A DNA stretch of 64,000 nucleotides from Acrocarpospora macrocephala (lineage in GTDB: Bacteria > Actinomycetota > Actinomycetes > Streptosporangiales > Streptosporangiaceae), in assembly GCF_009687865.1 (NCBI RefSeq), contig NZ_BLAE01000027.1, positions 42,852 to 106,851 on the forward strand, read 5' to 3'. Positions 1 through 64,000 of this stretch are shown in pieces. A program made the translations under genes and the position numbers. Numbering within the stretch: the stretch's first letter is position 1; each line of letters begins with the position of its first letter. The notes under the pieces are model-generated. The model was not told where the DNA came from, ran no database searches, and saw only the letters and a program-made list of their open reading frames with translations.

Positions 1-81
1 AACGGCGGGGCGGAGCCCCGAGGCGGGAGATCCACGGCAACCACCGCCCCGGTCGCAGCGCCCAGACACTACCCTGGGCAC

Positions 82-1263
82 GTGGGTGTGTTCGATGATC
101 TTGTAGGTCAAGAGCGGGCTGCCGTCGTCCTGAGGCAGGCCGCCTCAGCCGCGGCCGAGGTGCTCGCCGGAGGCCGAGGGGCCGGCATGACCCACGCCTG
201 GCTGTTCACCGGCCCACCAGGCTCAGGCAGATCCGCCGCCGCCAAGGCATTCGCGGCCGCGCTCCTCTGCCCCCACCAGGGCTGCGGCCACTGCGACTCC
301 TGCCACCAGATCGAGGTCGGCTCCCACCCAGACCTCGAGTCGGTACGCCCCCAAGGCCTCTCCTATAGCGTCAAACAAACCCGCGAACTCATCCTGAGGG
401 CAGCCGGTAGAGCCACCCTCGGCGGCTGGCGCATCGTCCTGTTCGAGGACGCCGACCGCGCCACCGAACAAGCCGCCAACGCCCTACTCAAAGCCATCGA
501 AGAACCCCCACCCCGCACCGTCTGGCTCCTCTGCGCCCCCGCCGCCGACGACATGATCATCACCATCCGCTCCCGCTGCCGGGTGGTAACCCTGCGCACC
601 CCCTCCACCCAGGCCGTCGCCCACGTCCTGACAACCCGCGACAACGTCCCCCACCCCATCGCCGAATCAGCGGCCCGCGCCTCCCAGGGCCACCTCGCCC
701 GCGCCCGCCGCCTAGCCCTCGACGAATCGGTACGGCAACGCCGCGACGCCGTACTCTCCCTACCCAGAACCCTCACCGGCGTAGGCGAATGCATCACCGC
801 CGCAGAACGCCTGGTCAAAACAGCCGACGAGGACGCCGCCGCCGCGACCACCGAACTCAACGAAACCGAGATCTCCGAACTCCGCGCCCTCTACGGCGAA
901 GGATCATCCGGCAAAGGCCTCAACAAAGGCCTGATCCGCGGCGGCGCCGGCGCGTTGAAGGAATTGGAGAACGCGCAGAAATCCCGCGCCACCCGAATCA
1001 AACGCGAGTCACTCGACCTCGCCCTCCTCGATCTGATGGCGCTCTACCGCGACGTCCTCGCCGTACAGTTCGGCGCCCAAGTCGAACTCGCCAACGAGGA
1101 TCGACGCTCCGACCTCGACGTTCTTGCCCGAGCCGGCACCCCAGAGGACACCCTGCGCCGCGTGGACGCGATCATGCTGTGCCGGGAACGCCTGGCCGCC
1201 AACGTCAATCCGCAGATGGCGGTCGAAGCGATGACCCTCTCCCTCAGAAACCCCCGAGGCTAA
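82..1263 (+). CDS. holB: DNA polymerase III subunit delta' (clamp loader)
   Basis: A 393-residue clamp-loader ATPase-like protein that helps load the sliding clamp at the replication fork. The AAA+ region opens with VFDDLVGQE (residues 3-11). The P-loop GPPGSGRS (44-51) has Arg where Lys is usual, fitting a delta' subunit that need not hydrolyse ATP. A zinc module follows with cysteines at 63, 68, 71 and 74. The sensor-like SRCR lies near residue 164. The start is GTG. It is the first gene of a conserved actinobacterial block (holB, RicT-like gene, TAP-like hydrolase, tRNA-Thr), here interrupted by a sigma factor pair. Identification is firm from domain order and context. Confidence 0.95.
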   Translation: MGVFDDLVGQERAAVVLRQAASAAAEVLAGGRGAGMTHAWLFTGPPGSGRSAAAKAFAAALLCPHQGCGHCDSCHQIEVGSHPDLESVRPQGLSYSVKQTRELILRAAGRATLGGWRIVLFEDADRATEQAANALLKAIEEPPPRTVWLLCAPAADDMIITIRSRCRVVTLRTPSTQAVAHVLTTRDNVPHPIAESAARASQGHLARARRLALDESVRQRRDAVLSLPRTLTGVGECITAAERLVKTADEDAAAATTELNETEISELRALYGEGSSGKGLNKGLIRGGAGALKELENAQKSRATRIKRESLDLALLDLMALYRDVLAVQFGAQVELANEDRRSDLDVLARAGTPEDTLRRVDAIMLCRERLAANVNPQMAVEAMTLSLRNPRG

Positions 1264-1300
1264 CCGAGCAACCTCGGCCCGGTTTCCGCGTCTCTGGAAC

Positions 1301-1828
1301 ATGCAGGCCGAAATCATGGACCTCCACAAACCCCCCGGGGAGCACGATGAGGCGATCACCGGGCTCTACGCCGAGCACGCGGTCGGCCTGGCGCGGCTCG
1401 CTTTGCTCATGGTCGGGGACCGGGAGAGCGCCGAAGACGTGGTGCAGGATGCGTTTCTCGGGCTGCACCGGCGGTTTCGCCATCTCAAGGATCCCGATAA
1501 GGCACTGGTTTATCTGCGCAGTGCCGTACTGAACAATTCCAGGTCGGTGTTGCGGCGTCGGCGGCTGCCGTCGATGTTCGCCGGGACGTACGAACCGCCG
1601 GTCTGGTCGGCCGAGTCGGCGGCGCTGCTCGGGGCCGAGCGCCGCGAGGTCATGGCCGCCCTGCACCGGCTGCCCGCGCGGCAGCGCGAATCCCTCCTGC
1701 TGCGCTACTACGCGGAGCTGTCGGAGGAGGAGACCGCCCAGGTCATGGGGGTCAGCCGGGGCACCGTCAAGTCCACCACGTCCCGGGCGCTGGACGCGCT
1801 CGGACGGCTGCTGGGAGAACGCTCGTGA
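1301..1828 (+). CDS. ECF-type RNA polymerase sigma factor (SigE-like family)
   Basis: A 175-residue sigma-70 family factor. Region 2 spans about residues 20-80, with the core helix around RESAEDVVQDAFLGLHRRF. Region 4 spans about 110-170, with LPARQRESLLLRYYAELSEEE and the helix-turn-helix MGVSRGTVKSTTSRAL. The ATG at 1301 follows holB by 37 bp, and a second in-frame ATG at 1316 is possible because neither has a strong ribosome site. Its stop overlaps the start of the next gene (GTGA), so the downstream membrane protein is translationally coupled and is probably its regulator or output. Target promoters are unknown. Confidence 0.92.
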   Translation: MQAEIMDLHKPPGEHDEAITGLYAEHAVGLARLALLMVGDRESAEDVVQDAFLGLHRRFRHLKDPDKALVYLRSAVLNNSRSVLRRRRLPSMFAGTYEPPVWSAESAALLGAERREVMAALHRLPARQRESLLLRYYAELSEEETAQVMGVSRGTVKSTTSRALDALGRLLGERS

Positions 1829-3462
1829 ACGACATCATCGACCGGCTGCGCGACGCGACTCGGGCGACCGGAGCGACCATTGACAGTGTCCGTCCGCTGG
1901 AGCTGGGCGCAAGCCGTACCAGGACCTGGTTGGTGCCGGTCGCGGCGGCCACCGCGGTGACGGCGGCGATCGCGGGCGGCAGCATGTTCGTCGCCGGCGG
2001 CGGGCTCAACTCGGCCGCTTCGGCGCCGGTGCCGCCGAAGTTCCTCGTCGACGCGCGGGACGGCATCGTCGTCAGAACCGTCGACGGCGGCGTCGAAACC
2101 GATCGTTATGACGATCTGGGGAAAGAGGAATGGTTCACCACCGTTCAGGCCGCTCAGGACAATCGGCTCTTCTACGTCGCGAGCTCTAAACGCCTGTGCG
2201 GATCCAACCTGTATCGGCTGCTGCTGGACGAGAACGGCAAAATCCTTGAGTTCGGTACGGTTCCGAGCGTGCCGCCCGAAGGGAACAGGGTGAGCGGGCT
2301 GGCGGTGAGCGGGGACGGGACGAAGCTGGCGTACGCGCTGCAACCGTGTGCCCCCGGGCAGGTCGCCGGCCTCGTGGTCGCGGACACGGCGACGGGGGAG
2401 AGCCGGACGTGGAAGTCGCCGGACGGGTTTGGCGTGACGGATCTGTCCATGAGCGCCGATGGCAGTCATGTCGCCTTCCGACCGGGTCCTCCCGCGGCGC
2501 TGGCCATTGCCGAACCGCCCGTGGTCGTGGCGACGCCCGTGCCTAGTGCGGACATCGTGCTGCCGCTTCCGAGTGGTTCGGCGCTACCTCTCCCTGAGCC
2601 GGCGGTCACGATCACCTTGCTCCCGGGAGAGGCCACGTCCACCACTCTCCCCCCGCCGGATGCCAGGCCCACGGCCACGATCACGGTCATCCCCTCGGGG
2701 AACCCGGCGGACGCCATGGTCACGACCATCCCCACGCCGAACCCGGCGGACGCCATGGCCACAGCTGTCCCCACGCCGAACCCGGCGGACACCATGGCCA
2801 CGGTTGTCCCCACGCCAAACCCGACCATTACGGTCACCGCTATCCCCACGCCGTCGGCAGGGGTCAACCAGGGCAGCGGAAGCCCCCCTCCGAGCGAGCT
2901 CCCGACACCCAAGCCGATGACGCCCTATCCGACCGATGGGTCGGTAACCGTGCGAAGCATGCCATCGGGGATGTCGTCGTGCCGGTTCGTCACCCTGCCG
3001 CAGACATCCGCGCAGTGGATGTGCTCCGAGCCCGGGAACATCAAGGTCCTGGACACCAACGCGCCTGGCGACAACCTGGACCAAGCGCGCACGATATCCC
3101 TGCCCGACTCCTACGAAGGACTCTCCGGCGGCCTGTTCGGAGTCCTTCTGTCCCCGGACGGCAGCCGCCTGCTCGGAATGATGGGATTCAACGCGGTTGA
3201 GGTGGTGGACGGCACAGTAAAACGGAAGGAAGGCATATCAGGAATCGTCGCCTTCAGCGCCGAGGACGGACATGCCGAGGAGGTCCTCTACCGGACAACG
3301 CAGACGGGCTTCGCGCAGCTCCTGGACCTGGACGGAACGGGTGAGAACCTGCTCATCCAGCAGGGCAGCAAGATCGGGGCCGTCACCGATGGCGTATACC
3401 GTCCGCTGACCACGGGCGAACCCGACCCTGTCCCCCAGTTCGCCGCGGAACTCGCATGGTGA
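1825..3462 (+). CDS. membrane-anchored extracytoplasmic beta-propeller-like protein coupled to sigma factor
   Basis: A 545-residue protein whose GTG overlaps the sigma factor stop by 4 bp. A short cytoplasmic segment (about 1-33) precedes one membrane helix at about 34-58, and the rest is outside. Two blocks with WD40/TolB-like strand patterns (about 70-220 and 375-540, e.g. LSPDGSRLLGMMG) flank a Pro/Thr/Ala-rich linker (about 235-365) with a 13-residue repeat PTPNPADAMATAV. The position and topology suggest an anti-sigma or sensor role, but the cytoplasmic part lacks the HxxxCxxC zinc motif of ZAS anti-sigma factors, so function is inferred from context only. Confidence 0.75.
   Translation: MNDIIDRLRDATRATGATIDSVRPLELGASRTRTWLVPVAAATAVTAAIAGGSMFVAGGGLNSAASAPVPPKFLVDARDGIVVRTVDGGVETDRYDDLGKEEWFTTVQAAQDNRLFYVASSKRLCGSNLYRLLLDENGKILEFGTVPSVPPEGNRVSGLAVSGDGTKLAYALQPCAPGQVAGLVVADTATGESRTWKSPDGFGVTDLSMSADGSHVAFRPGPPAALAIAEPPVVVATPVPSADIVLPLPSGSALPLPEPAVTITLLPGEATSTTLPPPDARPTATITVIPSGNPADAMVTTIPTPNPADAMATAVPTPNPADTMATVVPTPNPTITVTAIPTPSAGVNQGSGSPPPSELPTPKPMTPYPTDGSVTVRSMPSGMSSCRFVTLPQTSAQWMCSEPGNIKVLDTNAPGDNLDQARTISLPDSYEGLSGGLFGVLLSPDGSRLLGMMGFNAVEVVDGTVKRKEGISGIVAFSAEDGHAEEVLYRTTQTGFAQLLDLDGTGENLLIQQGSKIGAVTDGVYRPLTTGEPDPVPQFAAELAW
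2701..2853 (+). repeat. 39-bp in-frame tandem repeats
   Basis: Three 39-bp units (2701-2739, 2740-2778, 2779-2817), each starting AACCCGGCGGAC, followed by a degenerate 36-bp unit (2818-2853). They encode the 13-residue linker repeat of the membrane-anchored protein. A whole number of codons per unit means copy number can change without breaking the frame. Confidence 0.9.
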
Positions 3463-3516
3463 TCGGACTCCACGTAAGGTGGCCGTGAGGCGTACCAGAT
3501 CGAGGAGGCCGGCTCG

Positions 3517-4365
3517 TTGGGCATGATGATGGCCGTGAGCTTCACCCGATATGGGCGGCTCTACTACCTGGATCCGGGTGAGCACAGCCCGAAGGTCGGC
3601 GACAAGGTGCTGGTGCCGACCGATGCCGGCAACGAGGTTGCCGAATGCATCTGGGCGCCCCAGTGGGTGAGCGAGGACGTCGGCGGACTGCCGGTCTGCG
3701 CCGGGATGGCCGGAGACGAGCATCTCAGCCGCGACGAGAGCAACCGCCGCCGCCGCGCCGAGGCCAGAAGCGTGTCCAAGCGCCTGATCAAACGCCACGA
3801 ACTCCCGATGAAGGTGATCGGCGTCGATTATGTGGACGAGGAGAACGTCTACACCGTCTACTTTTCGGCGCCGCACCGGGTGGACTTCCGGGCACTTGTT
3901 CGCGATCTCGCGCGTAACCTCCGGGCCCGGGTCGAACTCCGGCAGATCGGCCCGCGGGACGAAGCACGCCTGCAGGGCGGAATCGGCCCGTGCGGGCGCG
4001 ATCTGTGCTGCGCCACGTTCTTGAAAGACTTCGAGCCCGTTTCTGTACGGATGGCGAAGGATCAGGACCTTCCGGTAAATCCGCTGCGGATTGCCGGGGC
4101 TTGCGGGCGGTTGATGTGCTGCCTGAAATACGAGCACCCGTTGTACGGGGAGTTCCGGGCGACCGCGCCCCGCACCGGACTCGCGGTGGACACGCCCGAA
4201 GGACCTGGGGTGGTCGTCGGGCACAACGTGCCGTCGGATTCGGTGATCGTTCGATTGAACGATGGGGGACGGCGGTGTGCGTGCTCGAAGGCGAGCGTGT
4301 GCGCGCCGCGTCAGGCGTACGAGGCGGAGTACACACAGCCTGTGGATGACGCGGCCGAAGACTGA
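3517..4365 (+). CDS. PSP1 domain protein, RicT (YaaT) family
   Basis: A 282-residue PSP1 C-terminal-domain protein of the RicT/YaaT group. In Bacillus this protein forms an Fe-S-containing complex affecting RNA maturation; its role in actinomycetes is not settled. The signature cysteine motifs are visible: GPCGRDLCCATFL (about 156-168) and CGRLMCCLKYEHPLYGEF (about 196-213). The start chosen is the TTG at 3517, because GAGGAGG at 3502-3508 sits 8 bp upstream of it; the ATGs at 3523-3529 lie further from this site. It neighbours holB in many actinobacteria. Identification is strong, the molecular role less so. Confidence 0.9.
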   Translation: MGMMMAVSFTRYGRLYYLDPGEHSPKVGDKVLVPTDAGNEVAECIWAPQWVSEDVGGLPVCAGMAGDEHLSRDESNRRRRAEARSVSKRLIKRHELPMKVIGVDYVDEENVYTVYFSAPHRVDFRALVRDLARNLRARVELRQIGPRDEARLQGGIGPCGRDLCCATFLKDFEPVSVRMAKDQDLPVNPLRIAGACGRLMCCLKYEHPLYGEFRATAPRTGLAVDTPEGPGVVVGHNVPSDSVIVRLNDGGRRCACSKASVCAPRQAYEAEYTQPVDDAAED

Positions 4366-4399
4366 GCGGCCTGTGGATGACGGGGACGAGAACTGAGCG
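4338..4399 (+). repeat. 31-bp tandem duplication across the stop codon
   Basis: Two adjacent 31-bp copies (4338-4368 and 4369-4399) both begin GCCTGTGGATGACG and end ACTGAGCG with a diverged middle. The first carries the end and stop codon of the RicT-like gene; the second repeats that stop in non-coding DNA. It looks like an old duplication of the gene's 3' end. Confidence 0.8.
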
Positions 4400-4420
4400 A
4401 GGCTGGGTAGTGTTCTGAGA

Positions 4421-5908
4421 GTGAAGCGTCCCCTCGTGGTTCTGGCTCTGGTCACTCTGGTGGGCTCCGGGTGCAGCGGCGGAGAGACACCGCGGGCGTC
4501 GAGTGCGCCCAGCTCCGGCCTGGCGGATTTCTACACCCAGCAGCCGGACTGGGAGGATTGCGACGACGATTTCGAGTGCGCACTCGTCATGGTGCCGCTC
4601 GATTATGACGACCCCCGCGGCGAGCGGATCGAGATCAGCGCCATCCGATTGCGGGCCACTGGCGACCGGATCGGGTCATTGCTCGTCAATCCCGGCGGCC
4701 CAGGCGGATCCGGCATCGAGTACGCCAGAGCGGCCCGAACCCAAGTGAGCGCGGACGTGCGAGCCCGCTTCGACGTCGTCGGCTTCGACCCTCGCGGAGT
4801 AGGCGAATCCACCGCCGTGCGGTGCATGACCGGCGGCGACCTCGACGCGTACATGAGCATCGACATGAGCCCCGACACCGCCGCGGAAATCACCAAAATC
4901 GAAGAAGGCTCCCGCACCTTCGCCACCAAATGCCAGGAAAAATCCGCAAAACTCCTCCCACACGTGGGTACGGCAGACGCCGCCCGCGACATGGACGTCC
5001 TCCGCGCCGTCCTCGGCGACGAAGGCCTGACCTTCCTCGGCAAGTCCTACGGCACCTACCTCGGCGCGACATATGCCGACCTGTTCCCCAAGAGGGTCCG
5101 TGCCCTCGTCCTCGATGGCGCCGTCGATCCCGCCGTATCCGCCATCAAAATGAGCGAAGTCCAGTCCAAAGGCTTCGAAGTCGCCCTGACCGCCTTCATC
5201 AAGGACTGCCTCAAAGCCACTGACTGCCCCTTCACCAGCACCACCGTCCAGGGCGCCCTCAACGAGATCACCGCCCTACTCCAGCGCGCCGACCGGCAAC
5301 CCCTCCGCAACACCCTCAACGACGGCCGCAAAATCAACGACAGCTGGCTGGCCTGGGGTATCGCCACCCCCCTCTACGACCGGAAGTCCTGGGGGGTCTT
5401 CCGTGAAGCCCTGAAACTCGCCTTCCAGGGTGACGGCACCTACCTCCTCCGCTTCGCCGACCTCCTCGTCGGCCGCCGCGAAGACGGCACCTACACCAAT
5501 CAGTCGGAAGCCAACGCAGCCGTCAACTGCATAGACCACGCCGTCCCATCCGGCACCCCCGCCTTCAACCGGGCCGCCGGCAAAGCCGCCAAACTGGCCC
5601 CCCGCTTCGGCGAGTTCATCACGTGGGGCGGCCTAACCTGCGCCTACTGGCCGGTCAAGGGCCCCGACCCCGACCGCAAACTCACCGCCCCCGGCGCACC
5701 CCCCATCGTCGTCGTAGGCACGCTACGCGACCCCGCCACGCCATACGAGTGGGCCGAAGGCCTAGCCACCCAACTCACCTCCGGCGTCCTCCTCACCTAC
5801 GACGGCGACGGCCACACCGCCTACATGTCCGGCTCCACCTGCATCGACGCCGCCATAGACAACTACTTGATCAACCTCACACCCCCCGCCGCAGGCACCC
5901 GCTGCTAA
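4421..5908 (+). CDS. secreted alpha/beta hydrolase, TAP-like (tripeptidyl aminopeptidase family) lipoprotein
   Basis: A 495-residue exported serine hydrolase of the SlpD/SlpE-TAP group, expected to release short peptides from protein N-termini outside the cell. The signal peptide ends in the lipobox VGSGC, making Cys18 the lipidation site. The oxyanion segment NPGGPGGSG is at 90-98. The nucleophile is Ser209 in GKSYGTYLG. A TAP-like C-terminal domain carries the catalytic His in DGDGHTAYM near residue 470. It starts at GTG 4421, 55 bp after the RicT-like gene, and ends just before tRNA-Thr, the usual neighbourhood of these genes. Confidence 0.92.
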   Translation: MKRPLVVLALVTLVGSGCSGGETPRASSAPSSGLADFYTQQPDWEDCDDDFECALVMVPLDYDDPRGERIEISAIRLRATGDRIGSLLVNPGGPGGSGIEYARAARTQVSADVRARFDVVGFDPRGVGESTAVRCMTGGDLDAYMSIDMSPDTAAEITKIEEGSRTFATKCQEKSAKLLPHVGTADAARDMDVLRAVLGDEGLTFLGKSYGTYLGATYADLFPKRVRALVLDGAVDPAVSAIKMSEVQSKGFEVALTAFIKDCLKATDCPFTSTTVQGALNEITALLQRADRQPLRNTLNDGRKINDSWLAWGIATPLYDRKSWGVFREALKLAFQGDGTYLLRFADLLVGRREDGTYTNQSEANAAVNCIDHAVPSGTPAFNRAAGKAAKLAPRFGEFITWGGLTCAYWPVKGPDPDRKLTAPGAPPIVVVGTLRDPATPYEWAEGLATQLTSGVLLTYDGDGHTAYMSGSTCIDAAIDNYLINLTPPAAGTRC

Positions 5909-5965
5909 CCCAGGCGCGACAACCACTCCAAACCCTGTAGACTCGACCTCGCTGTCCACAGCACC

Positions 5966-6042
5966 GCCGCCTTAGCTCAGTCGGCCAGAGCGACGCACTC
6001 GTAATGCGTAGGTCTGGGGTTCGATTCCCCAAGGCGGCTCCA
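5966..6042 (+). tRNA. tRNA-Thr, anticodon CGT
   Basis: A full cloverleaf can be drawn: acceptor GCCGCCT (5966-5972) pairs with AGGCGGC (6032-6038), D-arm GCTC/GAGC, anticodon stem ACGCA/TGCGT around loop CTCGTAA with anticodon CGT at 6000-6002 (reads ACG), T-stem TGGGG/CCCCA with TTCGATT. CCA is encoded at 6040-6042. Its reverse strand gives an open frame containing GNRTPDLRITSASLWP, a familiar artefact. Confidence 0.97.
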
Positions 6043-6051
6043 CTTATGACC

Positions 6052-6079
6052 AGGGCGTTTCCCTTATGGGAGACGCCCT
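6052..6079 (+). terminator. hairpin after tRNA-Thr
   Basis: A 12-bp stem, AGGGCGTTTCCC against GGGAGACGCCCT with one G-T pair, closes a TTAT loop. It begins 10 bp after the tRNA CCA end and has no long T tract, as is common in actinomycetes. Likely the tRNA terminator. Confidence 0.7.
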
Positions 6080-6090
6080 GCGATCGTTTT

Positions 6091-6113
6091 CCGTTGCAGT
6101 TCCCGTTGCAGTT
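6091..6113 (+). repeat. direct repeat CCGTTGCAGTT beside tRNA-Thr
   Basis: CCGTTGCAGTT occurs at 6091-6101 and 6103-6113, 12 bp apart. Short direct repeats beside a tRNA 3' end can be integrase arm sites left by an integrated element, but no integrase gene is visible, so this remains a suggestion. Confidence 0.4.
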
Positions 6114-6244
6114 TTGGTCCTGTCGGTAGCCACGTGGCATCGGCGAAGCGTTTCTCGGGCTGATCACTGAAACGGCGATCTATCCGAGCGTTGTTCAACG
6201 CCGCCTACTTCCGGCAAGATCAACGTCATCGTTCCTTCATGTAG

Positions 6245-6340
6245 GTTCCGTGTTTCGGTGTCACATGCTGGTCCTGTGAGCTGGGCGTTTTGGCGGTTCC
6301 GCGCTCCGGGTCACCTTGATCGTTCCGCGCTTGGTGTCAT
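6245..6340 (+). repeat. three degenerate ~20-bp direct repeats in a gene-free stretch
   Basis: The 356 bp between the tRNA and the marR-type gene hold no convincing gene. They contain three related copies of GTTCCGyGyTyCGGTGTCAC at 6245-6264, 6296-6314 and 6322-6340. Multiple internal repeats near one end are typical of IS21-family termini, so this may be the end of a lost insertion sequence; no transposase fragment is readable. Confidence 0.4.
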
Positions 6341-6398
6341 TTCCTCGGCATCCGGCGGAACGCTGAGTTTGCCGGTGAGTAGCAGCAGCGTTTGCCGG

Positions 6399-6890
6399 TC
6401 AGGCCTGACGCGCGGTTCGCCGTGTTCGCAGCTCCGCCTTGCCCTCATGCCAGCGGCGCATCATCGCGCGGGTCTCGTCCCTGAGGAACTGGATGAGTTC
6501 GAGTGTCTCGTTCAGCCGGTCGGCCGCCGGTGAGTCGCCGAGGATGGCGATGCCCTCTCGGAGGTCAGCCTCGCCTCTTTCGAGGAACGGGTTCGCGGTG
6601 ACCGTGGCCTCATACCAGGAGCCGTCGACGACGTAGGCGTGTCGGCGGGTTCCGGGATCCCGCTCGGTGCGGATGAGGCGAATGTGAACCAGATAGCGGA
6701 CGGCGCCCGAGACTCCGCCCGTGCTGGCGTGCAATTTCTCCGCGAGTTCGGCCGCGGTCATGCGCCCGCTCTCGCTGACCAGGAGGGTCGCGAACACCCG
6801 GGCGGCGAGACGTGGAAAGCCGGCATCAGCGAGAGTGGAGGCGAACCGCTCGATGAAGCCGCCGATCTCATCGATCTCGTCTTGGCGCAC
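6399..6890 (-). CDS. MarR/GbsR-type transcriptional regulator
   Basis: A 163-residue winged-helix regulator. The DNA-binding part spans about residues 20-95, with ARVFATLLVSESGRMTAAEL, the recognition region STGGVSGAVRYLVHIRLI and a wing TERDPGTRRHAYVV. The C-terminal helices probably dimerise. The start is GTG at 6890 preceded by AGGGGAA. It is divergent from the CocE-like hydrolase, and a perfect 18-bp-arm palindrome lies midway between the two starts (38 bp from each), so it very likely represses both itself and the hydrolase. Confidence 0.9.
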   Translation of the reverse strand: MRQDEIDEIGGFIERFASTLADAGFPRLAARVFATLLVSESGRMTAAELAEKLHASTGGVSGAVRYLVHIRLIRTERDPGTRRHAYVVDGSWYEATVTANPFLERGEADLREGIAILGDSPAADRLNETLELIQFLRDETRAMMRRWHEGKAELRTRRTARQA

Positions 6891-6928
6891 GGAATTCCCC
6901 TCGACTGTGTCGCGACGAGCTTACTCCT

Positions 6929-6968
6929 GTAGCATGAACTTTCAGTAATCACTGAAAGTTCATGCTAC
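6929..6968. promoter_or_regulatory. perfect palindromic operator between marR-type gene and hydrolase
   Basis: The left arm GTAGCATGAACTTTCAGT (6929-6946) and right arm ACTGAAAGTTCATGCTAC (6951-6968) are perfect reverse complements around AATC. The site is centred in the divergent promoter region, 38 bp from each start codon, as expected for a dimeric MarR-type repressor site. Confidence 0.85.
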
Positions 6969-7006
6969 ATCGATGACCGAGCACGTGTTGTAGGTGGAGG
7001 AGAGAG

Positions 7007-8683
7007 ATGAACCAGCGAGCGAAGGATCGGACGTTGTGGCAACGGCTCGCCGACCTGCAGTGGTCGAAGTACGTTCGGCTTCCTGCTGCGACGAGCAGCT
7101 ACACCGTGACCCGCGACTTACGGATCCCGATGAGGGACGGCGTCGAGCTGCTCGCCGATGTCTACGAGCCGAAGGGACCGGTGTCGGGAACGATTCTCCT
7201 CACCTCGCCTTACGGCTACAACTTGGTCGGCACGGCGATGACGGGTGGAGTGTTTGCCTGCCGTGGTTATCGGGTCGTGCTGGTCCGGTGCCGGGGGACG
7301 TTCGGATCGGGGGGAACCTTCGAACCGTTCATGCGGGAGGTCGACGATGCGGCCGACATCGTCGCTTGGATGCGCGAGCAGCCGTGGTTCGATGGGCGCT
7401 TTGCCACGCACGGCTATTCGTACCTCGGCTTCACCCAGTGGGCGTTGCTGATGGATCCGCCTCCAGAGCTGGTGACCGCGGTTATTGCGTGCGCGCCGTA
7501 TAACTTCGGCGCATTTGTCTACACCGGCGGGGCGTTTTTGCTCAGCACGATGTTCGAATGGTCCTTCGTCACGACCAAGCAGGAGGAGCCCATCCTGCCT
7601 CGCGTCCTTGCGGTTCTCTCTTCCCGGGGCCGCGTCCGAGAGGCCTTGGCGGCCCTGCCGTTGACCGACGCCGCCGAAAAGCTGATGGACGGGAAGGCAC
7701 CCTGGTACCACGAATGGGTCAGCAGGCGGGATTTGGGCGACCCATGGTGGAAGAGCGCCGATCTGACTGACGCGCTGCAACGGGTGCACGTCCCCGTGTT
7801 GCTGCAGGGCGGCTGGCAAGACGGTTTTCTCCGCCCGACCCTGGACGGGTACGCGCGGCTGGCCGATCGCGGCGTCGATGTCGGACTCACCGTCGGCCCA
7901 TGGACGCATGCTGAGGGCGGCGCCGTAGGCAGCCGCGTCCTGCTTCCCGAAGCCCTCGTCTGGTTCGACGAGCATCTGGCCGGATCAAGCGACCGGTGCC
8001 GCGCCACGCCGGTCAAGGTGTTCGTCAGCGGCCCGGACGAGGGGTGGCGCGACCTTCCGGCCTGGCCGCCGGCGACGGATGAGCAGATTTTCTATCCCCG
8101 CTCCGGCAAGATCCTGGCCGCGCTACCGGCCCACCCGGGCGAAGTCGGCGAGTTCACCTATGACCCGGCGAACCCGACCCCCACGTACGGCGGCGCCTTC
8201 GTCACACAGATTTCCCCGGGAATAACCGCCGGCTACACGGATGACAGCGCGCTCGCCTCGCGTTCCGACGTGTTGGCATTCACGTCAGACCCGTTGACCA
8301 CACGGCTTGAGGTCATCGGCAGCCCCGTCGTGGAGGTAGGGCACGGCTCCGACAACCCCTTCGCCGACCTGTTCGTGCGCCTTTCGGAAGTCGATGCCAA
8401 CGGCCGCTCACGCAACATTAGCGACGGATTCGTCCGGCTCGACCCTGCGCAACCTCCGGGCGTGGTTCGGTTGGAACTCGACGCCGTCGCCCACTGTTTC
8501 GCGCCAGGTAACCGGATCCGGCTGATCATTGCCGGCGGATCTCATCCCCGCTGGGAACGCAACCTGGGAACCGGCGACGACCCAGCCACCTCAACTAGGA
8601 TGCAACCGTCACGCCGGACAATCGACCTGTCGATCACGCGGGTCATCGTTCCGGTCGCCCACCCACGGCATAACGCAGGGTAA
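7007..8683 (+). CDS. CocE/NonD family alpha/beta hydrolase (S15-like)
   Basis: A 558-residue hydrolase of the CocE/NonD (X-Pro dipeptidyl-peptidase-like) family, which cleaves esters or acyl-peptide bonds. The N-terminal alpha/beta fold carries the nucleophile Ser138 in GYSYLG, Asp272 in GWQDGF and His301 in GPWTHAEGG. The C-terminal jelly-roll (about 380-550) includes the usual FVRLSEVDANGRSRNISDG. No signal peptide is seen, so it is probably cytoplasmic. ATG at 7007 follows a GGAGGAGAGAG ribosome site. Control by the divergent MarR-type regulator is inferred. The substrate cannot be predicted. Confidence 0.92.
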   Translation: MNQRAKDRTLWQRLADLQWSKYVRLPAATSSYTVTRDLRIPMRDGVELLADVYEPKGPVSGTILLTSPYGYNLVGTAMTGGVFACRGYRVVLVRCRGTFGSGGTFEPFMREVDDAADIVAWMREQPWFDGRFATHGYSYLGFTQWALLMDPPPELVTAVIACAPYNFGAFVYTGGAFLLSTMFEWSFVTTKQEEPILPRVLAVLSSRGRVREALAALPLTDAAEKLMDGKAPWYHEWVSRRDLGDPWWKSADLTDALQRVHVPVLLQGGWQDGFLRPTLDGYARLADRGVDVGLTVGPWTHAEGGAVGSRVLLPEALVWFDEHLAGSSDRCRATPVKVFVSGPDEGWRDLPAWPPATDEQIFYPRSGKILAALPAHPGEVGEFTYDPANPTPTYGGAFVTQISPGITAGYTDDSALASRSDVLAFTSDPLTTRLEVIGSPVVEVGHGSDNPFADLFVRLSEVDANGRSRNISDGFVRLDPAQPPGVVRLELDAVAHCFAPGNRIRLIIAGGSHPRWERNLGTGDDPATSTRMQPSRRTIDLSITRVIVPVAHPRHNAG

Positions 8684-8830
8684 AAGCAAGTCAGCGGACC
8701 TTGTCGTTGGGCGCGCGAGGGCAACCCAGACCGCGTAGGCACGGCCTTCCACAGTCGATGAGCCGTGGTCATCGCTCAAGCACGCATCCCGCATCCGTGC
8801 TGACCTTTGCAGCGTCTTCGCTGCTCGTCC

Positions 8831-8882
8831 CGGGTTAAGATCGTTCGTCCTCGCGGCGCTGCGGGCGCTGCATCTTAACCCG
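8831..8882. terminator. 11-bp inverted repeat, possible terminator
   Basis: CGGGTTAAGAT (8831-8841) and ATCTTAACCCG (8872-8882) are perfect reverse complements with a 30-nt GC-rich loop. The site lies 148 bp after the hydrolase stop. The AT-rich arms and long loop are unusual for a terminator, so it could also be a protein-binding site or element end. Nothing else is recognised in 8684-8931. Confidence 0.4.
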
Positions 8883-8931
8883 CAGATGGCACCCGATCGA
8901 GTGAGCAAGCTGACCTGCCAGTCCGCGATTC

Positions 8932-9460
8932 ATGTCGCAAGCGACAGACAGACGACACGGAAACGCGGACTACGACATCGAAACGCGGACCCTACACTTC
9001 ACCAGGACTGATCTTGCGGCCGAGTACACGGGTGGCGTTATCTGGGGTTTTCAAGCGAACTTGCTGGTCAGCCGCATTAAGGTCATTAAGGCATGTCAGG
9101 CAAGTAGACTCCGGTTGCGCGGTGAACGGTACCGGAAGGCCGCCCAAGGAACAGTACCTCTGGCGGGTCAGAGGCCCGGCACAGACGAACAACAACGCCC
9201 GAGCCGGCATGCGATGCAACCGCTTATGGCCGGGATACCTCATCGTCAATCACGAATGCGATGAGTATCCGTTCGCGTCCGCGGGCAACCGGAGTGACGC
9301 CAGTGACAAGGAGCGGAACTTCTCGGTCTGCGCTATGCCCGGCGGCGCGGCCGGCCCTAATCAGACGGCCGGAAGGGCGCTCACCCGCCTCTACAACAAG
9401 ACCGGGTCCTGTACGGGCGGGACGACGACCGGCGTCATTTCGCAACTTCAACGGAGGACG
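8932..9460 (+). pseudogene. frameshifted NucA/NucB-type secreted deoxyribonuclease remnant
   Basis: Homology appears to run through two reading frames. From 8932 one frame reads RTLHFTRTDLAAEYTGGVIW. The frame around 9200-9400 then carries the NucA/NucB core, with HECDEYPFASAG and RNFSVCAMPGGAAGPNQTAG. From 9403 the first frame resumes with RVLYGRDDD, matching the NRVLYG-type end of this family. This implies two compensating frameshifts near 9100 and 9400. No signal peptide survives. Such nuclease domains occur as free exoenzymes and as polymorphic-toxin tips; the two immunity-like genes downstream favour a toxin origin. Confidence 0.65.
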
Positions 9461-9462
9461 GC

Positions 9463-10053
9463 TTGGAATTTCAACATTTGACGGAGCACTACGAGGGTCT
9501 CCTCCGGTCGGGTTCGGCCTGGCTGGGCGACGGGCTGGCCTGGACCGCCGTCCTGCCCGTCGACGGCTCATTGCCGCTGGAGGAGACGGTGTCCCGCCTG
9601 GTCGACGGTGAGGGCCCGCCGCTCGTCGAAATGGATGGCGAGGATGCGTACGAGGAGGGCGGCGTCTGGCTGGAACAGGTGGGGAACGCGACGATGATCG
9701 TCCAGACCTTCGGGAAGAACTACGTCTGGGACGAGGAAGTTCTCGGTCGGCTCACCGTGAACGCGCGGGTCTGGCATCTGGCGTGGGAGATCACGGGGAG
9801 CTCCCGGCTGATCTACGCCGCGTACGGGCGGGTCCTGGCCGTGGTCCCGCACCTGGAGCCCGTCAACGTCATGGGAGAGGACCCTGCCGCCATCGAGGCC
9901 GAGCTGGCGGCCTTGGCGCAGGTCGTCGACGCGCCCTGGCTGGCCTCGAAGGCCACGGCGATGGCCATTGTGGAAGCCCGCACCGGCGCGCGCCTGGATG
10001 TGGACTGGTTCGAGCGCCCCCATCCGGCGGCGGTCATCGACGAGCCCGAGTGA
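9463..10053 (+). CDS. DUF6461-like protein, candidate immunity protein
   Basis: A 196-residue soluble acidic protein starting at TTG 9463, with GGAGG at 9453-9457 five bases upstream. The layout resembles DUF6461 proteins: an N-terminal helix, a central strand block around GVWLEQVGNATMIVQTFGKNYVW, then RLIYAAYGRVLAVVPHLEPV and a C-terminal helix near ATAMAIVEARTGARLD. DUF6461 function is not established. The reading frame runs without a stop from the last nuclease fragment, so the start overlaps the former toxin end, an arrangement typical of toxin-immunity pairs. The immunity role is inference. Confidence 0.6.
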   Translation: MEFQHLTEHYEGLLRSGSAWLGDGLAWTAVLPVDGSLPLEETVSRLVDGEGPPLVEMDGEDAYEEGGVWLEQVGNATMIVQTFGKNYVWDEEVLGRLTVNARVWHLAWEITGSSRLIYAAYGRVLAVVPHLEPVNVMGEDPAAIEAELAALAQVVDAPWLASKATAMAIVEARTGARLDVDWFERPHPAAVIDEPE

Positions 10054-10289
10054 CCACACGACGCCAGCGGCAGAGGGGCGTGAGCACATCTCCCGCCCGC
10101 CGAAGATTCACATCGACAGGCTTTCAGGGCGGCCTGCTCCTGCTTCACAGTGGGTCGATGGCGCATGAGGTGATCGGGGAAGAAGCCAACGGACTGGGGA
10201 TCGACAGCTACGAAGAGGACGGCGGAGAAGCAGGGGACGGGCCTTCACGGCACCCGCCGAAATGAACTGACCTTGCTACGGTTACCCGC

Positions 10290-11363
10290 ATGCAGCCGAG
10301 GCGCCTGGACATCATTGACGCCGTTGAGGCGGTTGGTCTCGCGGGTGTGGGGACGGAGGTATTCAAGGCCGGCGGCGCCGAGGTCGCTGTCGGACCAGGC
10401 GGCACGGTGATCATTGCGGAGGCCGTGGACGATCTGGCCACCAGCGGGGTGTGGAACAGCGAGACGTTCAGGCTGCTCGGCCCCGTACCCAGGGCTATCG
10501 CTTACCGGTCCTTGGGCCCTGAGGTCCAGCTGATTCATCTGTTCGTCCGGTTGGAGCATGGCGTGCTCTACCTCGGCGAGGGACACCACATGGGCAGCCG
10601 CTGGACCGACGGCGAACTCGAGGACTGTGATCTGTGGATCGATCAGCCGCTGAGTGTCGAGGTGCTCGACCGGGTACGTCCGCCGAGCACGCCCACCGCC
10701 CTACCCAGGTTGGAGTGGCTTGAGCACGTGAACGGTGACCGCGCTACAGCGTTGCGGCTATTCGTCGAGGGCTGGCACCCTGCACCCGCCCCGGCTGCGG
10801 AATCGGTCGCGCCATCGGTCCCTGTCCCCGTGGCGCTGGCCGAGTTCTACCGGCTTGCCGAAGGTCGGCCGCAGGTCCTCGGTGTCCAGAATTTCATCTG
10901 CTCCGCGGCTGAGCTGCGCACCGACGATGAAGGCCTGCTGCCGTTCGGCTATGAGAATCAAGGTGGCTTCGAATGGTTCCTGGACCCGTCTGAGGACGAC
11001 CCGATCGTGTGGACGGTCGAATGCAATGGGGAACGGCAGGCCGAACGTGAACGCTTGAGCGGCTTCCTGATCCAGTTCTCGTTGTTCGAAGCCGTGATGA
11101 GCGCGCCCTACAAGGCCTGGAGTGACCCCGTACCGGAGCCGATCGCCGACGAACTGACCCGCGGGCTGCGCCGGGTGCCGCTCAAGACCTGGATGTGGCC
11201 TCTCTATCAAATGTCTTTCTATGTCGCGCCGGGTCTGGTCGTCGCCGAGGGCAGGAACGAGGACGACGACGAGGAGTGTTACGTCTCGGTCGGCGCTGTG
11301 CACCGCAGCCTGCTGCGTCCACTCACCGACCTTGGCATCCAGTGGCGGCACTTCGAAGGCTGA
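10290..11363 (+). CDS. SMI1/KNR4 (SUKH)-like protein with unknown N-terminal domain
   Basis: A 357-residue soluble protein. Residues 1-150 form a domain I do not recognise (VRLEHGVLYLGEGHHMGSRW). Residues about 175-350 follow the SUKH/SMI1-like plan of many bacterial immunity proteins: VALAEFYRLAEGRPQVLGVQ, then DDEGLLPFGYENQGGFEWFL and a long C-terminal strand-helix region ending at LTDLGIQWRHFEG. It starts at ATG 10290, 236 bp after the DUF6461-like gene; the gap has no convincing gene. A 38-bp piece nearly identical to its codons near 11113-11150 recurs at 40203. Confidence 0.65.
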   Translation: MQPRRLDIIDAVEAVGLAGVGTEVFKAGGAEVAVGPGGTVIIAEAVDDLATSGVWNSETFRLLGPVPRAIAYRSLGPEVQLIHLFVRLEHGVLYLGEGHHMGSRWTDGELEDCDLWIDQPLSVEVLDRVRPPSTPTALPRLEWLEHVNGDRATALRLFVEGWHPAPAPAAESVAPSVPVPVALAEFYRLAEGRPQVLGVQNFICSAAELRTDDEGLLPFGYENQGGFEWFLDPSEDDPIVWTVECNGERQAERERLSGFLIQFSLFEAVMSAPYKAWSDPVPEPIADELTRGLRRVPLKTWMWPLYQMSFYVAPGLVVAEGRNEDDDEECYVSVGAVHRSLLRPLTDLGIQWRHFEG

Positions 11364-11546
11364 TGAGCTGCCCGGGCCGGTTGAGCCCTGTTCAGATGCA
11401 GGAGGGTTCTCCGGTCGTGGTGCGACTCGGACCCGGGACCGGTTCTTTCACCGACGCCATCCAGCGGGGCGGGCGGCACATCGCGTCGAGATCAATCCAC
11501 TCATCGCGCGGCGGTTCTGGGCCAACCTGCCGTTGGCGCTGGTCTA

Positions 11547-14500
11547 TTACTGCCGTCGTCCCAACATCTGATCGGCGCGGTGGACGAACAGGTGTGCCTC
11601 GCGTTCCAGGGACAGGGTCCGGGCCCGTTCGACTACGGCCTGGACGGCCGAGGCGGGCGCGCCCCTCTCCTCCATCAGCCGCGCCCGCATCAGGATCACG
11701 AAGCCCTCGGGATAGCGCTGGCCATAGGTGTCGAGACACACGTCGGCCCGGCCAAGGGCCTTCTCCGCGTCGTCGAGCCGCCCCGCCGCCAGCCACATCT
11801 CGCCGAGGAGCCCGTACCAGGTGGCCAGGCCCGAGCGCGGTGGATCGGACAGCGCCGCATTGATGATCGCCTGTGCCTCCACCGCCGCGCCGACCGGGTC
11901 GTCGCCGGTCACCGCGCGGGCCCAGCACCGCGCCAGTCGCTGGTAGCTGCCGAGGAAGACGAAGGAGAACTCGGGATCCAGCGCGATCCCCCGCTCCGCC
12001 ACGCTGCGCGCCCACACGGGGTCGCCGGCCAGCGCCGCCACCGTGACGGCGAATGCGGCGCAGACCGTGACCACGTACGGATCGTCGTCCGCCGCGGCCT
12101 CCAGCCGGTCGAGCTGGGCGCGGGCGCCGTCGACGTCGCCGTGCAGCCCGGTCATCAGCGCGAGCATCACGGGTGAGAGCAGCTGCAGGTCGTGCCGGAG
12201 CGGGTCGTCCTGGCGCCGGACCATCTCATCGAGCATGGCCGGGGCCGACTGGCTCAGGTATCGAAGCGCTTCGCCGATGTTCCCCACATCCCACTGGTGG
12301 ATGCCCCAGGCATGCAGCCCGTAGGTGCGCACGATTGGGTCGGCGGACGCCTCGCCCTGCACGAGCAGCCGGTGCGCCAGCCGACCGGCGCGGTCGAGCC
12401 GGATGCCCTGGGAGTACGCCGCCCAGCGGGAGAAGAGGAAGTCGGTGGCCTCCCGTTCCCGGCCAAGGTCACGGGCCAGGTGCTCGGCGCGTTCGAGCAC
12501 CTCCAGCGCCGAGCCGACGTACCCGGCGCGCATCCCGTCGAGCGCGATGAGCAGCGCCAGGGCGGACAGTTCCAGTTCGGCCAGGCCCGCCGTCCGGGCC
12601 ACTTGCGCGGCCGACCGAAGATGGCCGGAGGCCGCCTCGAGCGCGGACTTGTTGCCAGCGCAACGGCCCGCGCGGACCAGCGCCGCCGCTGTCCGGCTCG
12701 GATCGGCCAGCGGCCCGGCCGCCCACAGGTGATGCGCGAGGCGCTCGGCCACCGACTCATCGTCGGGGGACGTGCGCTCCAGCGCGTCCGCCACCCGCAG
12801 GTGGAGCCGGGTCAGCCGCCGCTGGGACGTGGTCCCGGCGACTGCCTCGCGGACCAGGTCGTGCGCGAACCGGAACGTGTAGGGGTCACCGGCGGACGGT
12901 TCCAGCAGGCCGAGCGCCTCCAGCGGTTCGAGGCCGTCGAGACATTCCGGTACGTCCAGATCAGCGGCCCGCGCCAGCAGTGTGAGGTCGACGTCGCGGC
13001 CGATCAGCGCCGCGAGCTGCAACAGTCGGTCGGTGTCGTCGTCCAGTCCGGCGATCCGGTCGCGCACGACGTCGCGCACCGTGGACGGCACCCCGTCACC
13101 GAGCACACCGTCGTCGGCGAGGAGCCGGGACAGTTCCCGGACGAAGAACGGATTCCCGGCGGTGCGGGCATGGATGTTGCGAGCGGCGTCCGGATCGGGG
13201 TCACGGCCGGTCTCTCTGCGGACCAGCTCGGTCACCTCGTCCGGACGGAGCAGGCCGAGCCCGATCCGGCGGTGACAGGGCAACCGGCTCGCTGCGGCCA
13301 ACATCCGCGCCAGCTCCGAGCCTGGTACGGGCGCGCGGTCGCGGAGCGCGCCGATGACCACGGTGCCGCCCGGCAGCCGGTCCGCAAGGTGGGTGAACAG
13401 TTCCAGCGAGGTGACGTCGGCCCATTGGAGGTCGTCAACGACGAGCACGACCGGCCGCCGGGCCGAGACCTGGCCAATGAGGGCGACCGCTCCCTCGAAC
13501 AGGCGGAACCGGGCACCGCTGTCGGGCAGCACCGGTATACCGGACACCGCCCGGTCGGGCACCACGAGGCGACCCAAGTCACCGGCCTGCCACTCTGCCC
13601 GCGTCGCCACCGGCAGGCAATCGAGCACCGCGCCGACGACCTGCACCCACGGCCACATCGACGGAGTGCCCTTTCCGTCCAGACAGCGCCCCCAGATGAC
13701 GAGCGCGCCGCGCCGCTCCGCCTCGGCCCCGGCGTCCTCCAGCAGCCGGGTCTTGCCGACGCCGGGCTCTCCCTCGACGAGGACGAGCCCGGTACCTCCG
13801 CTGAGCGCCGCGCCGACCGCCTGCCGCAGCACCAAGAGCTCCTCGTCCCGTCCGACCAGGCGAGTGGCGACAGGGGGCGTCTCCCTGGCGTGTACGGGCC
13901 CAAGCACCCCTCGATGCGCGGCCACCAGCGCCGGGCCGGGATCGATGCCGAGATCCTCGGCAAGCCGGACCCGGACCACCGAGAACAGCGCAAGGGCGTC
14001 GGCCTGCTGTCCGGCGGCGGCCAGCACGGAGATGAGACTCGCCTGCACGTTCTCGTGCAGCGGAGCCATCCAGGCGGCGAGGCGCAGCGAATGGAGTATG
14101 CGGGCGGGCTGCCCCAGCGACAGCGCGAGTTCCGCCGCCGCCACGCACGCGCCGAAGAACTCATTGTCCAATGCGCCGAAGACGGGCGTGGACGCCGGCC
14201 CGCGGGCCGGCCCGTCTCCCGCGGGTCCGTGCCAGATCCCCAGCGCCTCCACATACCGGTTGAGCGCCACATCAGGCCGGTGCTCGGCGGTCGCGGCCCT
14301 GGCCGCCTCGACCAGCTCCCGGAACGCGACGACGTCGAGGACGCCGGGCCCGGCCGCGAAGAGGTACCCGTTGCCGCGCCGCTGCAGGTAGGAGCCGGTC
14401 CCTCGGGCAGGTAGCTCGGGTTCGAGGAGGCGCCGGAGCGCGCCGACGTATTTCTGCAGGATGTTAACGGCCGAGGCAGGGATGTCCTGGCCCCAGATCA

Positions 14501-14663
14501 GATCGATCAGCTCGCTGATGCTGATCGGCTCTCCGGCCCGGGCGAGCAGCAGGGCGAGCAGGTACGCCTGTTGACGGGGCCCGGCGTCCAATTCAACGCC
14601 GTCCCGCCAGAGCCGCAACGGACCCAGAATCTGCAGCCGCAGATGTCCGCCGGTGGAAGCCAT
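11547..14663 (-). CDS. AfsR/SARP-family regulator with BTAD and AAA ATPase domains
   Basis: A 1,038-residue large SARP-type regulator. It has an OmpR-like winged helix (about 8-103, LRLQILGPLRLWRDGVELDA), a BTAD domain (about 108-255, LRLAAWMAPLHENVQASLIS), then a STAND/AAA ATPase with GEPGVGKT at 298-305 and Walker B RPVVLVVDDLQWAD, and a long C-terminal TPR-like helical region. The open frame extends further upstream, but the ATG at 14663 matches the SARP N-terminus. Such proteins often control specialised metabolism; the target here is unknown. A collapsed second copy lies at 17094-17400. Confidence 0.92.
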   Translation of the reverse strand: MASTGGHLRLQILGPLRLWRDGVELDAGPRQQAYLLALLLARAGEPISISELIDLIWGQDIPASAVNILQKYVGALRRLLEPELPARGTGSYLQRRGNGYLFAAGPGVLDVVAFRELVEAARAATAEHRPDVALNRYVEALGIWHGPAGDGPARGPASTPVFGALDNEFFGACVAAAELALSLGQPARILHSLRLAAWMAPLHENVQASLISVLAAAGQQADALALFSVVRVRLAEDLGIDPGPALVAAHRGVLGPVHARETPPVATRLVGRDEELLVLRQAVGAALSGGTGLVLVEGEPGVGKTRLLEDAGAEAERRGALVIWGRCLDGKGTPSMWPWVQVVGAVLDCLPVATRAEWQAGDLGRLVVPDRAVSGIPVLPDSGARFRLFEGAVALIGQVSARRPVVLVVDDLQWADVTSLELFTHLADRLPGGTVVIGALRDRAPVPGSELARMLAAASRLPCHRRIGLGLLRPDEVTELVRRETGRDPDPDAARNIHARTAGNPFFVRELSRLLADDGVLGDGVPSTVRDVVRDRIAGLDDDTDRLLQLAALIGRDVDLTLLARAADLDVPECLDGLEPLEALGLLEPSAGDPYTFRFAHDLVREAVAGTTSQRRLTRLHLRVADALERTSPDDESVAERLAHHLWAAGPLADPSRTAAALVRAGRCAGNKSALEAASGHLRSAAQVARTAGLAELELSALALLIALDGMRAGYVGSALEVLERAEHLARDLGREREATDFLFSRWAAYSQGIRLDRAGRLAHRLLVQGEASADPIVRTYGLHAWGIHQWDVGNIGEALRYLSQSAPAMLDEMVRRQDDPLRHDLQLLSPVMLALMTGLHGDVDGARAQLDRLEAAADDDPYVVTVCAAFAVTVAALAGDPVWARSVAERGIALDPEFSFVFLGSYQRLARCWARAVTGDDPVGAAVEAQAIINAALSDPPRSGLATWYGLLGEMWLAAGRLDDAEKALGRADVCLDTYGQRYPEGFVILMRARLMEERGAPASAVQAVVERARTLSLEREAHLFVHRADQMLGRRQ

Positions 14664-14746
14664 CTCGGCGTCGATGGTAGGCGAAAGTCGGTGGTCAGGG
14701 AACTGCTTGATTATCCGATTTGAGCGGTTTCGGAGCAGGTAGAGCC

Positions 14747-15085
14747 CTATCCACGTCGGCGCATGATGGCGCGTATGGTCAGCAGGGCGACGACGGCGAC
14801 GATCTGGCCGCCCAGGATGATCCTGTTGTAGTCGATCGCCGGGTGCCAACGGACGATTCCCTCCTTGATGACGTACACGCCGGTCGGCACGACTCCCACG
14901 CCGAAGCCGCCGCCCGAGCCCTCGCCGGGCTGGTCGCCGTCGACGTGGCCCCCACCGCCTCCGCCGCCCCCGCCGACCCAGGCTGTGGGTATGACTGTTA
15001 CGCCGTCAACGGTGATCGGTTCGCCGAAGGCGCGCCGGACCGTGGTGGTGTCTCGTACTTTTTCGAGGATTTCCGCTACATCCAT
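14747..15085 (-). CDS. GerW family sporulation protein
   Basis: A 112-residue protein of the GerW/YtfJ family, found in spore-forming bacteria and linked to spore germination in Bacillus. It opens with MDVAEILEKVRDTTTVRRAF and the family core GEPITVDGVTVIPTAWV, then a glycine-rich stretch, GGFGVGVVPTGVYVIKEG, and a C-terminal hydrophobic helix with basic end (IVAVVALLTIRAIMRRRG). The ATG at 15085 has GGGAGAT upstream. It starts one base past the stop of the truncated reductase gene, so the two share a transcript. Confidence 0.88.
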   Translation of the reverse strand: MDVAEILEKVRDTTTVRRAFGEPITVDGVTVIPTAWVGGGGGGGGGHVDGDQPGEGSGGGFGVGVVPTGVYVIKEGIVRWHPAIDYNRIILGGQIVAVVALLTIRAIMRRRG

Positions 15086-15086
15086 G

Positions 15087-15965
15087 TCAATCTCCCGCGA
15101 GTGCAGTGTGGACGGACGAGACCGCGCTCGCCCCTTCGCCGACGGCCGTGGCCACACGTTTGGTGGAGCCCGACCGAAGGTCGCCGACCGCGAAGACGCG
15201 GGGCGCGCTCGTCTGGAAGGGCAGGGCCGATTCGGTACGGATGAAGCCGTCGTCGGCCGTGGCGACGCCGGTCAGCCAGCCCGACTCCGGGCCGGCGCCC
15301 ACCACGACGAGGTCGACCGGGCGGTCGCCGGGCCGGTAGGTGAGGCCGAGTGCTTGGGCGAGCGTGCCGGAGGTCGCGCGCCGCACGACCGAACCGTGGG
15401 CGATCGCCGCCGGGAGGTCGTCGGCCGTCAGTCCGGCCGAGGTCATCAGCGCGCTTTCGGGACGGCGGAAGGTGTGTGGGAGGAGCAGCTGTTCGACGTA
15501 GGCGCGCAGCTCCAGGGTCGCCGCGGTGTCCGGCTCGCCGACGATCTCCAGGGCGCCACCGGCGGACGCGCGGATGACCTCGCGTCGTTCCTGGAACGCC
15601 GCGAGGAGCACGTCGGCGATGTCCACCTGCTCTGCGATGGCCCGGCGGAGCTGCTCCGCGCCGATTCTCACGACCGTCCCGGCGGCGACCACCCGGGCTG
15701 TCAGGTAGACGTGCTGACCGGTCAGCAGGCTGAGCTCGCCGAGGAAGTCGCCGGGGCGGGTTCGGTAGATCACCCGTTCCGGCTCGATCGCCGTCGCTTC
15801 CCGGACGATGTCCACTTCCGCCGTCGTGAGCAGGAAGAAGTCGTAGGAGTCGTCGCCGGTGGCGTACAGGTCCTGGCCGGGTTCGACCTGCTCCGCCTCG
15901 CCGTAATCGGCGAGGCGGAGGAACTGCTCGTCGTCCAGGATCCGCCCGCGTTCAGCGGGCGGCAT
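15087..15965 (-). CDS. cNMP-binding / thioredoxin-reductase-like protein with large internal deletion
   Basis: A 292-residue remnant of a usually ~550-residue protein. Residues about 1-135 are a cyclic-nucleotide-binding domain (GDFLGELSLLTGQHVYLTAR). About 150-225 is the linker. The FAD Rossmann motif VDLVVVGAGP then jumps straight to ESGWLTGVATADDGF and the reductase C-terminus FAVGDLRSGSTKRVATAVGE. Roughly 260-280 residues are missing in frame, including the NADPH site and any CxxC pair, so reductase activity must be lost, although the cNMP domain could still fold. It overlaps the upstream hydrolase by 14 bp and abuts gerW. Confidence 0.85.
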   Translation of the reverse strand: MPPAERGRILDDEQFLRLADYGEAEQVEPGQDLYATGDDSYDFFLLTTAEVDIVREATAIEPERVIYRTRPGDFLGELSLLTGQHVYLTARVVAAGTVVRIGAEQLRRAIAEQVDIADVLLAAFQERREVIRASAGGALEIVGEPDTAATLELRAYVEQLLLPHTFRRPESALMTSAGLTADDLPAAIAHGSVVRRATSGTLAQALGLTYRPGDRPVDLVVVGAGPESGWLTGVATADDGFIRTESALPFQTSAPRVFAVGDLRSGSTKRVATAVGEGASAVSSVHTALAGD

Positions 15966-16752
15966 GTCTGATGAGGTCTGCCGCCGCGCTGGGCTGGGAG
16001 ATCATCGCGACGTGGGAGGCGCCGACCTCGCGGACCTCTGACTTGGCCCGCTTGGCCATGAATCGCTGCGCGGCGGCGGGCAGGACCTGGTCGTTCTTGA
16101 CGACGAGGTAGTAGGAGGGGATGGTCTTCCAGGCGGGGGCGCCCGACGGCTCGCCGAGCGTGCGGGCGTCGGCGGGTCGCTGGCCGGCGTGCATGAGGTC
16201 GGTGGTCGACTCCTTCACGTCGCCCGCGAAGACGTCGTGGAAGAACTCCTTCTTGATGTAGCCGTCGACGAGGCCCTCGGCGTAGGGGCGGAAGTCGAGG
16301 GCCGCCTCGTTGAGCTTGCTGCCGGGGAACTGTGTCTGCAGCTGGAGGAGGGACTCACCCTGGTCGGGGGCGAACGCGGCGACGTACACGAGCGCTTTGA
16401 CGTTGGGGTTTCCGGTCGCGGCGTTGGTGACGACGATGCCGCCGTAGGAGTGGGCGGCCAGGACGATCGGGCCGGTCAGGGTGGTGAGGATGCTGGCCAG
16501 GTAGGCGGAGTCGGAGGCCACGCCGCGCAGCGGGTTGGCTGGGGCGATGACCGGGTAGCCGTCGCGGAGGAGCTTGGCGGCGACGTCGTTCCAGCCGGAC
16601 GCGTCGGCGAACGCGCCGTGCACGAGCACGACCGTGGGTTTGGGCTTGTTTCCGGGACGGGGATGTGCCTGTGCCTCAGACGTTCCCAGGACCGCGCTGG
16701 TCGCGACCGCGGCGGATCCGGCCAGCACCGCTCGGCGAGTCGTCGTCATCAT
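15952..16752 (-). CDS. secreted alpha/beta hydrolase with Tat-like signal
   Basis: A 266-residue esterase-like hydrolase. The N-terminus MMTTTRRAVLAGSAAVATSA is a twin-arginine-like export signal ending near AQA-HP. The fold is compact: LVHGAFADASGWNDV for the oxyanion loop, nucleophile Ser in AAHSYGGIVVTNAA, and catalytic His in GASHVAMISQP. It belongs to a common actinobacterial group of small hydrolases with unknown natural substrate. It is the first gene of an apparent three-gene operon with the truncated reductase and gerW. A symmetrical inverted repeat sits 50 bp upstream. Confidence 0.88.
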   Translation of the reverse strand: MMTTTRRAVLAGSAAVATSAVLGTSEAQAHPRPGNKPKPTVVLVHGAFADASGWNDVAAKLLRDGYPVIAPANPLRGVASDSAYLASILTTLTGPIVLAAHSYGGIVVTNAATGNPNVKALVYVAAFAPDQGESLLQLQTQFPGSKLNEAALDFRPYAEGLVDGYIKKEFFHDVFAGDVKESTTDLMHAGQRPADARTLGEPSGAPAWKTIPSYYLVVKNDQVLPAAAQRFMAKRAKSEVREVGASHVAMISQPSAAADLIRHAAR

Positions 16753-16802
16753 GTGTGCCTTTCAACTTGTCGTTTTCACGCGGCCAATGTAGATCCCGGG
16801 CA

Positions 16803-16833
16803 CTTGACGATCACTGAACGAGTGATTCACAAG
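16803..16833. promoter_or_regulatory. symmetrical interrupted palindrome, candidate operator
   Basis: CTTG-acg-ATCACT-gaacg-AGTGAT-tca-CAAG: both arm blocks are perfect complements with equal 3-base gaps, centred at 16818. It lies between the divergent secreted hydrolase (start 16752) and the 2TM gene (16864). No regulator gene is adjacent, so the binding protein is unknown. Confidence 0.6.
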
Positions 16834-16863
16834 TCATCAACTGGGCCGATTTAACCTGCGGCC

Positions 16864-17067
16864 ATGACCTATACGAAAAGCGAAAGCGCCAGGAAGTGGG
16901 GTCTGCGGATCCACGCGCTCTGCTACGTCCTGTCCAACCTGGCCCAGGTCGTGGTGTGGTGGGTGTGGGACTCCGACCACTTCTTCTGGCCCCTGTGGTC
17001 GATTGTCTCCTGGGGCATCGGACTGCTCATCCACTATTGGGCCGTCAAAGAGAAAAGCGGAAACTGA
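16864..17067 (+). CDS. 2TM domain protein
   Basis: A 67-residue membrane protein with two predicted helices (about 17-35 and 40-58) joined by DSDHFFWPLWS, and charged ends. The pattern RIHALCYVLSNLAQVVVWWV matches the bacterial 2TM domain family, of unknown function. ATG at 16864. It reads toward the collapsed SARP copy, and no terminator is visible between them. Confidence 0.8.
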   Translation: MTYTKSESARKWGLRIHALCYVLSNLAQVVVWWVWDSDHFFWPLWSIVSWGIGLLIHYWAVKEKSGN

Positions 17068-17093
17068 GCGTACGTCCCGCCCGCGCTGGTCTA

Positions 17094-17400
17094 TTACTGC
17101 CGTCGTCCCAACAAATGATCGGCGCGCTGGACGAACAGGTGCGCCTCGCGTTCGAGTGACAGCGTCCGGGCCCGTTCGAGGGCGGCCCGGACGTCCGCCT
17201 CGGGGGCCAGGCGTGCCCGCAGCAGGAGCAGCAGGCCCTCGGGGTAGCGCTGGCCGTAGGTGCCGAGGTAGAGGTCGGTCAGGTCGAGTGCCTTGGCGGC
17301 GGTTTCGAGCCGCCCGGCCGCCAGCCACATCTCGGCGAGCCATCTCGGCGTCGATCGTAGGCGAAGGTCGGCGGTCAGGAAACTGCTTGATTATCGACGC
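17094..17400 (-). pseudogene. collapsed second copy of the SARP regulator (5' end fused to last ~78 codons)
   Basis: 17094-17330 encodes MWLAAGRLETAAKALDLTDL ... RADHLLGRRQ, clearly homologous to the last codons of the SARP at 11547. From about 17341 the sequence switches to a near copy of that gene's start codon and leader (GCCATCTCGGCGTCGAT, then CAGGAAACTGCTTGATTAT; compare 14658-14715). About 950 codons are missing and the join is out of frame. CATCTCGGCG occurs on both sides of the junction. Homology also continues past the stop (GCGCTGGTCTATTACTGCCG), so a whole gene was once duplicated. Confidence 0.85.
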
Positions 17401-17464
17401 GAAGGCCGCGGCCGGCCGCCGTCCTGGTGGCTGGAAGAGGCCTTCCGCGGCCACTGCGCCGGAG

Positions 17465-17971
17465 TCAGGCGACCAGACGGAAGCGCTGGTTGCGGGTGCC
17501 GGGGGCGAAGCATTCCCAGGTCTGCATGTACGCGCCATTGGCCGTGGACGCGCCGGTCACGTCCAGGCAGAGCTGGCCCACGTCGGCCTTGATGCGGTAC
17601 GCGCCCATGCCAGCGTCCCAGGTCAGCCACCACTTCTGGTTGTACCCACCGGAGCAGGTCCACTGCTGTACTACGGCCCCGTTGCGCGGGTTGCCATCGC
17701 GCAGGTCGAGGCAGGCGCCGCTGTGCGCCGACACGATCGTGTACAGCTCGCCGCTGGGGTGGCCCGCGCTCCGGATGTACCACTTCTGCTGCGAGTTGCC
17801 GCTGCACGTCCACTGCTGGATCCGGGCGCCGTTGGCCCGGGACCCATTGACGACGTCCAGACACTTGCCGCTGTTCAGCGGCCGGAGCTCGTACTTGATC
17901 TCGGCCGCGCTTGCCGGTGTGGCGGCGAAGATGGAGACGAAGACGGTCACAGAGCTGATGAGGCGTTTCAT
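17465..17971 (-). CDS. secreted ricin-type beta-trefoil lectin protein
   Basis: A 168-residue secreted carbohydrate-binding protein consisting of little more than one beta-trefoil. A signal peptide (MKRLISSVTVFVSIFAATPASA) precedes three ricin-B repeats with the sequence pattern GKCLDV ... RIQQWTCSGNSQQKW, GACLDLRDG ... VVQQWTCSGGYNQKW and QLCLDVTG ... YMQTWECF. The QxW cores and paired cysteines are intact. No catalytic domain is attached, so it probably acts as a free lectin binding galactosides or xylan. It is divergent from the inhibitor-protease operon. Confidence 0.93.
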   Translation of the reverse strand: MKRLISSVTVFVSIFAATPASAAEIKYELRPLNSGKCLDVVNGSRANGARIQQWTCSGNSQQKWYIRSAGHPSGELYTIVSAHSGACLDLRDGNPRNGAVVQQWTCSGGYNQKWWLTWDAGMGAYRIKADVGQLCLDVTGASTANGAYMQTWECFAPGTRNQRFRLVA

Positions 17972-18296
17972 CGAGGTCCCTCACTGTCCTTCGAATGGGC
18001 ACTGGTGCCGATTGCCATATCCCTCGGGCTGAGTCTCGGACATGTCGGTATACGTGGGGTATAGGCCCTGCTAGGAACGCGCTTTGGCGCTGCGACGGCG
18101 GCCGCGCCAACGAGGCGACCGTGTCGGCCACAACCGCAGCGACCACCGCGCCCGATGCGGACACAGGTCTCCGGTAGCGCGACGTGTTTTCTTCCAGGCG
18201 TAGCGCCTTGCGCTAGCGGCCAAGACAAAAGAGTGTCCCGCGGATTCGGGGCCTTCCGCATATGACGGCCGCCCTGAAGACATCAAGAAAATGCCC

Positions 18297-18331
18297 ATGT
18301 ACGGCGAATGAACCCCCTATGTACGGCAAAT
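18297..18331 (+). promoter_or_regulatory. 22-bp-spaced direct repeat upstream of inhibitor-protease operon
   Basis: ATGTACGGCgAAT (18297-18309) and ATGTACGGCaAAT (18319-18331) are 22 bp apart, two helical turns, the geometry used by SARP regulators. It lies in the 478-bp divergent region between the lectin and inhibitor genes, which otherwise shows no gene. The link to the SARP at 11547 is speculative. Confidence 0.45.
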
Positions 18332-18449
18332 ATGCGGACCCTCGCTCACCATTGTCGGCATTGGGGGAGCGCGACGGGTGCGCCCCTCCGCGGCCGAAAG
18401 AGAGGAGACGGCATGCGAGGGATCGTGCGCAATTCCGAGGGAGGGACCG

Positions 18450-18926
18450 ATGGTCGTTGTTAAGGGGAAACGACGGCTACGGCGGGTGATCCTGACTGCG
18501 GTTTCCGTGGTCGGTGTCCTTGTCGCCGGCGCTTTCGTGCGACTGCCTGCCCAGGCCGCCGCCGCTTACATCTACCTGCCCAGCGGTTCAGGAAAGAGCG
18601 CCTGCCCGCTCGGATATGTATGCCTGTGGGAACACTCGGAGTTCACCGGGAGAGGTGTCGGCTTCTACAACTCGCAAGCGTGGTACGAGGACCTCTCCGC
18701 CACGTACAAGTTCATTCAGAACGCCGCGTCGTCGGCGTACAACCACGGGCAGTACAACGACATCCGCTTCGGCCGCTTCGGCAGTCTCGACGGCGGGACC
18801 ATAGTCCTGTGCAAGGGCGACGCGATCGCGTATCTGAACATCGGGCGTAACGACGGCGCGATCCCGGGCCTCGGCTGGAACGACGAAATCAGTTCGCATC
18901 AGTTCTTTGCCGCCCCCTATTGCTAG
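18450..18926 (+). CDS. secreted peptidase inhibitor, family I36
   Basis: A 158-residue secreted protein. The signal region (KGKRRLRRVILTAVSVVGVL) ends near AQAAAA. The mature domain has the I36/SMI pattern: Cys52 and Cys58 in ACPLGYVCLWEHSEFTGRG, then a beta-rich core and two further cysteines (LCKGDAIAY and the C-terminal Cys158). I36 proteins inhibit metalloproteases and related peptidases. ATG at 18450 follows GAGGGAGG. The gene lies 12 bp upstream of a secreted serine protease, so it may restrain that protease or protect against competitors. Confidence 0.88.
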   Translation: MVVVKGKRRLRRVILTAVSVVGVLVAGAFVRLPAQAAAAYIYLPSGSGKSACPLGYVCLWEHSEFTGRGVGFYNSQAWYEDLSATYKFIQNAASSAYNHGQYNDIRFGRFGSLDGGTIVLCKGDAIAYLNIGRNDGAIPGLGWNDEISSHQFFAAPYC

Positions 18927-18938
18927 CGAGGAAATCGA

Positions 18939-20387
18939 ATGAAACGCAGCAGAGTCATTGTCGCCGTCGTTTCGATGGCGGCCGTGGTCGCGATTCCCTC
19001 AGGTGCCCTGGGTTCGGTCAGGGACGAGCCGCCGACCGGCTGGCAGCCATCCGCCGTCGAGGCCGTAGCCCCCGGTGCGGCGCAACTCGCGGGTGTCATC
19101 GGGGATATGGCCCGGGATTACGGCATTACCCCGGAAGAGGCGAGAAGGCGGCTGGAACTCCAGGCAATGTTGCCTCAGCTCAGCAAAGACCTGGAGGGCC
19201 GCCACCCCGGCGTCTACGCCGGCCTCTGGGTGGATCAGGAGAACGGTGGGACGGTGGTCGTTCAGGCCACCGAACCCACGGCCCTCGCCACCGACCTGGC
19301 CGGTCTCCGCGTCCGCCACGCCGTACGGGCCGACAAGGCGCGGTGGTCCCTGGCCGAGCTTCGGGCGACACGCGAGAGGCTCGCGGGCACACTCGGCCAT
19401 GACGCCGACGTCAGCGTGGACGTGCCCGGCAACCAGGTCGTCCTACTAAAGGAGCCGGCGGAAGCCCGCACGCGGTCGATGCCCGCCGACGCTCAACGCG
19501 TTATCGACGACGAGCCCGGGAAGGTGGTGGTCAAGCCGAGACCCGCGCGTGGCGAGTTGAAATCCGCCTACCCCAGCACCTACTGCTCCCCGCTGGCCTG
19601 CGATTCGCCGATGCGCGGCGGGATTCGTCTCGACATCCAGCGGGACAGCACCGGCGGCAGCACGTGGGGTGGATGCACCTCCGGCTTCAATGTCACCGAC
19701 GGCGGGTGGATGTACGTGCTGACTGCGGGACACTGCATCCTCAACGACAAGCATGACGGCATCGCCGACATCACTGTCCACAACGGGCTACCGGTGGGGC
19801 AGGAGGTGCCCGGCTCGATCGCGGAGTGGTCCCCACCGCGGGACTACGCGATCATTCCCTATCGCACCAGCGGATCGGACAACTGGGTGACCTACTGGCA
19901 TGCCGGAAGACTCGGCCAGAACCGCGTGGCCGAGTTCCGCAGCTGCACGCCGGGCACGTCGGCCATGCCCGGCCACTCCTGCACCTACACCGCACACGCG
20001 ATCACTCGCATGTTCAGCGCGAGTGAGATCTACATCGGGCAGTACCTCTGCACCACCGGCACCGGGACCGGGGTCACGTCGAGCACGCAAGGGGGGTCTT
20101 CTGGCGCGCCCGCGAACCGTATGCCGGGAACGCGCTGTGGAGCGGTGGACATCGTCACTCCGCTGACGGTGAGCGCCAAAGTCTGCACTGCTCCGGGCGA
20201 CAGCGGCGGGCCGCTCTGGGATCCGGTGAATCAGGCCGGAGTCGGCATCGTCATGGACGGCGGGACGAACACCTCCGGCGAGCAGTGCAACGGGATGTTC
20301 ACGACCTTCGTGCCTCTGTCGGAAATCTTCCGTGCCGCCAAGGCGAAGTCCGGGAAGAGCATCGGCCTCGTCACCTGGTATTCCTAG
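18939..20387 (+). CDS. secreted trypsin-like (S1 family) serine protease with pro-region
   Basis: A 482-residue exported protease. The signal peptide (1-25) is followed by a long pro-region (about 26-210, including GITPEEARRRLELQ typical of streptogrisin-like precursors) and the S1 domain. The catalytic triad is visible: His265 in LTAGHC, Asp302 in PRDYAII and Ser422 in APGDSGGPL. Several cysteines can form disulfides. It is co-transcribed with the I36 inhibitor 12 bp upstream, so inhibitor is made first. It is probably active on extracellular protein; specificity cannot be read. Confidence 0.93.
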   Translation: MKRSRVIVAVVSMAAVVAIPSGALGSVRDEPPTGWQPSAVEAVAPGAAQLAGVIGDMARDYGITPEEARRRLELQAMLPQLSKDLEGRHPGVYAGLWVDQENGGTVVVQATEPTALATDLAGLRVRHAVRADKARWSLAELRATRERLAGTLGHDADVSVDVPGNQVVLLKEPAEARTRSMPADAQRVIDDEPGKVVVKPRPARGELKSAYPSTYCSPLACDSPMRGGIRLDIQRDSTGGSTWGGCTSGFNVTDGGWMYVLTAGHCILNDKHDGIADITVHNGLPVGQEVPGSIAEWSPPRDYAIIPYRTSGSDNWVTYWHAGRLGQNRVAEFRSCTPGTSAMPGHSCTYTAHAITRMFSASEIYIGQYLCTTGTGTGVTSSTQGGSSGAPANRMPGTRCGAVDIVTPLTVSAKVCTAPGDSGGPLWDPVNQAGVGIVMDGGTNTSGEQCNGMFTTFVPLSEIFRAAKAKSGKSIGLVTWYS

Positions 20388-20851
20388 CCCGCGCGTTCAA
20401 CACGCCCCCGTCCCGACGACGTGGGGCGCGAACGAGGCGATGGCCGGGTGGGCCGCTCGAAGATCCGTTCCAACCCCGGAATGGAGGTTCGGCGGCGCAC
20501 CCGGCCCAGCGCACGGCAACCAAGCGCCACCCTCTATTGGTGCGACGCCTGGTGGAGGCTCAGACGAAGGAGCAGGCGACTGGGGCGTACTGAGAGTTCG
20601 AAGGTTGGGTCGTAGCGCAGGGGCAGCTATTTGAGCCGCGCCGCTGGCGGGCTAAGGAGCCGCGTTGCTCCTGGTCGGGCCCGACCGGCACATTGCGTGG
20701 CGGGGTGAGCGCCCGCGTGGTCGGCGGGGCCGCCCAGTCTGACGGACAGGGTTCCCAATATCACGGACAAATGCCGGCCTATCGTGCACGCCTGGGCGTT
20801 CTCGGGAGGTGATCTGGTGTTCGCAACGTCCGCGATCGAAAGGGAGCAATC
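20388..20851. other. 464-bp stretch without a convincing gene
   Basis: No supported gene is seen. Near the right end ACGGACA occurs at 20742-20748 and 20763-20769, 21 bp apart, 83 bp before the next start codon; this resembles the spaced repeat before the inhibitor gene but is weaker. No clear hairpin terminator follows the protease. Confidence 0.5.
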
Positions 20852-21304
20852 ATGATCAGAAAGCTCGTCGCGACGACCGCCGCATTACTGGCAGGTGCGA
20901 CGCTGTTCGTCGCTCCGGCGTCGGCCGGGGCCGCCGCGTTCGACCCGAATCCCACCATCGGAGGCAACGGCCAGGCCGTTCCGGCGCCGCACTACGCGAC
21001 GGGAGCACGCGGAGTCAGCGCACCCTCCTACCTGCCGAGCTGCCCGTTCCAGCGGGTCTGCATCGCGGTCCTCGACTATCAGGACAACAACATCAACACC
21101 TGGAAGATCTACGACCTGTACCAGTGCGGCGACTACTCGTTCTACGACTGGCACGCCCGCGGCTGGATCCGCAACAACCAGTCGGGCGGGGCGGTGGCGG
21201 TCCGGCTGAACTCAACGTGGAGCGTGCTCAGCCCGACCCACCCGGTGGACAACCGGTGGCTGGACGTGAACTGGGAGCCCGCCTACCACTTCCGCCCTTG
21301 TTGA
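20852..21304 (+). CDS. small secreted cysteine-containing protein, possibly I36-inhibitor-like
   Basis: A 150-residue secreted protein: signal peptide 1-28 (ending APASAGAAA), then a 120-residue domain with four cysteines (64, 70, 92, 150) and many aromatic residues (WKIYDLYQCGDYSFYDWHARGW). The CPFQRVCIAVLDYQ segment and terminal Cys recall the I36 inhibitor encoded 2 kb upstream, but similarity is weak. ATG at 20852 follows AAAGGGAG. Secretion is confident, function is not. Confidence 0.6.
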   Translation: MIRKLVATTAALLAGATLFVAPASAGAAAFDPNPTIGGNGQAVPAPHYATGARGVSAPSYLPSCPFQRVCIAVLDYQDNNINTWKIYDLYQCGDYSFYDWHARGWIRNNQSGGAVAVRLNSTWSVLSPTHPVDNRWLDVNWEPAYHFRPC

Positions 21305-21346
21305 TCTAACCCCCCTTCGCCGTGCCAGATAGGCGGCGACGTGCAT

Positions 21347-21389
21347 CCGGTTCCCGCGCGTACGGCTGTCGCAGTGCACGCGGGACCGG
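21347..21389 (+). terminator. hairpin after small secreted protein gene
   Basis: CCGGTTCCCGCG (21347-21358) pairs with CGCGGGACCGG (21379-21389) with one bulged T and a 20-nt loop, 43 bp after the stop codon. Confidence 0.55.
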
Positions 21390-21535
21390 TTGCGCGAATC
21401 GTCCGTGGCGGGGCCGTTACACCCTCTTCGAACTCGACTGGCCGCTTCTGAACCCGGACCGCCGAACCGGCGTGTACGACAGCGGCCGACTTCCGTCGTA
21501 GGCTGAATCTCGCGCGTGATGGACAGGAGGCTGAG

Positions 21536-22216
21536 GTGGCTGAGGCGACGCTGAGCGAGACGACGGTGGCCGAGGTGATGGCCGAGTTGGCCGGGCTCGA
21601 GGACCCGAGGGCGCGCGAGGTGAACGAGAAACACGGTGACGATCACGGTGTGAACCTCAGCAAGCTGCGGGCGGTCGCGAAGCGGCTGAAGACGCAGCAG
21701 GAACTCGCGTGCCAGCTCTGGGAGACCGGTGACACCGCGGCGAGACTGCTGGCGATCCTGATCTGCCGCCCGAAGGCGTTCGGGCGTGACGAGTTGGACG
21801 TCATGCTGCGCGAGGCGCGCAAACCCAAGGTGCACGACTGGCTCGTGAACTACGTGGTGAAGAAGAACCCGCACTCCGAAGAGCTGCGCCTGGCCTGGTT
21901 CGCCGATCCGGATCCAGTGGTCGCGAGTGCCGGCTGGGCGCTGACCACCGAATGCGTGACGAAGAAGCCCGAGAGCCTCGACCTCGCGGGGCTGCTCGAC
22001 GTCATCGAGGCGGAGATGAAAGACGCCCCGGATCGGCTGCAGTGGGCGATGAACCATTGCCTGGCTCAGATCGGGATCGATCACGCCGAGCACCGCGTCC
22101 GTGCGCTCGACATCGGTGAGCGCCTGGAGGTGCTCAAGGACTACCCGACTCCCCCGGGCTGCACGTCTCCGTTCGCGCCTATCTGGATCACCGAGATGGT
22201 GCGCCGAGCACGGTGA
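21536..22216 (+). CDS. AlkD-like DNA alkylation repair protein
   Basis: A 226-residue all-helical HEAT-repeat-like protein of the AlkD/DNA alkylation repair family, whose known members excise alkylated purines. Visible features are EVMAELAGLEDPRAREVNEKHGDDHGVNLSKLRAVAKRL at the N-terminus and paired helices such as PHSEELRLAWFADPDPVVASAGWALT. Start GTG 21536 follows AGGAGG. Whether this subgroup is a true glycosylase is unproven. A transposase fragment on the opposite strand touches its stop codon. Confidence 0.8.
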   Translation: MAEATLSETTVAEVMAELAGLEDPRAREVNEKHGDDHGVNLSKLRAVAKRLKTQQELACQLWETGDTAARLLAILICRPKAFGRDELDVMLREARKPKVHDWLVNYVVKKNPHSEELRLAWFADPDPVVASAGWALTTECVTKKPESLDLAGLLDVIEAEMKDAPDRLQWAMNHCLAQIGIDHAEHRVRALDIGERLEVLKDYPTPPGCTSPFAPIWITEMVRRAR

Positions 22217-22297
22217 GAGTCGGCGGTAGCAAATGAGGGCGGCGACGAAGGATGCGAAGTGGTCCGCACGGCGTTCGTAGCGCCGGTGTAAGCGGCG
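22217..22297 (-). mobile_element. IS5-type transposase C-terminal fragment
   Basis: Read on the minus strand, this gives RRLHRRYERRADHFASFVAA followed by LICYRRL, the typical C-terminal end of IS5-family DDE transposases. Only about 27 codons remain. There is no upstream catalytic region or terminal inverted repeat, and the frame runs on into the AlkD-like gene, so it is a dead scrap. Confidence 0.75.
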
Positions 22298-22396
22298 GCA
22301 GCCGGCCTTGAGGAGTACCCGCCGACCAGGCCGCCCGGGATATCGCGGACGCCTTCACCAAGGCGGAGGACGCTACTCACCGCTCATCATGAAAAC

Positions 22397-22918
22397 ATGA
22401 AGCTGAGGGCGCATCCGATCGTGCGTGGCGGTCTGGCCCTTTCGGGCCTGGCATTAATGGCGCTCGGCCTGCTCTGGTCGGCCGTGGTCCTGGGGGCAGA
22501 GGACAGCGCCTTACGGCTAGAGCATCTGGTACGGGCTTCGCCGGTCGAGTTGGGTGCGGTGGCGGTCGTCTCGGTGCCCTTGCTGGCGGTCGGTGTCGTA
22601 CGCGTGGCACGGGCGCCTCTGTTCGGTATCACCTGCACCGACACAGAGGTCAGGGTGCACAAGGTGATGTGGACTCGTCGAGTCCCGACCGAGCGAATCA
22701 CCGAGATTCGCCGTACCTGGACGGGCAAGATCGATCTGCGGTGGGAGACCACGGAGGGGTGGCCACGTTGGACTCGGGTTCCCGCGTTCTCTCTCCCCCT
22801 TACCACTCGCAGGGTTTTCCGGCAGTGGCTGGAGCCGTACAACGACCAGTGCGTCGCCACGCTGCGAGGGTGGATCGAACAGGAGACCCGCACCGGCCGG
22901 ACTAACCCTCACCCGTAG
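22397..22918 (+). CDS. two-helix membrane protein with PH-like domain
   Basis: A 173-residue protein with two membrane helices (about 10-33 and 50-72) and a cytoplasmic domain of about 100 residues (TDTEVRVHKVMWTRRVPTERITEIRRTWTGKIDLRWETTE split by strands), resembling the short bacterial PH-like modules found after two helices. ATG at 22397. No operon partner is evident. Function unknown. Confidence 0.65.
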   Translation: MKLRAHPIVRGGLALSGLALMALGLLWSAVVLGAEDSALRLEHLVRASPVELGAVAVVSVPLLAVGVVRVARAPLFGITCTDTEVRVHKVMWTRRVPTERITEIRRTWTGKIDLRWETTEGWPRWTRVPAFSLPLTTRRVFRQWLEPYNDQCVATLRGWIEQETRTGRTNPHP

Positions 22919-22971
22919 AGCTGGTCACATTCACGACTCTCCCTGGCGAGGTTGGGTCGATAATTCCTGCC

Positions 22972-23796
22972 ATGTGGGTGCGACTGACCATCGGGGACTT
23001 CTCCCGGATGACTCATTTGAGTGTGAAGGCGCTACGGCACTACCACGACATGGGGGTTCTTGAACCGGCCGAGGTCGACCCGGTCTCCAGCTACCGCTTC
23101 TATACGCCGAGTCAGGTGCCGACCGCGCAGGTGATCCGCAGATTGCGGGACCTCGGCATGCCACTGGACGAGATCAAGGAGGTGTTGCAGGCCGCGGATG
23201 TCGAGTCTCGGAACCGCGTAATGGTCGCGCACCTGCAGCGGATGGAGTCACAGCTTGCGCAGGCGCAGTCCGTCGTCGCTTCGTTGCGATCGTTGCTGGA
23301 ACGGCCGCCCGCGCCCATCGCGGTTGAGCACCGGTCGGTGGGCCCGGTGCGGGCACTCGCGATCTCCGAGCATGTGTCGATGCCCGAACTGGACGCATGG
23401 TGGGACGGGGCCTTCCGGGAGCTGGATGCGGCGCTGGTAGCGGCGGTCGTGTCGCCGGCCGGACCTCGTGCCGCGTTGTACTCGGCTGAGTACTTCGCGT
23501 TCGAGGCCGGCGGCGAGGTCGTCGCGTACATCCCGATCACGGATGAGGTGAGCGCCGGCGGCCGGACCAGGATGCTGGAGATCCCTCCGGCGGAGCTGGC
23601 GGTGGCCGTGCACAAGGGCGACTTCGGCAGTCTGGACCAGACCTACGGCGCGCTCGGTACCTACGTGGCAGAGCGTGAGATCGGCGTGGACGGGCCGATT
23701 CGCGAGCACTACCTGGTCACCGCGTTCGACACCGATGACGAGTCCCGTCACCTGACCGAGGTCGGTTGGCCAATCTTCCGCACCACACGGGCTTGA
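22972..23796 (+). CDS. MerR-family regulator with GyrI-like ligand domain
   Basis: A 274-residue BmrR-like regulator. The MerR helix-turn-helix (about 4-75: LTIGDFSRMTHLSVKALRHY, YRFYTPSQVPTAQVIRRLRD) is followed by a coiled coil (about 75-108) and a GyrI-like effector domain (about 115-270) that in homologues binds multidrug ligands. It lies 33 bp upstream of an MFS transporter on the same strand, so it probably controls a drug-efflux unit. The start could be ATG 22972 or GTG 22978. Confidence 0.9.
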   Translation: MWVRLTIGDFSRMTHLSVKALRHYHDMGVLEPAEVDPVSSYRFYTPSQVPTAQVIRRLRDLGMPLDEIKEVLQAADVESRNRVMVAHLQRMESQLAQAQSVVASLRSLLERPPAPIAVEHRSVGPVRALAISEHVSMPELDAWWDGAFRELDAALVAAVVSPAGPRAALYSAEYFAFEAGGEVVAYIPITDEVSAGGRTRMLEIPPAELAVAVHKGDFGSLDQTYGALGTYVAEREIGVDGPIREHYLVTAFDTDDESRHLTEVGWPIFRTTRA

Positions 23797-23829
23797 CCCT
23801 CCTGTAATGGGAGACCCGACGGTCGGTGC

Positions 23830-25143
23830 GTGGACGAGATCAACCGCATGCTCGCCAGACAGCGCCAGGCCGACCTCGTACGGGAGGCTCAACGCAGCCA
23901 ACTGGCACACGCCGCAAGGGCCGCCGCCCGCCTAGGGCTTCCGCGCGAGCTGTGGCTCGTGGTGCTCGGGATCTTCTTGAACTACGTCGGCTACGGCGCA
24001 GTCCTACCCTTTGAGGTCATCTATCTCCACGACGGTCGCGGGTTCAGTCTCGGCGTCGCCGGTCTCGTGGTTGGCTTGATCACTGGTGTCGCGGTGGTGA
24101 CCGCGCCGCTGGCCGGCCCGCTCATCGACCGTTTCGGGGCTCGTGCCGTGGCCGCGGGCGCCGGGGTTGTCCTGGCTGCCGGATATACCGGCCTGGCGTT
24201 CGTCTACTCGCCTGCCCAGGCGTTCGTGGCCGCCGCGATCGCGGGCGCGGGAAACGGCGCTCTGAACCCAAGCCAGTCAACGCTCGTCGCGACGCTCGCA
24301 CCGGCGCAGCTGCGCCATCGCGCCAACGCGGTCTCGCGGGTTGCCGCCAACGTCGGCGTCGGGATCGGCGGCGGGGTCGGTGGCCTCGTCGCGGCGTACG
24401 GCTTGACCGGGTTCGTGGCGCTGTTCCTGGCCAACGGCGTGACCTACCTGATCTATGTGTGCGTGTTGATCGCCGTTGTGCGCGAGGACGCGCGACCGGA
24501 GCCGATCACGGGCGGGTACCGGCTCGTGGTTCGTGACCGCGCGTTCGTCCAGCTCGCGCTGACGAACGTGGCGATGATCGCGGTCGGTTGGGGCGTGTTC
24601 ACCTGGCTCGTACCGCCGTACGCCAAGGACGAGGTGGGCATCAGCGCGCAGCTCATCGGGTTGTTGATGCTCGCCAACGCCGCCACGGTGGTCGTAGCCC
24701 AGGTGCCGATCGCCGTGTTCGCCGAGGGCCGCCGGCGGGCTGTGATGATGGCGCTGGCAGCGTGGATGTTCGTCGCCGCTTGCCTGCTCGTGCTCGCCGC
24801 GGGCACTGGCACGGACCTGGCGATCCCGGCACTGTTCGTGGCAGCGGTCCTGGTCGGCGCCGGCGAGTGCTTCCACACGACCGTGCTGATGCCGCTCGCC
24901 GCCGATCTCGCGCCAGCGGGTCTGCGGGGCAGGTACATGGCGTCGATGGGGCTCTCGTGGTGGATCGGCCTGGCCATCGCATCGGCGTTCGGCGCCCAGC
25001 TGCTCAGCGTCTCGCCGACCGCGGCGTTCCTCGCGGCCGCGGTTGTGGCACTGGTGGCCGGCGTCTCGGCACTGACGCTGGAGCGCCGGCTGCCCGACGC
25101 CTGCCGGCTGACCCCTCGCCCCCACCGATCGCCCGATAAGTAG
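23830..25143 (+). CDS. MFS transporter
   Basis: A 437-residue major facilitator with about 12 membrane helices. The cytoplasmic N-terminus (1-38) is followed by ELWLVVLGIFLNYVGYGAVL, and the loop 2-3 motif is seen as GPLIDRFGARAVA. The second half starts around RDRAFVQLALTNVAMIAVGW. It resembles drug-exporting MFS proteins. Start GTG 23830, 33 bp after the MerR/GyrI regulator. Substrate unknown. Confidence 0.9.
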   Translation: MDEINRMLARQRQADLVREAQRSQLAHAARAAARLGLPRELWLVVLGIFLNYVGYGAVLPFEVIYLHDGRGFSLGVAGLVVGLITGVAVVTAPLAGPLIDRFGARAVAAGAGVVLAAGYTGLAFVYSPAQAFVAAAIAGAGNGALNPSQSTLVATLAPAQLRHRANAVSRVAANVGVGIGGGVGGLVAAYGLTGFVALFLANGVTYLIYVCVLIAVVREDARPEPITGGYRLVVRDRAFVQLALTNVAMIAVGWGVFTWLVPPYAKDEVGISAQLIGLLMLANAATVVVAQVPIAVFAEGRRRAVMMALAAWMFVAACLLVLAAGTGTDLAIPALFVAAVLVGAGECFHTTVLMPLAADLAPAGLRGRYMASMGLSWWIGLAIASAFGAQLLSVSPTAAFLAAAVVALVAGVSALTLERRLPDACRLTPRPHRSPDK

Positions 25144-25146
25144 TGA

Positions 25147-25178
25147 GGTGCCGGGTTTCCACGTGGTCGCCCGGCACC
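25147..25178. terminator. hairpin between convergent genes
   Basis: GGTGCCGGG (25147-25155) and CCCGGCACC (25170-25178) are perfect complements with a 14-nt loop, midway between the MFS stop and the convergent nuclease stop; it can act in both directions. Confidence 0.8.
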
Positions 25179-25190
25179 CCCTGGCCATGA

Positions 25191-28100
25191 TCAGCTCTCG
25201 GACGTGCCGCCGTTCTCGGCGATCAGCGCGTCGGCGTCACGCAGGAGCAGGGTCCTGACCTGAGCGTCCGAGACGATCTTCGGGTCGTTGACCGTCTCCA
25301 CGAACCGCTCAAGCTTCTTGACGATCTTCTTCTTGTCCCGTTCGCGTCCCCTGTCCTCCGACACCATGACCTTCGAGATCCGGTCCTGCAGCTTCGCGGC
25401 CCCGGTGGCGTTGAGCTTCCCAGCGGCCTCGAAGCGGTCGATCAGCGCGGAGATGTCGTCCGTCGAGGTCTCGACGGAGAACTTCACCGTCTGCACGGTC
25501 TGGTTGCCGGTGTTGTCGACGGCGGTGACGGTGAGCGTGTGCTCGCCCAGGGCCAGCTCGTACAGCTTGAGCGTGCCCGGCTCGAACGGCTGCCCATCCA
25601 GCGCGCCGGTCACCGTCTTCACTCCGGACCCGGAGTCGATGGCCTCCCAGCCGATCGGCAGGTCCAGGCTGTCGCCGTACCGGGTGCCGTCCGCGACACC
25701 GGTGATCAGCACGGTGGGTGCGACGCTGTCTTCGATCTTGACCGTGACGGCCTTGATCTCCTCGACGTTGCCGGCCTTGTCGGTCGACCGGTAGCGCAGC
25801 TCGTGCTCGCCCTCACCCGAGATGACCACCGTCTGGGTGTACGGCGTCCACGCGCCACCGTCCAGCGAATACTCGGTGCCCGCCACACCGGACGTCGCGT
25901 CCGCCGCGGAGAGGACCACCGACACGCCGCCGACCGGAGTGGTGTCGGCAGTGGTCACCGGCGCGGTCGCGTCCACCTTGACCGCGAGGGTCTTGGCGGC
26001 CTCGACATTGCCCGCCTTGTCGGCGGAACGGTAGGCCAGCGTGTGCGAGCCATCGCCGGTGATGACGACCGGCTCGGCGTAACCGGTCCAGGCGCCGCCG
26101 TCGAGCTGGTACTCGGTACGGTCGACCCCGCTGCCCTGGTCGGCCGCCGACAGCGTGACCAGCAGCGCGCTGGTGAACCAGCCGCTCGCCGGCTGGGCCG
26201 GGTCGGTCGTCGCGGTCGTCACCGGCGCGATCCCGTCAAGGGAAAGGGTCAGCACGGCCGGGTTGTGGTCGGCCACCTTGTGCCCGTCGGTGAACCGGTC
26301 AGCGTAGTCGGTGCTGATCGGCGCGTAGCGGAAGTCCGCCACCGCGCTGTCCAACCCGTCGGTGACCAGCACGTGGTCGAGCGTCTGCAGCACGCCCTGG
26401 TAGTGCGAGCTGTAGCGGAACTCGGCCGGAGCGCTGCCCCAGAGGTTGGTCAGGCTGCTGCCGGTCTGCAGCGCGGCCAGCGGCGCCTCGGTCTCGAACT
26501 GGTTGAGGTCACCCAGCACGATCACCTGACGGCCGGCCGCCTCCAGCGACGCCACCTGGTCGCGCAGCCGGTTGGCCTGCTGCAGCTGGCAGGCGCCGGA
26601 CGCGCCGCTGCCGCCCTTGGACTTGAAGTGGTTGTTCACGATCGTGAACTCCCGGCCGTACACCTTGACGTCGAGAGCCAGCGGCGGCCGGTCGTAGGCG
26701 AGGCCCGAATCGTCGCACCCCGCGGTGGTCCGGTCGAACTGGCGCAGGTTCGACACCGTCACCCCGTCCTTCACCAGGTAGCCGACGTCGATGCTGCGGG
26801 AGTCGTTGCCCTCCAGCAGGTACGCGGTGTACCCACCGAGCGTGTTCGCCAGGTCCCTGAGCACCGCCAGGTTGTAGACCTCCTGCACGGCCACGATGTC
26901 GGGACGCTTCAGCAGGCGGTCGATCGCGTCGGCCAGGCGGGCCTTCTTCTCGTCGTACTCGGCCTGGCTGACCGGGGACAGGTCCAGCCCCACGCCGACC
27001 GGGAAGTAGTTCAGCACGTTGAACGACACCACCCGGACCTGACCCGGGGCGGCCTGCGTGACACCTGTGTACGGGTAGGCCACCGGACCGTCCACGACGG
27101 ACGGCAGCGCGCCCGGCTGGGGCATCAGCTTGTAGTGGCTGTAGGAGAAGGAGAGCGGACCCGTCGCGTCACGCACCTCGTCGAAAAGGTCAGCCGTGAC
27201 GTAGGTGGTGGACGGAGCCGACGGCTTGTACGGGTTCCCCGGGTTGCCCGCACCCGCGTCAGCGTCAAGCGCGAGGAGCGATGCCGGCAACGGCTCGCCC
27301 TCCAGGATCCGGTCGCGGGTGGTCCCCGGCGTGAGGAAGAGCTCGCCGAACTTGTTGGTGCCGCCCGAGTTCGCCGTACCCACGGGCAGTTTCACCAGCA
27401 TGTTCTCCAGCGACTCGTAGTAAGGCTTGTCGGCGCCCTGCGACTCGGCCCGCGCCCGGTCGATGACGACCGGGGCCGGCACAGCCGCGGTGCCGACCTT
27501 CGTCGGCTCCTGGCCGATCTGCTCGGCGATCTCGGTGAGGCCGAACTTCTCCTTGACCTGGCCGGTCACCCGGACGACGTCACCGGGGCGGAACGAGGAG
27601 GCCGTGTCCACGTACCCGACGAAGATGCCCTCGGACGTGGCCGGGTTGCCGTCGTCGTCGGACGGCAGCGACTGCAGGAAGATGCCGCGGTCCTCCGGGT
27701 AGGTACGGTCGTAGTCGGCGCCCACCTCGTCGTCGATGCCGGTGACCACACCCTGCACGGTGACCGTTTTGCCGGAGCACGGTGACGCGGCGCCGGTGCC
27801 CTGGATGCCGTTGATCTTCGTACAGTCCCCAGCGGGCGGCGGGTCGCTCGGGCCCTCGTTCACCCCGCCCTTGGTCAGCTCGACGTCGTCCCAGTACGTC
27901 GTCATGTTGGGGAACGGGGAGACGGCCTTGCGGTCCTGCAGGTTGCCGACCCGTACCGAGGTCACGGTGAAGTCGGTGAATCCGAACTTGGTTCTGATGT
28001 CGGCGTCGAGATCCCGGGAGTTGGCGACCCAGTCGCCGTTGCCGGTGAACTGCTCGCCGATGATGTACTTGGTCGTGGCCGAGTCCTGCGGCGAGCCGGT

Positions 28101-28616
28101 GTAGTCGGTGCGCGAGTTGGGGTGGAAGTAGCGCAGGCTGTTGACCTGGCCGCCCGAGGTGAACTGCACCTCGGCCATCGCGCCGGCCCAGTTCGCGGAG
28201 CGTGAGTCGGGGTAGAAGGTCTGCGCGGCGTCGTAGCTGAAGAACAGGTCGTTCGCGCTCGGTACGTTGACGTTCTGCTGGGCGGCGATGCCCTGGACGC
28301 CAAGGTTTGCACCAATCTGCCAGAACATCTCAAGTGCGAACTGCCCATCCGGGATCGGATTGGGTGGCGGAAACTGACCGGACGCGTTGAAGGTCTGGAC
28401 GACCCATCGGAATGGAGCGTTCTCATTCCCTAGCAGCACTGGCGTCCACCCGGTGGGGTTGGCCGCGTTGGCGCCAGGCTGCTCGAAGCTCGGGTTCTGC
28501 AGGTACTCGGTGGCGGTCTCGGCCTGAGCGACCGTACCCGACAGGGGTGCGGCGACCAGCGCGGCCACGATCACGGCAGTGATCCGCCGGCCGAGTCCTC
28601 TCTGGAGGGATCTCAT
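25191..28616 (-). CDS. large secreted ExeM/NucH-type endonuclease
   Basis: A 1,141-residue exported nuclease. After a signal peptide (about 1-33) comes an N-terminal carbohydrate-binding-like region, an OB-like domain (KINGIQGTGAASPCSGKTVT, about 255-360), then the endonuclease/exonuclease/phosphatase domain (about 525-790). Catalytic elements visible are SFNVLNYF, AVQEVYN, VNNHFKSKGG, LGDLNQFETE and KVADHNPAVL. Two OmpL47-like beta repeats follow (about 800-990, each with GSHTLAYRSADKAGN-type text), then a C-terminal helical FIVAR/FIMAH-like domain. The start at 28616 is chosen for the signal peptide. Probably releases phosphate or degrades extracellular DNA. Confidence 0.92.
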   Translation of the reverse strand: MRSLQRGLGRRITAVIVAALVAAPLSGTVAQAETATEYLQNPSFEQPGANAANPTGWTPVLLGNENAPFRWVVQTFNASGQFPPPNPIPDGQFALEMFWQIGANLGVQGIAAQQNVNVPSANDLFFSYDAAQTFYPDSRSANWAGAMAEVQFTSGGQVNSLRYFHPNSRTDYTGSPQDSATTKYIIGEQFTGNGDWVANSRDLDADIRTKFGFTDFTVTSVRVGNLQDRKAVSPFPNMTTYWDDVELTKGGVNEGPSDPPPAGDCTKINGIQGTGAASPCSGKTVTVQGVVTGIDDEVGADYDRTYPEDRGIFLQSLPSDDDGNPATSEGIFVGYVDTASSFRPGDVVRVTGQVKEKFGLTEIAEQIGQEPTKVGTAAVPAPVVIDRARAESQGADKPYYESLENMLVKLPVGTANSGGTNKFGELFLTPGTTRDRILEGEPLPASLLALDADAGAGNPGNPYKPSAPSTTYVTADLFDEVRDATGPLSFSYSHYKLMPQPGALPSVVDGPVAYPYTGVTQAAPGQVRVVSFNVLNYFPVGVGLDLSPVSQAEYDEKKARLADAIDRLLKRPDIVAVQEVYNLAVLRDLANTLGGYTAYLLEGNDSRSIDVGYLVKDGVTVSNLRQFDRTTAGCDDSGLAYDRPPLALDVKVYGREFTIVNNHFKSKGGSGASGACQLQQANRLRDQVASLEAAGRQVIVLGDLNQFETEAPLAALQTGSSLTNLWGSAPAEFRYSSHYQGVLQTLDHVLVTDGLDSAVADFRYAPISTDYADRFTDGHKVADHNPAVLTLSLDGIAPVTTATTDPAQPASGWFTSALLVTLSAADQGSGVDRTEYQLDGGAWTGYAEPVVITGDGSHTLAYRSADKAGNVEAAKTLAVKVDATAPVTTADTTPVGGVSVVLSAADATSGVAGTEYSLDGGAWTPYTQTVVISGEGEHELRYRSTDKAGNVEEIKAVTVKIEDSVAPTVLITGVADGTRYGDSLDLPIGWEAIDSGSGVKTVTGALDGQPFEPGTLKLYELALGEHTLTVTAVDNTGNQTVQTVKFSVETSTDDISALIDRFEAAGKLNATGAAKLQDRISKVMVSEDRGRERDKKKIVKKLERFVETVNDPKIVSDAQVRTLLLRDADALIAENGGTSES

Positions 28617-28990
28617 GGCTTGGCTTTCCTCCTCGATACGCGCGGATTCATGATCCGGATCCGTAGCCAAGCGATCAGGGGTGGCCGAGCGCTGAACCCT
28701 GGTCGGCCATCAACCGTCGATTTGGCACGATCTACGACTTATGCGGCGAGTCCGCGGACAGCTGTCCGGTTTGCTCCTTGATGCCGGTGTCGCGGGGGCT
28801 GGCGAACAGGCGGGACAGCGGGGAGCAGGCGGCGGCGGCCGGCTCTGCCGGGCGGCACGGCGGATGCCCATTCATTGTGGGCGAAGGGTCCACTTAGCCG
28901 AGATTCCCGGCCGCCATTGGTCCTGGGGATGCGATTCCTCGCGGGTTTAAATGGACGAATCCAAGCGATTGTCGGTCCGAAAGGGCGACT
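28617..28990. other. 374-bp divergent intergenic region
   Basis: It separates the nuclease (minus) from a small secreted protein (plus). I see no convincing gene or hairpin. It must contain promoters for both, but no confident -35/-10 pair was found. Confidence 0.5.
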
Positions 28991-29458
28991 ATGAACAAGA
29001 AATCAAGGTTGACCAGGCTCGTCGCCGTTCTCACCGCAGCCAGCGTGATGGTCTGTGGTCTGGCGGTCACCCCCGCGCGCGCGGCTACTCCCATCGACAT
29101 CCGCGATGGCCGGCTGACCATTCAGGAAATCTTGCAGATCAACGGAATGGACGACAGCACGCCGAAGTCCGCTGAGTTCGCCTCCGCCGGTCGGGAGTCG
29201 ATGACCGAGGAGGAGTTCTACGCGCTGATCGAGAAAGGACAGTTCGACAAGTTCGAGAATTGGGTCATCGTCGACTATCCGGCACCGGAAACCACCATCA
29301 ACGATGTCGCTCAGCGGCAATTCCCCGGTGGCTATGGCGACGAACACCTCATAGTCTTCTCGATCGACCTTGGAGGTTGGACTATCACTGTATCCTGCGT
29401 CAATTGGGGGGGTACCCCACCCACAATAGTGTGCTCGAGCAGTGGCCGCCCCTCGTAG
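28991..29458 (+). CDS. secreted hypothetical protein
   Basis: A 155-residue protein I do not recognise. A clear signal peptide (KKSRLTRLVAVLTAASVMVC, cleaved after ARA near residue 31) precedes an acidic, hydrophilic part (MDDSTPKSAEFASAGRESMTEEEFYALIEKGQ) and a beta-rich end with two cysteines (SCVNWGG, IVCSSSG) able to form one disulfide. It is monocistronic, ending before a strong hairpin at 29590. The secreted location is supported, the role is not. Confidence 0.7.
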   Translation: MNKKSRLTRLVAVLTAASVMVCGLAVTPARAATPIDIRDGRLTIQEILQINGMDDSTPKSAEFASAGRESMTEEEFYALIEKGQFDKFENWVIVDYPAPETTINDVAQRQFPGGYGDEHLIVFSIDLGGWTITVSCVNWGGTPPTIVCSSSGRPS

Positions 29459-29589
29459 CATGCGGCACTGTCGTAGTCGCCCAGTTCCTTGGCCAGCGAT
29501 CCCGAGAACGGTCGGCCCGACTCGCATCATCCGGCTGCGGATAACGTCCGGGGACAAAGCCATCTATTCGCTTTAGGCAGTGCGTGGTA

Positions 29590-29622
29590 CCGCCTTGCCG
29601 CGGATGATTCGCGGCAAGGCGG
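29590..29622. terminator. strong hairpin between convergent genes
   Basis: CCGCCTTGCCGCG (29590-29602) and CGCGGCAAGGCGG (29610-29622), a perfect 13-bp stem with a 7-nt loop, lie between the small secreted protein gene and the convergent DUF11 gene; a likely bidirectional terminator. Confidence 0.9.
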
Positions 29623-29648
29623 GATCAGGTAAGCGGCTTGACCGGGTC

Positions 29649-31190
29649 TCAGCGGGTCAGCCTTCTTTCTTCGGTTCTGCAGTACGGGCAGGCGGGTGCG
29701 GGGTCGACGCAGACCTTGACGCTGTCGCTGTTGTTGGACGGGTCGAGGTCCAGTTCCTTGCCGCTTGCGGTGGCGGTGTTGGTGGTTTCGGCGACCGTGG
29801 TGGCCTTGGCCTGGATGGTCAGCGTGGCGGTGGCGCCGGCGGCGAGCGTGCCGACGGTCCAGGTGTCGCCGGCGTACGTGCCGGTGGAGGGCGTTGCCGA
29901 CAGGAGGGCGAGCCCGGCTGGCAGCGTGTCCTTGACCACGACGCCGGTGGCGTCGTTCGGCCCGGCGTTGCGGACGGCCACGTGGTAGCTGATCATCCCC
30001 CCGGCGGTGACCCGGGTTTGCTCGGCGGTTTTGACCACGCTCAGGTCGACGGCCGGGTTGATCTCGGTGACGATGTCGCCGCTGGTGGAGGTCAGCGGCT
30101 CAGGGTCGGGGCCGAGGCGGTTCTCGTAGTCGACCGTGCCCTGGTTGGTGGCCTGCTTACCTGCGATAGCCCGGCCGACCTTGACGCGGAACTCGACGGT
30201 GGTGCCGTCGGGCAGGGCGTCACTGTTGGGCAGCTGGCCCCCGGCCACGGCGGTCGCGCCGTTGCCCAGCATGATGGTGATCTTTCCGGTGGCGGGGTCG
30301 AATTCGGCCTGGTCGTCGCCGGCCTGGTCGGTCTTGGCGCCACTGTTGGGGCCATCGACGACCTGGAGCGAGCCGGGCACGAAGGTGGTGCCCGCCGGGA
30401 CGGTGTCGGTGAGGCGGACGTTGTCCGCCTCACCGCCGCCCTTGTTGACCGCGGTCAGCCGGTAGGTGATCTCCTCGCCGACGTCCAGCGGCCCCTGCGG
30501 ACTCGCGGTCTTGCTCACGACCACGCACGGCGCGGTGCCGAAGAAGACATCGTCGAGGAAGTTACCGACGGAGGGGTTCCCCCCGGCGGCGGAGATGGAG
30601 CGGAAGGCGAACCTGGTGGTCGTCATCCCGGCGGGCACGGTGTAGGTGCCGGAGTAGGTGCCCCACTTCGCGGTGCCGTCGGAGGCGATCGCCTGCTGGG
30701 CCGGGCCCGCGGGATCACCGATGTCCAGTGCCATCGTGTCGGTTCCGAGACGGCCGCGGTGGGACAGCCGCCAGTACAGCTTCTGCCCGGGTGTGGTCGG
30801 GCGGTCCTGGTACAGGGTCGCGACCTGGGTGGCGTTCAACTCGCCGAACTGCTTTCCCTCGGCGGGCGGGACGCCCATCCGGGTGCTCCAGATCTCGATC
30901 AGGTGATCGGTGGAGGTCGTCCGCCAGCCCGGCACCGCGTTCGGGCCGCCCCGCGAGGCATCGGGGAACGAAGCCCACGCCCCGCCGGTGACGACGGGCT
31001 GTTCGAAGCCGCCGTTGGCCAACGCCACTCGCTCCGGACAAGTAGCCGGATCCGGTGCGACCATGCGGGCTGGGCCGGCGTGCGCCTGGGTCGGCGCGGT
31101 GCCGGCCAGCACCGCATCGGACAGCGTCAGCGGCAGGGCCGTCGCCGCCAGGGCGGCGACTGGGTAAAGCATCCTGCGGATGTGCTTCAT
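29649..31190 (-). CDS. secreted DUF11-repeat surface protein
   Basis: A 513-residue exported protein. The signal peptide (HIRRMLYPVAALAATALPLT) fixes the start at ATG 31190 rather than the longer open frame. An N-terminal lectin-like region (about 50-215: ALANGGFEQPVVTGG, WRTTSTDHLIEIW) is followed by two DUF11 repeats (about 222-375 and 378-495), each with the pattern VGEEITYRLTAVNKGGGEAD or GGMISYHVAVRNAGPNDATG. It ends with CPYCRTEERRLTR and no LPxTG sortase signal, so anchoring is unclear. A structural or adhesive role is inferred. Confidence 0.85.
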   Translation of the reverse strand: MKHIRRMLYPVAALAATALPLTLSDAVLAGTAPTQAHAGPARMVAPDPATCPERVALANGGFEQPVVTGGAWASFPDASRGGPNAVPGWRTTSTDHLIEIWSTRMGVPPAEGKQFGELNATQVATLYQDRPTTPGQKLYWRLSHRGRLGTDTMALDIGDPAGPAQQAIASDGTAKWGTYSGTYTVPAGMTTTRFAFRSISAAGGNPSVGNFLDDVFFGTAPCVVVSKTASPQGPLDVGEEITYRLTAVNKGGGEADNVRLTDTVPAGTTFVPGSLQVVDGPNSGAKTDQAGDDQAEFDPATGKITIMLGNGATAVAGGQLPNSDALPDGTTVEFRVKVGRAIAGKQATNQGTVDYENRLGPDPEPLTSTSGDIVTEINPAVDLSVVKTAEQTRVTAGGMISYHVAVRNAGPNDATGVVVKDTLPAGLALLSATPSTGTYAGDTWTVGTLAAGATATLTIQAKATTVAETTNTATASGKELDLDPSNNSDSVKVCVDPAPACPYCRTEERRLTR

Positions 31191-31543
31191 GATGATGTTC
31201 CCTCTCGATGGGCGGAACTGCGTCCGTCCACCAGCGCCGGAGGATCGGCGCTGGCACCACACCGCAGGTTCGCGTGAGGGGATCACCAGAGGGGATGTGA
31301 CACGTACCGCTCCGCCAATATTTGACACGATCTTGTTTGTGAGGACTCCCAGCAGTGAAGATCTGGGTCCAGGCGGCGCCGCAGGGCAAGCATGCGGGTG
31401 ACCATGCCACCTAAACCGTGGAGCCGCGTCCGTACACTTACCCGGTTTTGGTCGCACCGATAAATAGATACCGGTCTGGTCCGAATTTCCACGCTCCTGA
31501 TCGTTGCTCCCCGTTGTGGTCTGCTGAAGCGGAAGGAGGAATC
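31191..31543. other. 353-bp divergent intergenic region
   Basis: It lies between the DUF11 gene and the RES gene. TTGACA at 31321-31326 could be a -35 element for the RES gene, but no matching -10 is clear. The stretch after 31418 is open in the RES frame but the strong ribosome site at 31531-31540 argues against translation there. Confidence 0.4.
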
Positions 31544-32725
31544 GTGGGGCTGGCCAAGAAATGGATGATGGAACTCGAGGAGCGGGGCTTCGGAGCCACC
31601 GGCGACCACGCGGTGTGCCTGACCTGTGTTCTCAGCGACGACCTGCGGAAACAGCTCTCCGAAATGGTGTCCGCCCCGAAGTGCTCCTTCTGCGGTGAGG
31701 AGTCGCCCTCGGTGGACCTCGAGGACCTCATGCCGCTGGTGATGGACGCGATCCGGTTCTTCTATGAACGCTCGGAGGAGAGCCTGTTCTGGAGCGATGA
31801 CGTCACCCGTCGCTCCAGCACATGGGAAGTCGTCACCGATGTGTGCTCCGGCATGCTGAGCGACGGAGTTGTCGAGGCGATCACCGACATCATCCCCGAA
31901 GACGACTGGAACGAAGATCCGGGGCAAATGCGACCGGACAGGGCCCTCAGTCTCGCTTGGGAGATCTTCAAGGAGAAGGTCAAACACGAGACCAGGTTCG
32001 TCTTCCTGGCCCTTCCAGAAGAACCATCAGATCACCCGGACGACTTCACCACCACCGAACTCCTCGAAACGCTCGTGAAGATCATCAAGCGTCAGAACAC
32101 GATCGTGGAACTGCCCGCAGGCCACGTGTTCTACCGCGGCCGCCTGATCGACAACCCAGAGCAGGTCGAACAGTACAACGCGGAGAACCTGGGCTCACCT
32201 CCACCGAGAAAGGCGTCGGCCAATCGGATGAGCCCGGCCGGGATCTCCATGTTCTACGGAAGCGACGACGCCGAGACCGTGGTCGCCGAGATCGGCGCGC
32301 ACAGCACCAGCCGGTTCGCGGTCATCGGGGGGTTCGAGGCCGTACGGCCGCTGCGAATGGTCGACCTAGCCGGGTTGCCGGAGGTCCCGAACTACTTCAG
32401 CCCCAAAGGCCGTGAGCAGTTCTTCGACGTGATGTTCCTCCGCGCGTTCGCCGCTGATCTGCGGGAACCGGTCTCCTTCAACGGCGGCGAACACATCGAG
32501 TACGTTCCCACCCAGGTCGTCACCGAGTACCTGCGCTGGCTACCCCAGCTCGCCCTCGACGGTGTGCTGTTCACCAGTCCACATAACGGCGGCCGCTCGT
32601 GCGTACTGTTCTGCGGCCCCGACGCCTGCGCCGACAGCGGCGAGGAAACCGAGGAGACCGTACTGCGACTCAGGAAGGGGTTGATACGGGTCTTCCGTGT
32701 CGTGTCCGTCCCAGCAGACCTCTGA
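31544..32725 (+). CDS. RES-domain protein with N-terminal zinc-ribbon / HEPN-RES-like region
   Basis: A 393-residue protein. The N-terminus has a CxxC pair (25, 28) and CSFC pair (47, 50), probably a zinc ribbon. A helical middle region (about 55-180) fits the HEPN/RES N-terminal type. The RES domain covers about 190-375: FYRGR (R198, R200), NRMSPAGISMFYGS, and ETVVAEIG with Glu249. RES toxins of the ParT/MbcT class attack NAD+ or transfer ADP-ribose. GTG 31544 is chosen for the GGAAGGAGGA site at 31531-31540. No RES-Xre antitoxin lies next to it, so it is more likely a stand-alone defence or effector protein than half of a toxin-antitoxin pair. Confidence 0.85.
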   Translation: MGLAKKWMMELEERGFGATGDHAVCLTCVLSDDLRKQLSEMVSAPKCSFCGEESPSVDLEDLMPLVMDAIRFFYERSEESLFWSDDVTRRSSTWEVVTDVCSGMLSDGVVEAITDIIPEDDWNEDPGQMRPDRALSLAWEIFKEKVKHETRFVFLALPEEPSDHPDDFTTTELLETLVKIIKRQNTIVELPAGHVFYRGRLIDNPEQVEQYNAENLGSPPPRKASANRMSPAGISMFYGSDDAETVVAEIGAHSTSRFAVIGGFEAVRPLRMVDLAGLPEVPNYFSPKGREQFFDVMFLRAFAADLREPVSFNGGEHIEYVPTQVVTEYLRWLPQLALDGVLFTSPHNGGRSCVLFCGPDACADSGEETEETVLRLRKGLIRVFRVVSVPADL

Positions 32726-32829
32726 TCCCTCCAGCCATCGATACCTGCCGTCTCGCTGGCCTGCGCAAGCTCCGCTGCTGCTCCAAACGAGCAGGTCAAA
32801 GCCAGACAGGCGCTAGCCGCGAAACACGA

Positions 32830-33066
32830 TTAGGTGCGCTCACTACGGGGATGGCCGAGCTCATCTTTTCTCAGGAGATGGTCCAAGACGATCTGACTGA
32901 TATCTCTGAGCTGGTCGATCTGTTCTCGGGTCAGCAGATCGATGAGGTTCTCGCGCACGCTTTCAAGATGGCGAGGGGCGGCGGCCTTGAGCGCGGCCAG
33001 CCCTTTGTCCGTGAGAACGGTCAGCCAGCCACGGCGATCGCCGGCGCAGTGCTCACGGCGGACCCA
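32830..33066 (-). pseudogene. C-terminal fragment of a MarR-family regulator
   Basis: 78 codons read WVRREHCAGDRRGWLTVLTD followed by KGLAALKAAAPRHLESVREN, the wing and dimerisation helices of a MarR regulator. The N-terminal helix-turn-helix is gone, and just upstream the sequence becomes the 3' part of a wrbA-like gene on the other strand. The fragment should not be functional. Confidence 0.8.
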
Positions 33067-33077
33067 GCCGGCCTCAC

Positions 33078-33263
33078 TTCGGTGGCATCCTGGTGCCGCC
33101 CGGCTACACCGACCCGGCGCACGGCAATCCTTATGGAACCTCCCATCACGACGCCTTCGGCACCGTCCCCGTGGGCGAGCCCACGCGCGCGGCAGCGCGC
33201 GCCCAAGCGCAGCGGGTTGTGCGGTTCGGCCGCGCGATCGAAGGCGTTCGCCTTGTCGCGTGA
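33078..33263 (+). pseudogene. C-terminal fragment of a WrbA-like NAD(P)H:quinone oxidoreductase
   Basis: The plus strand reads FGGILVPPGYTDPAHGNPYG then TSHHDAFGTVPVGEPTRAA and ends at TGA 33263, matching the last third of WrbA-type flavodoxin-fold reductases (xxVPPGYTDP...GNPYG). The FMN-binding N-terminal two thirds are missing. It directly adjoins the marR fragment, consistent with one deletion across a divergent marR-wrbA pair. Confidence 0.75.
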
Positions 33264-33346
33264 CAGCACTGCGAGCGAACGAGGATGAAAAGGCTGATTG
33301 ATTAAAGTAGGTATCCACAGCTCATCACACTGAGAACGGATATCAC

Positions 33347-34912
33347 GTGCAGGATCTGCGTCGTCTGGCCGCTATTGCCTCTCGTCCAGACACGCTCCTG
33401 TTCATCGGATCTGGGGTGTCGGCATGGTCGGGCCTGCCGACGTGGCGCCGGCTTATTGAACGCCTCAGTGAATATCTGAGCCGTTCAGGCCGGCAGACGG
33501 AACTGGTCGACCGGGAGCTGGCCGGCAACGATCTGCTCCTGGCCGCCAGCTACGGATTCGATCAGCTGACACCGAATGAGAGATGCGCGTTCCTGAAATC
33601 GGAGCTGGACCCGGTTTCCGCTGAGCCTTCTCCCCTCCACGAGGCCATCGTCCGGCTCGGCAGCAAGTGCTATATCACGACGAACTATGACAAGCTTCTT
33701 GAGAAAGCATTGCTTCGGTATCGTCCGGACGAGAATTTCGATGTGGTCACCTCCCTGCAACGTACGGAGGTGGCCGCGATCGTCCAGGCCAGGTCTGAGG
33801 GCTTCATCTTCAAGTCCCATGGTGACATCCACAGCTGCGACTCCATCATCCTGACCCGGGAGGACTACCGCGCCCTGCACGGCCAGAGCCGCAACATCCT
33901 GCAGGCGATGCGCACACTGCTGGCCAGCCGTCCGGTCGTCTTCATCGGCTTCGGACTGCGGGACCCCGACTTCCTGCTCATCAAGGACCTGTTGTACGCC
34001 GACTTCGGCGCCAACCCGACCGACCACTACGCGATCATGTCCGATGTTTCCGCCCTGGAGGTCGACTACTGGCGGCGGAACTATGGCATCCACCTCGTCT
34101 CCTACTCGACGAGCAGCGAATTCCGTGGCCCGAACGGGCACGGCGAGCTGCTGCGCATCCTCGATCGCGTCGGCGAATTGATGCGGCAGGACACTGTGAC
34201 CAGTAAGACGGAGGCCGACGACGCCAGCGGCAGGATCCTCGCGCTGGCACGACATGCGCGTCGGCTCAGAAGCGAGATTCGGGAAGCGGACGACCTGATC
34301 CCGCTTTCCTTACGGCAGCATTTCCGAGCCGGGCCGGTCAAAGGCGAGAGCAGAAGACACCTGCGAATCAATCTGCGTGACGCCCTGACCGGCCTCGCGG
34401 ACACCACGGAAAGCGTCATCGTGGATGGATCGCCTGGCAGCGGGAAGTCTTTTATCGCGCACCAGGCCATGCGCGTCCTGTCTCAGCGACTGGAGGAAGC
34501 GTGCCTGGCCGATGACCTGCCGGATCTGGGGTCGCTTCGCGTACCTGTCCCGGTCTATCTGCGCGACTACCGTGGTGATCTGGAGGAGATGATAGAGGCG
34601 GCCCTGCCGCGGGCTGCCGCGGGACATCGGTCTCGACGTGCTGTTGCGCTCAGGAGCCGGCGTCTTCTTCCTGGACGGCGTCAACGAGGCTCCCTCCTCG
34701 TCAGCAGAGGACAATCAGCTGCTCTCACAACTGAACGCCTTTCTGGCGAAAGCGAATGCCTGTCCTTCGGTCATCACCACCCGCTTCAGCGACGAACTGC
34801 GCATGACCGGTCTGCCAACCGTCTCCTTGGACCACATCAGGGACGAGTACCTCACGGGGGCGTTGACAGCCGCCGGGATCGACATCAAGACGCTCTCCGC
34901 CGCGACCTATGA
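33347..34912 (+). CDS. N-terminal part of a frameshifted SIR2-NACHT defence protein
   Basis: This frame opens at GTG 33347 and encodes a SIR2-like NADase domain (about 1-270): LLFIGSGVSAWSGLPTW (GSGVS 21-25), ITTNYDKLLEKAL (TTNYD 111-115), FKSHGDIH (HGD 158-160) and VVFIGFGLRDPDF. A NACHT-type P-loop GSPGSGKS follows at 361-368. From about 34613 the frame is wrong (residues after about 422 are Arg-rich nonsense), because a 10-bp tandem duplication shifts it; the true continuation is in the next frame. Proteins of this build sense phage and deplete NAD+. As it stands this half carries the effector but lacks most of the sensor. Confidence 0.85.
   Translation: MQDLRRLAAIASRPDTLLFIGSGVSAWSGLPTWRRLIERLSEYLSRSGRQTELVDRELAGNDLLLAASYGFDQLTPNERCAFLKSELDPVSAEPSPLHEAIVRLGSKCYITTNYDKLLEKALLRYRPDENFDVVTSLQRTEVAAIVQARSEGFIFKSHGDIHSCDSIILTREDYRALHGQSRNILQAMRTLLASRPVVFIGFGLRDPDFLLIKDLLYADFGANPTDHYAIMSDVSALEVDYWRRNYGIHLVSYSTSSEFRGPNGHGELLRILDRVGELMRQDTVTSKTEADDASGRILALARHARRLRSEIREADDLIPLSLRQHFRAGPVKGESRRHLRINLRDALTGLADTTESVIVDGSPGSGKSFIAHQAMRVLSQRLEEACLADDLPDLGSLRVPVPVYLRDYRGDLEEMIEAALPRAAAGHRSRRAVALRSRRLLPGRRQRGSLLVSRGQSAALTTERLSGESECLSFGHHHPLQRRTAHDRSANRLLGPHQGRVPHGGVDSRRDRHQDALRRDL
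34604..34623 (+). repeat. 10-bp tandem duplication that breaks the SIR2-NACHT gene
   Basis: CTGCCGCGGG occurs twice in a row (34604-34613, 34614-34623). Removing one copy gives the uninterrupted junction EAALPRDIGLDVLLRSGAGV and one open frame from 33347 to 36950 of 1,197 codons. Ten bases is not a multiple of three, so the duplication explains the frameshift exactly. Confidence 0.9.
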
Positions 34913-36950
34913 GGTTCTGCAGCGACCGCTGTACTTCAACGCGTGGCGTACGGGCCTTATCGCGATAGACGAGACGACGACCATCCACAGTGTCTATGAG
35001 CAGTTGATCGATGGGATCGAGCGCCGGATCGAAGAAGAGGCGGGGCAAACCGTCTCGCTGGGCGAGATCTTCGGTGGTATCGCATTCCGGATGATCGATA
35101 CAGGCGAGTTGTCGGCGCCACTCGCTCAGATCCATGCCGAACTGCGGGCCGTGCTCGATGGCGGCGCCGATATCGGTGGCCTGGTGGAGCATCTGATGTC
35201 GGCGGGCGTTCTGCTGGCGACTCCGCTGCGGCGGGTCGCCTTCTTCCACCACACTGTCGCCGAATACTTCGCCGCACGGTACCTGGCAGCGCTTGTCGCG
35301 GTGGATCGGGCGGCGATCCAGCGCTGCCTACGGAACACCGACTGGGATCAGGCGTTGTTCCTGACCCTCGGGTTCTTGCCCGCGGATGAGGTCCGTCTGG
35401 TGTTCGACGAGGTATTGCGGACCGACATCGCCATGGCCTTGCGTAGCCTCAACTATGTTGAGCATGAACGTGGCGCATGGACGAACATGGCGCTGGAGTA
35501 CCTCGCGCACGATTGGGCTGGATCGGCTGACGAACATCTCGTCCTCCGGGCGCTGCAGACGCTTCGGGTGGATGCGGGTCAGTGCGAGGCTCTGGTCCAG
35601 GTCATGGGTCGTGGGGGCAGCATAGGCGGTTCGGCCGCAGGGCTGCTGTGGACGGCGAATGAGTCGCTTCGCCCTTGGCTTCTGGACCATTTCCTCGACG
35701 CCACCAATGGCTACAATTTTCTTGCCCGCTTCGCAGAGGTCATCGCGCGGATGGTACCTCCCGATGATGCACTGCTACTTCTCGGGAAGCTGGAAGAAAT
35801 CCCGATAGCGCCCGATGTGGCTGAGCTGCTTCGAGCCGGGGAGCCAACAGATGAATTCGTAGGTATCATTCACGCTACCGCCGAGTTGGTCGCGTTGGTT
35901 CCGGGGAGGGACCTTATCGAGTTGGCTCGGGCAAGCACGTCCGATCTCGTTAGGGTCATAGTCGCCGACGGTCTTACGAATAGCAAGGTACCAGAATCCT
36001 TCACCTATCTGCAGGAAATGATCATTGCGGGCCGAGCGCACGCGATATCTGATCTGTATTTTCTGCTGAGGCATGGGACGCGGTCGTGGTCTCCGCCCAT
36101 GCCCGATCCGGAGCTAATTCGAACTCTTGCGCAGGCCATTACAATGGGTGATCAATCCTACTGGGCCATGGTGGATCTCAGGATCCTTTCCGATGAGTTT
36201 CCCGAGATCGGACGCATCATCAGGCGCGAGGGTCGGAGCCATTCGCCCCTTGGAAAGGCGCTGCTGGCCTACGCTGCCGGCGGCGACAGCGTCTTCCTGG
36301 AGGACATTCGGCGAATATCCTCTCAGGAGGCTCTTTTCCAAGGCGATGAGATAAAGGCGCTGCGGGGCGTCAAAATTGGCTGGGCCGGCTACGAGGACAC
36401 GCTGATCGAACTCCTGAGATACCGGAAGCTGCTCCTGACGCGCAGCTTACTCGATGCGAAGATTCCCAGTCGCGACGACCCTGCGTGGGTGTTGAACATC
36501 CGACTCGCCGACGTGGAGTGGTGGGTCGACTCACTGCGACTATTTGAGTCAATGGATTGGCATGTCGTCGATAGGCTGGGCAGGTTCCTCGCCGTTGCGA
36601 CCGATGACACGACCCGGCAGCGGATGATTCTCCTGTTCAACACAGCGCCCACATACCGCCAGCCTTTACATGATTATGTATTTCCTAGGTTAGATGAACT
36701 CTCGCTGGATTCGTTTGATACGGGTGCTCTGGAGTGGCTGCTGGGTCAGTTGTCGATACCAAGGCCTCCTTGGGAGCTACCACTTATCGCCACCATCGCC
36801 ACGGAGTCCTTCATCCAGGATCGGATGTTGCCCTTGCTGCTGGACAATCCACCATCGCCGTTGCGGGAGAACCTGACCAGGGCACTGCACAACCTCGGCC
36901 GCCTCCATCGAAGGCGATACATCCGCGAAGATGGTGAGCCGATGGCCTGA
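34638..36950 (+). CDS. C-terminal part of the frameshifted SIR2-NACHT protein (NACHT rest plus helical repeats)
   Basis: Continuation of the gene at 33347. It begins with the NACHT Walker B region GVFFLDGVNEAPSSSAED, then STTRFSDELR-like sensor text (VITTRFSDELRMTG), a winged-helix part ending at VAFFHHTVAEYFAARYLAAL (the FxHxTxxEYxAA motif of NACHT NTPases), and about 550 residues of helical repeats (from RAAIQRCLRNTDWDQALFLT to the end) that probably recognise the trigger. GTG 34638 is only the first possible start in this frame, with no ribosome site seen. Without correction of the frame this half would lack the P-loop and effector. Confidence 0.85.
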   Translation: MLLRSGAGVFFLDGVNEAPSSSAEDNQLLSQLNAFLAKANACPSVITTRFSDELRMTGLPTVSLDHIRDEYLTGALTAAGIDIKTLSAATYEVLQRPLYFNAWRTGLIAIDETTTIHSVYEQLIDGIERRIEEEAGQTVSLGEIFGGIAFRMIDTGELSAPLAQIHAELRAVLDGGADIGGLVEHLMSAGVLLATPLRRVAFFHHTVAEYFAARYLAALVAVDRAAIQRCLRNTDWDQALFLTLGFLPADEVRLVFDEVLRTDIAMALRSLNYVEHERGAWTNMALEYLAHDWAGSADEHLVLRALQTLRVDAGQCEALVQVMGRGGSIGGSAAGLLWTANESLRPWLLDHFLDATNGYNFLARFAEVIARMVPPDDALLLLGKLEEIPIAPDVAELLRAGEPTDEFVGIIHATAELVALVPGRDLIELARASTSDLVRVIVADGLTNSKVPESFTYLQEMIIAGRAHAISDLYFLLRHGTRSWSPPMPDPELIRTLAQAITMGDQSYWAMVDLRILSDEFPEIGRIIRREGRSHSPLGKALLAYAAGGDSVFLEDIRRISSQEALFQGDEIKALRGVKIGWAGYEDTLIELLRYRKLLLTRSLLDAKIPSRDDPAWVLNIRLADVEWWVDSLRLFESMDWHVVDRLGRFLAVATDDTTRQRMILLFNTAPTYRQPLHDYVFPRLDELSLDSFDTGALEWLLGQLSIPRPPWELPLIATIATESFIQDRMLPLLLDNPPSPLRENLTRALHNLGRLHRRRYIREDGEPMA

Positions 36951-37070
36951 GCCAGAGCAGGCCGTCGCTGCGGGCACGGCGACCAGCCATGGGAACCGGT
37001 AGGGCGGGCTGAGACATCCGATGGGCCGGGCCATCAACCCGAGGAGTCCTATGCGGCGGACAATAGGCTG

Positions 37071-37472
37071 ATGAGCTGGGTCACCAACGTGATGGTGTCG
37101 ATCGATTCGAATGACCGTCCGAACGTGGAGGCGTTGAGCGAGTGGCTGCGTACGGAAGCTCCACTGCGGGATAGGTCGGGGCGAGGCTGCGGCTTTCTCT
37201 GCGAGATCACTGCCGAGGACACGGCATGGGGTGGGTGGAAGTACCCCGAGTGCGATGTGTGGGCCGGTGCGCTCAACCATGCCGACCTGGAGGCAGTCCT
37301 TGATCACATTGCGCGGATGCCTTGGCGGTGCCCGAACGCGCTGCAGGTCTTCATGATGGATCAGGAGGAGGCGTTCTTCAGGGTGTCAATGTTGAGGGAC
37401 GGCGAGCTGCGGCAGTATGCACCGGTCACGCCTGACGAAGAAGACCCGGACTTCTGTCCCGATGACCTCTGA
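37071..37472 (+). CDS. conserved actinobacterial hypothetical protein
   Basis: A 133-residue soluble acidic protein. I recognise the pattern (MSWVTNVMVSIDSNDRPNVE, WGGWKYPECDVWAGALNHAD, NALQVFMMDQEEAFFRVSML) as a small family common in streptomycete-like genomes, but its function is unknown to me. There is no signal peptide or membrane helix. It follows the SIR2-NACHT gene by 120 bp and probably has its own promoter. Confidence 0.75.
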   Translation: MSWVTNVMVSIDSNDRPNVEALSEWLRTEAPLRDRSGRGCGFLCEITAEDTAWGGWKYPECDVWAGALNHADLEAVLDHIARMPWRCPNALQVFMMDQEEAFFRVSMLRDGELRQYAPVTPDEEDPDFCPDDL

Positions 37473-37609
37473 AACATGGCCACGGGTCACTGTGGGGGGG
37501 CGGAGTCCGTGGGCGTTGGCCGGGATCCTCAGTCCCTCGCCAAGGTGGCGATCATCCTCCGCAGTGCAACAGGTGATCGAAATGCGGCTGATTGCGGTAG
37601 GAATGAAAT

Positions 37610-38323
37610 GTGGATCCTGATTTAGCCTCGCGCATCCTGCACAGAGTCCGTTTCGTCGTCCGGCTGTTGCTTCTGCTGCTCCTCCTGTGTGGTGCGTTGG
37701 TCACTAGTGCGAGTTACATGCCTTCCCCGCGGACGGTCGAGCAGTTTCGCAGTGCGGTGATGGCCGGTGACGTCGACCGGGTGAGCTACCAGATCTTCGG
37801 CCCCGACGAGTTGGCGTCCCTGGTGTGGTCGGAGTCGCCGCTGGTATGGCACGAGGTGAGGGGCAGGATCGCCGATTCTGAGGGGCTGTACACGCCGGAG
37901 CGGCTCATGGCCGACGTGCGTCGCGCGTCCGTCCGCCCGTCCGTGGTGCAGCATCGTGGGCAAGAGCCCGCTGTGAACAATTCGATCTTTCCTGACTGGC
38001 CCTTCAAGCTTCCCGGCGGTTCGAATCTGTGGTGGGTCGCCGCCGTCTGGGTGGCCGCCTTCGTTGCCATGCTGGGTTCCACTCCTCGTCTGGCCAATCG
38101 ATGGGCATGGTTCTGGCTGTTCACCGTCGGACAAGTCGGGGCACTTCTGTTCCTGATCATGGAACCGAGGCCTCTGTGGAAAGGCCCCGGCCCCGCCGAA
38201 GGGCTCACTCCGACCGAGCGGCTAGAAGGTGGCCGTGGCTGCCTGTACTCGATCCTCCTGGGCTTCGTCTCCGTGACCGTGGCTCTGGGCGTCGGTCAAC
38301 TCGTCAAACTGCTCTTGGGCTGA
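37610..38323 (+). CDS. multi-pass membrane protein of unknown function
   Basis: A 237-residue protein with about four membrane helices: one near 17-35 (RFVVRLLLLLLLLCGALVTS), an outside segment of about 100 residues (TVEQFRSAVMAGDVDRVSYQ), two at about 140-180 and one at about 208-234. The GTG start at 37610 overlaps no other gene. I see no catalytic motif. A hairpin at 38432 ends the unit. Confidence 0.7.
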   Translation: MDPDLASRILHRVRFVVRLLLLLLLLCGALVTSASYMPSPRTVEQFRSAVMAGDVDRVSYQIFGPDELASLVWSESPLVWHEVRGRIADSEGLYTPERLMADVRRASVRPSVVQHRGQEPAVNNSIFPDWPFKLPGGSNLWWVAAVWVAAFVAMLGSTPRLANRWAWFWLFTVGQVGALLFLIMEPRPLWKGPGPAEGLTPTERLEGGRGCLYSILLGFVSVTVALGVGQLVKLLLG

Positions 38324-38431
38324 GGTGTCGCGTTGTCAGAGGAGGCCTTCTATCCATGAGGGCGGGCTCCACCCAGAAACGAGGGGATGGGTCAGGCCGT
38401 CAAGGCGGGTGGCACGTCGGTCACCGAGGTC

Positions 38432-38458
38432 GCCGTGACCCCTGGCGGGGGTCACGGC
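38432..38458. terminator. hairpin between convergent genes
   Basis: GCCGTGACCCC (38432-38442) and GGGGTCACGGC (38448-38458) form a perfect 11-bp stem with a 5-nt loop, between the membrane protein gene and the convergent aldo/keto reductase. Confidence 0.85.
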
Positions 38459-38561
38459 CATCGGTCTTGGTCAGCCGCTTCCGAATTTGGTCACGAGCCA
38501 CCAGCCCTTCACGTAGCGCACCCCGAAGTGGCAGGGCATTTCTTTCCGCTGTTTGCCGGGT

Positions 38562-39545
38562 TTACCAGCGGTTCGCGAGTTGGGGGGCGATCAGTTCGTT
38601 GTAAATGTGGTGTACGGCGCTGAGTGCTTCGTCCGATAGTGGGGGGAGGGCGGCTGCGGCCGCGTTGTCTTGGGCCTGCTTGGGGTTGCGGGCGCCGGGG
38701 ATGACCACGCTTACTCCGGGTTGGTCGATGATCCAGCGGAGTGCGAACTGGGCCATGGTGGTGTTGGTGGGGACCAGTGGTGCCAGTTGGCGTACCGCCG
38801 TCAGGCCGGTGGTGAAGTCGACGCCGGAGAAGGTTTCTCCTACGTCGAATGCTTCGCCGTTTCTGTTGTAGTTGCGGTGGTCGTTTTCGGGGAACTCGGT
38901 GTGTTCGTCGTACCTGCCGGACAGCAGGCCGCTTGCGAGGGGTACTCGGGCGATGATGCCCACGCCGGCCTTCTGTGCTGCGGGGAGCACGTCCTCCAGT
39001 GGGCCGAGTCTCAGCATGTTCAGGATGATCTGCACGCTGGCCACGCCTGGCCGGGCGATCGCGGCCAGGGCTTCCGCTCGGGTCTCCACGCTGACTCCGT
39101 AGGCGGCGATGCGTTCTTCCTCGACGAGGGTGTCGAGCGCGTCGAAGACTTCGTCGGTGGAGTGCACGATCGTGGGCGGGCAGTGCAGTTGGACCAGGTC
39201 GAGGGTGTCGACGCCCAGGTTGGCCCGCGAGCGGTCGGTCCACGCGCGGAAATTGTCCAGCGTGTAGACCTCCGGGCGTTGCGGCACCCGGCGGCCCATC
39301 TTTGTGGCGACTGTGAGGCCCTCGGTGGGGCGCGACTTGAGGAAGGTGCCGATCAGCTGTTCGCTGCGGCCGTCGCCGTAGACGTCGGCGGTGTCAAAGA
39401 AGGTCACACCGCTGTCGAGGGCCGCGTCGAGTACGGCGAGCGCGGTGTCCTCGTCCACCTCACCCCAGTCGGCACCGAGTTGCCACGTGCCGAGCCCGAT
39501 CACGGACACGTCCTGATTCAGCCGGGCAATCGTTCGCTGTTCCAA
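38562..39545 (-). CDS. aldo/keto reductase
   Basis: A 327-residue NADPH-dependent carbonyl reductase of the AKR superfamily. Conserved parts are DVSVIGLGTWQLGADWG, FFDTADVYGDGRSE with catalytic Asp and Tyr, VATKMGRR with the Lys, LDLVQLHCPP with the His, and the C-terminal cofactor loop VSVVIPGARNPKQAQDN. The start chosen is TTG 39545, because GGAGGAAG lies about 6 bases upstream; longer ATG alternatives at 39644 and 39626 have no such site. Monocistronic; substrate unknown. Confidence 0.9.
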   Translation of the reverse strand: MEQRTIARLNQDVSVIGLGTWQLGADWGEVDEDTALAVLDAALDSGVTFFDTADVYGDGRSEQLIGTFLKSRPTEGLTVATKMGRRVPQRPEVYTLDNFRAWTDRSRANLGVDTLDLVQLHCPPTIVHSTDEVFDALDTLVEEERIAAYGVSVETRAEALAAIARPGVASVQIILNMLRLGPLEDVLPAAQKAGVGIIARVPLASGLLSGRYDEHTEFPENDHRNYNRNGEAFDVGETFSGVDFTTGLTAVRQLAPLVPTNTTMAQFALRWIIDQPGVSVVIPGARNPKQAQDNAAAAALPPLSDEALSAVHHIYNELIAPQLANRW

Positions 39546-39701
39546 CGTCTTCCTCCGTAGTGAGAGCTGTCCGCTACCAAGGATCGGGGCAGGTTTGGGC
39601 GGCGTCCAATCAGGGTCTTGAATCATGGAGTTGCGCGGGGCCAAGAGATCGGTCAGGAATCGAGAAGCGCCGCTGACCGGGCCGTACCTAGTGTGACCGG
39701 C

Positions 39702-40175
39702 ATGGACATCAACTCACAGGACCAGCAGGCAGGCAAGCGCAAGCCCGGTACGCCCGGGGCGTTCTCACGGTGGATGCAGCGGACGATGAACGCTCGTATA
39801 AGCCGAAAAATCCGACGTGGCCGCGGCGAGCTCATGGGCATGGACGTACTGATCCTGAACACGGTGGGCCGCCGCAGCGGGCAGCCGCGGGAGACGCCGG
39901 TGGCGTGGTTCGCCGACGGTGCGGACGCGTGGCTGGTCGTCGCATCGGGCGGGGGGAGCCGGCACCCGGACTGGCACGCCAATCTGATGGCGCACCCCGA
40001 CCGGGCGTCGATCGAACTGCCTGGCCGCGAGGCCATGCCGGTGACGCCGCACCGGCTCGATGGCGCCGACCGTGAGCGGGCATGGCAGCGCATCGCCGCC
40101 GCTCAGCCCCGCATCGCGAAGTACCAGAGCAAATCCGACCGGGTATACCCGGTGATCCGACTCACCCCGCGGTGA
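39702..40175 (+). CDS. deazaflavin (F420)-dependent nitroreductase family protein
   Basis: A 157-residue split-barrel protein of the DDN/FDOR family, which uses coenzyme F420 to reduce nitro compounds, quinones or other substrates. Features: MDVLILNTVGRRSGQPRETP, WLVVASGGGSRHPDWHANL and the C-terminal SDRVYPVIRLTPR. ATG at 39702 is preferred over the longer open frame, which lacks family similarity. Divergent from the aldo/keto reductase. Confidence 0.88.
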   Translation: MDINSQDQQAGKRKPGTPGAFSRWMQRTMNARISRKIRRGRGELMGMDVLILNTVGRRSGQPRETPVAWFADGADAWLVVASGGGSRHPDWHANLMAHPDRASIELPGREAMPVTPHRLDGADRERAWQRIAAAQPRIAKYQSKSDRVYPVIRLTPR

Positions 40176-40181
40176 CCGCAT

Positions 40182-40208
40182 AGGCCTGCGGTCGCGGATC
40201 GCAGGCCT
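40182..40208 (+). terminator. hairpin after F420-type gene
   Basis: AGGCCTGCG (40182-40190) and CGCAGGCCT (40200-40208) are perfect complements around a 9-nt loop, 7 bp after the stop codon. The right arm overlaps the start of a 38-bp copy of immunity-gene sequence. Confidence 0.7.
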
Positions 40209-40257
40209 GGAGTGACCCCGTCCCGGAGCCGATCGCCGACCCTGCGTTACCGGGTGC
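40203..40257 (+). pseudogene. short fragment of the SUKH-like immunity gene
   Basis: 40203-40240 matches 11113-11150 at 37 of 38 bases (AGGCCTGGAGTGACCCCGT...), encoding AWSDPVPEPIAD in the intact gene. After it, CTGCG and CCGGGTGC also match the source gene once small gaps are allowed. No open frame survives. Confidence 0.7.
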
Positions 40258-40375
40258 ACCACCAGCACAATGTTCTCGCCGAAAGGACACGCTCTCGCCG
40301 TCCCGTACTCCGTGACCTGGCCATCGGAAACGCCAGTCAACCAGGACAGTCCGGAAACATCCTGGAAAGTGATCC

Positions 40376-40433
40376 TTGACACACATGAAACAAGGATGCA
40401 ACCTTTGCACTCTGAGTTCAATCAGTACAAAGG
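40376..40433 (+). promoter_or_regulatory. promoter and operator of the ABC-importer operon
   Basis: TTGACACA (40376-40383) gives a consensus -35. CCTTTGCACT (40402-40411) and AGTACAAAGG (40424-40433) form an inverted repeat with one mismatch, positioned over the expected -10/start region and 15 bp before the GTG start, as for a repressor. The AGTACAA half-site recurs at three other promoters of this cluster. Confidence 0.65.
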
Positions 40434-40447
40434 ACGGGAGCCGGCGC

Positions 40448-41695
40448 GTGTTTGGACTTATCAAGGATGGGCGGGCCGGCAGCGCGCGCTCGGCTTCGAC
40501 GATCGCGGCTGTCTTGACAGTCATGGCACTTACCGCATGCTCGGCGGGCACGCAGGAAGCCGCCACCAAGGACGACGCCGGCACCGGTGCGGCGACCAAC
40601 GTCGGCGTCACCGACTCCGCCGTGACCATCGCCTACATCGGCGATCTGTCCGGTCCGGACGCCGCCGTCGAGCTGACCTACTACGAGGGGATCAAGCTGG
40701 CCATCGACCGGGCCAACGCGAGCGGCGGCATCAACGGCCGCACGATCGACCTCAAGGCCGGCGACACCCGCTTCGACACCGCTCAAGCGGTGACGCTCTT
40801 CAAGAAGTACACCAGCGAGCAGCCCTCCCTGGCCCTGCTGGGCATCAACGTCTCCTCCATGTTCGAGGCGCTCACCACGCGCATCTCCGCCGAGAAGGTG
40901 CCGGTCATCGGACCGACCGGCGTCACTAAGGTGACTCTCGCCAACCCGTACATCTACAACGCCCAGGCGGACCTGCCGACCAGCGCGGAGGCGATCACCA
41001 AGTTCATCTCCAGGCAGCTTGGCGCCAATGCCAAGGTGGGCGTCGCCCGCATCAGCACCGCCTCCGGCGACGAGTGGTTCGACCTGTTCCAGAAGGAAGC
41101 ACCGAAGATCCAGGCCGAGGTCACCGGTCAGCAGAAGATCGAACCGGCGGCAGTGGAAGCCGCCGCCCAGGTCGCCCAGTTCAAGCGGGACAAGGTCGAC
41201 GCTGTCACGCTCCACGCCGGCAGCGGCGGCGCGATCGCCCTGCTGAAGTCGATGCAGACGGGCGGGCTGAACGTCCCGGTCTTCTCGACCTTCGGCGCCA
41301 GCGGGCCGACCCTGTGGAAGAGCGCCGGCACGCTCGCCGCGAGCACCTACGCGTTCGACGCCTTCGCCCCGCCGGACAGCGACGTGCCCGGACGCGCGGA
41401 CCTGGAGGCCGCGATGCGGACGGCGGGCAGCTGGGACAAGTTCCAGCAGGACAAGAACTACGCCGAGGGCTGGGTGATCGGCAACGTCGTGGTGGAGTCG
41501 CTGAAGCGGGCCGGAAAGGATCTCACCCGGGCGTCCTTCATCGAGGCGCTGCGCTCTCCGGAGGGATTCCAGACCGGCGGTTACAGCGCCGATGTCAACT
41601 GGAGCAAGAAGAACGGACTGGCTGACGCCTCGGCGGTGAAGGCGTTCACCTTCGACCCGGGCACGCAGCGAATCGTCGAAGTGACGAACCCTTGA
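40448..41695 (+). CDS. ABC importer substrate-binding lipoprotein (branched-chain amino acid type)
   Basis: A 415-residue periplasmic-binding-type protein (Peripla_BP_6). The signal ends in the lipobox LTAC, with Cys near residue 31. The fold is typical of LivK-like receptors: VTIAYIGDLSGPDAAVELTYYEGIKLAIDRAN and KVPVIGPTGVTKVT. GTG 40448 is chosen because it gives a clean lipoprotein signal and follows AAAGGACGGGAG; longer starts at 40376 or 40385 would lie inside the promoter. First gene of a ten-gene operon with two permeases, two ATPases and CoA enzymes. Such receptors often bind aromatic or aliphatic carboxylates, not only amino acids. Confidence 0.9.
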   Translation: MFGLIKDGRAGSARSASTIAAVLTVMALTACSAGTQEAATKDDAGTGAATNVGVTDSAVTIAYIGDLSGPDAAVELTYYEGIKLAIDRANASGGINGRTIDLKAGDTRFDTAQAVTLFKKYTSEQPSLALLGINVSSMFEALTTRISAEKVPVIGPTGVTKVTLANPYIYNAQADLPTSAEAITKFISRQLGANAKVGVARISTASGDEWFDLFQKEAPKIQAEVTGQQKIEPAAVEAAAQVAQFKRDKVDAVTLHAGSGGAIALLKSMQTGGLNVPVFSTFGASGPTLWKSAGTLAASTYAFDAFAPPDSDVPGRADLEAAMRTAGSWDKFQQDKNYAEGWVIGNVVVESLKRAGKDLTRASFIEALRSPEGFQTGGYSADVNWSKKNGLADASAVKAFTFDPGTQRIVEVTNP

Positions 41696-41720
41696 GCGTC
41701 TCCGCGCCTGGAGCAGAACG

Positions 41721-42587
41721 ATGACTGACTTCCTCAACGCCGTCTGGAGCGGTTCCGGATTCGGCTCGCTGTACGGACTCGTGGCGCTGGGCCTAGTCGT
41801 GATCTTCAAGAGCACCGGAATCCTGAACTTCTCGGGTGGTGCCCTGATGGCCGTGGGTGGCGTCGTGGCGGCTGGCCTCGGCGCCCAAGGGTTCTGGGTG
41901 GCCGCCGGAATCGCCGTCGTGGCGGTCGCGGGGGTGGGGGCGGTGGCCAACCTCACGGTGATGCGTCCGCTCCTGGGCCGCGGGCTGTTTCCCGGTGTCA
42001 TGGTGACCATCGGTCTGGCCAGCGTCATCGAAGGCACCAGCGGCCTCCTCTTCGGACGCCAGCCACGCTTCCTCCCGGATCCGATCGGAGTCCCGACGTT
42101 CGATCTCCCCTTCGGGACCTCGATGTCCAGCACGCTGGCGGTCGCCCTCGGGTTGTCGGCCGCGGCGACCGTGCTGCTGGCGATCGCGTTCAACCGGACC
42201 TCGGTCGGCCTCCAGCTTCGGGCTGCGGCCGTTCGCCCGGAGGTGGCCTCGATGTTCGGCGCAAACCCCGGGCGAATTTTCACCTACGCGTGGGCGGTCG
42301 CCGGCGGTCTGGCCGCGCTGGCCGGTGCGCTGCTCGCCTCGCTGACCGTCGCGGACATCTCCATCGCGACATTCGCCCTGCGCGCCTTCGCCGCCATGAT
42401 CGTGGGCGGTGTCGACAGCCTGGGCGGGGCGTTCCTGGGCGGCATCCTGGTGGGTGTCACCGAGATGCTGGCCGGGACGTACCTCGGGGATGACTTCCGG
42501 CTGCCCTCGACCATGGTCGTGCTCATGGTGTTCCTGATGGTCCGGCCCCAGGGACTGTTCGGCACCCCGGAGGTGGTCCGGCCATGA
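41721..42587 (+). CDS. branched-chain-type ABC transporter permease (LivH-like)
   Basis: A 288-residue integral membrane permease with about 8 helices. It shows GSLYGLVALGLVVIFKSTGI and LNFSGGALMAVGG near the N-terminus and the ATPase-contact loop around FAAMIVGGVDSLGGAFLGGI. It starts 25 bp after the binding protein and overlaps the next permease by 4 bp (ATGA). Works with the LivM-like subunit to form the channel. Confidence 0.93.
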   Translation: MTDFLNAVWSGSGFGSLYGLVALGLVVIFKSTGILNFSGGALMAVGGVVAAGLGAQGFWVAAGIAVVAVAGVGAVANLTVMRPLLGRGLFPGVMVTIGLASVIEGTSGLLFGRQPRFLPDPIGVPTFDLPFGTSMSSTLAVALGLSAAATVLLAIAFNRTSVGLQLRAAAVRPEVASMFGANPGRIFTYAWAVAGGLAALAGALLASLTVADISIATFALRAFAAMIVGGVDSLGGAFLGGILVGVTEMLAGTYLGDDFRLPSTMVVLMVFLMVRPQGLFGTPEVVRP

Positions 42588-43612
42588 CGCAGTCCATCGC
42601 TCCGCCCCATCTGGCGGACCCGGCGCAGCCGCGGGCGGGTGTGCGGCGGACGGGCCTTGCGGTGCTGGCCGTCGCGATCGTCGTCGCGTTGCCGCTGGTG
42701 GTCTCGCCGTACTGGACGACGGTCGCGACGAACGCCGTGCTCGCGTTCGCGATCGCGGCGCCGCTCAATCTGCTCACCGGCAATGCGGGGCAGTTCTCGC
42801 TGGGTAACGCGGCGTTCCTGGTCGTCGGCGCGTACACGGGCGCGTTCGTCACCTTCACGTTCGACATGGAGCTGCCGATCGCCATGCTGGTGGCGGCGGC
42901 GGCCGGCGCTCTGGTCGGATTCATCGTCGGACTTCCGTCGCTGCGCCTGCGCGGCGCCTATCTCCTCATGTCGACCCTGGCCGCGCATTACATCCTGGTG
43001 TTCGCGGCCCTGAAGTTCCAGACGAGCCAGTTCGGCGCCGCCGGAGCGATCTTTCCGCCGCTGCGCGTCGCCGGCGTGGACCTCAGCGGTGATCGGTCGA
43101 TGTACTTCGTCATCGCGGCTTTCGCGGCGCTGATCGGATTGATCATCACCAATATCATGCGGAGCGGCCACGGCCGGGCGATCGAGGCGGTGAAGGCCCG
43201 GGACGTGGCCGCCGCGGCCTGCGGGATCTCGGTGGCACGCACGAAGTTGTGGGTGTGGTCGCTGTCCTCGGCCATGATCGCGGCTGCGGGAGTGCTGCAG
43301 GCGTACTACCTCGGCTCCGCCAGCGTGGAGTTCTACACGCTCAACCTGGCGATCACGTACGTCGCGATGATCCTGGTGGGTGGGCTCGGCAGCCTCGGCG
43401 GTTCGCTCCTCGGCGCGTGTTTTGTGACGCTCGTGCCGGTGGTCGTGAACCATCTCTCGGAGGCGTACGGCGGCGGGGGCGTCCTCGCTCATCCGCACGA
43501 GCTGCAGACCGTCATCTACGGGCTCATCATCATCGCCTTCGTCCTCCTCAAACCCGATGGGCTGATCGGTTTCGTCCGATCGGCGGCCCGCCGGCTACGG
43601 AATGGCGGGTGA
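42584..43612 (+). CDS. branched-chain-type ABC transporter permease (LivM-like)
   Basis: A 342-residue permease with about 9-10 helices. It contains LNLLTGNAGQFSLGNAAFLV and LRLRGAYLLMSTLAAHYILV, and the ATPase-coupling segment AVKARDVAAAACGISVARTK and MILVGGLGSLGGSLLGACFV. ATGA overlap with LivH-like upstream and 11-bp overlap with the following ATPase show tight coupling. Confidence 0.93.
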   Translation: MTQSIAPPHLADPAQPRAGVRRTGLAVLAVAIVVALPLVVSPYWTTVATNAVLAFAIAAPLNLLTGNAGQFSLGNAAFLVVGAYTGAFVTFTFDMELPIAMLVAAAAGALVGFIVGLPSLRLRGAYLLMSTLAAHYILVFAALKFQTSQFGAAGAIFPPLRVAGVDLSGDRSMYFVIAAFAALIGLIITNIMRSGHGRAIEAVKARDVAAAACGISVARTKLWVWSLSSAMIAAAGVLQAYYLGSASVEFYTLNLAITYVAMILVGGLGSLGGSLLGACFVTLVPVVVNHLSEAYGGGGVLAHPHELQTVIYGLIIIAFVLLKPDGLIGFVRSAARRLRNGG

Positions 43613-44374
43613 CGTGGTGGAGCAGCAGTTCCTTTCGGTTCGCGACCTCGACGTCGCCTACGCCAGCGGAGCACACGCCCTGCGGGGCGTGTCCATCGAG
43701 GTGGGCGCGGGGGAGCGAGTGGGAATCGTCGGAGCCAACGGCGCGGGCAAGACCACGGTGGCCCGGGCCGTGACGGGCCTGTCCGCTGTTTTCAGAGCCA
43801 CCGTGCGCCAGGGCAGGATCTCGCTGGCCGGCAAGGACACGACGCGGTGGCCGGCGTGGCGGGTGCTCGCCGCGGGGGTGGTCACCATCCCCGAGGGCCG
43901 TGGCGTGATCAGCAATATGACGGTCGAGGACAACCTGCGGCTCGTGCTCGCGGCGATACCCCGTAGGCGTCGCCCCGCCGTCACCGAGGCCTACACGATG
44001 TACCCGGTGCTCGGAGAGCGTCGCCGCGCCATGGCGGGACTGCTGTCCGGCGGCGAGCAGCAGATGCTGGCCGTCGCCCGCGCTCTCCTGGTCAGACCCC
44101 GCCTGATCGTCGCCGACGAGTTGTCCCTCGGACTCGCGCCGCGAATCGTCACGGAGATCCTCGACGGGTTGGCGGCGCGGGCGGCGAACGAGGGAACCGC
44201 CGTGCTCCTGATCGAGCAAGCGGTCGTGATGTCCCTGCGGTTCGTGGACCGCGCGTACGTGCTCGACCAGGGCACGGTCGTCGCCCAGGGGACCAGCGAC
44301 GAGCTGCGGCAGGCCGGCGACACGACGGCCCGCTACCTCGGGGTCGCGGACCTGAGCCGAGCGGAGGAACTGCT

Positions 44375-44378
<4 letters not shown>
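43602..44378 (+). CDS. ABC transporter ATPase (LivF-like)
   Basis: A 258-residue nucleotide-binding subunit: Walker A GANGAGKTT, signature LLSGGEQQMLAVARALL, Walker B PRLIVADELSLGLAP, and the switch His in TAVLLIEQAV region replaced by Gln as is normal for LivF. The LivF-specific VTIPEGRGVISNMTVEDNL is present. The start overlaps the permease by 11 bp, and the stop overlaps the LivG-like gene by 4 bp (GTGA). Confidence 0.93.
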
Positions 44379-45175
<797 letters not shown>

Positions 45176-45187
45176 AATCGAGGTTCT

Positions 45188-46792
45188 ATGTCCGACTTCC
45201 TGGACCGCACCCTGACCGGCATGCTGCGCAAGCAGGCGGAGGCGGCGCCCGAGAAGGTGGCCCTGACGATCGTCGGCGAGGATCTCACCTACGCCGACCT
45301 CGTACGCCGATCCGACGCCATGGCACGCGGCCTTCAGCAGCTCGGCGTCGGACATGGCTCCGTAGTCGCCGTGCTGGCGGAGAACTGCGCCGACCAGGTG
45401 GTCATCCAGTTCGCGACGGCCCGGCTGCGGGCCATCGAGGTGATGATCAACACCGCGTACCGTGGCGTGTTCCTGTCGCACCAGCTCCGGGTGAGCGGCG
45501 CCGAGGTGATCGTGGTCGATGACGCGCTGGTGCCGACCGTGCTGGAGATCCTCGGCGAGGTGCCCTCGCTCCGCCACCTCGTGGTGCGGGGTCACCAGAA
45601 GCCCGGCGTCCCCGGTGTGACGGTGAGCACCATCGCCGAGCTCCGGAACTGCGACGACGGGCCGCTGTCTCTGGTGGATCCCCGGTGGACCGACCCGTCG
45701 ACGATCACCTTCACGTCCGGCACGACCGGCCCTTCCAAGGGCGCCACGATGACCCAGAACTACCTGTGCAACTTCGCGGAGATCGAAGCGCAGATCTGGT
45801 ACCGAAGTCCCGAGGACACCTTCTACTCGTGCGGGCCGCTGTTCCACCTCGCGGCGAAGGGCATCGCCGTGCTGGGCGCGATGCGACGCGGCGTGCGCTG
45901 CGTCCAGGACGAGCGCCTGAGCGTTTCCGGGTTCTGGCGGCGGATCAGGGAGGAGAACTGCAACGCGACCCTCATGCTCGGCTCCGTGGCGATGCTGCTG
46001 TGGACCCGGGAGCCGTCCGACGACGAGGGCATCGACACCGTCGTGGGCGTGCCCGCGCCGCCTCCATCGCTGCAACCGGCGATGGAAGAACGCTGGAAAT
46101 GCAAGTTCGAGAGCGTGTACGGCCTGAGCGAGGCGGCCCCACTCTCGCGCACGGGCCCGGACATCCCGTTGCGACCGGGATCGTCGGGAAAGATCGTGCG
46201 GGAGTACTTCGACGTGCGCATCTTCGACGACAACGACTTCGAGCTGCCGCGCGGCGAGATCGGCGAGGTGGTCGTCCGGCCGATGCAGCCCCACTCGATC
46301 TTCGAGGGCTACTACGGCGAACCCGAGGCGACGGCCCACAAGTTCAGAAACCTGTGGTTCCACACCGGTGACCTGGGCCGCATCGACGAGAACGACTACT
46401 TCTACTTCGAGGACCGCAAGGACGACTATCTGCGGCGGCGCGGCGAGAACATCTCGTCGTACGAAGTGGAGACGGCGATCATTCGCCACCCGGCGGTGTT
46501 GCAGGTCGGTGTGGTGGGCGTACAGAGCGAGATGGCCGAGCAGGAGGTCAAGGCCAGCGTCGTGCTGAGGGACGGGGCGACCCTCGGCTACGAGGAGTTC
46601 ATCGAGCACTGCGTCGCGACCATGCCGTACTTCGCCGTCCCCCGGTACGTGGAGTTCGTCGGCGAACTGCCGTTCACGCCCAGCGGCAAGATGCAGAAGG
46701 AGAAGATCCGGGCGGCGGGCACGGCCGGATGCTGGGATCGGGAGCAGGCGGGGATCCGCCTCAGCGGGAAATCCCGAACGGTGACCGCATGA
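45188..46792 (+). CDS. AMP-forming acyl-CoA ligase (CaiC-like)
   Basis: A 534-residue ANL-family ligase, which makes acyl-CoA from an acid, ATP and CoA. Motifs: P-loop TFTSGTTGPSKGAT (about 180-193), YGLSEAAPLSRTG, HTGDLGRIDENDYFYFEDRKDD and the C-terminal catalytic Lys region PSGKMQKEKIR. The text around RRRGENISSYEVETAI is closest in feel to crotonobetaine/carnitine-CoA ligases (CaiC), and the next gene is a CaiB-type CoA transferase, but the substrate is not proven. ATGA overlap with the transferase. Confidence 0.9.
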   Translation: MSDFLDRTLTGMLRKQAEAAPEKVALTIVGEDLTYADLVRRSDAMARGLQQLGVGHGSVVAVLAENCADQVVIQFATARLRAIEVMINTAYRGVFLSHQLRVSGAEVIVVDDALVPTVLEILGEVPSLRHLVVRGHQKPGVPGVTVSTIAELRNCDDGPLSLVDPRWTDPSTITFTSGTTGPSKGATMTQNYLCNFAEIEAQIWYRSPEDTFYSCGPLFHLAAKGIAVLGAMRRGVRCVQDERLSVSGFWRRIREENCNATLMLGSVAMLLWTREPSDDEGIDTVVGVPAPPPSLQPAMEERWKCKFESVYGLSEAAPLSRTGPDIPLRPGSSGKIVREYFDVRIFDDNDFELPRGEIGEVVVRPMQPHSIFEGYYGEPEATAHKFRNLWFHTGDLGRIDENDYFYFEDRKDDYLRRRGENISSYEVETAIIRHPAVLQVGVVGVQSEMAEQEVKASVVLRDGATLGYEEFIEHCVATMPYFAVPRYVEFVGELPFTPSGKMQKEKIRAAGTAGCWDREQAGIRLSGKSRTVTA

Positions 46793-47952
46793 ACGGGCCC
46801 CTGGCAGGGTTGCGTGTCGTCGAGATCGGTTCGATCGGCCCCGGGCCGTTCTGCGCCATGATGCTCGCCGACATGGGCGCCGAGGTGATCCGCGTCGACC
46901 GCCTGGACGGCGGCGGACCGGTGGGGCCGAGCAGTGACCATGCGCACGAGCTGATGAATCGCGGTCGGCGTTCGGCCGGCGTCAACCTGAAGCACCCACG
47001 TGGTCCCGGTGTCGTGCTGCGCCTCGTCGAGCAGGCCGATGTGTTGATCGAGGGTTTTCGCCCGAGGGTCGCCGAACGCCTGGGGATCGGACCGGAGGTG
47101 TGTCTCGCCCGCAATCCTCGGCTGGTTTACGGCCGGATGACCGGCTACGGCCAGGAGGGTCCTGGTGCGGATACGGTCGGCCATGACCTCAACTACATCG
47201 CCGCCAACGGTGTGCTCAGCATGATCGGCCGGCGTGGGCAGCCGCCGACGCCACCGCTGAACCTCGTCGGCGATATCGGCGGAGGCGGTCTCATCCTGGC
47301 GTTCGGCCTGCTGGCCGCGCTGTTCGAAAGAACAGAGTCAGGTCGGGGTCAGGTCGTCGACGCGGCCATGGTGGACGGCGCCGCCGTACTGGCGACGCAG
47401 TTCTTCGGCTGGGTGCAGACCGGCGAATGGTCGCCCGATCGGGGCACCAACATGATCGACAGCGGCGCGCCCTACTACGACGTTTACGAGACCGCTGACG
47501 GCCGCTGGCTCAGCGTCGCCGCCGTCGAGCCGCGCTTCTACGCCGCCCTGCTGAAGCTGTTCGAACTCGACGCCGCGGACCTGCCCGACCGGGACGATCC
47601 GGCGACCTGGCCGGTGCTGAAGGAGACCTTCGCCGCCACCGTCAGGAGCCGCACGCGCGCGGAGTGGTGCACTCTGGCCGTCGGCCTGGACGCGTGCGTG
47701 GCCCCCGTCCTGGGCCCTGAGGAGGTGGAGGCGGACGAGCACCTCAGCGCCCGGGGCACCTTCGTCCGCGCGGACGGTGTTCTGCAGCCTGCCCCCGCGC
47801 CCCGGTTCAGCCGTACCCCGGCCCGGTTGACCCGGCCGCCCGCCCGCCCCGGCGAGCACACCGCCGAAGCGCTGGCCGACTGGGGGTTCTCCGCCGCCGA
47901 CGTCGCGGATCTGCAGGCAGACAAGGTCATCGGGAGAGGAAGAGACCAATGA
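46789..47952 (+). CDS. family III (CaiB/BaiF) CoA transferase
   Basis: A 387-residue enzyme that moves CoA between carboxylates, usually recycling CoA from product to incoming substrate, or an alpha-methylacyl-CoA racemase relative. Visible: LAGLRVVEIGSIGPGPFCAM and ADMGAEVIRVDR at the N-terminus, SAGVNLKHPRG, GYGQEGPGADTVGHDLNYIA (with the catalytic Asp of the family in the GHD segment) and PYYDVYETADGRWLSVAAVE. The start overlaps the ligase (ATGA) and the stop overlaps the P450 (ATGA). Confidence 0.93.
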   Translation: MNGPLAGLRVVEIGSIGPGPFCAMMLADMGAEVIRVDRLDGGGPVGPSSDHAHELMNRGRRSAGVNLKHPRGPGVVLRLVEQADVLIEGFRPRVAERLGIGPEVCLARNPRLVYGRMTGYGQEGPGADTVGHDLNYIAANGVLSMIGRRGQPPTPPLNLVGDIGGGGLILAFGLLAALFERTESGRGQVVDAAMVDGAAVLATQFFGWVQTGEWSPDRGTNMIDSGAPYYDVYETADGRWLSVAAVEPRFYAALLKLFELDAADLPDRDDPATWPVLKETFAATVRSRTRAEWCTLAVGLDACVAPVLGPEEVEADEHLSARGTFVRADGVLQPAPAPRFSRTPARLTRPPARPGEHTAEALADWGFSAADVADLQADKVIGRGRDQ

Positions 47953-49130
47953 GTGCTTTCGACGGCTTCGACCTCTACGACCCCGGCTACCTCGCCGACC
48001 CCGAGTCGATCTGGAAACCGATGCGGGACCGCTGCCCGGTGGCCCACACCGACAGTCGCGGCGGCGCGTGGATGCTCTCCCGGCACGGCGACATCTGCGC
48101 CGTCGCCCTCGACCCCGAGACGTTCTCGTCCCGAGCGGGCGAGGTCACCGGGCCGGTGCCGGCGCCCGGGCGGGAACTGAAGATCCCACCCGTCAGCTCC
48201 GACCCGCCGGACCACGCACGCGACCGCAAACTGCTGATGCCGCTGTTCAGCAAGGAGGCGGTCGCCGGGCTCGAACCGCTGACCCGGCGCACGGCGCGCG
48301 AGCTGGTGGCGTCGATCGTGACGTCCGGCGGGACGGTCGACGCGGTCGAGGAGTACGCCCGCGTGATCCCCGTCGTGGTGACCACGAAGATGCTCGACCT
48401 CCCCCCGGCCGACGAGGCGTTGTTCCGGCAGTGGACGCTCCGGATGCTCAAGGACGGCGCGCAGGATTACGCGATCAGGGCGGAGGCCGTCCGAGCCATC
48501 CAGGGCTACTTCAGGGACCGGCTGCGATCTTCGGCTTCGGGTGGAGTCATGGGCCACCTGCTCCGCAAGCGGGCCGAGGGCGAACCGCTGAGCGACGAGC
48601 GGATCGTCGGCATGTGCTTCCTCATGCTCATCGCCGGGATCGACACCACGTGGAGCGCCCTGGGCTCGGCGTTGTGGCACCTGGCCACCCACGCGGAGCA
48701 TCGACGCCTCCTGGCCCGCGGGCCCGAGCTCATCCCCAACGCCGTCGAGGAGTTCCTGCGCGTGTACGCCCCCGTCACCATCGGCAGGGTGGTCACCAGG
48801 GACGCCACGCTCGGCGGCCGCACCCTCCGCACCGGCGACCGGGTGGTGCTGCCGTGGGCTGCGGCCAACCTGGACCCCGCGGTCCACCCGGCGTCGGGCG
48901 AGGTGCACATCACGGCAGAACGCCCGCGTCACCTCGCGTTCGGGCTGGGCATCCACCGCTGCCTGGGCGCCCAGCTCGCCCAGATGGAACTGCGCGTCGC
49001 GCTCGAGGAGTGGCTCACCCGGATCCCGGAGTTCGATCTGGTGTCACCCGAGGTGTCCTGGAGCGGCGGCAACACCCGCGGTCCTGAGTCCCTCCTGGTC
49101 CGGATCCCGTCGTCCGCGGCCGTGCGATGA
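47949..49130 (+). CDS. cytochrome P450
   Basis: A 393-residue soluble P450 monooxygenase. The I-helix oxygen site is LIAGIDTTWSAL. The ExxR motif is EEFLRV. The heme loop is FGLGIHRCLG with Cys338 as iron ligand. It has no own redox partner inside the operon, but a single ferredoxin and ferredoxin reductase are encoded 10-11 kb further on in the cluster. It probably hydroxylates the imported acid or its CoA-derived intermediate. Both ends overlap neighbours by 4 bp. Confidence 0.94.
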   Translation: MSAFDGFDLYDPGYLADPESIWKPMRDRCPVAHTDSRGGAWMLSRHGDICAVALDPETFSSRAGEVTGPVPAPGRELKIPPVSSDPPDHARDRKLLMPLFSKEAVAGLEPLTRRTARELVASIVTSGGTVDAVEEYARVIPVVVTTKMLDLPPADEALFRQWTLRMLKDGAQDYAIRAEAVRAIQGYFRDRLRSSASGGVMGHLLRKRAEGEPLSDERIVGMCFLMLIAGIDTTWSALGSALWHLATHAEHRRLLARGPELIPNAVEEFLRVYAPVTIGRVVTRDATLGGRTLRTGDRVVLPWAAANLDPAVHPASGEVHITAERPRHLAFGLGIHRCLGAQLAQMELRVALEEWLTRIPEFDLVSPEVSWSGGNTRGPESLLVRIPSSAAVR

Positions 49131-49753
49131 GCGCTGCGGACGGCGTGCGCGAGCACTACAACCTGTGGCTCGGCCGGCGCCAGCCGCCCGGCACGGAGGA
49201 TCCCGACTTCACCCGGCTGGCCGACGCGGTCCGCAGGCTCCAGGACCAGTTCACCGCGTCCCGCCCGCCACCGGCGCTGGCGGCCCACTCGGCGGACACC
49301 ATCGAGGACCTGGTCGCCGCGCTGGCCGGGTACCAGGTCGGGGAGCCCGACCAGGTGGCCGGCCGCCAGTTCGCCGCGGTCGGGCGAGGCCAGACGTTCG
49401 TGCCACCGGTGGAGATCGACACGTTCGACGGCGACTCCGTCACGGCCCGGGTCTCCTTCGGACGGTTCTACCTGGGGAGCAACGGCGCAGTACACGGCGG
49501 GGCGATCTCGCTGCTGTTCGACGACCTGCTCGGCCAGGTGGCCAACGCGCCGGGGAAACCGCGCTCCCGGACGGCGTCGCTCAGCGTGGACTACCGGCGC
49601 GTCATTCCCCTCGAGACCGAGCTGACCGTCACCGCGCACACGAGCAGGGTCGAAGGGCGCAAGGTGTTCGTCAGCGGAGCCCTGCGATCCGACCGGCACC
49701 TGCTCGCCGAGGCGGAGGGCCTGTTCGTACGCCTCCTGGCCGACCAGCAGTAA
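49127..49753 (+). CDS. PaaI-like hotdog thioesterase
   Basis: A 208-residue protein. The N-terminal half (about 1-80) is helical; the C-terminal half is a hotdog domain with GRFYLGSNGAVHGGAISLLF, where Asn/His and the following helix form the thioesterase site, then GKPRSRTASLSVDYRRVIPL. This matches the PaaI/4HBT-type acyl-CoA thioesterases. It is the last gene of the importer-ligase-P450 operon and probably releases CoA from dead-end or product thioesters. Confidence 0.88.
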   Translation: MSAADGVREHYNLWLGRRQPPGTEDPDFTRLADAVRRLQDQFTASRPPPALAAHSADTIEDLVAALAGYQVGEPDQVAGRQFAAVGRGQTFVPPVEIDTFDGDSVTARVSFGRFYLGSNGAVHGGAISLLFDDLLGQVANAPGKPRSRTASLSVDYRRVIPLETELTVTAHTSRVEGRKVFVSGALRSDRHLLAEAEGLFVRLLADQQ

Positions 49754-49762
49754 CTGTGACGG

Positions 49763-49807
49763 TTGACACATCTGAATTCACAATGCAAGGCTGCACCCAC
49801 AGTACAA
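49763..49807 (+). promoter_or_regulatory. promoter and half-operator of the second ligase operon
   Basis: TTGACACA-n2-TGAA-n6-ATGCAA (49763-49788) repeats the promoter at 40376 block for block with identical spacing. CTGCACC-cac-AGTACAA (49791-49807) follows: a conserved AGTACAA with a degenerate partner 3 bp away. It is 10 bp (one turn) closer to the -35 than at 40424. Gene start follows at 49826. Confidence 0.6.
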
Positions 49808-49825
49808 AGAAGGAAGTGATGCCCG

Positions 49826-51784
49826 ATGGACGGCGATGTGCTGTGGACGCCGCCGGCGGACGCCAAGCAGCGGACCAGGATGGGTCAGCTGATGGAGCGC
49901 GTAGCCGAGCGCTACGGCGTCGACCTGGACACCTACGACGCCTTCTGGCAATGGTCGGTGGACAACGTCGGGACCTTCTACGCCGAGCTGGCCGAATTCG
50001 CCGGGGTCCGATTCGACACGCCTCCTGAGACCGTGCTCACGACCCTCCGGGTCCCTGACGCCGAATGGTTCGTCGGGGCCACCCTGAACTACGCCGAGCA
50101 CGTGTTCCGCGGCATGCCGGAGGGCACGGTCATCCGCGCCGTGTCGGAGGCGCGCGGCAACCACGACGTGACCGCCGACGAGCTGCGCGCCATGGTCGGG
50201 CGCATCCGCCGGGGCCTGGTCGAGATGGGGGTGGGCAAGGGAGACAGGGTCGCCGGCTACCTGCCGCACATCCCGGAGACGATCGCCGCCTTCCTCGCCG
50301 TGGCCAGCCTGGGCGCGATCTGGTCGGTGTGCCCGCCGGAGTTCGGCGTGAACAGCGTCGTGGACCGGCTCAGCCAGGTGGCGCCGAAGGTCGTCATCGC
50401 CGTCGACGGCTATCGCTTCGGCGGCAAGGACTTCGACCGTGGCGACCTGGTGCGCGAGATCCTGGCCGCGCTGCCGAGCGTGGAGACGGTGGTGTGGCTG
50501 CCGTACCTGCGACCCGACCGCCGGCCGGAGGGCATCAGGACGTGGGACGATGTCTTCGCCGAGCCCGGTGAGGTCGAGTTCGAGAGCGTCCCCTTCGACC
50601 ACCCGCTGTACGTACTGTTCACCTCCGGCACGACAGGCCTGCCCAAGGCGGTCCCCCATTCGCACGGCGGTCCGTTGCTGGAGCACCACAAGTGGCTGGG
50701 CCTGCACGCCGACGTCAGCCCCGGGGACCGGTTCTTCTGGTTCTCCACCACGGGCTGGGTGGTGTGGAACATCAGCATCTCCGCGCTGACGGCCGGCGCT
50801 TCCATCGTCGTGATGGACGGGAGCCCGACCCACGGCGGGCTCGACAAGCAGTGGCGGATGATCGGTGACCTCGGCATCACCCACTTCGGCGCGTCGACGG
50901 CGTTCGTACTGGCCTGCAAGGAAGCGGGCATGACGCCGGGCAAGGACTTCGACCTCGCGCCGATGCGGGTCGTGCTGGTCGGCGGATCGCCGTTCCCGCC
51001 CGAGGGCTGGGAATGGTTCTACCGCGAGGTCCGCGACGACATCCTGGTGGGCTGCTCCAGCGGAGGCACCGATGTGGCGGGGACGTTCATCGGGGGCTCC
51101 CCGTTGGTTCCGGTCCGGTCCGGGCGTCAAGCCTGCGTGTACCTCGGCGTCCGGGTCGAGGCGTGGGACGAGGCGGGCAAACCTGTCATCGGTGTGCCCG
51201 GCGAGCTCGTCGTGACGACACCGCTGCCGTCGATGCCCAAGGCGCTGTGGGGGGACGACGGGGCGACCCGGCTGCGGGAAACCTACTACCACAACTTCCC
51301 GGACGTCTGGGACCAGCAGGATTGGGCGATCTTCTACGAGGACGGCTCATGCGCGGTGATCGGCCGATCCGACGCCACCCTGAACAGAGCCGGGGTACGG
51401 CTCGGCCCCGCCGAGTACTACGCCGCGCTCGAACCGATGCCGGAGATCCATGAGAGCGTCGTGGTGCACGTCCAGACGCGCTCCAGCAAGGACGGCGAGC
51501 TCATGCTCTTCCTCGTCCTCGCGGACGGAGCCCGGCTCGACGAGTCTCTGGCAAAAAGGATCAAGGCCGAACTGGCCAGGCGACTGTCGCCGCGGCACGT
51601 GCCCGACGTCATCCAGGCCGTCCCGGACCTGCCCAAGACCCTCACAGGCAAGCGCCTGGAGGTCCCCATCCGCCGGATCCTGGAAGGCGCCGATCCGGAC
51701 ACAGTGACCAGTCGTGGCACCCTGGCCAACCCCGAGGCGCTCAGTCCGTTCGTGGAACTCGCCAGGCAGCGGGTAAGGACCTGA
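49826..51784 (+). CDS. acetoacetate-CoA ligase-like enzyme
   Basis: A 652-residue ANL-family ligase with the long acetyl/acetoacetyl-CoA synthetase architecture. N-terminal cap FWQWSVDNVGTFYAELAEFA and ATLNYAEHVF, P-loop LFTSGTTGLPKAVPHSHGG, WFSTTGWVVWNI, SSGGTDVAGTFIGG, YYHNFPDVWDQQDWAIFYED and the C-terminal lysine region LPKTLTGKRLEVPIRR. Activates acetoacetate or a similar short 3-keto acid with ATP. It would fit the end of a degradation pathway. First gene of a two-gene operon; ATG at 49826 with AAGAAGGAAG upstream. Confidence 0.9.
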   Translation: MDGDVLWTPPADAKQRTRMGQLMERVAERYGVDLDTYDAFWQWSVDNVGTFYAELAEFAGVRFDTPPETVLTTLRVPDAEWFVGATLNYAEHVFRGMPEGTVIRAVSEARGNHDVTADELRAMVGRIRRGLVEMGVGKGDRVAGYLPHIPETIAAFLAVASLGAIWSVCPPEFGVNSVVDRLSQVAPKVVIAVDGYRFGGKDFDRGDLVREILAALPSVETVVWLPYLRPDRRPEGIRTWDDVFAEPGEVEFESVPFDHPLYVLFTSGTTGLPKAVPHSHGGPLLEHHKWLGLHADVSPGDRFFWFSTTGWVVWNISISALTAGASIVVMDGSPTHGGLDKQWRMIGDLGITHFGASTAFVLACKEAGMTPGKDFDLAPMRVVLVGGSPFPPEGWEWFYREVRDDILVGCSSGGTDVAGTFIGGSPLVPVRSGRQACVYLGVRVEAWDEAGKPVIGVPGELVVTTPLPSMPKALWGDDGATRLRETYYHNFPDVWDQQDWAIFYEDGSCAVIGRSDATLNRAGVRLGPAEYYAALEPMPEIHESVVVHVQTRSSKDGELMLFLVLADGARLDESLAKRIKAELARRLSPRHVPDVIQAVPDLPKTLTGKRLEVPIRRILEGADPDTVTSRGTLANPEALSPFVELARQRVRT

Positions 51785-51788
51785 CCCG

Positions 51789-53345
51789 GTGGACCAACTC
51801 GGGTTCGAGCCCTTGACCCCCGTGGCTTTCATTCAGCGCTCGATGCACGTGTACGGCGAGAACATCGCGATCGTCGACGGCGACCGCACCTTCACCTACG
51901 AGCAGTTCGGGGCACGCAGCCTCGCGCTGACCGGCGTGCTCGCGGCGTACGGCGTGCAGCCGGGCGATCGGGTGGCCGCGCTGTGCACCAACAGCCACGT
52001 GATGCTCGAACTACATAACGCCGTCCCGATGCGCGGCGCCGTGCTCGTGCCGCTGAACATCCGGCTCGCCGTGGACGAGCTGGTGTACATCATCGATCAT
52101 TCCGGCGCGCGCCTGCTGGTCGCCACGGACGACCTGGCCGCCGTCGCGCGGGAGGTGTGCGAACGGACCGGCACCCGGCTGCTCGTCGCCGGCGAGACGC
52201 CGGACGAGTACGAATCCGCCCTGGCCGGCGCCGCGCCGGTGACGGTGCCCGTCGACGACGAACGGGCCCTGCTCGCCATCAACTACACCAGCGGCACGAC
52301 CGGACGGCCCAAGGGCGTGATGTACCACCACCGCGGCGCGTACCTGCAGGCGCTGGCGATGGCATTCCACGCGGGGCTCAGTCCGGACAGCCGGTACCTG
52401 TGGACGCTGCCGATGTTCCACTGCAACGGGTGGTGCTTCACCTGGGCGGTCACGGCGTCGGGCGGCACGCACGTCTGCCTGCGTACCGTGGATCCGGCGG
52501 TCATCTGGCGCCGGCTGCGTGCCGACGGCATCACCCATCTGAGCGGGGCGCCCGCGGTGCTGCGGCTCATCGCCGACGCCGACGGAGCGGCCGGGCCGCG
52601 GCTCGCGGCGACGGTCAGCGTCGGCACCGGCGGCGCTCCGCCCTCTCCGGCGCTCCTGCGGCGGTTCGAGGCGCTGAACATGTCGGTGCAGCATCTCTAC
52701 GGTCTCACCGAGACCTTCGGGCCCATCGTGGTGAACGACTGGCAGAGCCGGTGGGACACGGGCTCCCCGGAGACGGTGGCCAGGCTGAAGGCGCGGCAGG
52801 GCGTGGGGAACGTGATCGCCACGCCGGTCCGTGTCGTCGACGCCGAGGGACAGGACGTGCCGGCCGACGCCCGGACCTCGGGCGAGATCGCCGTGCGCGG
52901 CAACAACGTCATGCTCGGCTACTACCGGGACGCGGAGGCGACCGCCGCGGCGGTCCCGGACGGCTGGTTCCGGACCGGAGACCTCGCGGTCCGCCATCCC
53001 GACGGGTACATCGAGATCACCGACCGCCGCAAGGACGTGATCATCTCGGGCGGCGAGAACATCGCCTCCGTCGAGGTCGAGCGTGTCCTCGACGGCCATC
53101 CGGCGGTGCTCGAAAGCGCGGTCGTGGGGGTGCCGGACGAGCGCTGGGGCGAGGTACCGGTCGCCTACGTGAGCGTTCGTCCGGAATCCGCGGTGTCAGC
53201 CGAAGAGCTGGCGGCCTTCGTGCGTGCGCACCTGGCCGGGTTCAAGGTTCCGAAGGCCTTCGTCTTCGGCGAGATCCCCAAGACCTCGACCGGAAAGCTG
53301 CAGAAGCACCTCCTCCGAGGACGAGCACGCGATGATTTGCACTGA
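51789..53345 (+). CDS. AMP-forming acyl-CoA synthetase (AlkK/DmdB-like)
   Basis: A 518-residue ANL ligase of the medium-chain AlkK/DmdB type. Motifs: P-loop INYTSGTTGRPKGVMYHHRG, TLPMFHCNGWCFTW, LYGLTETFGP, FRTGDLAVRHPDGYIEITDRRKD and PKTSTGKLQKH. This group uses medium-chain, aromatic or methylthio-acids. It starts 4 bp after the acetoacetate-type ligase. Its last codons overlap the AGTACAA operator of the next operon. Confidence 0.9.
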   Translation: MDQLGFEPLTPVAFIQRSMHVYGENIAIVDGDRTFTYEQFGARSLALTGVLAAYGVQPGDRVAALCTNSHVMLELHNAVPMRGAVLVPLNIRLAVDELVYIIDHSGARLLVATDDLAAVAREVCERTGTRLLVAGETPDEYESALAGAAPVTVPVDDERALLAINYTSGTTGRPKGVMYHHRGAYLQALAMAFHAGLSPDSRYLWTLPMFHCNGWCFTWAVTASGGTHVCLRTVDPAVIWRRLRADGITHLSGAPAVLRLIADADGAAGPRLAATVSVGTGGAPPSPALLRRFEALNMSVQHLYGLTETFGPIVVNDWQSRWDTGSPETVARLKARQGVGNVIATPVRVVDAEGQDVPADARTSGEIAVRGNNVMLGYYRDAEATAAAVPDGWFRTGDLAVRHPDGYIEITDRRKDVIISGGENIASVEVERVLDGHPAVLESAVVGVPDERWGEVPVAYVSVRPESAVSAEELAAFVRAHLAGFKVPKAFVFGEIPKTSTGKLQKHLLRGRARDDLH

Positions 53346-53365
53346 CAGTACAAGTATTGTACTGT
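53337..53365 (+). promoter_or_regulatory. triple half-site operator before the CoA ligase operon
   Basis: TTGCACT-gac-AGTACAA-gta-TTGTACT: three alternating half-sites at uniform 10-bp spacing (53337-53343, 53347-53353, 53357-53363). The right pair extends to a perfect 21-bp palindrome ACAGTACAA-gta-TTGTACTGT (53345-53365). It is the best copy of the motif in the cluster and sits 27 bp before the preferred start codon. Confidence 0.8.
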
Positions 53366-53392
53366 GAATGAATGCATACGGTGGAGAGAAAC

Positions 53393-55414
53393 GTGCGACT
53401 GGAGGGGAGCGCCTTGGTCGAGCTGCTGGCTCGACCGGCCAGTGTCGCCGTGGTGGGCGCGTCAGCCGACCCTCAGCGGTTGTCCGGCCGGCCGCTGGAC
53501 TACCTCAAGCGGCTCGGGTACGCCGGACGGCTCTACGCCGTCAACGCGCGGGCCGACCTCCCCGATGTCACCACGGTGCGGACCCTGCTCGATCTCGAGC
53601 CTGGCTCGGTCGACGTCGCCCTGGTGGCCCTGCCCGCGCCGGGAGTGGTCGCCGCGCTGCGGCAGGCCGAGGAGATCGGAGTCCGGGCCGCGGTCGTCAT
53701 CGCCAGCGGCTTCGAGGACCGCGACGGGCCGGCTCGCCGGGACCTGGACCGCCTGGCCGCCTCGAGCAAGCTGCGGATCATCGGCCCCAACTGCGTCGGG
53801 ACCGTGGGGGTCGCCGCGTCGTCGTACCTGACCTTTTCCAGCGTGCTGCTGCAGGACCTGCCGCGGCCGGGCAGGATCGGACTGGTCACCCAGAGCGGCG
53901 CCCTCGGTAACAGCCTCCTGCAGAGCCTGATCCGGCGGCACGTGGGTTTGAACCAGTGGTTCAGCACGGGCGACGAGACCGGCACCGGCGCCATCGAGCT
54001 CGCCACCGGGCTGCTGGAGCTCCAGGACGTGGACGCTGTCGGAATGTTCCTGGAGGGCGTGACAGACCGGCACTGGCTCGGCCCGCTCGAGTCCGCGCTC
54101 CGCTCGACGGGCAAACCGCTGTTCGTGCTCAAGGCGGCCCACAGCGAGAGCGGGCGCATGGCGGCGGCCGGGCACACCGGTCGCGTCGTCGGATCGGCGG
54201 ACGCGTCGGAGGCCATCCTCGCGCACGCGGGCGTCCGGCAGGTCGCCAGCCTCGCGGAGCTGGCCGACGCGCTCGTGGTGGCCGGGGTGAACCCCGGACT
54301 GCCGCGTGCGGAGCGCCCGTCGGTGTCCCTGGTGTCGGTTTCTGGCGCCGCCGGTGTGATTGGCGCCGACCTGGTGGCTCAGGACCGTCGGCTGCGCATG
54401 GCCGAGGTCACCGGCGAGAACCTTCCGCTGGACGGGCGGTTGCACCCCCAGAACCCGCTCGACGTGCCGTTCATCAACGAGACCGGGGTCTTCACCGACG
54501 CCGTCACGACGATGAGCACCAGCCGGTCGGTGGACATCGTGGTCGGCGTGGAATCCTCGCTCGCGCACGACCGCGAGGAACTCGTCGCGAAGGTGGTCGC
54601 CGCCCCACCCGCCGCGCCGGTCGTCCTGACCTCGCTGTCCGAGGACGACACCATGCCCGCGCACCTGACCGAAGCGCTCCGCGGCGCGGGCATCGCCTAC
54701 CTGCCGACGGTCGACCGGGCGGTACGCGCGATCGCGCTGTGCGCCGCCGAGAACACCGAGCCGGACACCGTCCATCCGAGTTCATCAGACCTTCGCGGGA
54801 TCGAGTGGGTGGCCGGCCGTCTTCCCGACGACCTGCCCTGGGTTCGCTGGCGGATGCTCGCCGATGAACCGGCGGTGCCTCCCTACGTCGTCAAGGCCGC
54901 GGGCCGGACGATCCTGCACCGTACGGAGCTGGGAGCCGTGCGCATCGTGCGGACCGCCGAGGAGGCCGCCGAGGCGGTCGACGCGGTCCGGGCGGTGTGC
55001 CGCCAGTACGACGACGCCGTGATGGTGCAGGACATCGCGCCGGACGGCTTCGAAGTCATGGTCTCCGTGGCCGACGATCCGGAGTTCGGGCCGGTGGCCT
55101 TCGTCCGTCCCGGCGGGACCCTGGCCGAGCTGATGTCCGGCCAGGCGGTGATCTGGAGCGGCTGGCCGGAGCGGCGCCGGCTCGAGGTGTTGCGCGGCTC
55201 CCGGATCGGCGAGCTGCTGGTGTCGTACCGCGGCGGAAAGCGCTACGACGTCGAGGAACTGTCCCGCGTCGTGTCCCAGGCGCTCGCCGCGGTCGCGGGT
55301 GACCTGGAGTTCCTCGAGCTCAACCCGGTCATCGTGCACGAGACCGGGGTCAGTCTCGTGGACGCGGCCGGCCGGCCTCGCCCCAACAGCCCAGAAGGAG
55401 CGGCATCAGCATGA
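53393..55414 (+). CDS. NDP-forming-type acyl-CoA ligase (fused CoA-binding and ATP-grasp domains)
   Basis: A 673-residue enzyme of the acetate-CoA ligase (ADP-forming)/Pat-like family. A CoA-binding Rossmann domain (about 8-125, ASVAVVGASADPQRLSGRPL), two succinyl-CoA-ligase-like domains with GLVTQSGALGNSLLQSLIRR and the phospho-His candidate in MAAAGHTGRVVG, and a C-terminal ATP-grasp (about 470-665, VPPYVVKAAGRTILHRTELG). GTG 53393 is preferred because GGAGAG lies 5 bp upstream; ATG 53372 is also possible but has no ribosome site. It converts an acyl-CoA to acid plus ATP or the reverse. ATGA overlap with the MaoC-type gene. Confidence 0.88.
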   Translation: MRLEGSALVELLARPASVAVVGASADPQRLSGRPLDYLKRLGYAGRLYAVNARADLPDVTTVRTLLDLEPGSVDVALVALPAPGVVAALRQAEEIGVRAAVVIASGFEDRDGPARRDLDRLAASSKLRIIGPNCVGTVGVAASSYLTFSSVLLQDLPRPGRIGLVTQSGALGNSLLQSLIRRHVGLNQWFSTGDETGTGAIELATGLLELQDVDAVGMFLEGVTDRHWLGPLESALRSTGKPLFVLKAAHSESGRMAAAGHTGRVVGSADASEAILAHAGVRQVASLAELADALVVAGVNPGLPRAERPSVSLVSVSGAAGVIGADLVAQDRRLRMAEVTGENLPLDGRLHPQNPLDVPFINETGVFTDAVTTMSTSRSVDIVVGVESSLAHDREELVAKVVAAPPAAPVVLTSLSEDDTMPAHLTEALRGAGIAYLPTVDRAVRAIALCAAENTEPDTVHPSSSDLRGIEWVAGRLPDDLPWVRWRMLADEPAVPPYVVKAAGRTILHRTELGAVRIVRTAEEAAEAVDAVRAVCRQYDDAVMVQDIAPDGFEVMVSVADDPEFGPVAFVRPGGTLAELMSGQAVIWSGWPERRRLEVLRGSRIGELLVSYRGGKRYDVEELSRVVSQALAAVAGDLEFLELNPVIVHETGVSLVDAAGRPRPNSPEGAASA

Positions 55415-56541
55415 CAGCTGCGGTCAACTTCGACCTGATCTCCGACCTCACGGAGGCGGAGATCGCGCGGGTCACCTCGCTCGAGGGAACGCCGATCAGG
55501 ATCGAGCAGTGGAACCACGAGGCGTCCTGGGACTCGGTACGGCACTACACCTGGGGTCTCGGCGACGACAACCCCCTCTATTGCGACCCCGCGTACGCCG
55601 AGGCGACGCCGTACGGAACACTGATCGCGCCCCCGACCTTTCCGTACACCGCCTTCGACGGCGCCATCGGAGCGGGGCTGCCCGGCGTCCAGCCGGTGTA
55701 CGCGGGCACCGACTGGACGTTCCACCGGCGGCTCAGGCGAGGCGATCGCATCATCGCGTCCGCCACCCTCGGCCCGGTCGTCCGCCGGTCCGGGCGCAAC
55801 GCGGCCAGCATGGTCATCCAGTCGGCGCTCTGCCGCTACGAGAACCAGGACGGCGAGCTGATCGCCGAGTCCGTCGCGCGCACCTTCCGGATCCCGCGCC
55901 GTGCCGCGACCGACGGGCTGTCGTTCGAACCCCGCGACGAGACGGTGTGGTCCGACGCCGAACTCGACGCGATCCGGTCGGAGGCGGTGTCGGAGTACCG
56001 CCGGGGGCCCGAGGCGCTGAGCGGCGTGGCGGTGGGAGATAAGGTGCCCGCCGTCGTCAAGGGGCCCATCGGACGCATCGACATGACGGCGTACTACGCC
56101 GGATGCCCGGGGAGCCCTGGCTACAAATCCGTCGAGCTCGCCTGGAAGTACCGCGAATGGGCGCGCACCGATCCGCAGCGGCTGCCGTCCAACTATGACC
56201 CGTCGTACTTCTGGGAGCGGGTGCTCCCGAGCATCGGCCACCAGGACGCCACCGCGGCCCGTGAGCTCGGCATGCCGGGGGCCTACAACAACGGTCCGCA
56301 ACGGGTCGGCTGGTTCGCCCACTGCGTGTCGAACTGGATGGGCGACGGTGCGTTCCTGGCCGGCCTGAACGTCAGGCTCACCCATCCGGAGATCTTCGGC
56401 GACGTGGTCCGCATCAGCGGTACGGTCACCGAAGTGGCCGGGACGACGTACACCCTGGACCTGACGGCGACCAACCACCTCGGCGAACGGACCGCGTCCG
56501 CGACCGCCGTGGTCGTCGCCGACGACTACGGCCGGGCGTGA
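55411..56541 (+). CDS. double-hotdog MaoC-like hydratase/dehydratase
   Basis: A 376-residue protein with two hotdog units. The N-terminal FAS1-dehydratase-like unit (about 40-170) has WGLGDDNPLYCDPAYAEATP and IAPPTFPYTAFDG. The C-terminal unit (about 230-375) has GRIDMTAYYAGCPGSPGYKS. The usual MaoC catalytic Asp-His pair is expected in the first motif, but I see GDDNPLYC rather than GDxNPxHxD, so Tyr replaces His. It may hydrate an enoyl-CoA with an altered active site. In operon with CoA ligase and dehydrogenase. Confidence 0.85.
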   Translation: MTAAVNFDLISDLTEAEIARVTSLEGTPIRIEQWNHEASWDSVRHYTWGLGDDNPLYCDPAYAEATPYGTLIAPPTFPYTAFDGAIGAGLPGVQPVYAGTDWTFHRRLRRGDRIIASATLGPVVRRSGRNAASMVIQSALCRYENQDGELIAESVARTFRIPRRAATDGLSFEPRDETVWSDAELDAIRSEAVSEYRRGPEALSGVAVGDKVPAVVKGPIGRIDMTAYYAGCPGSPGYKSVELAWKYREWARTDPQRLPSNYDPSYFWERVLPSIGHQDATAARELGMPGAYNNGPQRVGWFAHCVSNWMGDGAFLAGLNVRLTHPEIFGDVVRISGTVTEVAGTTYTLDLTATNHLGERTASATAVVVADDYGRA

Positions 56542-56566
56542 CGGCTCCCGATCCGGAAGGACGACC

Positions 56567-57616
56567 ATGAAGGCGCTGCGCGTGACCCGGGGCGAGGCGG
56601 GCGCCCGCCTTGTCGATGTTCCCGTCCCCGTGCCGCGGGACGACGAGGTCCTCATCCAGGTCACCGCGGCCGGACTCTGCGGCACCGACGTGCAGGCCGC
56701 GTTCCGCCCCGAGGCACGGCTGATCACCAGGCCGGAGCTGACCCTGGGACACGAGCCCGCCGGCCGGATCGTCGCCCTGGGCGGGGCGGTGCGCGGCTGG
56801 GCCACCGGTGACCGGGTGGCCGTCTCCTCGATCGTCATCTGCGGGCGCTGCCACCTGTGCTCCCAGGGGATGAGCGAGATCTGCGCGCGCGGCTCGATCA
56901 TCGGCCTGAACCACGACGGCGCGGTCGCCGAATACATGACCGCTCCGGCCGTCAACCTGGTCCGCCTGCCCGACGCCGTGACCGATGAGGTGGGCGCCAT
57001 CCTGACCGACGCGATACCGACGCCGTTCCACGCGCTGTACCAGCGCGGGCGGCTGCAGCCCGGGGAGACCGTCGCCGTCTTCGGCGTCGGCGGGCTCGGC
57101 CAGCACGCCGTGCAACTGGCGAAGGCGTTCGGCGCGGCTCGGATCATCGCCGTCGACATCAGGGCGGAGCAGCTCGAGCACGCCCGGTCGCTGGGGGCCG
57201 ACCATGCCTTCCGCGCCGACGACGAGCAGCTCGGCGACCGGATCCGGGAGGCCAACGGTGGCCGCGGCGTGGATCTGGCGGGCGTCTTCGTCGGCTCGTC
57301 GGCGGCGATCGCCGCGGCGTTCCGCTCGGTGGGCAAGGGGGGCCGCATGGTCGTCGTCGGGCTCACCGACGACGACCTCGTCCTGCCGCCCTCGGCGGCC
57401 TTGGCCCGCCGGGAGATTTCGATCATCGGCTCGGGCGGATTCCGGCTCGACACGATCGAGCAGCTGGTGGCGCTGGTGGCGGCCGGTCGGCTGGACTTCT
57501 CCCGCTCTGTCTCGCACGTGCTGGGGCTCGACGAGGCGGAATCGGCCCTCGACCTGCTCCGGGGCCACGACGGCTCGGTCCGGCGGGTGGTCGTGGCGCC
57601 GAAGGGGGAGGATTAG
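56567..57616 (+). CDS. zinc-dependent medium-chain alcohol dehydrogenase
   Basis: A 349-residue MDR-family dehydrogenase. Catalytic zinc ligands Cys38 (CGTD), His62-Glu63 (GHEPAG); structural zinc Cys92, Cys95, Cys98 and Cys106 (CGRCHLCSQGMSEIC); NAD(P)-binding FGVGGLGQHAVQLAKAFG with VDIRAEQLEHARSLGADH, the acidic residue suggesting NAD+. Oxidises a hydroxyl made by hydration or oxygenation in this pathway (inference). Follows the MaoC-like gene by 25 bp with GGAAGGACG upstream. Confidence 0.92.
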   Translation: MKALRVTRGEAGARLVDVPVPVPRDDEVLIQVTAAGLCGTDVQAAFRPEARLITRPELTLGHEPAGRIVALGGAVRGWATGDRVAVSSIVICGRCHLCSQGMSEICARGSIIGLNHDGAVAEYMTAPAVNLVRLPDAVTDEVGAILTDAIPTPFHALYQRGRLQPGETVAVFGVGGLGQHAVQLAKAFGAARIIAVDIRAEQLEHARSLGADHAFRADDEQLGDRIREANGGRGVDLAGVFVGSSAAIAAAFRSVGKGGRMVVVGLTDDDLVLPPSAALARREISIIGSGGFRLDTIEQLVALVAAGRLDFSRSVSHVLGLDEAESALDLLRGHDGSVRRVVVAPKGED

Positions 57617-57620
57617 GGCC

Positions 57621-58685
57621 ATGATGACTGGTACGACCGCCGGCGCGATCAAGGCGGGCATCGAGAGGTTCCAGCTCGCCGACCGCCCGGACGTGGCCGT
57701 GCTGTACCCCGATGTGTGCTTCGCCTCGATCGAGGCGGTCGGCGAGGTGACGATCTCCCTGCTGGTCGACTCCGTGCTGACCGGCTGGCATCCCGAGTCG
57801 CAACTGGCGCCCTTTCCAGTCGCGTCGCTGGTGGTGTCGCGGGACTCCGCCGCACAGTTTCACCCGGAGCTGAGCAACCGCGACCCGGTTGAGATCCAGG
57901 TGTGGGCGGACGGCCGGGTCACGGTCGAGGTCGAGTTCCAGGGTTCCGACGTGGAGACGGCCGGCGAGCAGTGGCGGTCCACCGCGCGCGACGTGCTCGC
58001 GGAGTGGGCCCGGGAATCCGGCGCCGAGCTGGTGTCGGTCTTCAACGACCGGTCCCGGTCCCTGCCCGATGTGTGGAACGCCACGTTCGCCGTACCCACC
58101 GAGGATCGGACCGTCCGCGACCTCGTCGACCTGGGGACCCGCGCGCTGCGCACGGCCGAGCTGTCGATGACCGGGTGGGGTGCGGAACAGGACGTCCGGC
58201 GGCTGCTCGCCGACGGTGACGCCCACGCGGTGCTCGGCTGGCCGCCCTCCGCCGTCCTCGAACTGCGGGCGGCCCTGCCCGAGGGCGCTGGCGAGCTCGA
58301 CTTCGCGGCCGACGTGTGCGCCTTCGCCAACGGGGTCCGAGGCGGGACGATCATCGTGGGCGTCGCCCGCGAGCCGGGCGACCAGCGGGCCCGGCTGATT
58401 CCCGTCGACGGCGACGAGGGACCGGCCCTCCTCCGTCGCATCATCGAGGAGCGGGTCTTCCCGGTCCCGGAGCGGCTGTTCGTGCACCAGGTCGGCAACA
58501 TCCTGGTCGTCCGCGTCCCGCCGCAGGACCGGCTGGTCAGTCCATTCCTGCTCCGCGTCGCGGTGCCCGGCCTGGAGGCCTTCGCGGTCGTCGAACGGTA
58601 CGGCGTCGAGACCAGGGCGCGGAGCGCGGCGGCGCTGCACACCGCTCTCGCGGTCGGCACCGCGGCGCTGCTGCCGAGAGATTAG
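57621..58685 (+). CDS. AlbA_2 (Schlafen-like)-domain protein of unknown function
   Basis: A 354-residue soluble protein. The N-terminal about 200 residues are unfamiliar (ADRPDVAVLYPDVCFASIEA; VEIQVWADGRVTVEVEFQGS). The C-terminal half resembles the AlbA_2/Schlafen fold: VLELRAALPEGAGELDFAAD, CAFANGVRGGTIIVGVARE, then LLRRIIEERVFPVPERLFVH. Such modules bind nucleic acid or act as nucleases, yet the gene sits 4 bp after the zinc dehydrogenase in a catabolic operon. Its role there is unknown. It overlaps the convergent regulator by 4 bp. Confidence 0.65.
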   Translation: MMTGTTAGAIKAGIERFQLADRPDVAVLYPDVCFASIEAVGEVTISLLVDSVLTGWHPESQLAPFPVASLVVSRDSAAQFHPELSNRDPVEIQVWADGRVTVEVEFQGSDVETAGEQWRSTARDVLAEWARESGAELVSVFNDRSRSLPDVWNATFAVPTEDRTVRDLVDLGTRALRTAELSMTGWGAEQDVRRLLADGDAHAVLGWPPSAVLELRAALPEGAGELDFAADVCAFANGVRGGTIIVGVAREPGDQRARLIPVDGDEGPALLRRIIEERVFPVPERLFVHQVGNILVVRVPPQDRLVSPFLLRVAVPGLEAFAVVERYGVETRARSAAALHTALAVGTAALLPRD

Positions 58686-59287
58686 AACGTCGGTGGCGTG
58701 ATCACCCAGATCGCGACGAGGTCCTCGTCACCGACGCTCTCCCAGGAGTGCGGGCGGGTGCTGGGGAAGTAGATCGCGTCCCGGGGGTTGAGCACCCACT
58801 CGTTGCTGCCGACGGCGAACTTCATGGCGCCGGAGATGACGACACCGCATTCCTCGCCCTCGTGGACGTGCGGGTGCCCGCCGCTGCCCTGCCCCGGCGC
58901 CGCCTCGACCCAGATGATCTCCATGCTCTTCTGGAGGTTGGGCGAGAGCAGTTCGTTGGCGATCTGCGTTCCGGGATACACGATGCGTCGTCGCTCCCCG
59001 GCCCGGAGCACCGCGACCTCGTCGTCGGCGGTGGTGTGCTGCTGGCCGGCCGTTTTGGGGACGGCGTTCTCCAGCAGTTCTCCCACGCTGAAGCCGAGCG
59101 CGCTGACCAGGGACTTGAGACTGGACAGGGTGGGGTTGGCGACACCGCGTTCGACCTGGCTGACGAAGCTGGTGGAGACCCCGGCCCGTTCGGCGAGCTG
59201 GGACAGGCTCATCCGCTGCGCCTGACGCCGCTCCCTGATGAGGCCGCCGAGCGCGACGGCGTCAAGGCCGTCGTCTCCCTGTTTCAT
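58682..59287 (-). CDS. XRE-family regulator with C-terminal cupin domain
   Basis: A 201-residue HTH-cupin regulator like PuuR. The helix-turn-helix spans about 12-68 (IRERRQAQRMSLSQLAERAG, STSFVSQVERGVANPTLSSL). The cupin covers about 125-195 (GHPHVHEGEECGVVISGAMK and YFPSTRPHSWESVGDEDL) with His/Glu residues able to hold metal or effector. Start ATG 59287. It is the only regulator encoded in the catabolic region and is upstream of, and co-oriented with nothing but, the ferredoxin pair's far end, so it is a candidate for one of the repeated operators near 60811-60933. Confidence 0.9.
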   Translation of the reverse strand: MKQGDDGLDAVALGGLIRERRQAQRMSLSQLAERAGVSTSFVSQVERGVANPTLSSLKSLVSALGFSVGELLENAVPKTAGQQHTTADDEVAVLRAGERRRIVYPGTQIANELLSPNLQKSMEIIWVEAAPGQGSGGHPHVHEGEECGVVISGAMKFAVGSNEWVLNPRDAIYFPSTRPHSWESVGDEDLVAIWVITPPTF

Positions 59288-59366
59288 GGCGGCGACGCTA
59301 TCGTATGGGCGGCCATTCGAACGCCGCGTCACCGAGCGCGCAGGGGGTGTGCGACGACTGGCCATC

Positions 59367-60596
59367 TCAGGCTCCGTACGCGATCGGGCCTGGCGCCGAT
59401 GGCAGCAGGCGTCCGGCAAGGTGGGCGGCCAGCTGGCTCATCGGCTGGCCGGTGGCGAGGGAGCGACGACCGCGCACGGCGACCTGCGGCCAGTTGACCG
59501 TGAGCACGCCGCACAGCTCGTCATCCCGCGCCCAGAGGACCGCGAATCGGTCCCCGTCTTTCACGAGCTGGTGGTGAGAGCCGGTCCACGGAGTTCCGGC
59601 GATCTGGATCTTCCAGTCGTACTGGTTGCTCCAGACGTAGTCGAGCGAGAGGTGTTCGCGGGGGGATTCCGGATTCAGGATGTTGTGGGCCACGACTCCC
59701 GCCTGCTCTACCGCGCTGGTCCAGTGTTCTGACCGCAGGAGAAGCTTACGCGCGGGATGCCACCAACGCGCCGCGTCGCCTACCGCGTAGACGTTTGTCG
59801 CGTTCTGGACCCGGCCACCGGCGTCGCAGACGACGCCGGAATCGACGGCCAGTCCGGAGCCGGCCAGCCACTCGGTGTTGAGTTCGGTGCCGAGACCGGT
59901 AACGGCCACGTCGGCGGCGATCGTGCTGCCGTCGCCGAGGCGCGCGTGGAGCCGGCCGCCGCGCTCCGCGAGCTCATCGATCGTGGTCCCGAAGTGGGTG
60001 TCGACCCCGTGGCGCCGGTGCAGATCGACGAACAGCGAACCGATCTCGGCGCCGAAGTGCCGCGCCATCGGCACCTCGGCGATGTCGACCAGGTGCACCT
60101 CGATCCCCAGACCTCGGGCGGCGGAGGCGACCTCGGCTCCGATGAATCCGGCCCCGACCACCAGGACCGAGCGGGCACGCCGGAGAGCGGTCCGCAGGTT
60201 CATCGCGTCCTCCCAGCAACGCACGTCCAGAACCCCGGGCAGGCCCTGCCATGGCGAGGTTCTCGCCCGCGCGCCGGTGGCCACCACGAGTGCCTCCCGG
60301 TAGCCGAGCGAGCTCCCGTCGGAGAGAGCGACCTCGCGGCCGGTGACGTCGAGGCCGGTCGCCGCGACACCGAGGGTGAGCTCCAGCCGGAGGTTCTTCG
60401 CCTCCTCGGCCGTCAGCAGCGACGGGAAGACCGGTTCGTCCGCCAGCAGCACATCCTTGGACAGTGGTGGCCGGTCGTACGGGAGGTGCCGTTCGCGGTC
60501 CACGATCGTGATGCCCCCGGCGTACCCGCTGGCGCGCAGCCGCTGGGCGGTGCGGACGCCGGCGACGGAGCCGCCGACGATCAGGACGCCGGTCAC
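59367..60596 (-). CDS. NAD(P)H-dependent ferredoxin reductase (FAD)
   Basis: A 409-residue flavoprotein of the rhodocoxin/putidaredoxin-reductase type. FAD motif VLIVGGSVAGVRTAQRLRAS, LPYDRPPLSKDVL, NAD(P) motif SVLVVGAGFIGAEVASAARG and the second FAD motif NVYAVGDAARWWHP. Start GTG 60596 overlaps the ferredoxin stop (GTGA). Passes electrons from NAD(P)H to the ferredoxin and so to the Rieske oxygenase and/or P450. Confidence 0.93.
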   Translation of the reverse strand: MTGVLIVGGSVAGVRTAQRLRASGYAGGITIVDRERHLPYDRPPLSKDVLLADEPVFPSLLTAEEAKNLRLELTLGVAATGLDVTGREVALSDGSSLGYREALVVATGARARTSPWQGLPGVLDVRCWEDAMNLRTALRRARSVLVVGAGFIGAEVASAARGLGIEVHLVDIAEVPMARHFGAEIGSLFVDLHRRHGVDTHFGTTIDELAERGGRLHARLGDGSTIAADVAVTGLGTELNTEWLAGSGLAVDSGVVCDAGGRVQNATNVYAVGDAARWWHPARKLLLRSEHWTSAVEQAGVVAHNILNPESPREHLSLDYVWSNQYDWKIQIAGTPWTGSHHQLVKDGDRFAVLWARDDELCGVLTVNWPQVAVRGRRSLATGQPMSQLAAHLAGRLLPSAPGPIAYGA

Positions 60597-60790
60597 GTGC
60601 TCTCCAGCTGGAGCGCGGAGACCGGGCAGCTCGAGACGGCCAGCTCGACCCGCTGGAGGTCGGCCGCCGCGACATCCGGGCGGACCAGGCGCACGACGCC
60701 GTCCTCAGTGAGTTCGCAGTAGTCGTCGGCCTCGAAGACGCAGTTGCCGTAGCCCTCGCACAGCTCGAGGTCGACGGTAAGTCGGATCAC
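60593..60790 (-). CDS. small ferredoxin of the [3Fe-4S]/P450 partner type
   Basis: A 65-residue ferredoxin: LELCEGYGNCVFEADDY and SSCPVSALQ carry the cluster cysteines in the CxxYxxC ... CP pattern found in actinobacterial P450 partners. Start GTG 60790 is chosen because VIRLTVDLELC is the usual N-terminus; the longer open frame would cover operator sequences. Overlaps the reductase by 4 bp. Electron carrier for the oxygenases of the cluster. Confidence 0.92.
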   Translation of the reverse strand: MIRLTVDLELCEGYGNCVFEADDYCELTEDGVVRLVRPDVAAADLQRVELAVSSCPVSALQLEST

Positions 60791-60810
60791 CCGTGCTCCC
60801 CTCTCGTGAT

Positions 60811-60826
60811 CATACACCACGAGTGC
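60811..60826. promoter_or_regulatory. repeated element copy 1 (CATACACCAcGAGTGc)
   Basis: A 16-bp element 21 bp upstream of the ferredoxin start, repeated at 60917 with two changes. Likely binds a cluster regulator, for example the XRE-cupin protein (inference). Confidence 0.55.
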
Positions 60827-60833
60827 TGATGGA

Positions 60834-60850
60834 TTGAATTGCAAGTACAA
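60834..60850. promoter_or_regulatory. AGTACAA-type operator between ferredoxin and Rieske genes
   Basis: TTGAATT-gca-AGTACAA: conserved right half-site and a 5-of-7 partner with the same 3-bp spacer as at 53337. It ties this divergon to the same regulon as the importer and ligase operons. Confidence 0.6.
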
Positions 60851-60916
60851 TCCGTGTCGCTACCTATGCCCGTCTAGGGGAGTTTGACCTTGACACCCAC
60901 AACGCGCGAGTGAAAG

Positions 60917-60933
60917 CATACACCATGAGTGTA
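60917..60933. promoter_or_regulatory. repeated element copy 2 (CATACACCAtGAGTGt)
   Basis: Second copy of the 16-bp element; here it contains the palindrome TACAC-catga-GTGTA (60919-60933). It lies downstream of TTGACA at 60890-60895 and 38 bp before the Rieske start, a repressor-like position. Confidence 0.6.
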
Positions 60934-60971
60934 AACGATCAACGCCGTTTCTCGGCGGGAAGGGAGCGTTC

Positions 60972-62171
60972 GTGACCACCGAGACCCAGTCACCGAACCG
61001 CCGTTCTCCCCGGCAGCGCCACTCCAAGGCGGTCGACGTGGCGCGACGCGGCCTCTCCCTGGTGATGAACCACTCGAACGAGCAGGCCGACGCGGTCTAC
61101 GAGCAGCCCGCGAGCCGGTACCTCGACCTGGACCGGTTCGAACGGGAGAAGCGGGTGCTGTTCCGCGAGCGGCCGGTCTTCGCCGGGCTCAGCGTGGAGC
61201 TGCCGACCCCAGGGTCGTACAAGACCCTCGACCTGCCCGGCTGCCCCCTGGTCATCGCCCGCCAGGCGGATGGCTCGCTGCGCGCCTTCGTCAACGCCTG
61301 CCTGCACCGCGGCGCCAACGTCGCCTACGACGCCGGGTCGGCGCGGACCTTCGTCTGCAAGTTCCACGGCTGGGCCTACAACCTGGACGGCACGCTGCGC
61401 AAAGTACGCGGCGGGGACAACTTCGGGCAGCTCGACCCCGGGTGCACCGGGCTCGCGCAGGTCGCGGTGGCCGAGAAGTACGGGCTGATCTTCGTGCGCG
61501 GGACGCGCCTGGCCGAGGCCCCGGAGCCGATCGACGTCGACGAGGTGCTGTGCGGGCTCGGACCGCAGTTCGCCGAGTGGAGCCTGGAGATGGACCTGTC
61601 CGCGCCGGCCATCCACCCGCCGGTCGTCACCGCGTCGAACTGGAAGCTGGCCGTCGACGGCTATCTGGAGCCGTACCACTTCGCCTCGCTGCACAAGACG
61701 ACCGTCGCCAAGTACAACAACTCCAACCAGGCCACCGTCGACATCCACGGGCCCCACGTCATGAGCGGCTTCCTCGGCCGCAAGATCAATGAGCTCGCCG
61801 AGATCGACGAGGGCGAGTGGCCCCTGATGCGCCACGTGCAGCTCATCTACTTCCTGTTCCCCAACGTCATCCTGTCGGTCATGCAGGATCACGTGGAGTA
61901 TTCGCTGATCCTGCCCGGCCGGTCGGTCGCGGAGAACGTGATGCACCACAACTACTTCGCCTACACCGACTGGGCGAACGAGGACGTGCACCACAAGCGC
62001 TTCCACAACACGCAGTGGATCCTCACCGCCGAAGACATCCCGATGGCCGAGGAGTGCCATCGCAACATCGCCCAGGGCGCCATCGACAAGTTCTACTTCG
62101 GCCGCAACGAGCCCGCGTTGCAGCACTTCCACAAGACCATCGAGACGGAGTTGGCCGCGGCCCAGCACTGA
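60972..62171 (+). CDS. Rieske non-heme iron oxygenase, alpha subunit
   Basis: A 399-residue oxygenase component. The Rieske [2Fe-2S] ligands are Cys110/His112 (CLHRGA) and Cys129/His132 (CKFHGW). The catalytic domain has the mononuclear iron motif around Asp229, His236 and His241 (VDGYLEPYHFASLHK). No beta subunit gene is adjacent, so it is probably an alpha-only oxygenase like those acting on carnitine, betaines or aromatic acids. Start GTG 60972 with AAGGGAGCG upstream. Divergent from the ferredoxin pair that likely feeds it; followed after 34 bp by the M24 hydrolase. Confidence 0.93.
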   Translation: MTTETQSPNRRSPRQRHSKAVDVARRGLSLVMNHSNEQADAVYEQPASRYLDLDRFEREKRVLFRERPVFAGLSVELPTPGSYKTLDLPGCPLVIARQADGSLRAFVNACLHRGANVAYDAGSARTFVCKFHGWAYNLDGTLRKVRGGDNFGQLDPGCTGLAQVAVAEKYGLIFVRGTRLAEAPEPIDVDEVLCGLGPQFAEWSLEMDLSAPAIHPPVVTASNWKLAVDGYLEPYHFASLHKTTVAKYNNSNQATVDIHGPHVMSGFLGRKINELAEIDEGEWPLMRHVQLIYFLFPNVILSVMQDHVEYSLILPGRSVAENVMHHNYFAYTDWANEDVHHKRFHNTQWILTAEDIPMAEECHRNIAQGAIDKFYFGRNEPALQHFHKTIETELAAAQH

Positions 62172-62205
62172 CCGGCCCGACCACCTCCGCCCAAGGGAGA
62201 TCCAC

Positions 62206-63501
62206 GTGTCACAGCACCCCCACCCCAACCACGTCCCGGCGCCCCTGCAGTACGCGGACAAGCTGCACTTCGGGCCGACGACCAACGACACCCACGAGGG
62301 CATCGACACCAACCGGATGCGCGAGCAGCGTGCCGCCCGGATGCGGGCGATCATGCGCGCCGCGAACATCCCGGCACTGCTCGTGACGGGCGCGGAGAAC
62401 GTCCGGTACCTCTGCGGTTTCTTCTGGTCGGAGTTCCAGCTCCAGGCAGGCTACGCGCTGTTCTTCGTGGATCATCCCCCGGTGGTCTTCGCACCGGCGG
62501 GCTCCTATCACCAGATGCCGGACCAGGCCCCGTGGATCCCCGAGTGGCGGATCGCGCGTACCTGGCTGGAGGGGCCGGTGCCGGAGTCGGCCGCCGAGGC
62601 GGAAGCCAAGCTGTTCGCCGACGGGATCGCCGCGGAGCTGAACGAGCGCGGCCTCGGCCGGGAGCCGCTGGCCGTCAGCGAGTTCGGCGAGCGGGCGGTG
62701 TCCGCCCTGATTGGCATGGGCATCGAGGTACGTCCGGGGCTGCCGCTGCTCATGGAGAGCGCCCGCATCAAGACGCCCGACGAGATCAACTGCCTCAAGA
62801 TGATCGCCTCCATCAGCTCCTCCGGCTTTCATCGGGCGCTGGAGACCCTCCGGCCGGGCGTCCTGCAGAGCACGGTCGCCAAGGAGGTCAAGCGCGCCGT
62901 CGAAGACGGCGGCGCCGAGTTCGGGGCGTCGAAGGTGATGGCCGGCCCGCTGGCGTTCGAGCGCGGCATCAGCAGCAGCGACCGGCGCATCGAGTACGGC
63001 GACCTGGCCTACGTGCTCACCTGCGGCAGCTCCTACCTCGGCTACACGGCGTGCCTCTACCGGCAGTACATCGTCGGCCGCCGCCCGACCGCCGAGGAGT
63101 CCGGCTGGTACGACACGCTGCGGGACCGGCTCGACTCGGTGATCGGCGAGCTGCGGCCCGGGGCCAGCACGGCCGACGCCGCCAGGCACTTCGCGCCCGC
63201 GAGCAAGTGGGGTTACACCGACGAGGCGGAGCTGCTCACCATCGAGTTCGGGCACGGCATCGGCCTGGTGAACGCCGGGTCGCGGTTCGTGCACTACAAC
63301 CCGCCGATCATCAACCGGCAGTGGTCCTTCGAACACCCGGAGGAGATCCAGCCCGGCATGGTGATCGCGGTCGAGGGGATCGAGGGCGTGCACCGCAAGC
63401 AGGGCGTGCGTCTTGAGACGATGGTGGTGATCACCGAAAACGGCCCGGAGGCGATCGACTTCTACCCGCGTCACGAGATTCTGGCCGCCAGTGTCATCTG
63501 A
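62206..63501 (+). CDS. creatinase-like M24-fold hydrolase lacking both metal-binding aspartates
   Basis: A 431-residue pita-bread-fold protein with the creatinase N-domain (about 40-185, LLVTGAENVRYLCGF) and M24 domain (about 190-425). The usual His350 (FGHGIGLVN), Glu390 (VEGIEG) and Glu404 (RLETMVVI) are present. Where M24 metallopeptidases have two Asp ligands, this protein reads LTCGSSYLGY (Thr272/Cys273) and TACLYRQY (Ala282/Cys283). Loss of both resembles metal-independent creatinase and argues for a C-N hydrolase rather than a peptidase. Start GTG 62206 after AAGGGAG. The stop is overlapped by the next gene. Confidence 0.88.
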   Translation: MSQHPHPNHVPAPLQYADKLHFGPTTNDTHEGIDTNRMREQRAARMRAIMRAANIPALLVTGAENVRYLCGFFWSEFQLQAGYALFFVDHPPVVFAPAGSYHQMPDQAPWIPEWRIARTWLEGPVPESAAEAEAKLFADGIAAELNERGLGREPLAVSEFGERAVSALIGMGIEVRPGLPLLMESARIKTPDEINCLKMIASISSSGFHRALETLRPGVLQSTVAKEVKRAVEDGGAEFGASKVMAGPLAFERGISSSDRRIEYGDLAYVLTCGSSYLGYTACLYRQYIVGRRPTAEESGWYDTLRDRLDSVIGELRPGASTADAARHFAPASKWGYTDEAELLTIEFGHGIGLVNAGSRFVHYNPPIINRQWSFEHPEEIQPGMVIAVEGIEGVHRKQGVRLETMVVITENGPEAIDFYPRHEILAASVI

Positions 63502-64000
63502 AACGGCGGTGGCCGCTCGCGCGGGGTCGTGGTCCGAGCCGGGCGCCGAGCTGGTGGCGCCCGGGGTGCACCGGATCCCGTTGCCGCTGCCGGACGAGCT
63601 CGCGGCGGTCAACGTCTACGCGCTGGAGCGCCCTGACGGGCTGACGCTGATCGACTCGGGTCAGGCCCTCCGGCGCGCTCGTGACGACCTGAAGGACGCG
63701 CTGGCGTCTCTCGGGTACGCCCTCGGCGACGTGCGCGAGTTCCTCATCACCCACGCCCACCGCGACCACTACACCCTCGGTCCCCTGGTGCGCCGCGACC
63801 ACGGTTCGCGGGTGCGCATCGGGATCCGCGAGGCGCCGGCGCTCGCGGCGGTCGGCAATCCGGACTGGCCCGCGTACGTCTCCCAGCTGGCGCTGCTCCG
63901 GGCCAACGGCGCCGAGGCCCTCGCCGACGAGATCGGCGATGACGCCAGGGCGCAGGGAATCGCGGCCCATCAGTGGGAAGCCCCCGACTCCTGGATCGTC
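63491..64000 (+). CDS. metallo-beta-lactamase-fold hydrolase (partial, runs off window)
   Basis: 170 codons of a longer gene. GTG 63491 overlaps the M24 stop by 11 bp. The N-terminal MBL domain has VHRIPLPLPDELAAVNVYAL, LTLIDSGQAL and the zinc motif THAHRDHYTLG (HxHxDH). The remaining metal ligands and the end of the protein lie beyond the window. Probably hydrolyses a thioester, lactone or amide in the same pathway. Confidence 0.9.
   Translation, partial: MSSETAVAARAGSWSEPGAELVAPGVHRIPLPLPDELAAVNVYALERPDGLTLIDSGQALRRARDDLKDALASLGYALGDVREFLITHAHRDHYTLGPLVRRDHGSRVRIGIREAPALAAVGNPDWPAYVSQLALLRANGAEALADEIGDDARAQGIAAHQWEAPDSWIV

Follow-up and report, generated by a model that had tools for sequence, protein, structure and literature searches.

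The 64,000-nucleotide stretch of Acrocarpospora macrocephala DNA analyzed here (hereafter, the window) lies on contig C27 of a 12.1-Mb genome. Near its end, a 399-aa Rieske oxygenase alpha subunit with intact CxH/CxxH motifs is encoded on the plus strand (60972..62171; PF00355 and PF00848), and this gene stops 34 bases upstream of the one that concerns us—a 431-aa open reading frame (ORF) with a GTG start (62206..63501, plus strand), assigned to the M24B (pita-bread) proteins by Pfam, an AlphaFold model, and VIA. A likely ribosome-binding site, aagggag (62193..62199, plus strand), can be read directly six bases upstream of the GTG. A metallo-beta-lactamase (MBL)-fold hydrolase of 350 aa with an intact HxHxDH motif follows (63491..64000, plus strand; PF00753) and extends beyond the window; its ORF, called from the first GTG, overlaps the end of the M24 gene by 11 bases and a family III CoA-transferase ORF by 4 bases. 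On the minus strand are a divergently oriented FAD ferredoxin reductase (59367..60596), which is HcaD/AndAa-like at scores under the NCBIfam cutoffs and has a homologue in Sciscionella, and an XRE-cupin regulator (58682..59419), whose best NCBIfam match, PuuR, is also under its cutoff. Farther upstream, past the reductase and regulator, are an ADH, MaoC-like genes, a CoA-ligase of the Succ_CoA_lig/ATP-grasp type (53372-55414), and two AMP-binding ligases. The interval between the ADH and regulator genes holds a long plus-strand ORF (57204-58685) with a subthreshold match to Schlafen AlbA_2 (20.6 bits; cutoff 25.3).

The M24 gene is genuine, and its product is a full-length protein of the M24B fold (hereafter, the target). 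Its C-terminal domain belongs to PF00557 (79.4 bits against a Pfam cutoff of 23; 4e-22) and its N-terminal domain matches PF01321 (36.7 bits against a cutoff of 22; 7e-9), while the NCBIfam models for PepQ, DddP, and DoeA all score far under their cutoffs. The AlphaFold2 model, built on a 28-sequence alignment, has a mean pLDDT of 84.6 and a pTM of 0.84. DddP ranks first in a Foldseek search with this model (E 6.1e-27), and VIA-align superposes it on DoeA (Z 35.6, rmsd 3.0, 367 residues aligned), DddP (Z 34.8, rmsd 2.8, 393 aligned), and creatinase (Z 32.9-33.1, rmsd 3.2-3.3, 371-374 aligned). Judged from the model, the M24B fold is certain, but the fold comparison does not discriminate among DoeA, DddP, and creatinase as relatives. 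An earlier, sequence-only reading of this DNA had proposed an M24/creatinase fold and a structural comparison with these same three enzymes; Pfam, AlphaFold, Foldseek, and VIA agree on the fold, and the comparison gives Z scores of 33-36 to all three. Comparison with G001, another genome of the genus, gives a dN/dS of ~0.11 (0.0115/0.105); the ratio is ~0.13 for A. catenulata (0.021/0.163) and ~0.23 for Sciscionella (0.19/0.83), so the gene is maintained under purifying selection and is not decaying.

Metal-Ligand Positions of the Target

Which of the M24 metal ligands does the target keep? In this fold, metal site 1 is built mainly by a first Asp (Asp1), and site 2 by a second Asp (Asp2), a His, and two Glu. 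We located these positions with a profile built from 93 relatives that are about 30% identical, leaving out the target group itself; also excluded were L092 and L113 (stops in the matched range), L111 (a duplicate), and L034 and L035 (loci of the subfamily described below). The target and its A. catenulata and Sciscionella counterparts align to the profile without gaps through the first two motifs. Leu271 (63016..63018, codon ctc), at which strand 267-271 of the AlphaFold2 model terminates, occupies the Asp1 position, and Cys283 (63052..63054, tgc) occupies that of the bridging Asp2. The ligands His350 (63253..63255), Glu390 (63373..63375), and bridging Glu404 (63415..63417) are kept, with all of these codons on the plus strand. 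The published first ligand of DddP, the prolidase Asp, the DoeA Glu, and the creatinase Asn all share the Leu271 column in the profile alignment. Across the Asp1, Asp2, His, Glu, and Glu columns, prolidase and DddP both read D/D/H/E/E, creatinase N/A/H/E/H, DoeA E/P/Y/M/T, and the target L/C/H/E/E; no Asp is present anywhere in target residues 267-283 (LAYVLTCGSSYLGYTAC). At the level of aligned residues, both metal-binding Asp are shown to be lost and His, Glu, and Glu retained, with a second Cys present at 273 (63022..63024, tgc, plus strand), the position of Asp297 in DddP, an extra iron ligand.

The sequence-only reading had already held that both Asp are missing and that His350, Glu390, and Glu404 remain. 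Both statements stand: no intact Asp aligns at a ligand position, and the three retained residues are recovered in alignments to prolidases as well as to the 93-member profile. Its assignment of Asp2 to Ala282/Cys283 holds for Cys283, whereas its assignment of Asp1 to Thr272/Cys273 gives way to Leu271 in the profile alignment; the Thr272 equivalence arises from a one-residue gap in pairwise phmmer alignments to prolidases.

Upstream of these motifs, the subfamily signature Glu252-Arg253-Gly254 (62959..62967, plus strand) places Gly254 in the His column common to prolidase, creatinase, and DoeA—the catalytic His of creatinase (AHNPV) and of the M24 peptidases (HGxxS region). The target has neither the Asp, Asp, His, Glu, Glu ligand set of prolidase and aminopeptidase P nor the His of their HGxxS region, and Gly254 likewise stands where creatinase has the His of AHNPV. 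Downstream, a seven-residue insertion after HGIGL (residues 356-362; 63271..63291, plus strand), with pLDDT <50 at 357-362, is found in six of seven subfamily rows, L122 being the one without it.

A Rare Subfamily beside a Broad Asp2-to-Cys Clade

How widespread are these replacements? Loss of Asp1 is rare. Within the genus it occurs in the window and in two of four other genomes (G001, 98% identity; A. catenulata, G004, 96%), and it recurs, among the scan matches listed, in the M24 protein of Sciscionella marina (74%). Three genomes of another Actinomycetota family also carry it (G485 and G567, 53%; G472, 43%), which amounts to 3 of the 396 genomes searched besides the window's own and 3 of 16 in their family. 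A search of 394 genomes of the class recovered no genome but the window's own at E 1e-90. In the seven subfamily rows the Asp1 column holds Leu in four, Trp in two, and Asn in one, and never Asp. Cys273, Cys283, His350, Glu390, and Glu404 are invariant across the rows. Among five rows at 41-75% identity, 108 of 364 columns (30%) are invariant and all five of these residues are included, an outcome with a random-pick probability of ~0.002—a figure given purely for illustration, because the columns of an active site are no random sample. Further residues that never vary in the subfamily but are seldom seen elsewhere include E252, R253, G254, T345, E347, and E393. We rejected a sequencing oddity as the source of the Asp loss, because the same loss appears in seven rows from three families and dN/dS is low. 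In a phylogenetic tree the seven rows fall into one clade with 100/100 support, next to three other groups of the Cys clade. Creatinase, DoeA, DddP, and L122 have long branches, and the joins between main groups, including that of the target group, may be spurious; from the tree we take nothing beyond the grouping of the seven rows. Given dN/dS values of 0.11-0.23, the active site of the subfamily looks rebuilt rather than decayed, as far as aligned sequences can tell.

The replacement of Asp2 by Cys has a much wider distribution. All 93 clade members in the profile have Asp in the Asp1 column and Cys in the Asp2 column, none has Cys at the position of 273, and the ligand columns are kept at His350 (93/93), Glu390 (92, with one gap), and Glu404 (91, with two gaps). 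Because 75 of the 93 sequences are among the matches listed by a scan with peptide patterns that in part include the Cys, its invariance in those is partly by construction. Motif-free searches, comprising the other 18 and 26 further loci (L123-L148), gave Asp and Cys in 44 of 44 sequences, all picked because they resemble the target or M24. The Cys is thus a marker of a broad clade and is not special to the target. Among the matches listed, the clade spans Actinomycetota, Pseudomonadota, Rokubacteria, Chloroflexota, and archaea, with members annotated as M24 or Xaa-Pro peptidase family proteins. Relatives were also found by tblastn on 266 plasmid records; three of four examined (from Phaeobacter, Rhodococcus, and Paenarthrobacter) carry the Asp/Cys motif, and in the fourth, haloarchaeal one the pattern used did not resolve it. 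The window's genome contains a second Cys-clade M24 gene, of another subgroup (L007; G000:C19:152423-153607), with FDIIQ...YRTCYYRT and Asp1 intact.

The target has the features that mark the clade—Cys at Asp2, Tyr-Arg two residues on, and His/Glu/Glu—and scores 294 bits against its profile, sharing Cys283, Y285, R286, H350, E390, R402, and E404. Clade members, however, keep Asp1 and have no Cys at 273, whereas the target subfamily has Leu, Trp, or Asn at Asp1 together with Cys273 and E252-R253-G254. Because Leu271 departs from the clade's Asp1, we place the target in a divergent subfamily beside the clade and not as a typical member.

The wider clade has a recurrent neighborhood of its own. 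In 47 of its 77 loci (L036-L113), a gene homologous to a two-domain PPDK_N/PEP-utilizers protein (426 aa in L059) is found no farther than 4 kb from M24, and in 36 within 500 bases; a zinc ADH comes within the same 4 kb in 22 of 77.

Comparison with Known M24-Fold Enzymes

DddP is the best PDB profile and Foldseek match of the target (4rzy and 4b28; NF043017), and the two share a spacing of 12 between the Asp-ligand positions as well as the His and both Glu ligands. In the excerpted text of the DddP study (PMC4108388), two irons are bound through D295, D297, D307, H371, E406, and E421, columns that correspond to L271, C273, C283, H350, E390, and E404 of the target (chain offset 50). Three of these six invariant ligands are therefore replaced, D295/D297/D307 giving way to Leu271/Cys273/Cys283. 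The candidate bases named in that excerpt, D377 and Y366, become Asn356 and Thr345 when counted from the ligand His. The target scores 41.6 bits against NF043017, where the cutoff is 600.

Creatinase (1chm) resembles the target in fold, in having both Asp ligands replaced, and in keeping the His and the first Glu. It differs in having a His at the Glu404 column, Phe at 273, Ala at 283, and its catalytic His at Gly254, and it scores 58 bits against the clade profile versus 294 for the target. The ectoine hydrolase DoeA/EutD (6twj and 6twk) also shares the fold (Z 35.6) and the replacement of both Asp ligands, with Glu at Asp1 and Pro at Asp2, but its residues in the His350, Glu390, and Glu404 columns are Tyr, Met, and Thr. 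The DoeA models give the target 33.8 bits (NF038259; cutoff 575) and 19.9 bits (TIGR02993; cutoff 613). We reject an ordinary DddP, creatinase, or DoeA identity, since the NCBIfam cutoffs are missed (for DddP and DoeA) and key residues are replaced.

The Rieske Partner and Its Distribution

Is the Rieske oxygenase a constant companion of the M24 gene? The two genes adjoin in four genomes (the window, G001, A. catenulata, and Sciscionella), and the order Rieske-M24-MBL is kept in both Acrocarpospora and Sciscionella. The latter has homologues of the reductase (49%), Rieske (69%), M24 (74%), and MBL (58%) proteins and of one AMP ligase (61%). It also has a 238-aa minus-strand ORF that matches stretch 59-586 of L029 (39%), a stretch that overlaps a 4HBT thioesterase ORF. 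The contigs that carry the three distant members of the subfamily are 7.2, 5.1, and 4.3 kb long, and a search at E 1e-4 found nothing homologous to the Rieske, reductase, or MBL protein on them. The M24 gene of two of these members adjoins an Amidohydro_2 gene (L150 and L151, on contigs of G567 and G472), followed in L150 by carboxylase-domain (PYC_OADA) and biotin-domain genes; the third is neighbored by NMT1-type and ABC transport genes. In the wider clade, none of 77 loci has a Rieske or MBL homologue (E 1e-10) within 4 kb of M24, in a count that used a set of six query proteins and in which 42 loci are flanked by at least 3 kb on either side. The partnership with a Rieske oxygenase that the sequence-only reading described thus holds as adjacency in four genomes and not as a general trait. 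Because no Rieske homologue was found near the distant members or in the wider clade, different members may act on different substrates, or the Rieske link may be incidental.

In the iron-site motif of the Rieske protein, EPYHFASLH, a Glu stands three residues ahead of the first His, where naphthalene dioxygenase aligns an Asp. Carnitine monooxygenase CntA has a Glu there too (E205), which bridges two metal centers and has an adjacent Cys pair according to the excerpted text of PMC10952381; the window protein resembles CntA in the Glu but is without the adjacent Cys pair. Its best NCBIfam match is glycine betaine monooxygenase GbcA (103.5 bits; cutoff 670), but among solved structures naphthalene dioxygenase (E 7e-24) ranks ahead of CntA (4e-21), so a quaternary-ammonium substrate is only one possibility. 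The auxin iad locus also has a Rieske system, and the main text of its description (PMC12633357) does not use the terms M24 or peptidase.

Discussion

What might such an active site do? The explanation that we favor, tentatively and at somewhat less than an even chance, is that the target is a functional, probably non-peptidase M24B enzyme whose rebuilt, mononuclear, thiolate-ligated site would act downstream of the Rieske oxygenase. Because Asp1 is lost but Cys, His, Glu, and Glu are kept, site 1 is predicted to be abolished and a single, thiolate-ligated site 2 to survive. This site would persist as a mononuclear center of Cys283, His350, Glu390, and Glu404, perhaps joined by Cys273, which may take the role of Asp297 in DddP; by analogy with relatives, the Cys, His, Glu, and Glu side chains would converge in space. 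The center could activate water or polarize a carbonyl, and the M24 enzyme might in this way break a bond of the compound that the adjoining Rieske oxygenase produces, with the MBL-fold hydrolase, CoA-transferase, and acyl-CoA ligases completing the catabolism of a small carboxylate. A rebuilt site is suggested by an Asp1 column that varies freely among Leu, Trp, and Asn while C273, C283, H350, E390, and E404 are invariant, and the tight gene order Rieske-M24-MBL-CoA-transferase, largely common to Sciscionella, lends further support. The more specific proposal of a two-thiolate mononuclear center (Cys273 and Cys283 with His350, Glu390, and Glu404) devoted to a new bond cleavage downstream of the Rieske monooxygenase is doubtful. 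The chemistry of the target probably differs from that of the relatives studied so far.

Creatinase and DoeA are not known to need a metal and also lack both Asp, having Asn and Ala or Glu and Pro in their place, which counts against a metal site. A metal-free hydrolase of their kind, in which Cys283 or Cys273 might serve as nucleophile or acid/base and the Glu and Arg residues bind substrate, is almost as likely as the thiolate-metal reading. It fits the fold matches to creatinase, DoeA, and DddP (Z 33-36), and the charged residues specific to the subfamily (E252, R253, E347, and E393) point to a polar site that has been remodeled; retention of the His and first Glu is no proof of metal, because creatinase keeps both columns. 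Against it, the His common to creatinase, prolidase, and DoeA has been replaced by Gly254, the target keeps His350, Glu390, and Glu404, unlike DoeA, and Glu404, unlike creatinase, and a bridging-position Cys could plausibly be a ligand in its own right. The sequence-only reading had argued from the Asp loss to metal independence, with creatinase as precedent, and had proposed an oxidised N-containing substrate; the nitrogen is conjecture. Metal independence is possible on these sequences but does not follow from the loss, because the second-site set of Cys283, His350, Glu390, and Glu404 survives, with Cys273 at the place of the extra DddP iron ligand; and creatinase is an imperfect precedent, given that its catalytic His aligns with Gly254 and its Glu404 column holds His.

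Two invariant Cys only 10 residues apart in the former metal-site region could instead form a redox-active or structural disulfide, making the target a redox-sensitive or noncatalytic partner (a pseudoenzyme) of the Rieske system, and non-peptidase M24 proteins do exist (excerpted text of PMC3888471). We regard this as improbable, and less likely than either the metal-site or the metal-free reading: H350, E390, and E404 are invariant, dN/dS is low, and all 93 clade members have Cys283 but none has Cys273, so Cys283 has a role there in the absence of Cys273. An ordinary dinuclear M24 peptidase, whose missing Asps would be an alignment artifact, agrees with the PF00557 score above cutoff and the significant similarity to prolidases. 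It is very hard to reconcile, however, with a gap-free profile alignment, a 267-283 segment without Asp, and six other rows that lack these Asp as well, and we consider it highly improbable.

In the open-licence PubMed Central literature, we found no study of the Asp2-to-Cys clade or the Asp1-less subfamily and no two-thiolate M24 site among the matches listed. The M24 fold is a textbook scaffold for peptidases with two metals, a lyase with two irons, and hydrolases regarded as metal-free; a broad clade with Asp2 changed to Cys, together with a rare branch that has also lost Asp1 and carries a second Cys, offers a natural series on how a metal site is changed or lost. It is also a warning that many genes annotated as Xaa-Pro peptidases or M24 metallopeptidases may not encode peptidases.
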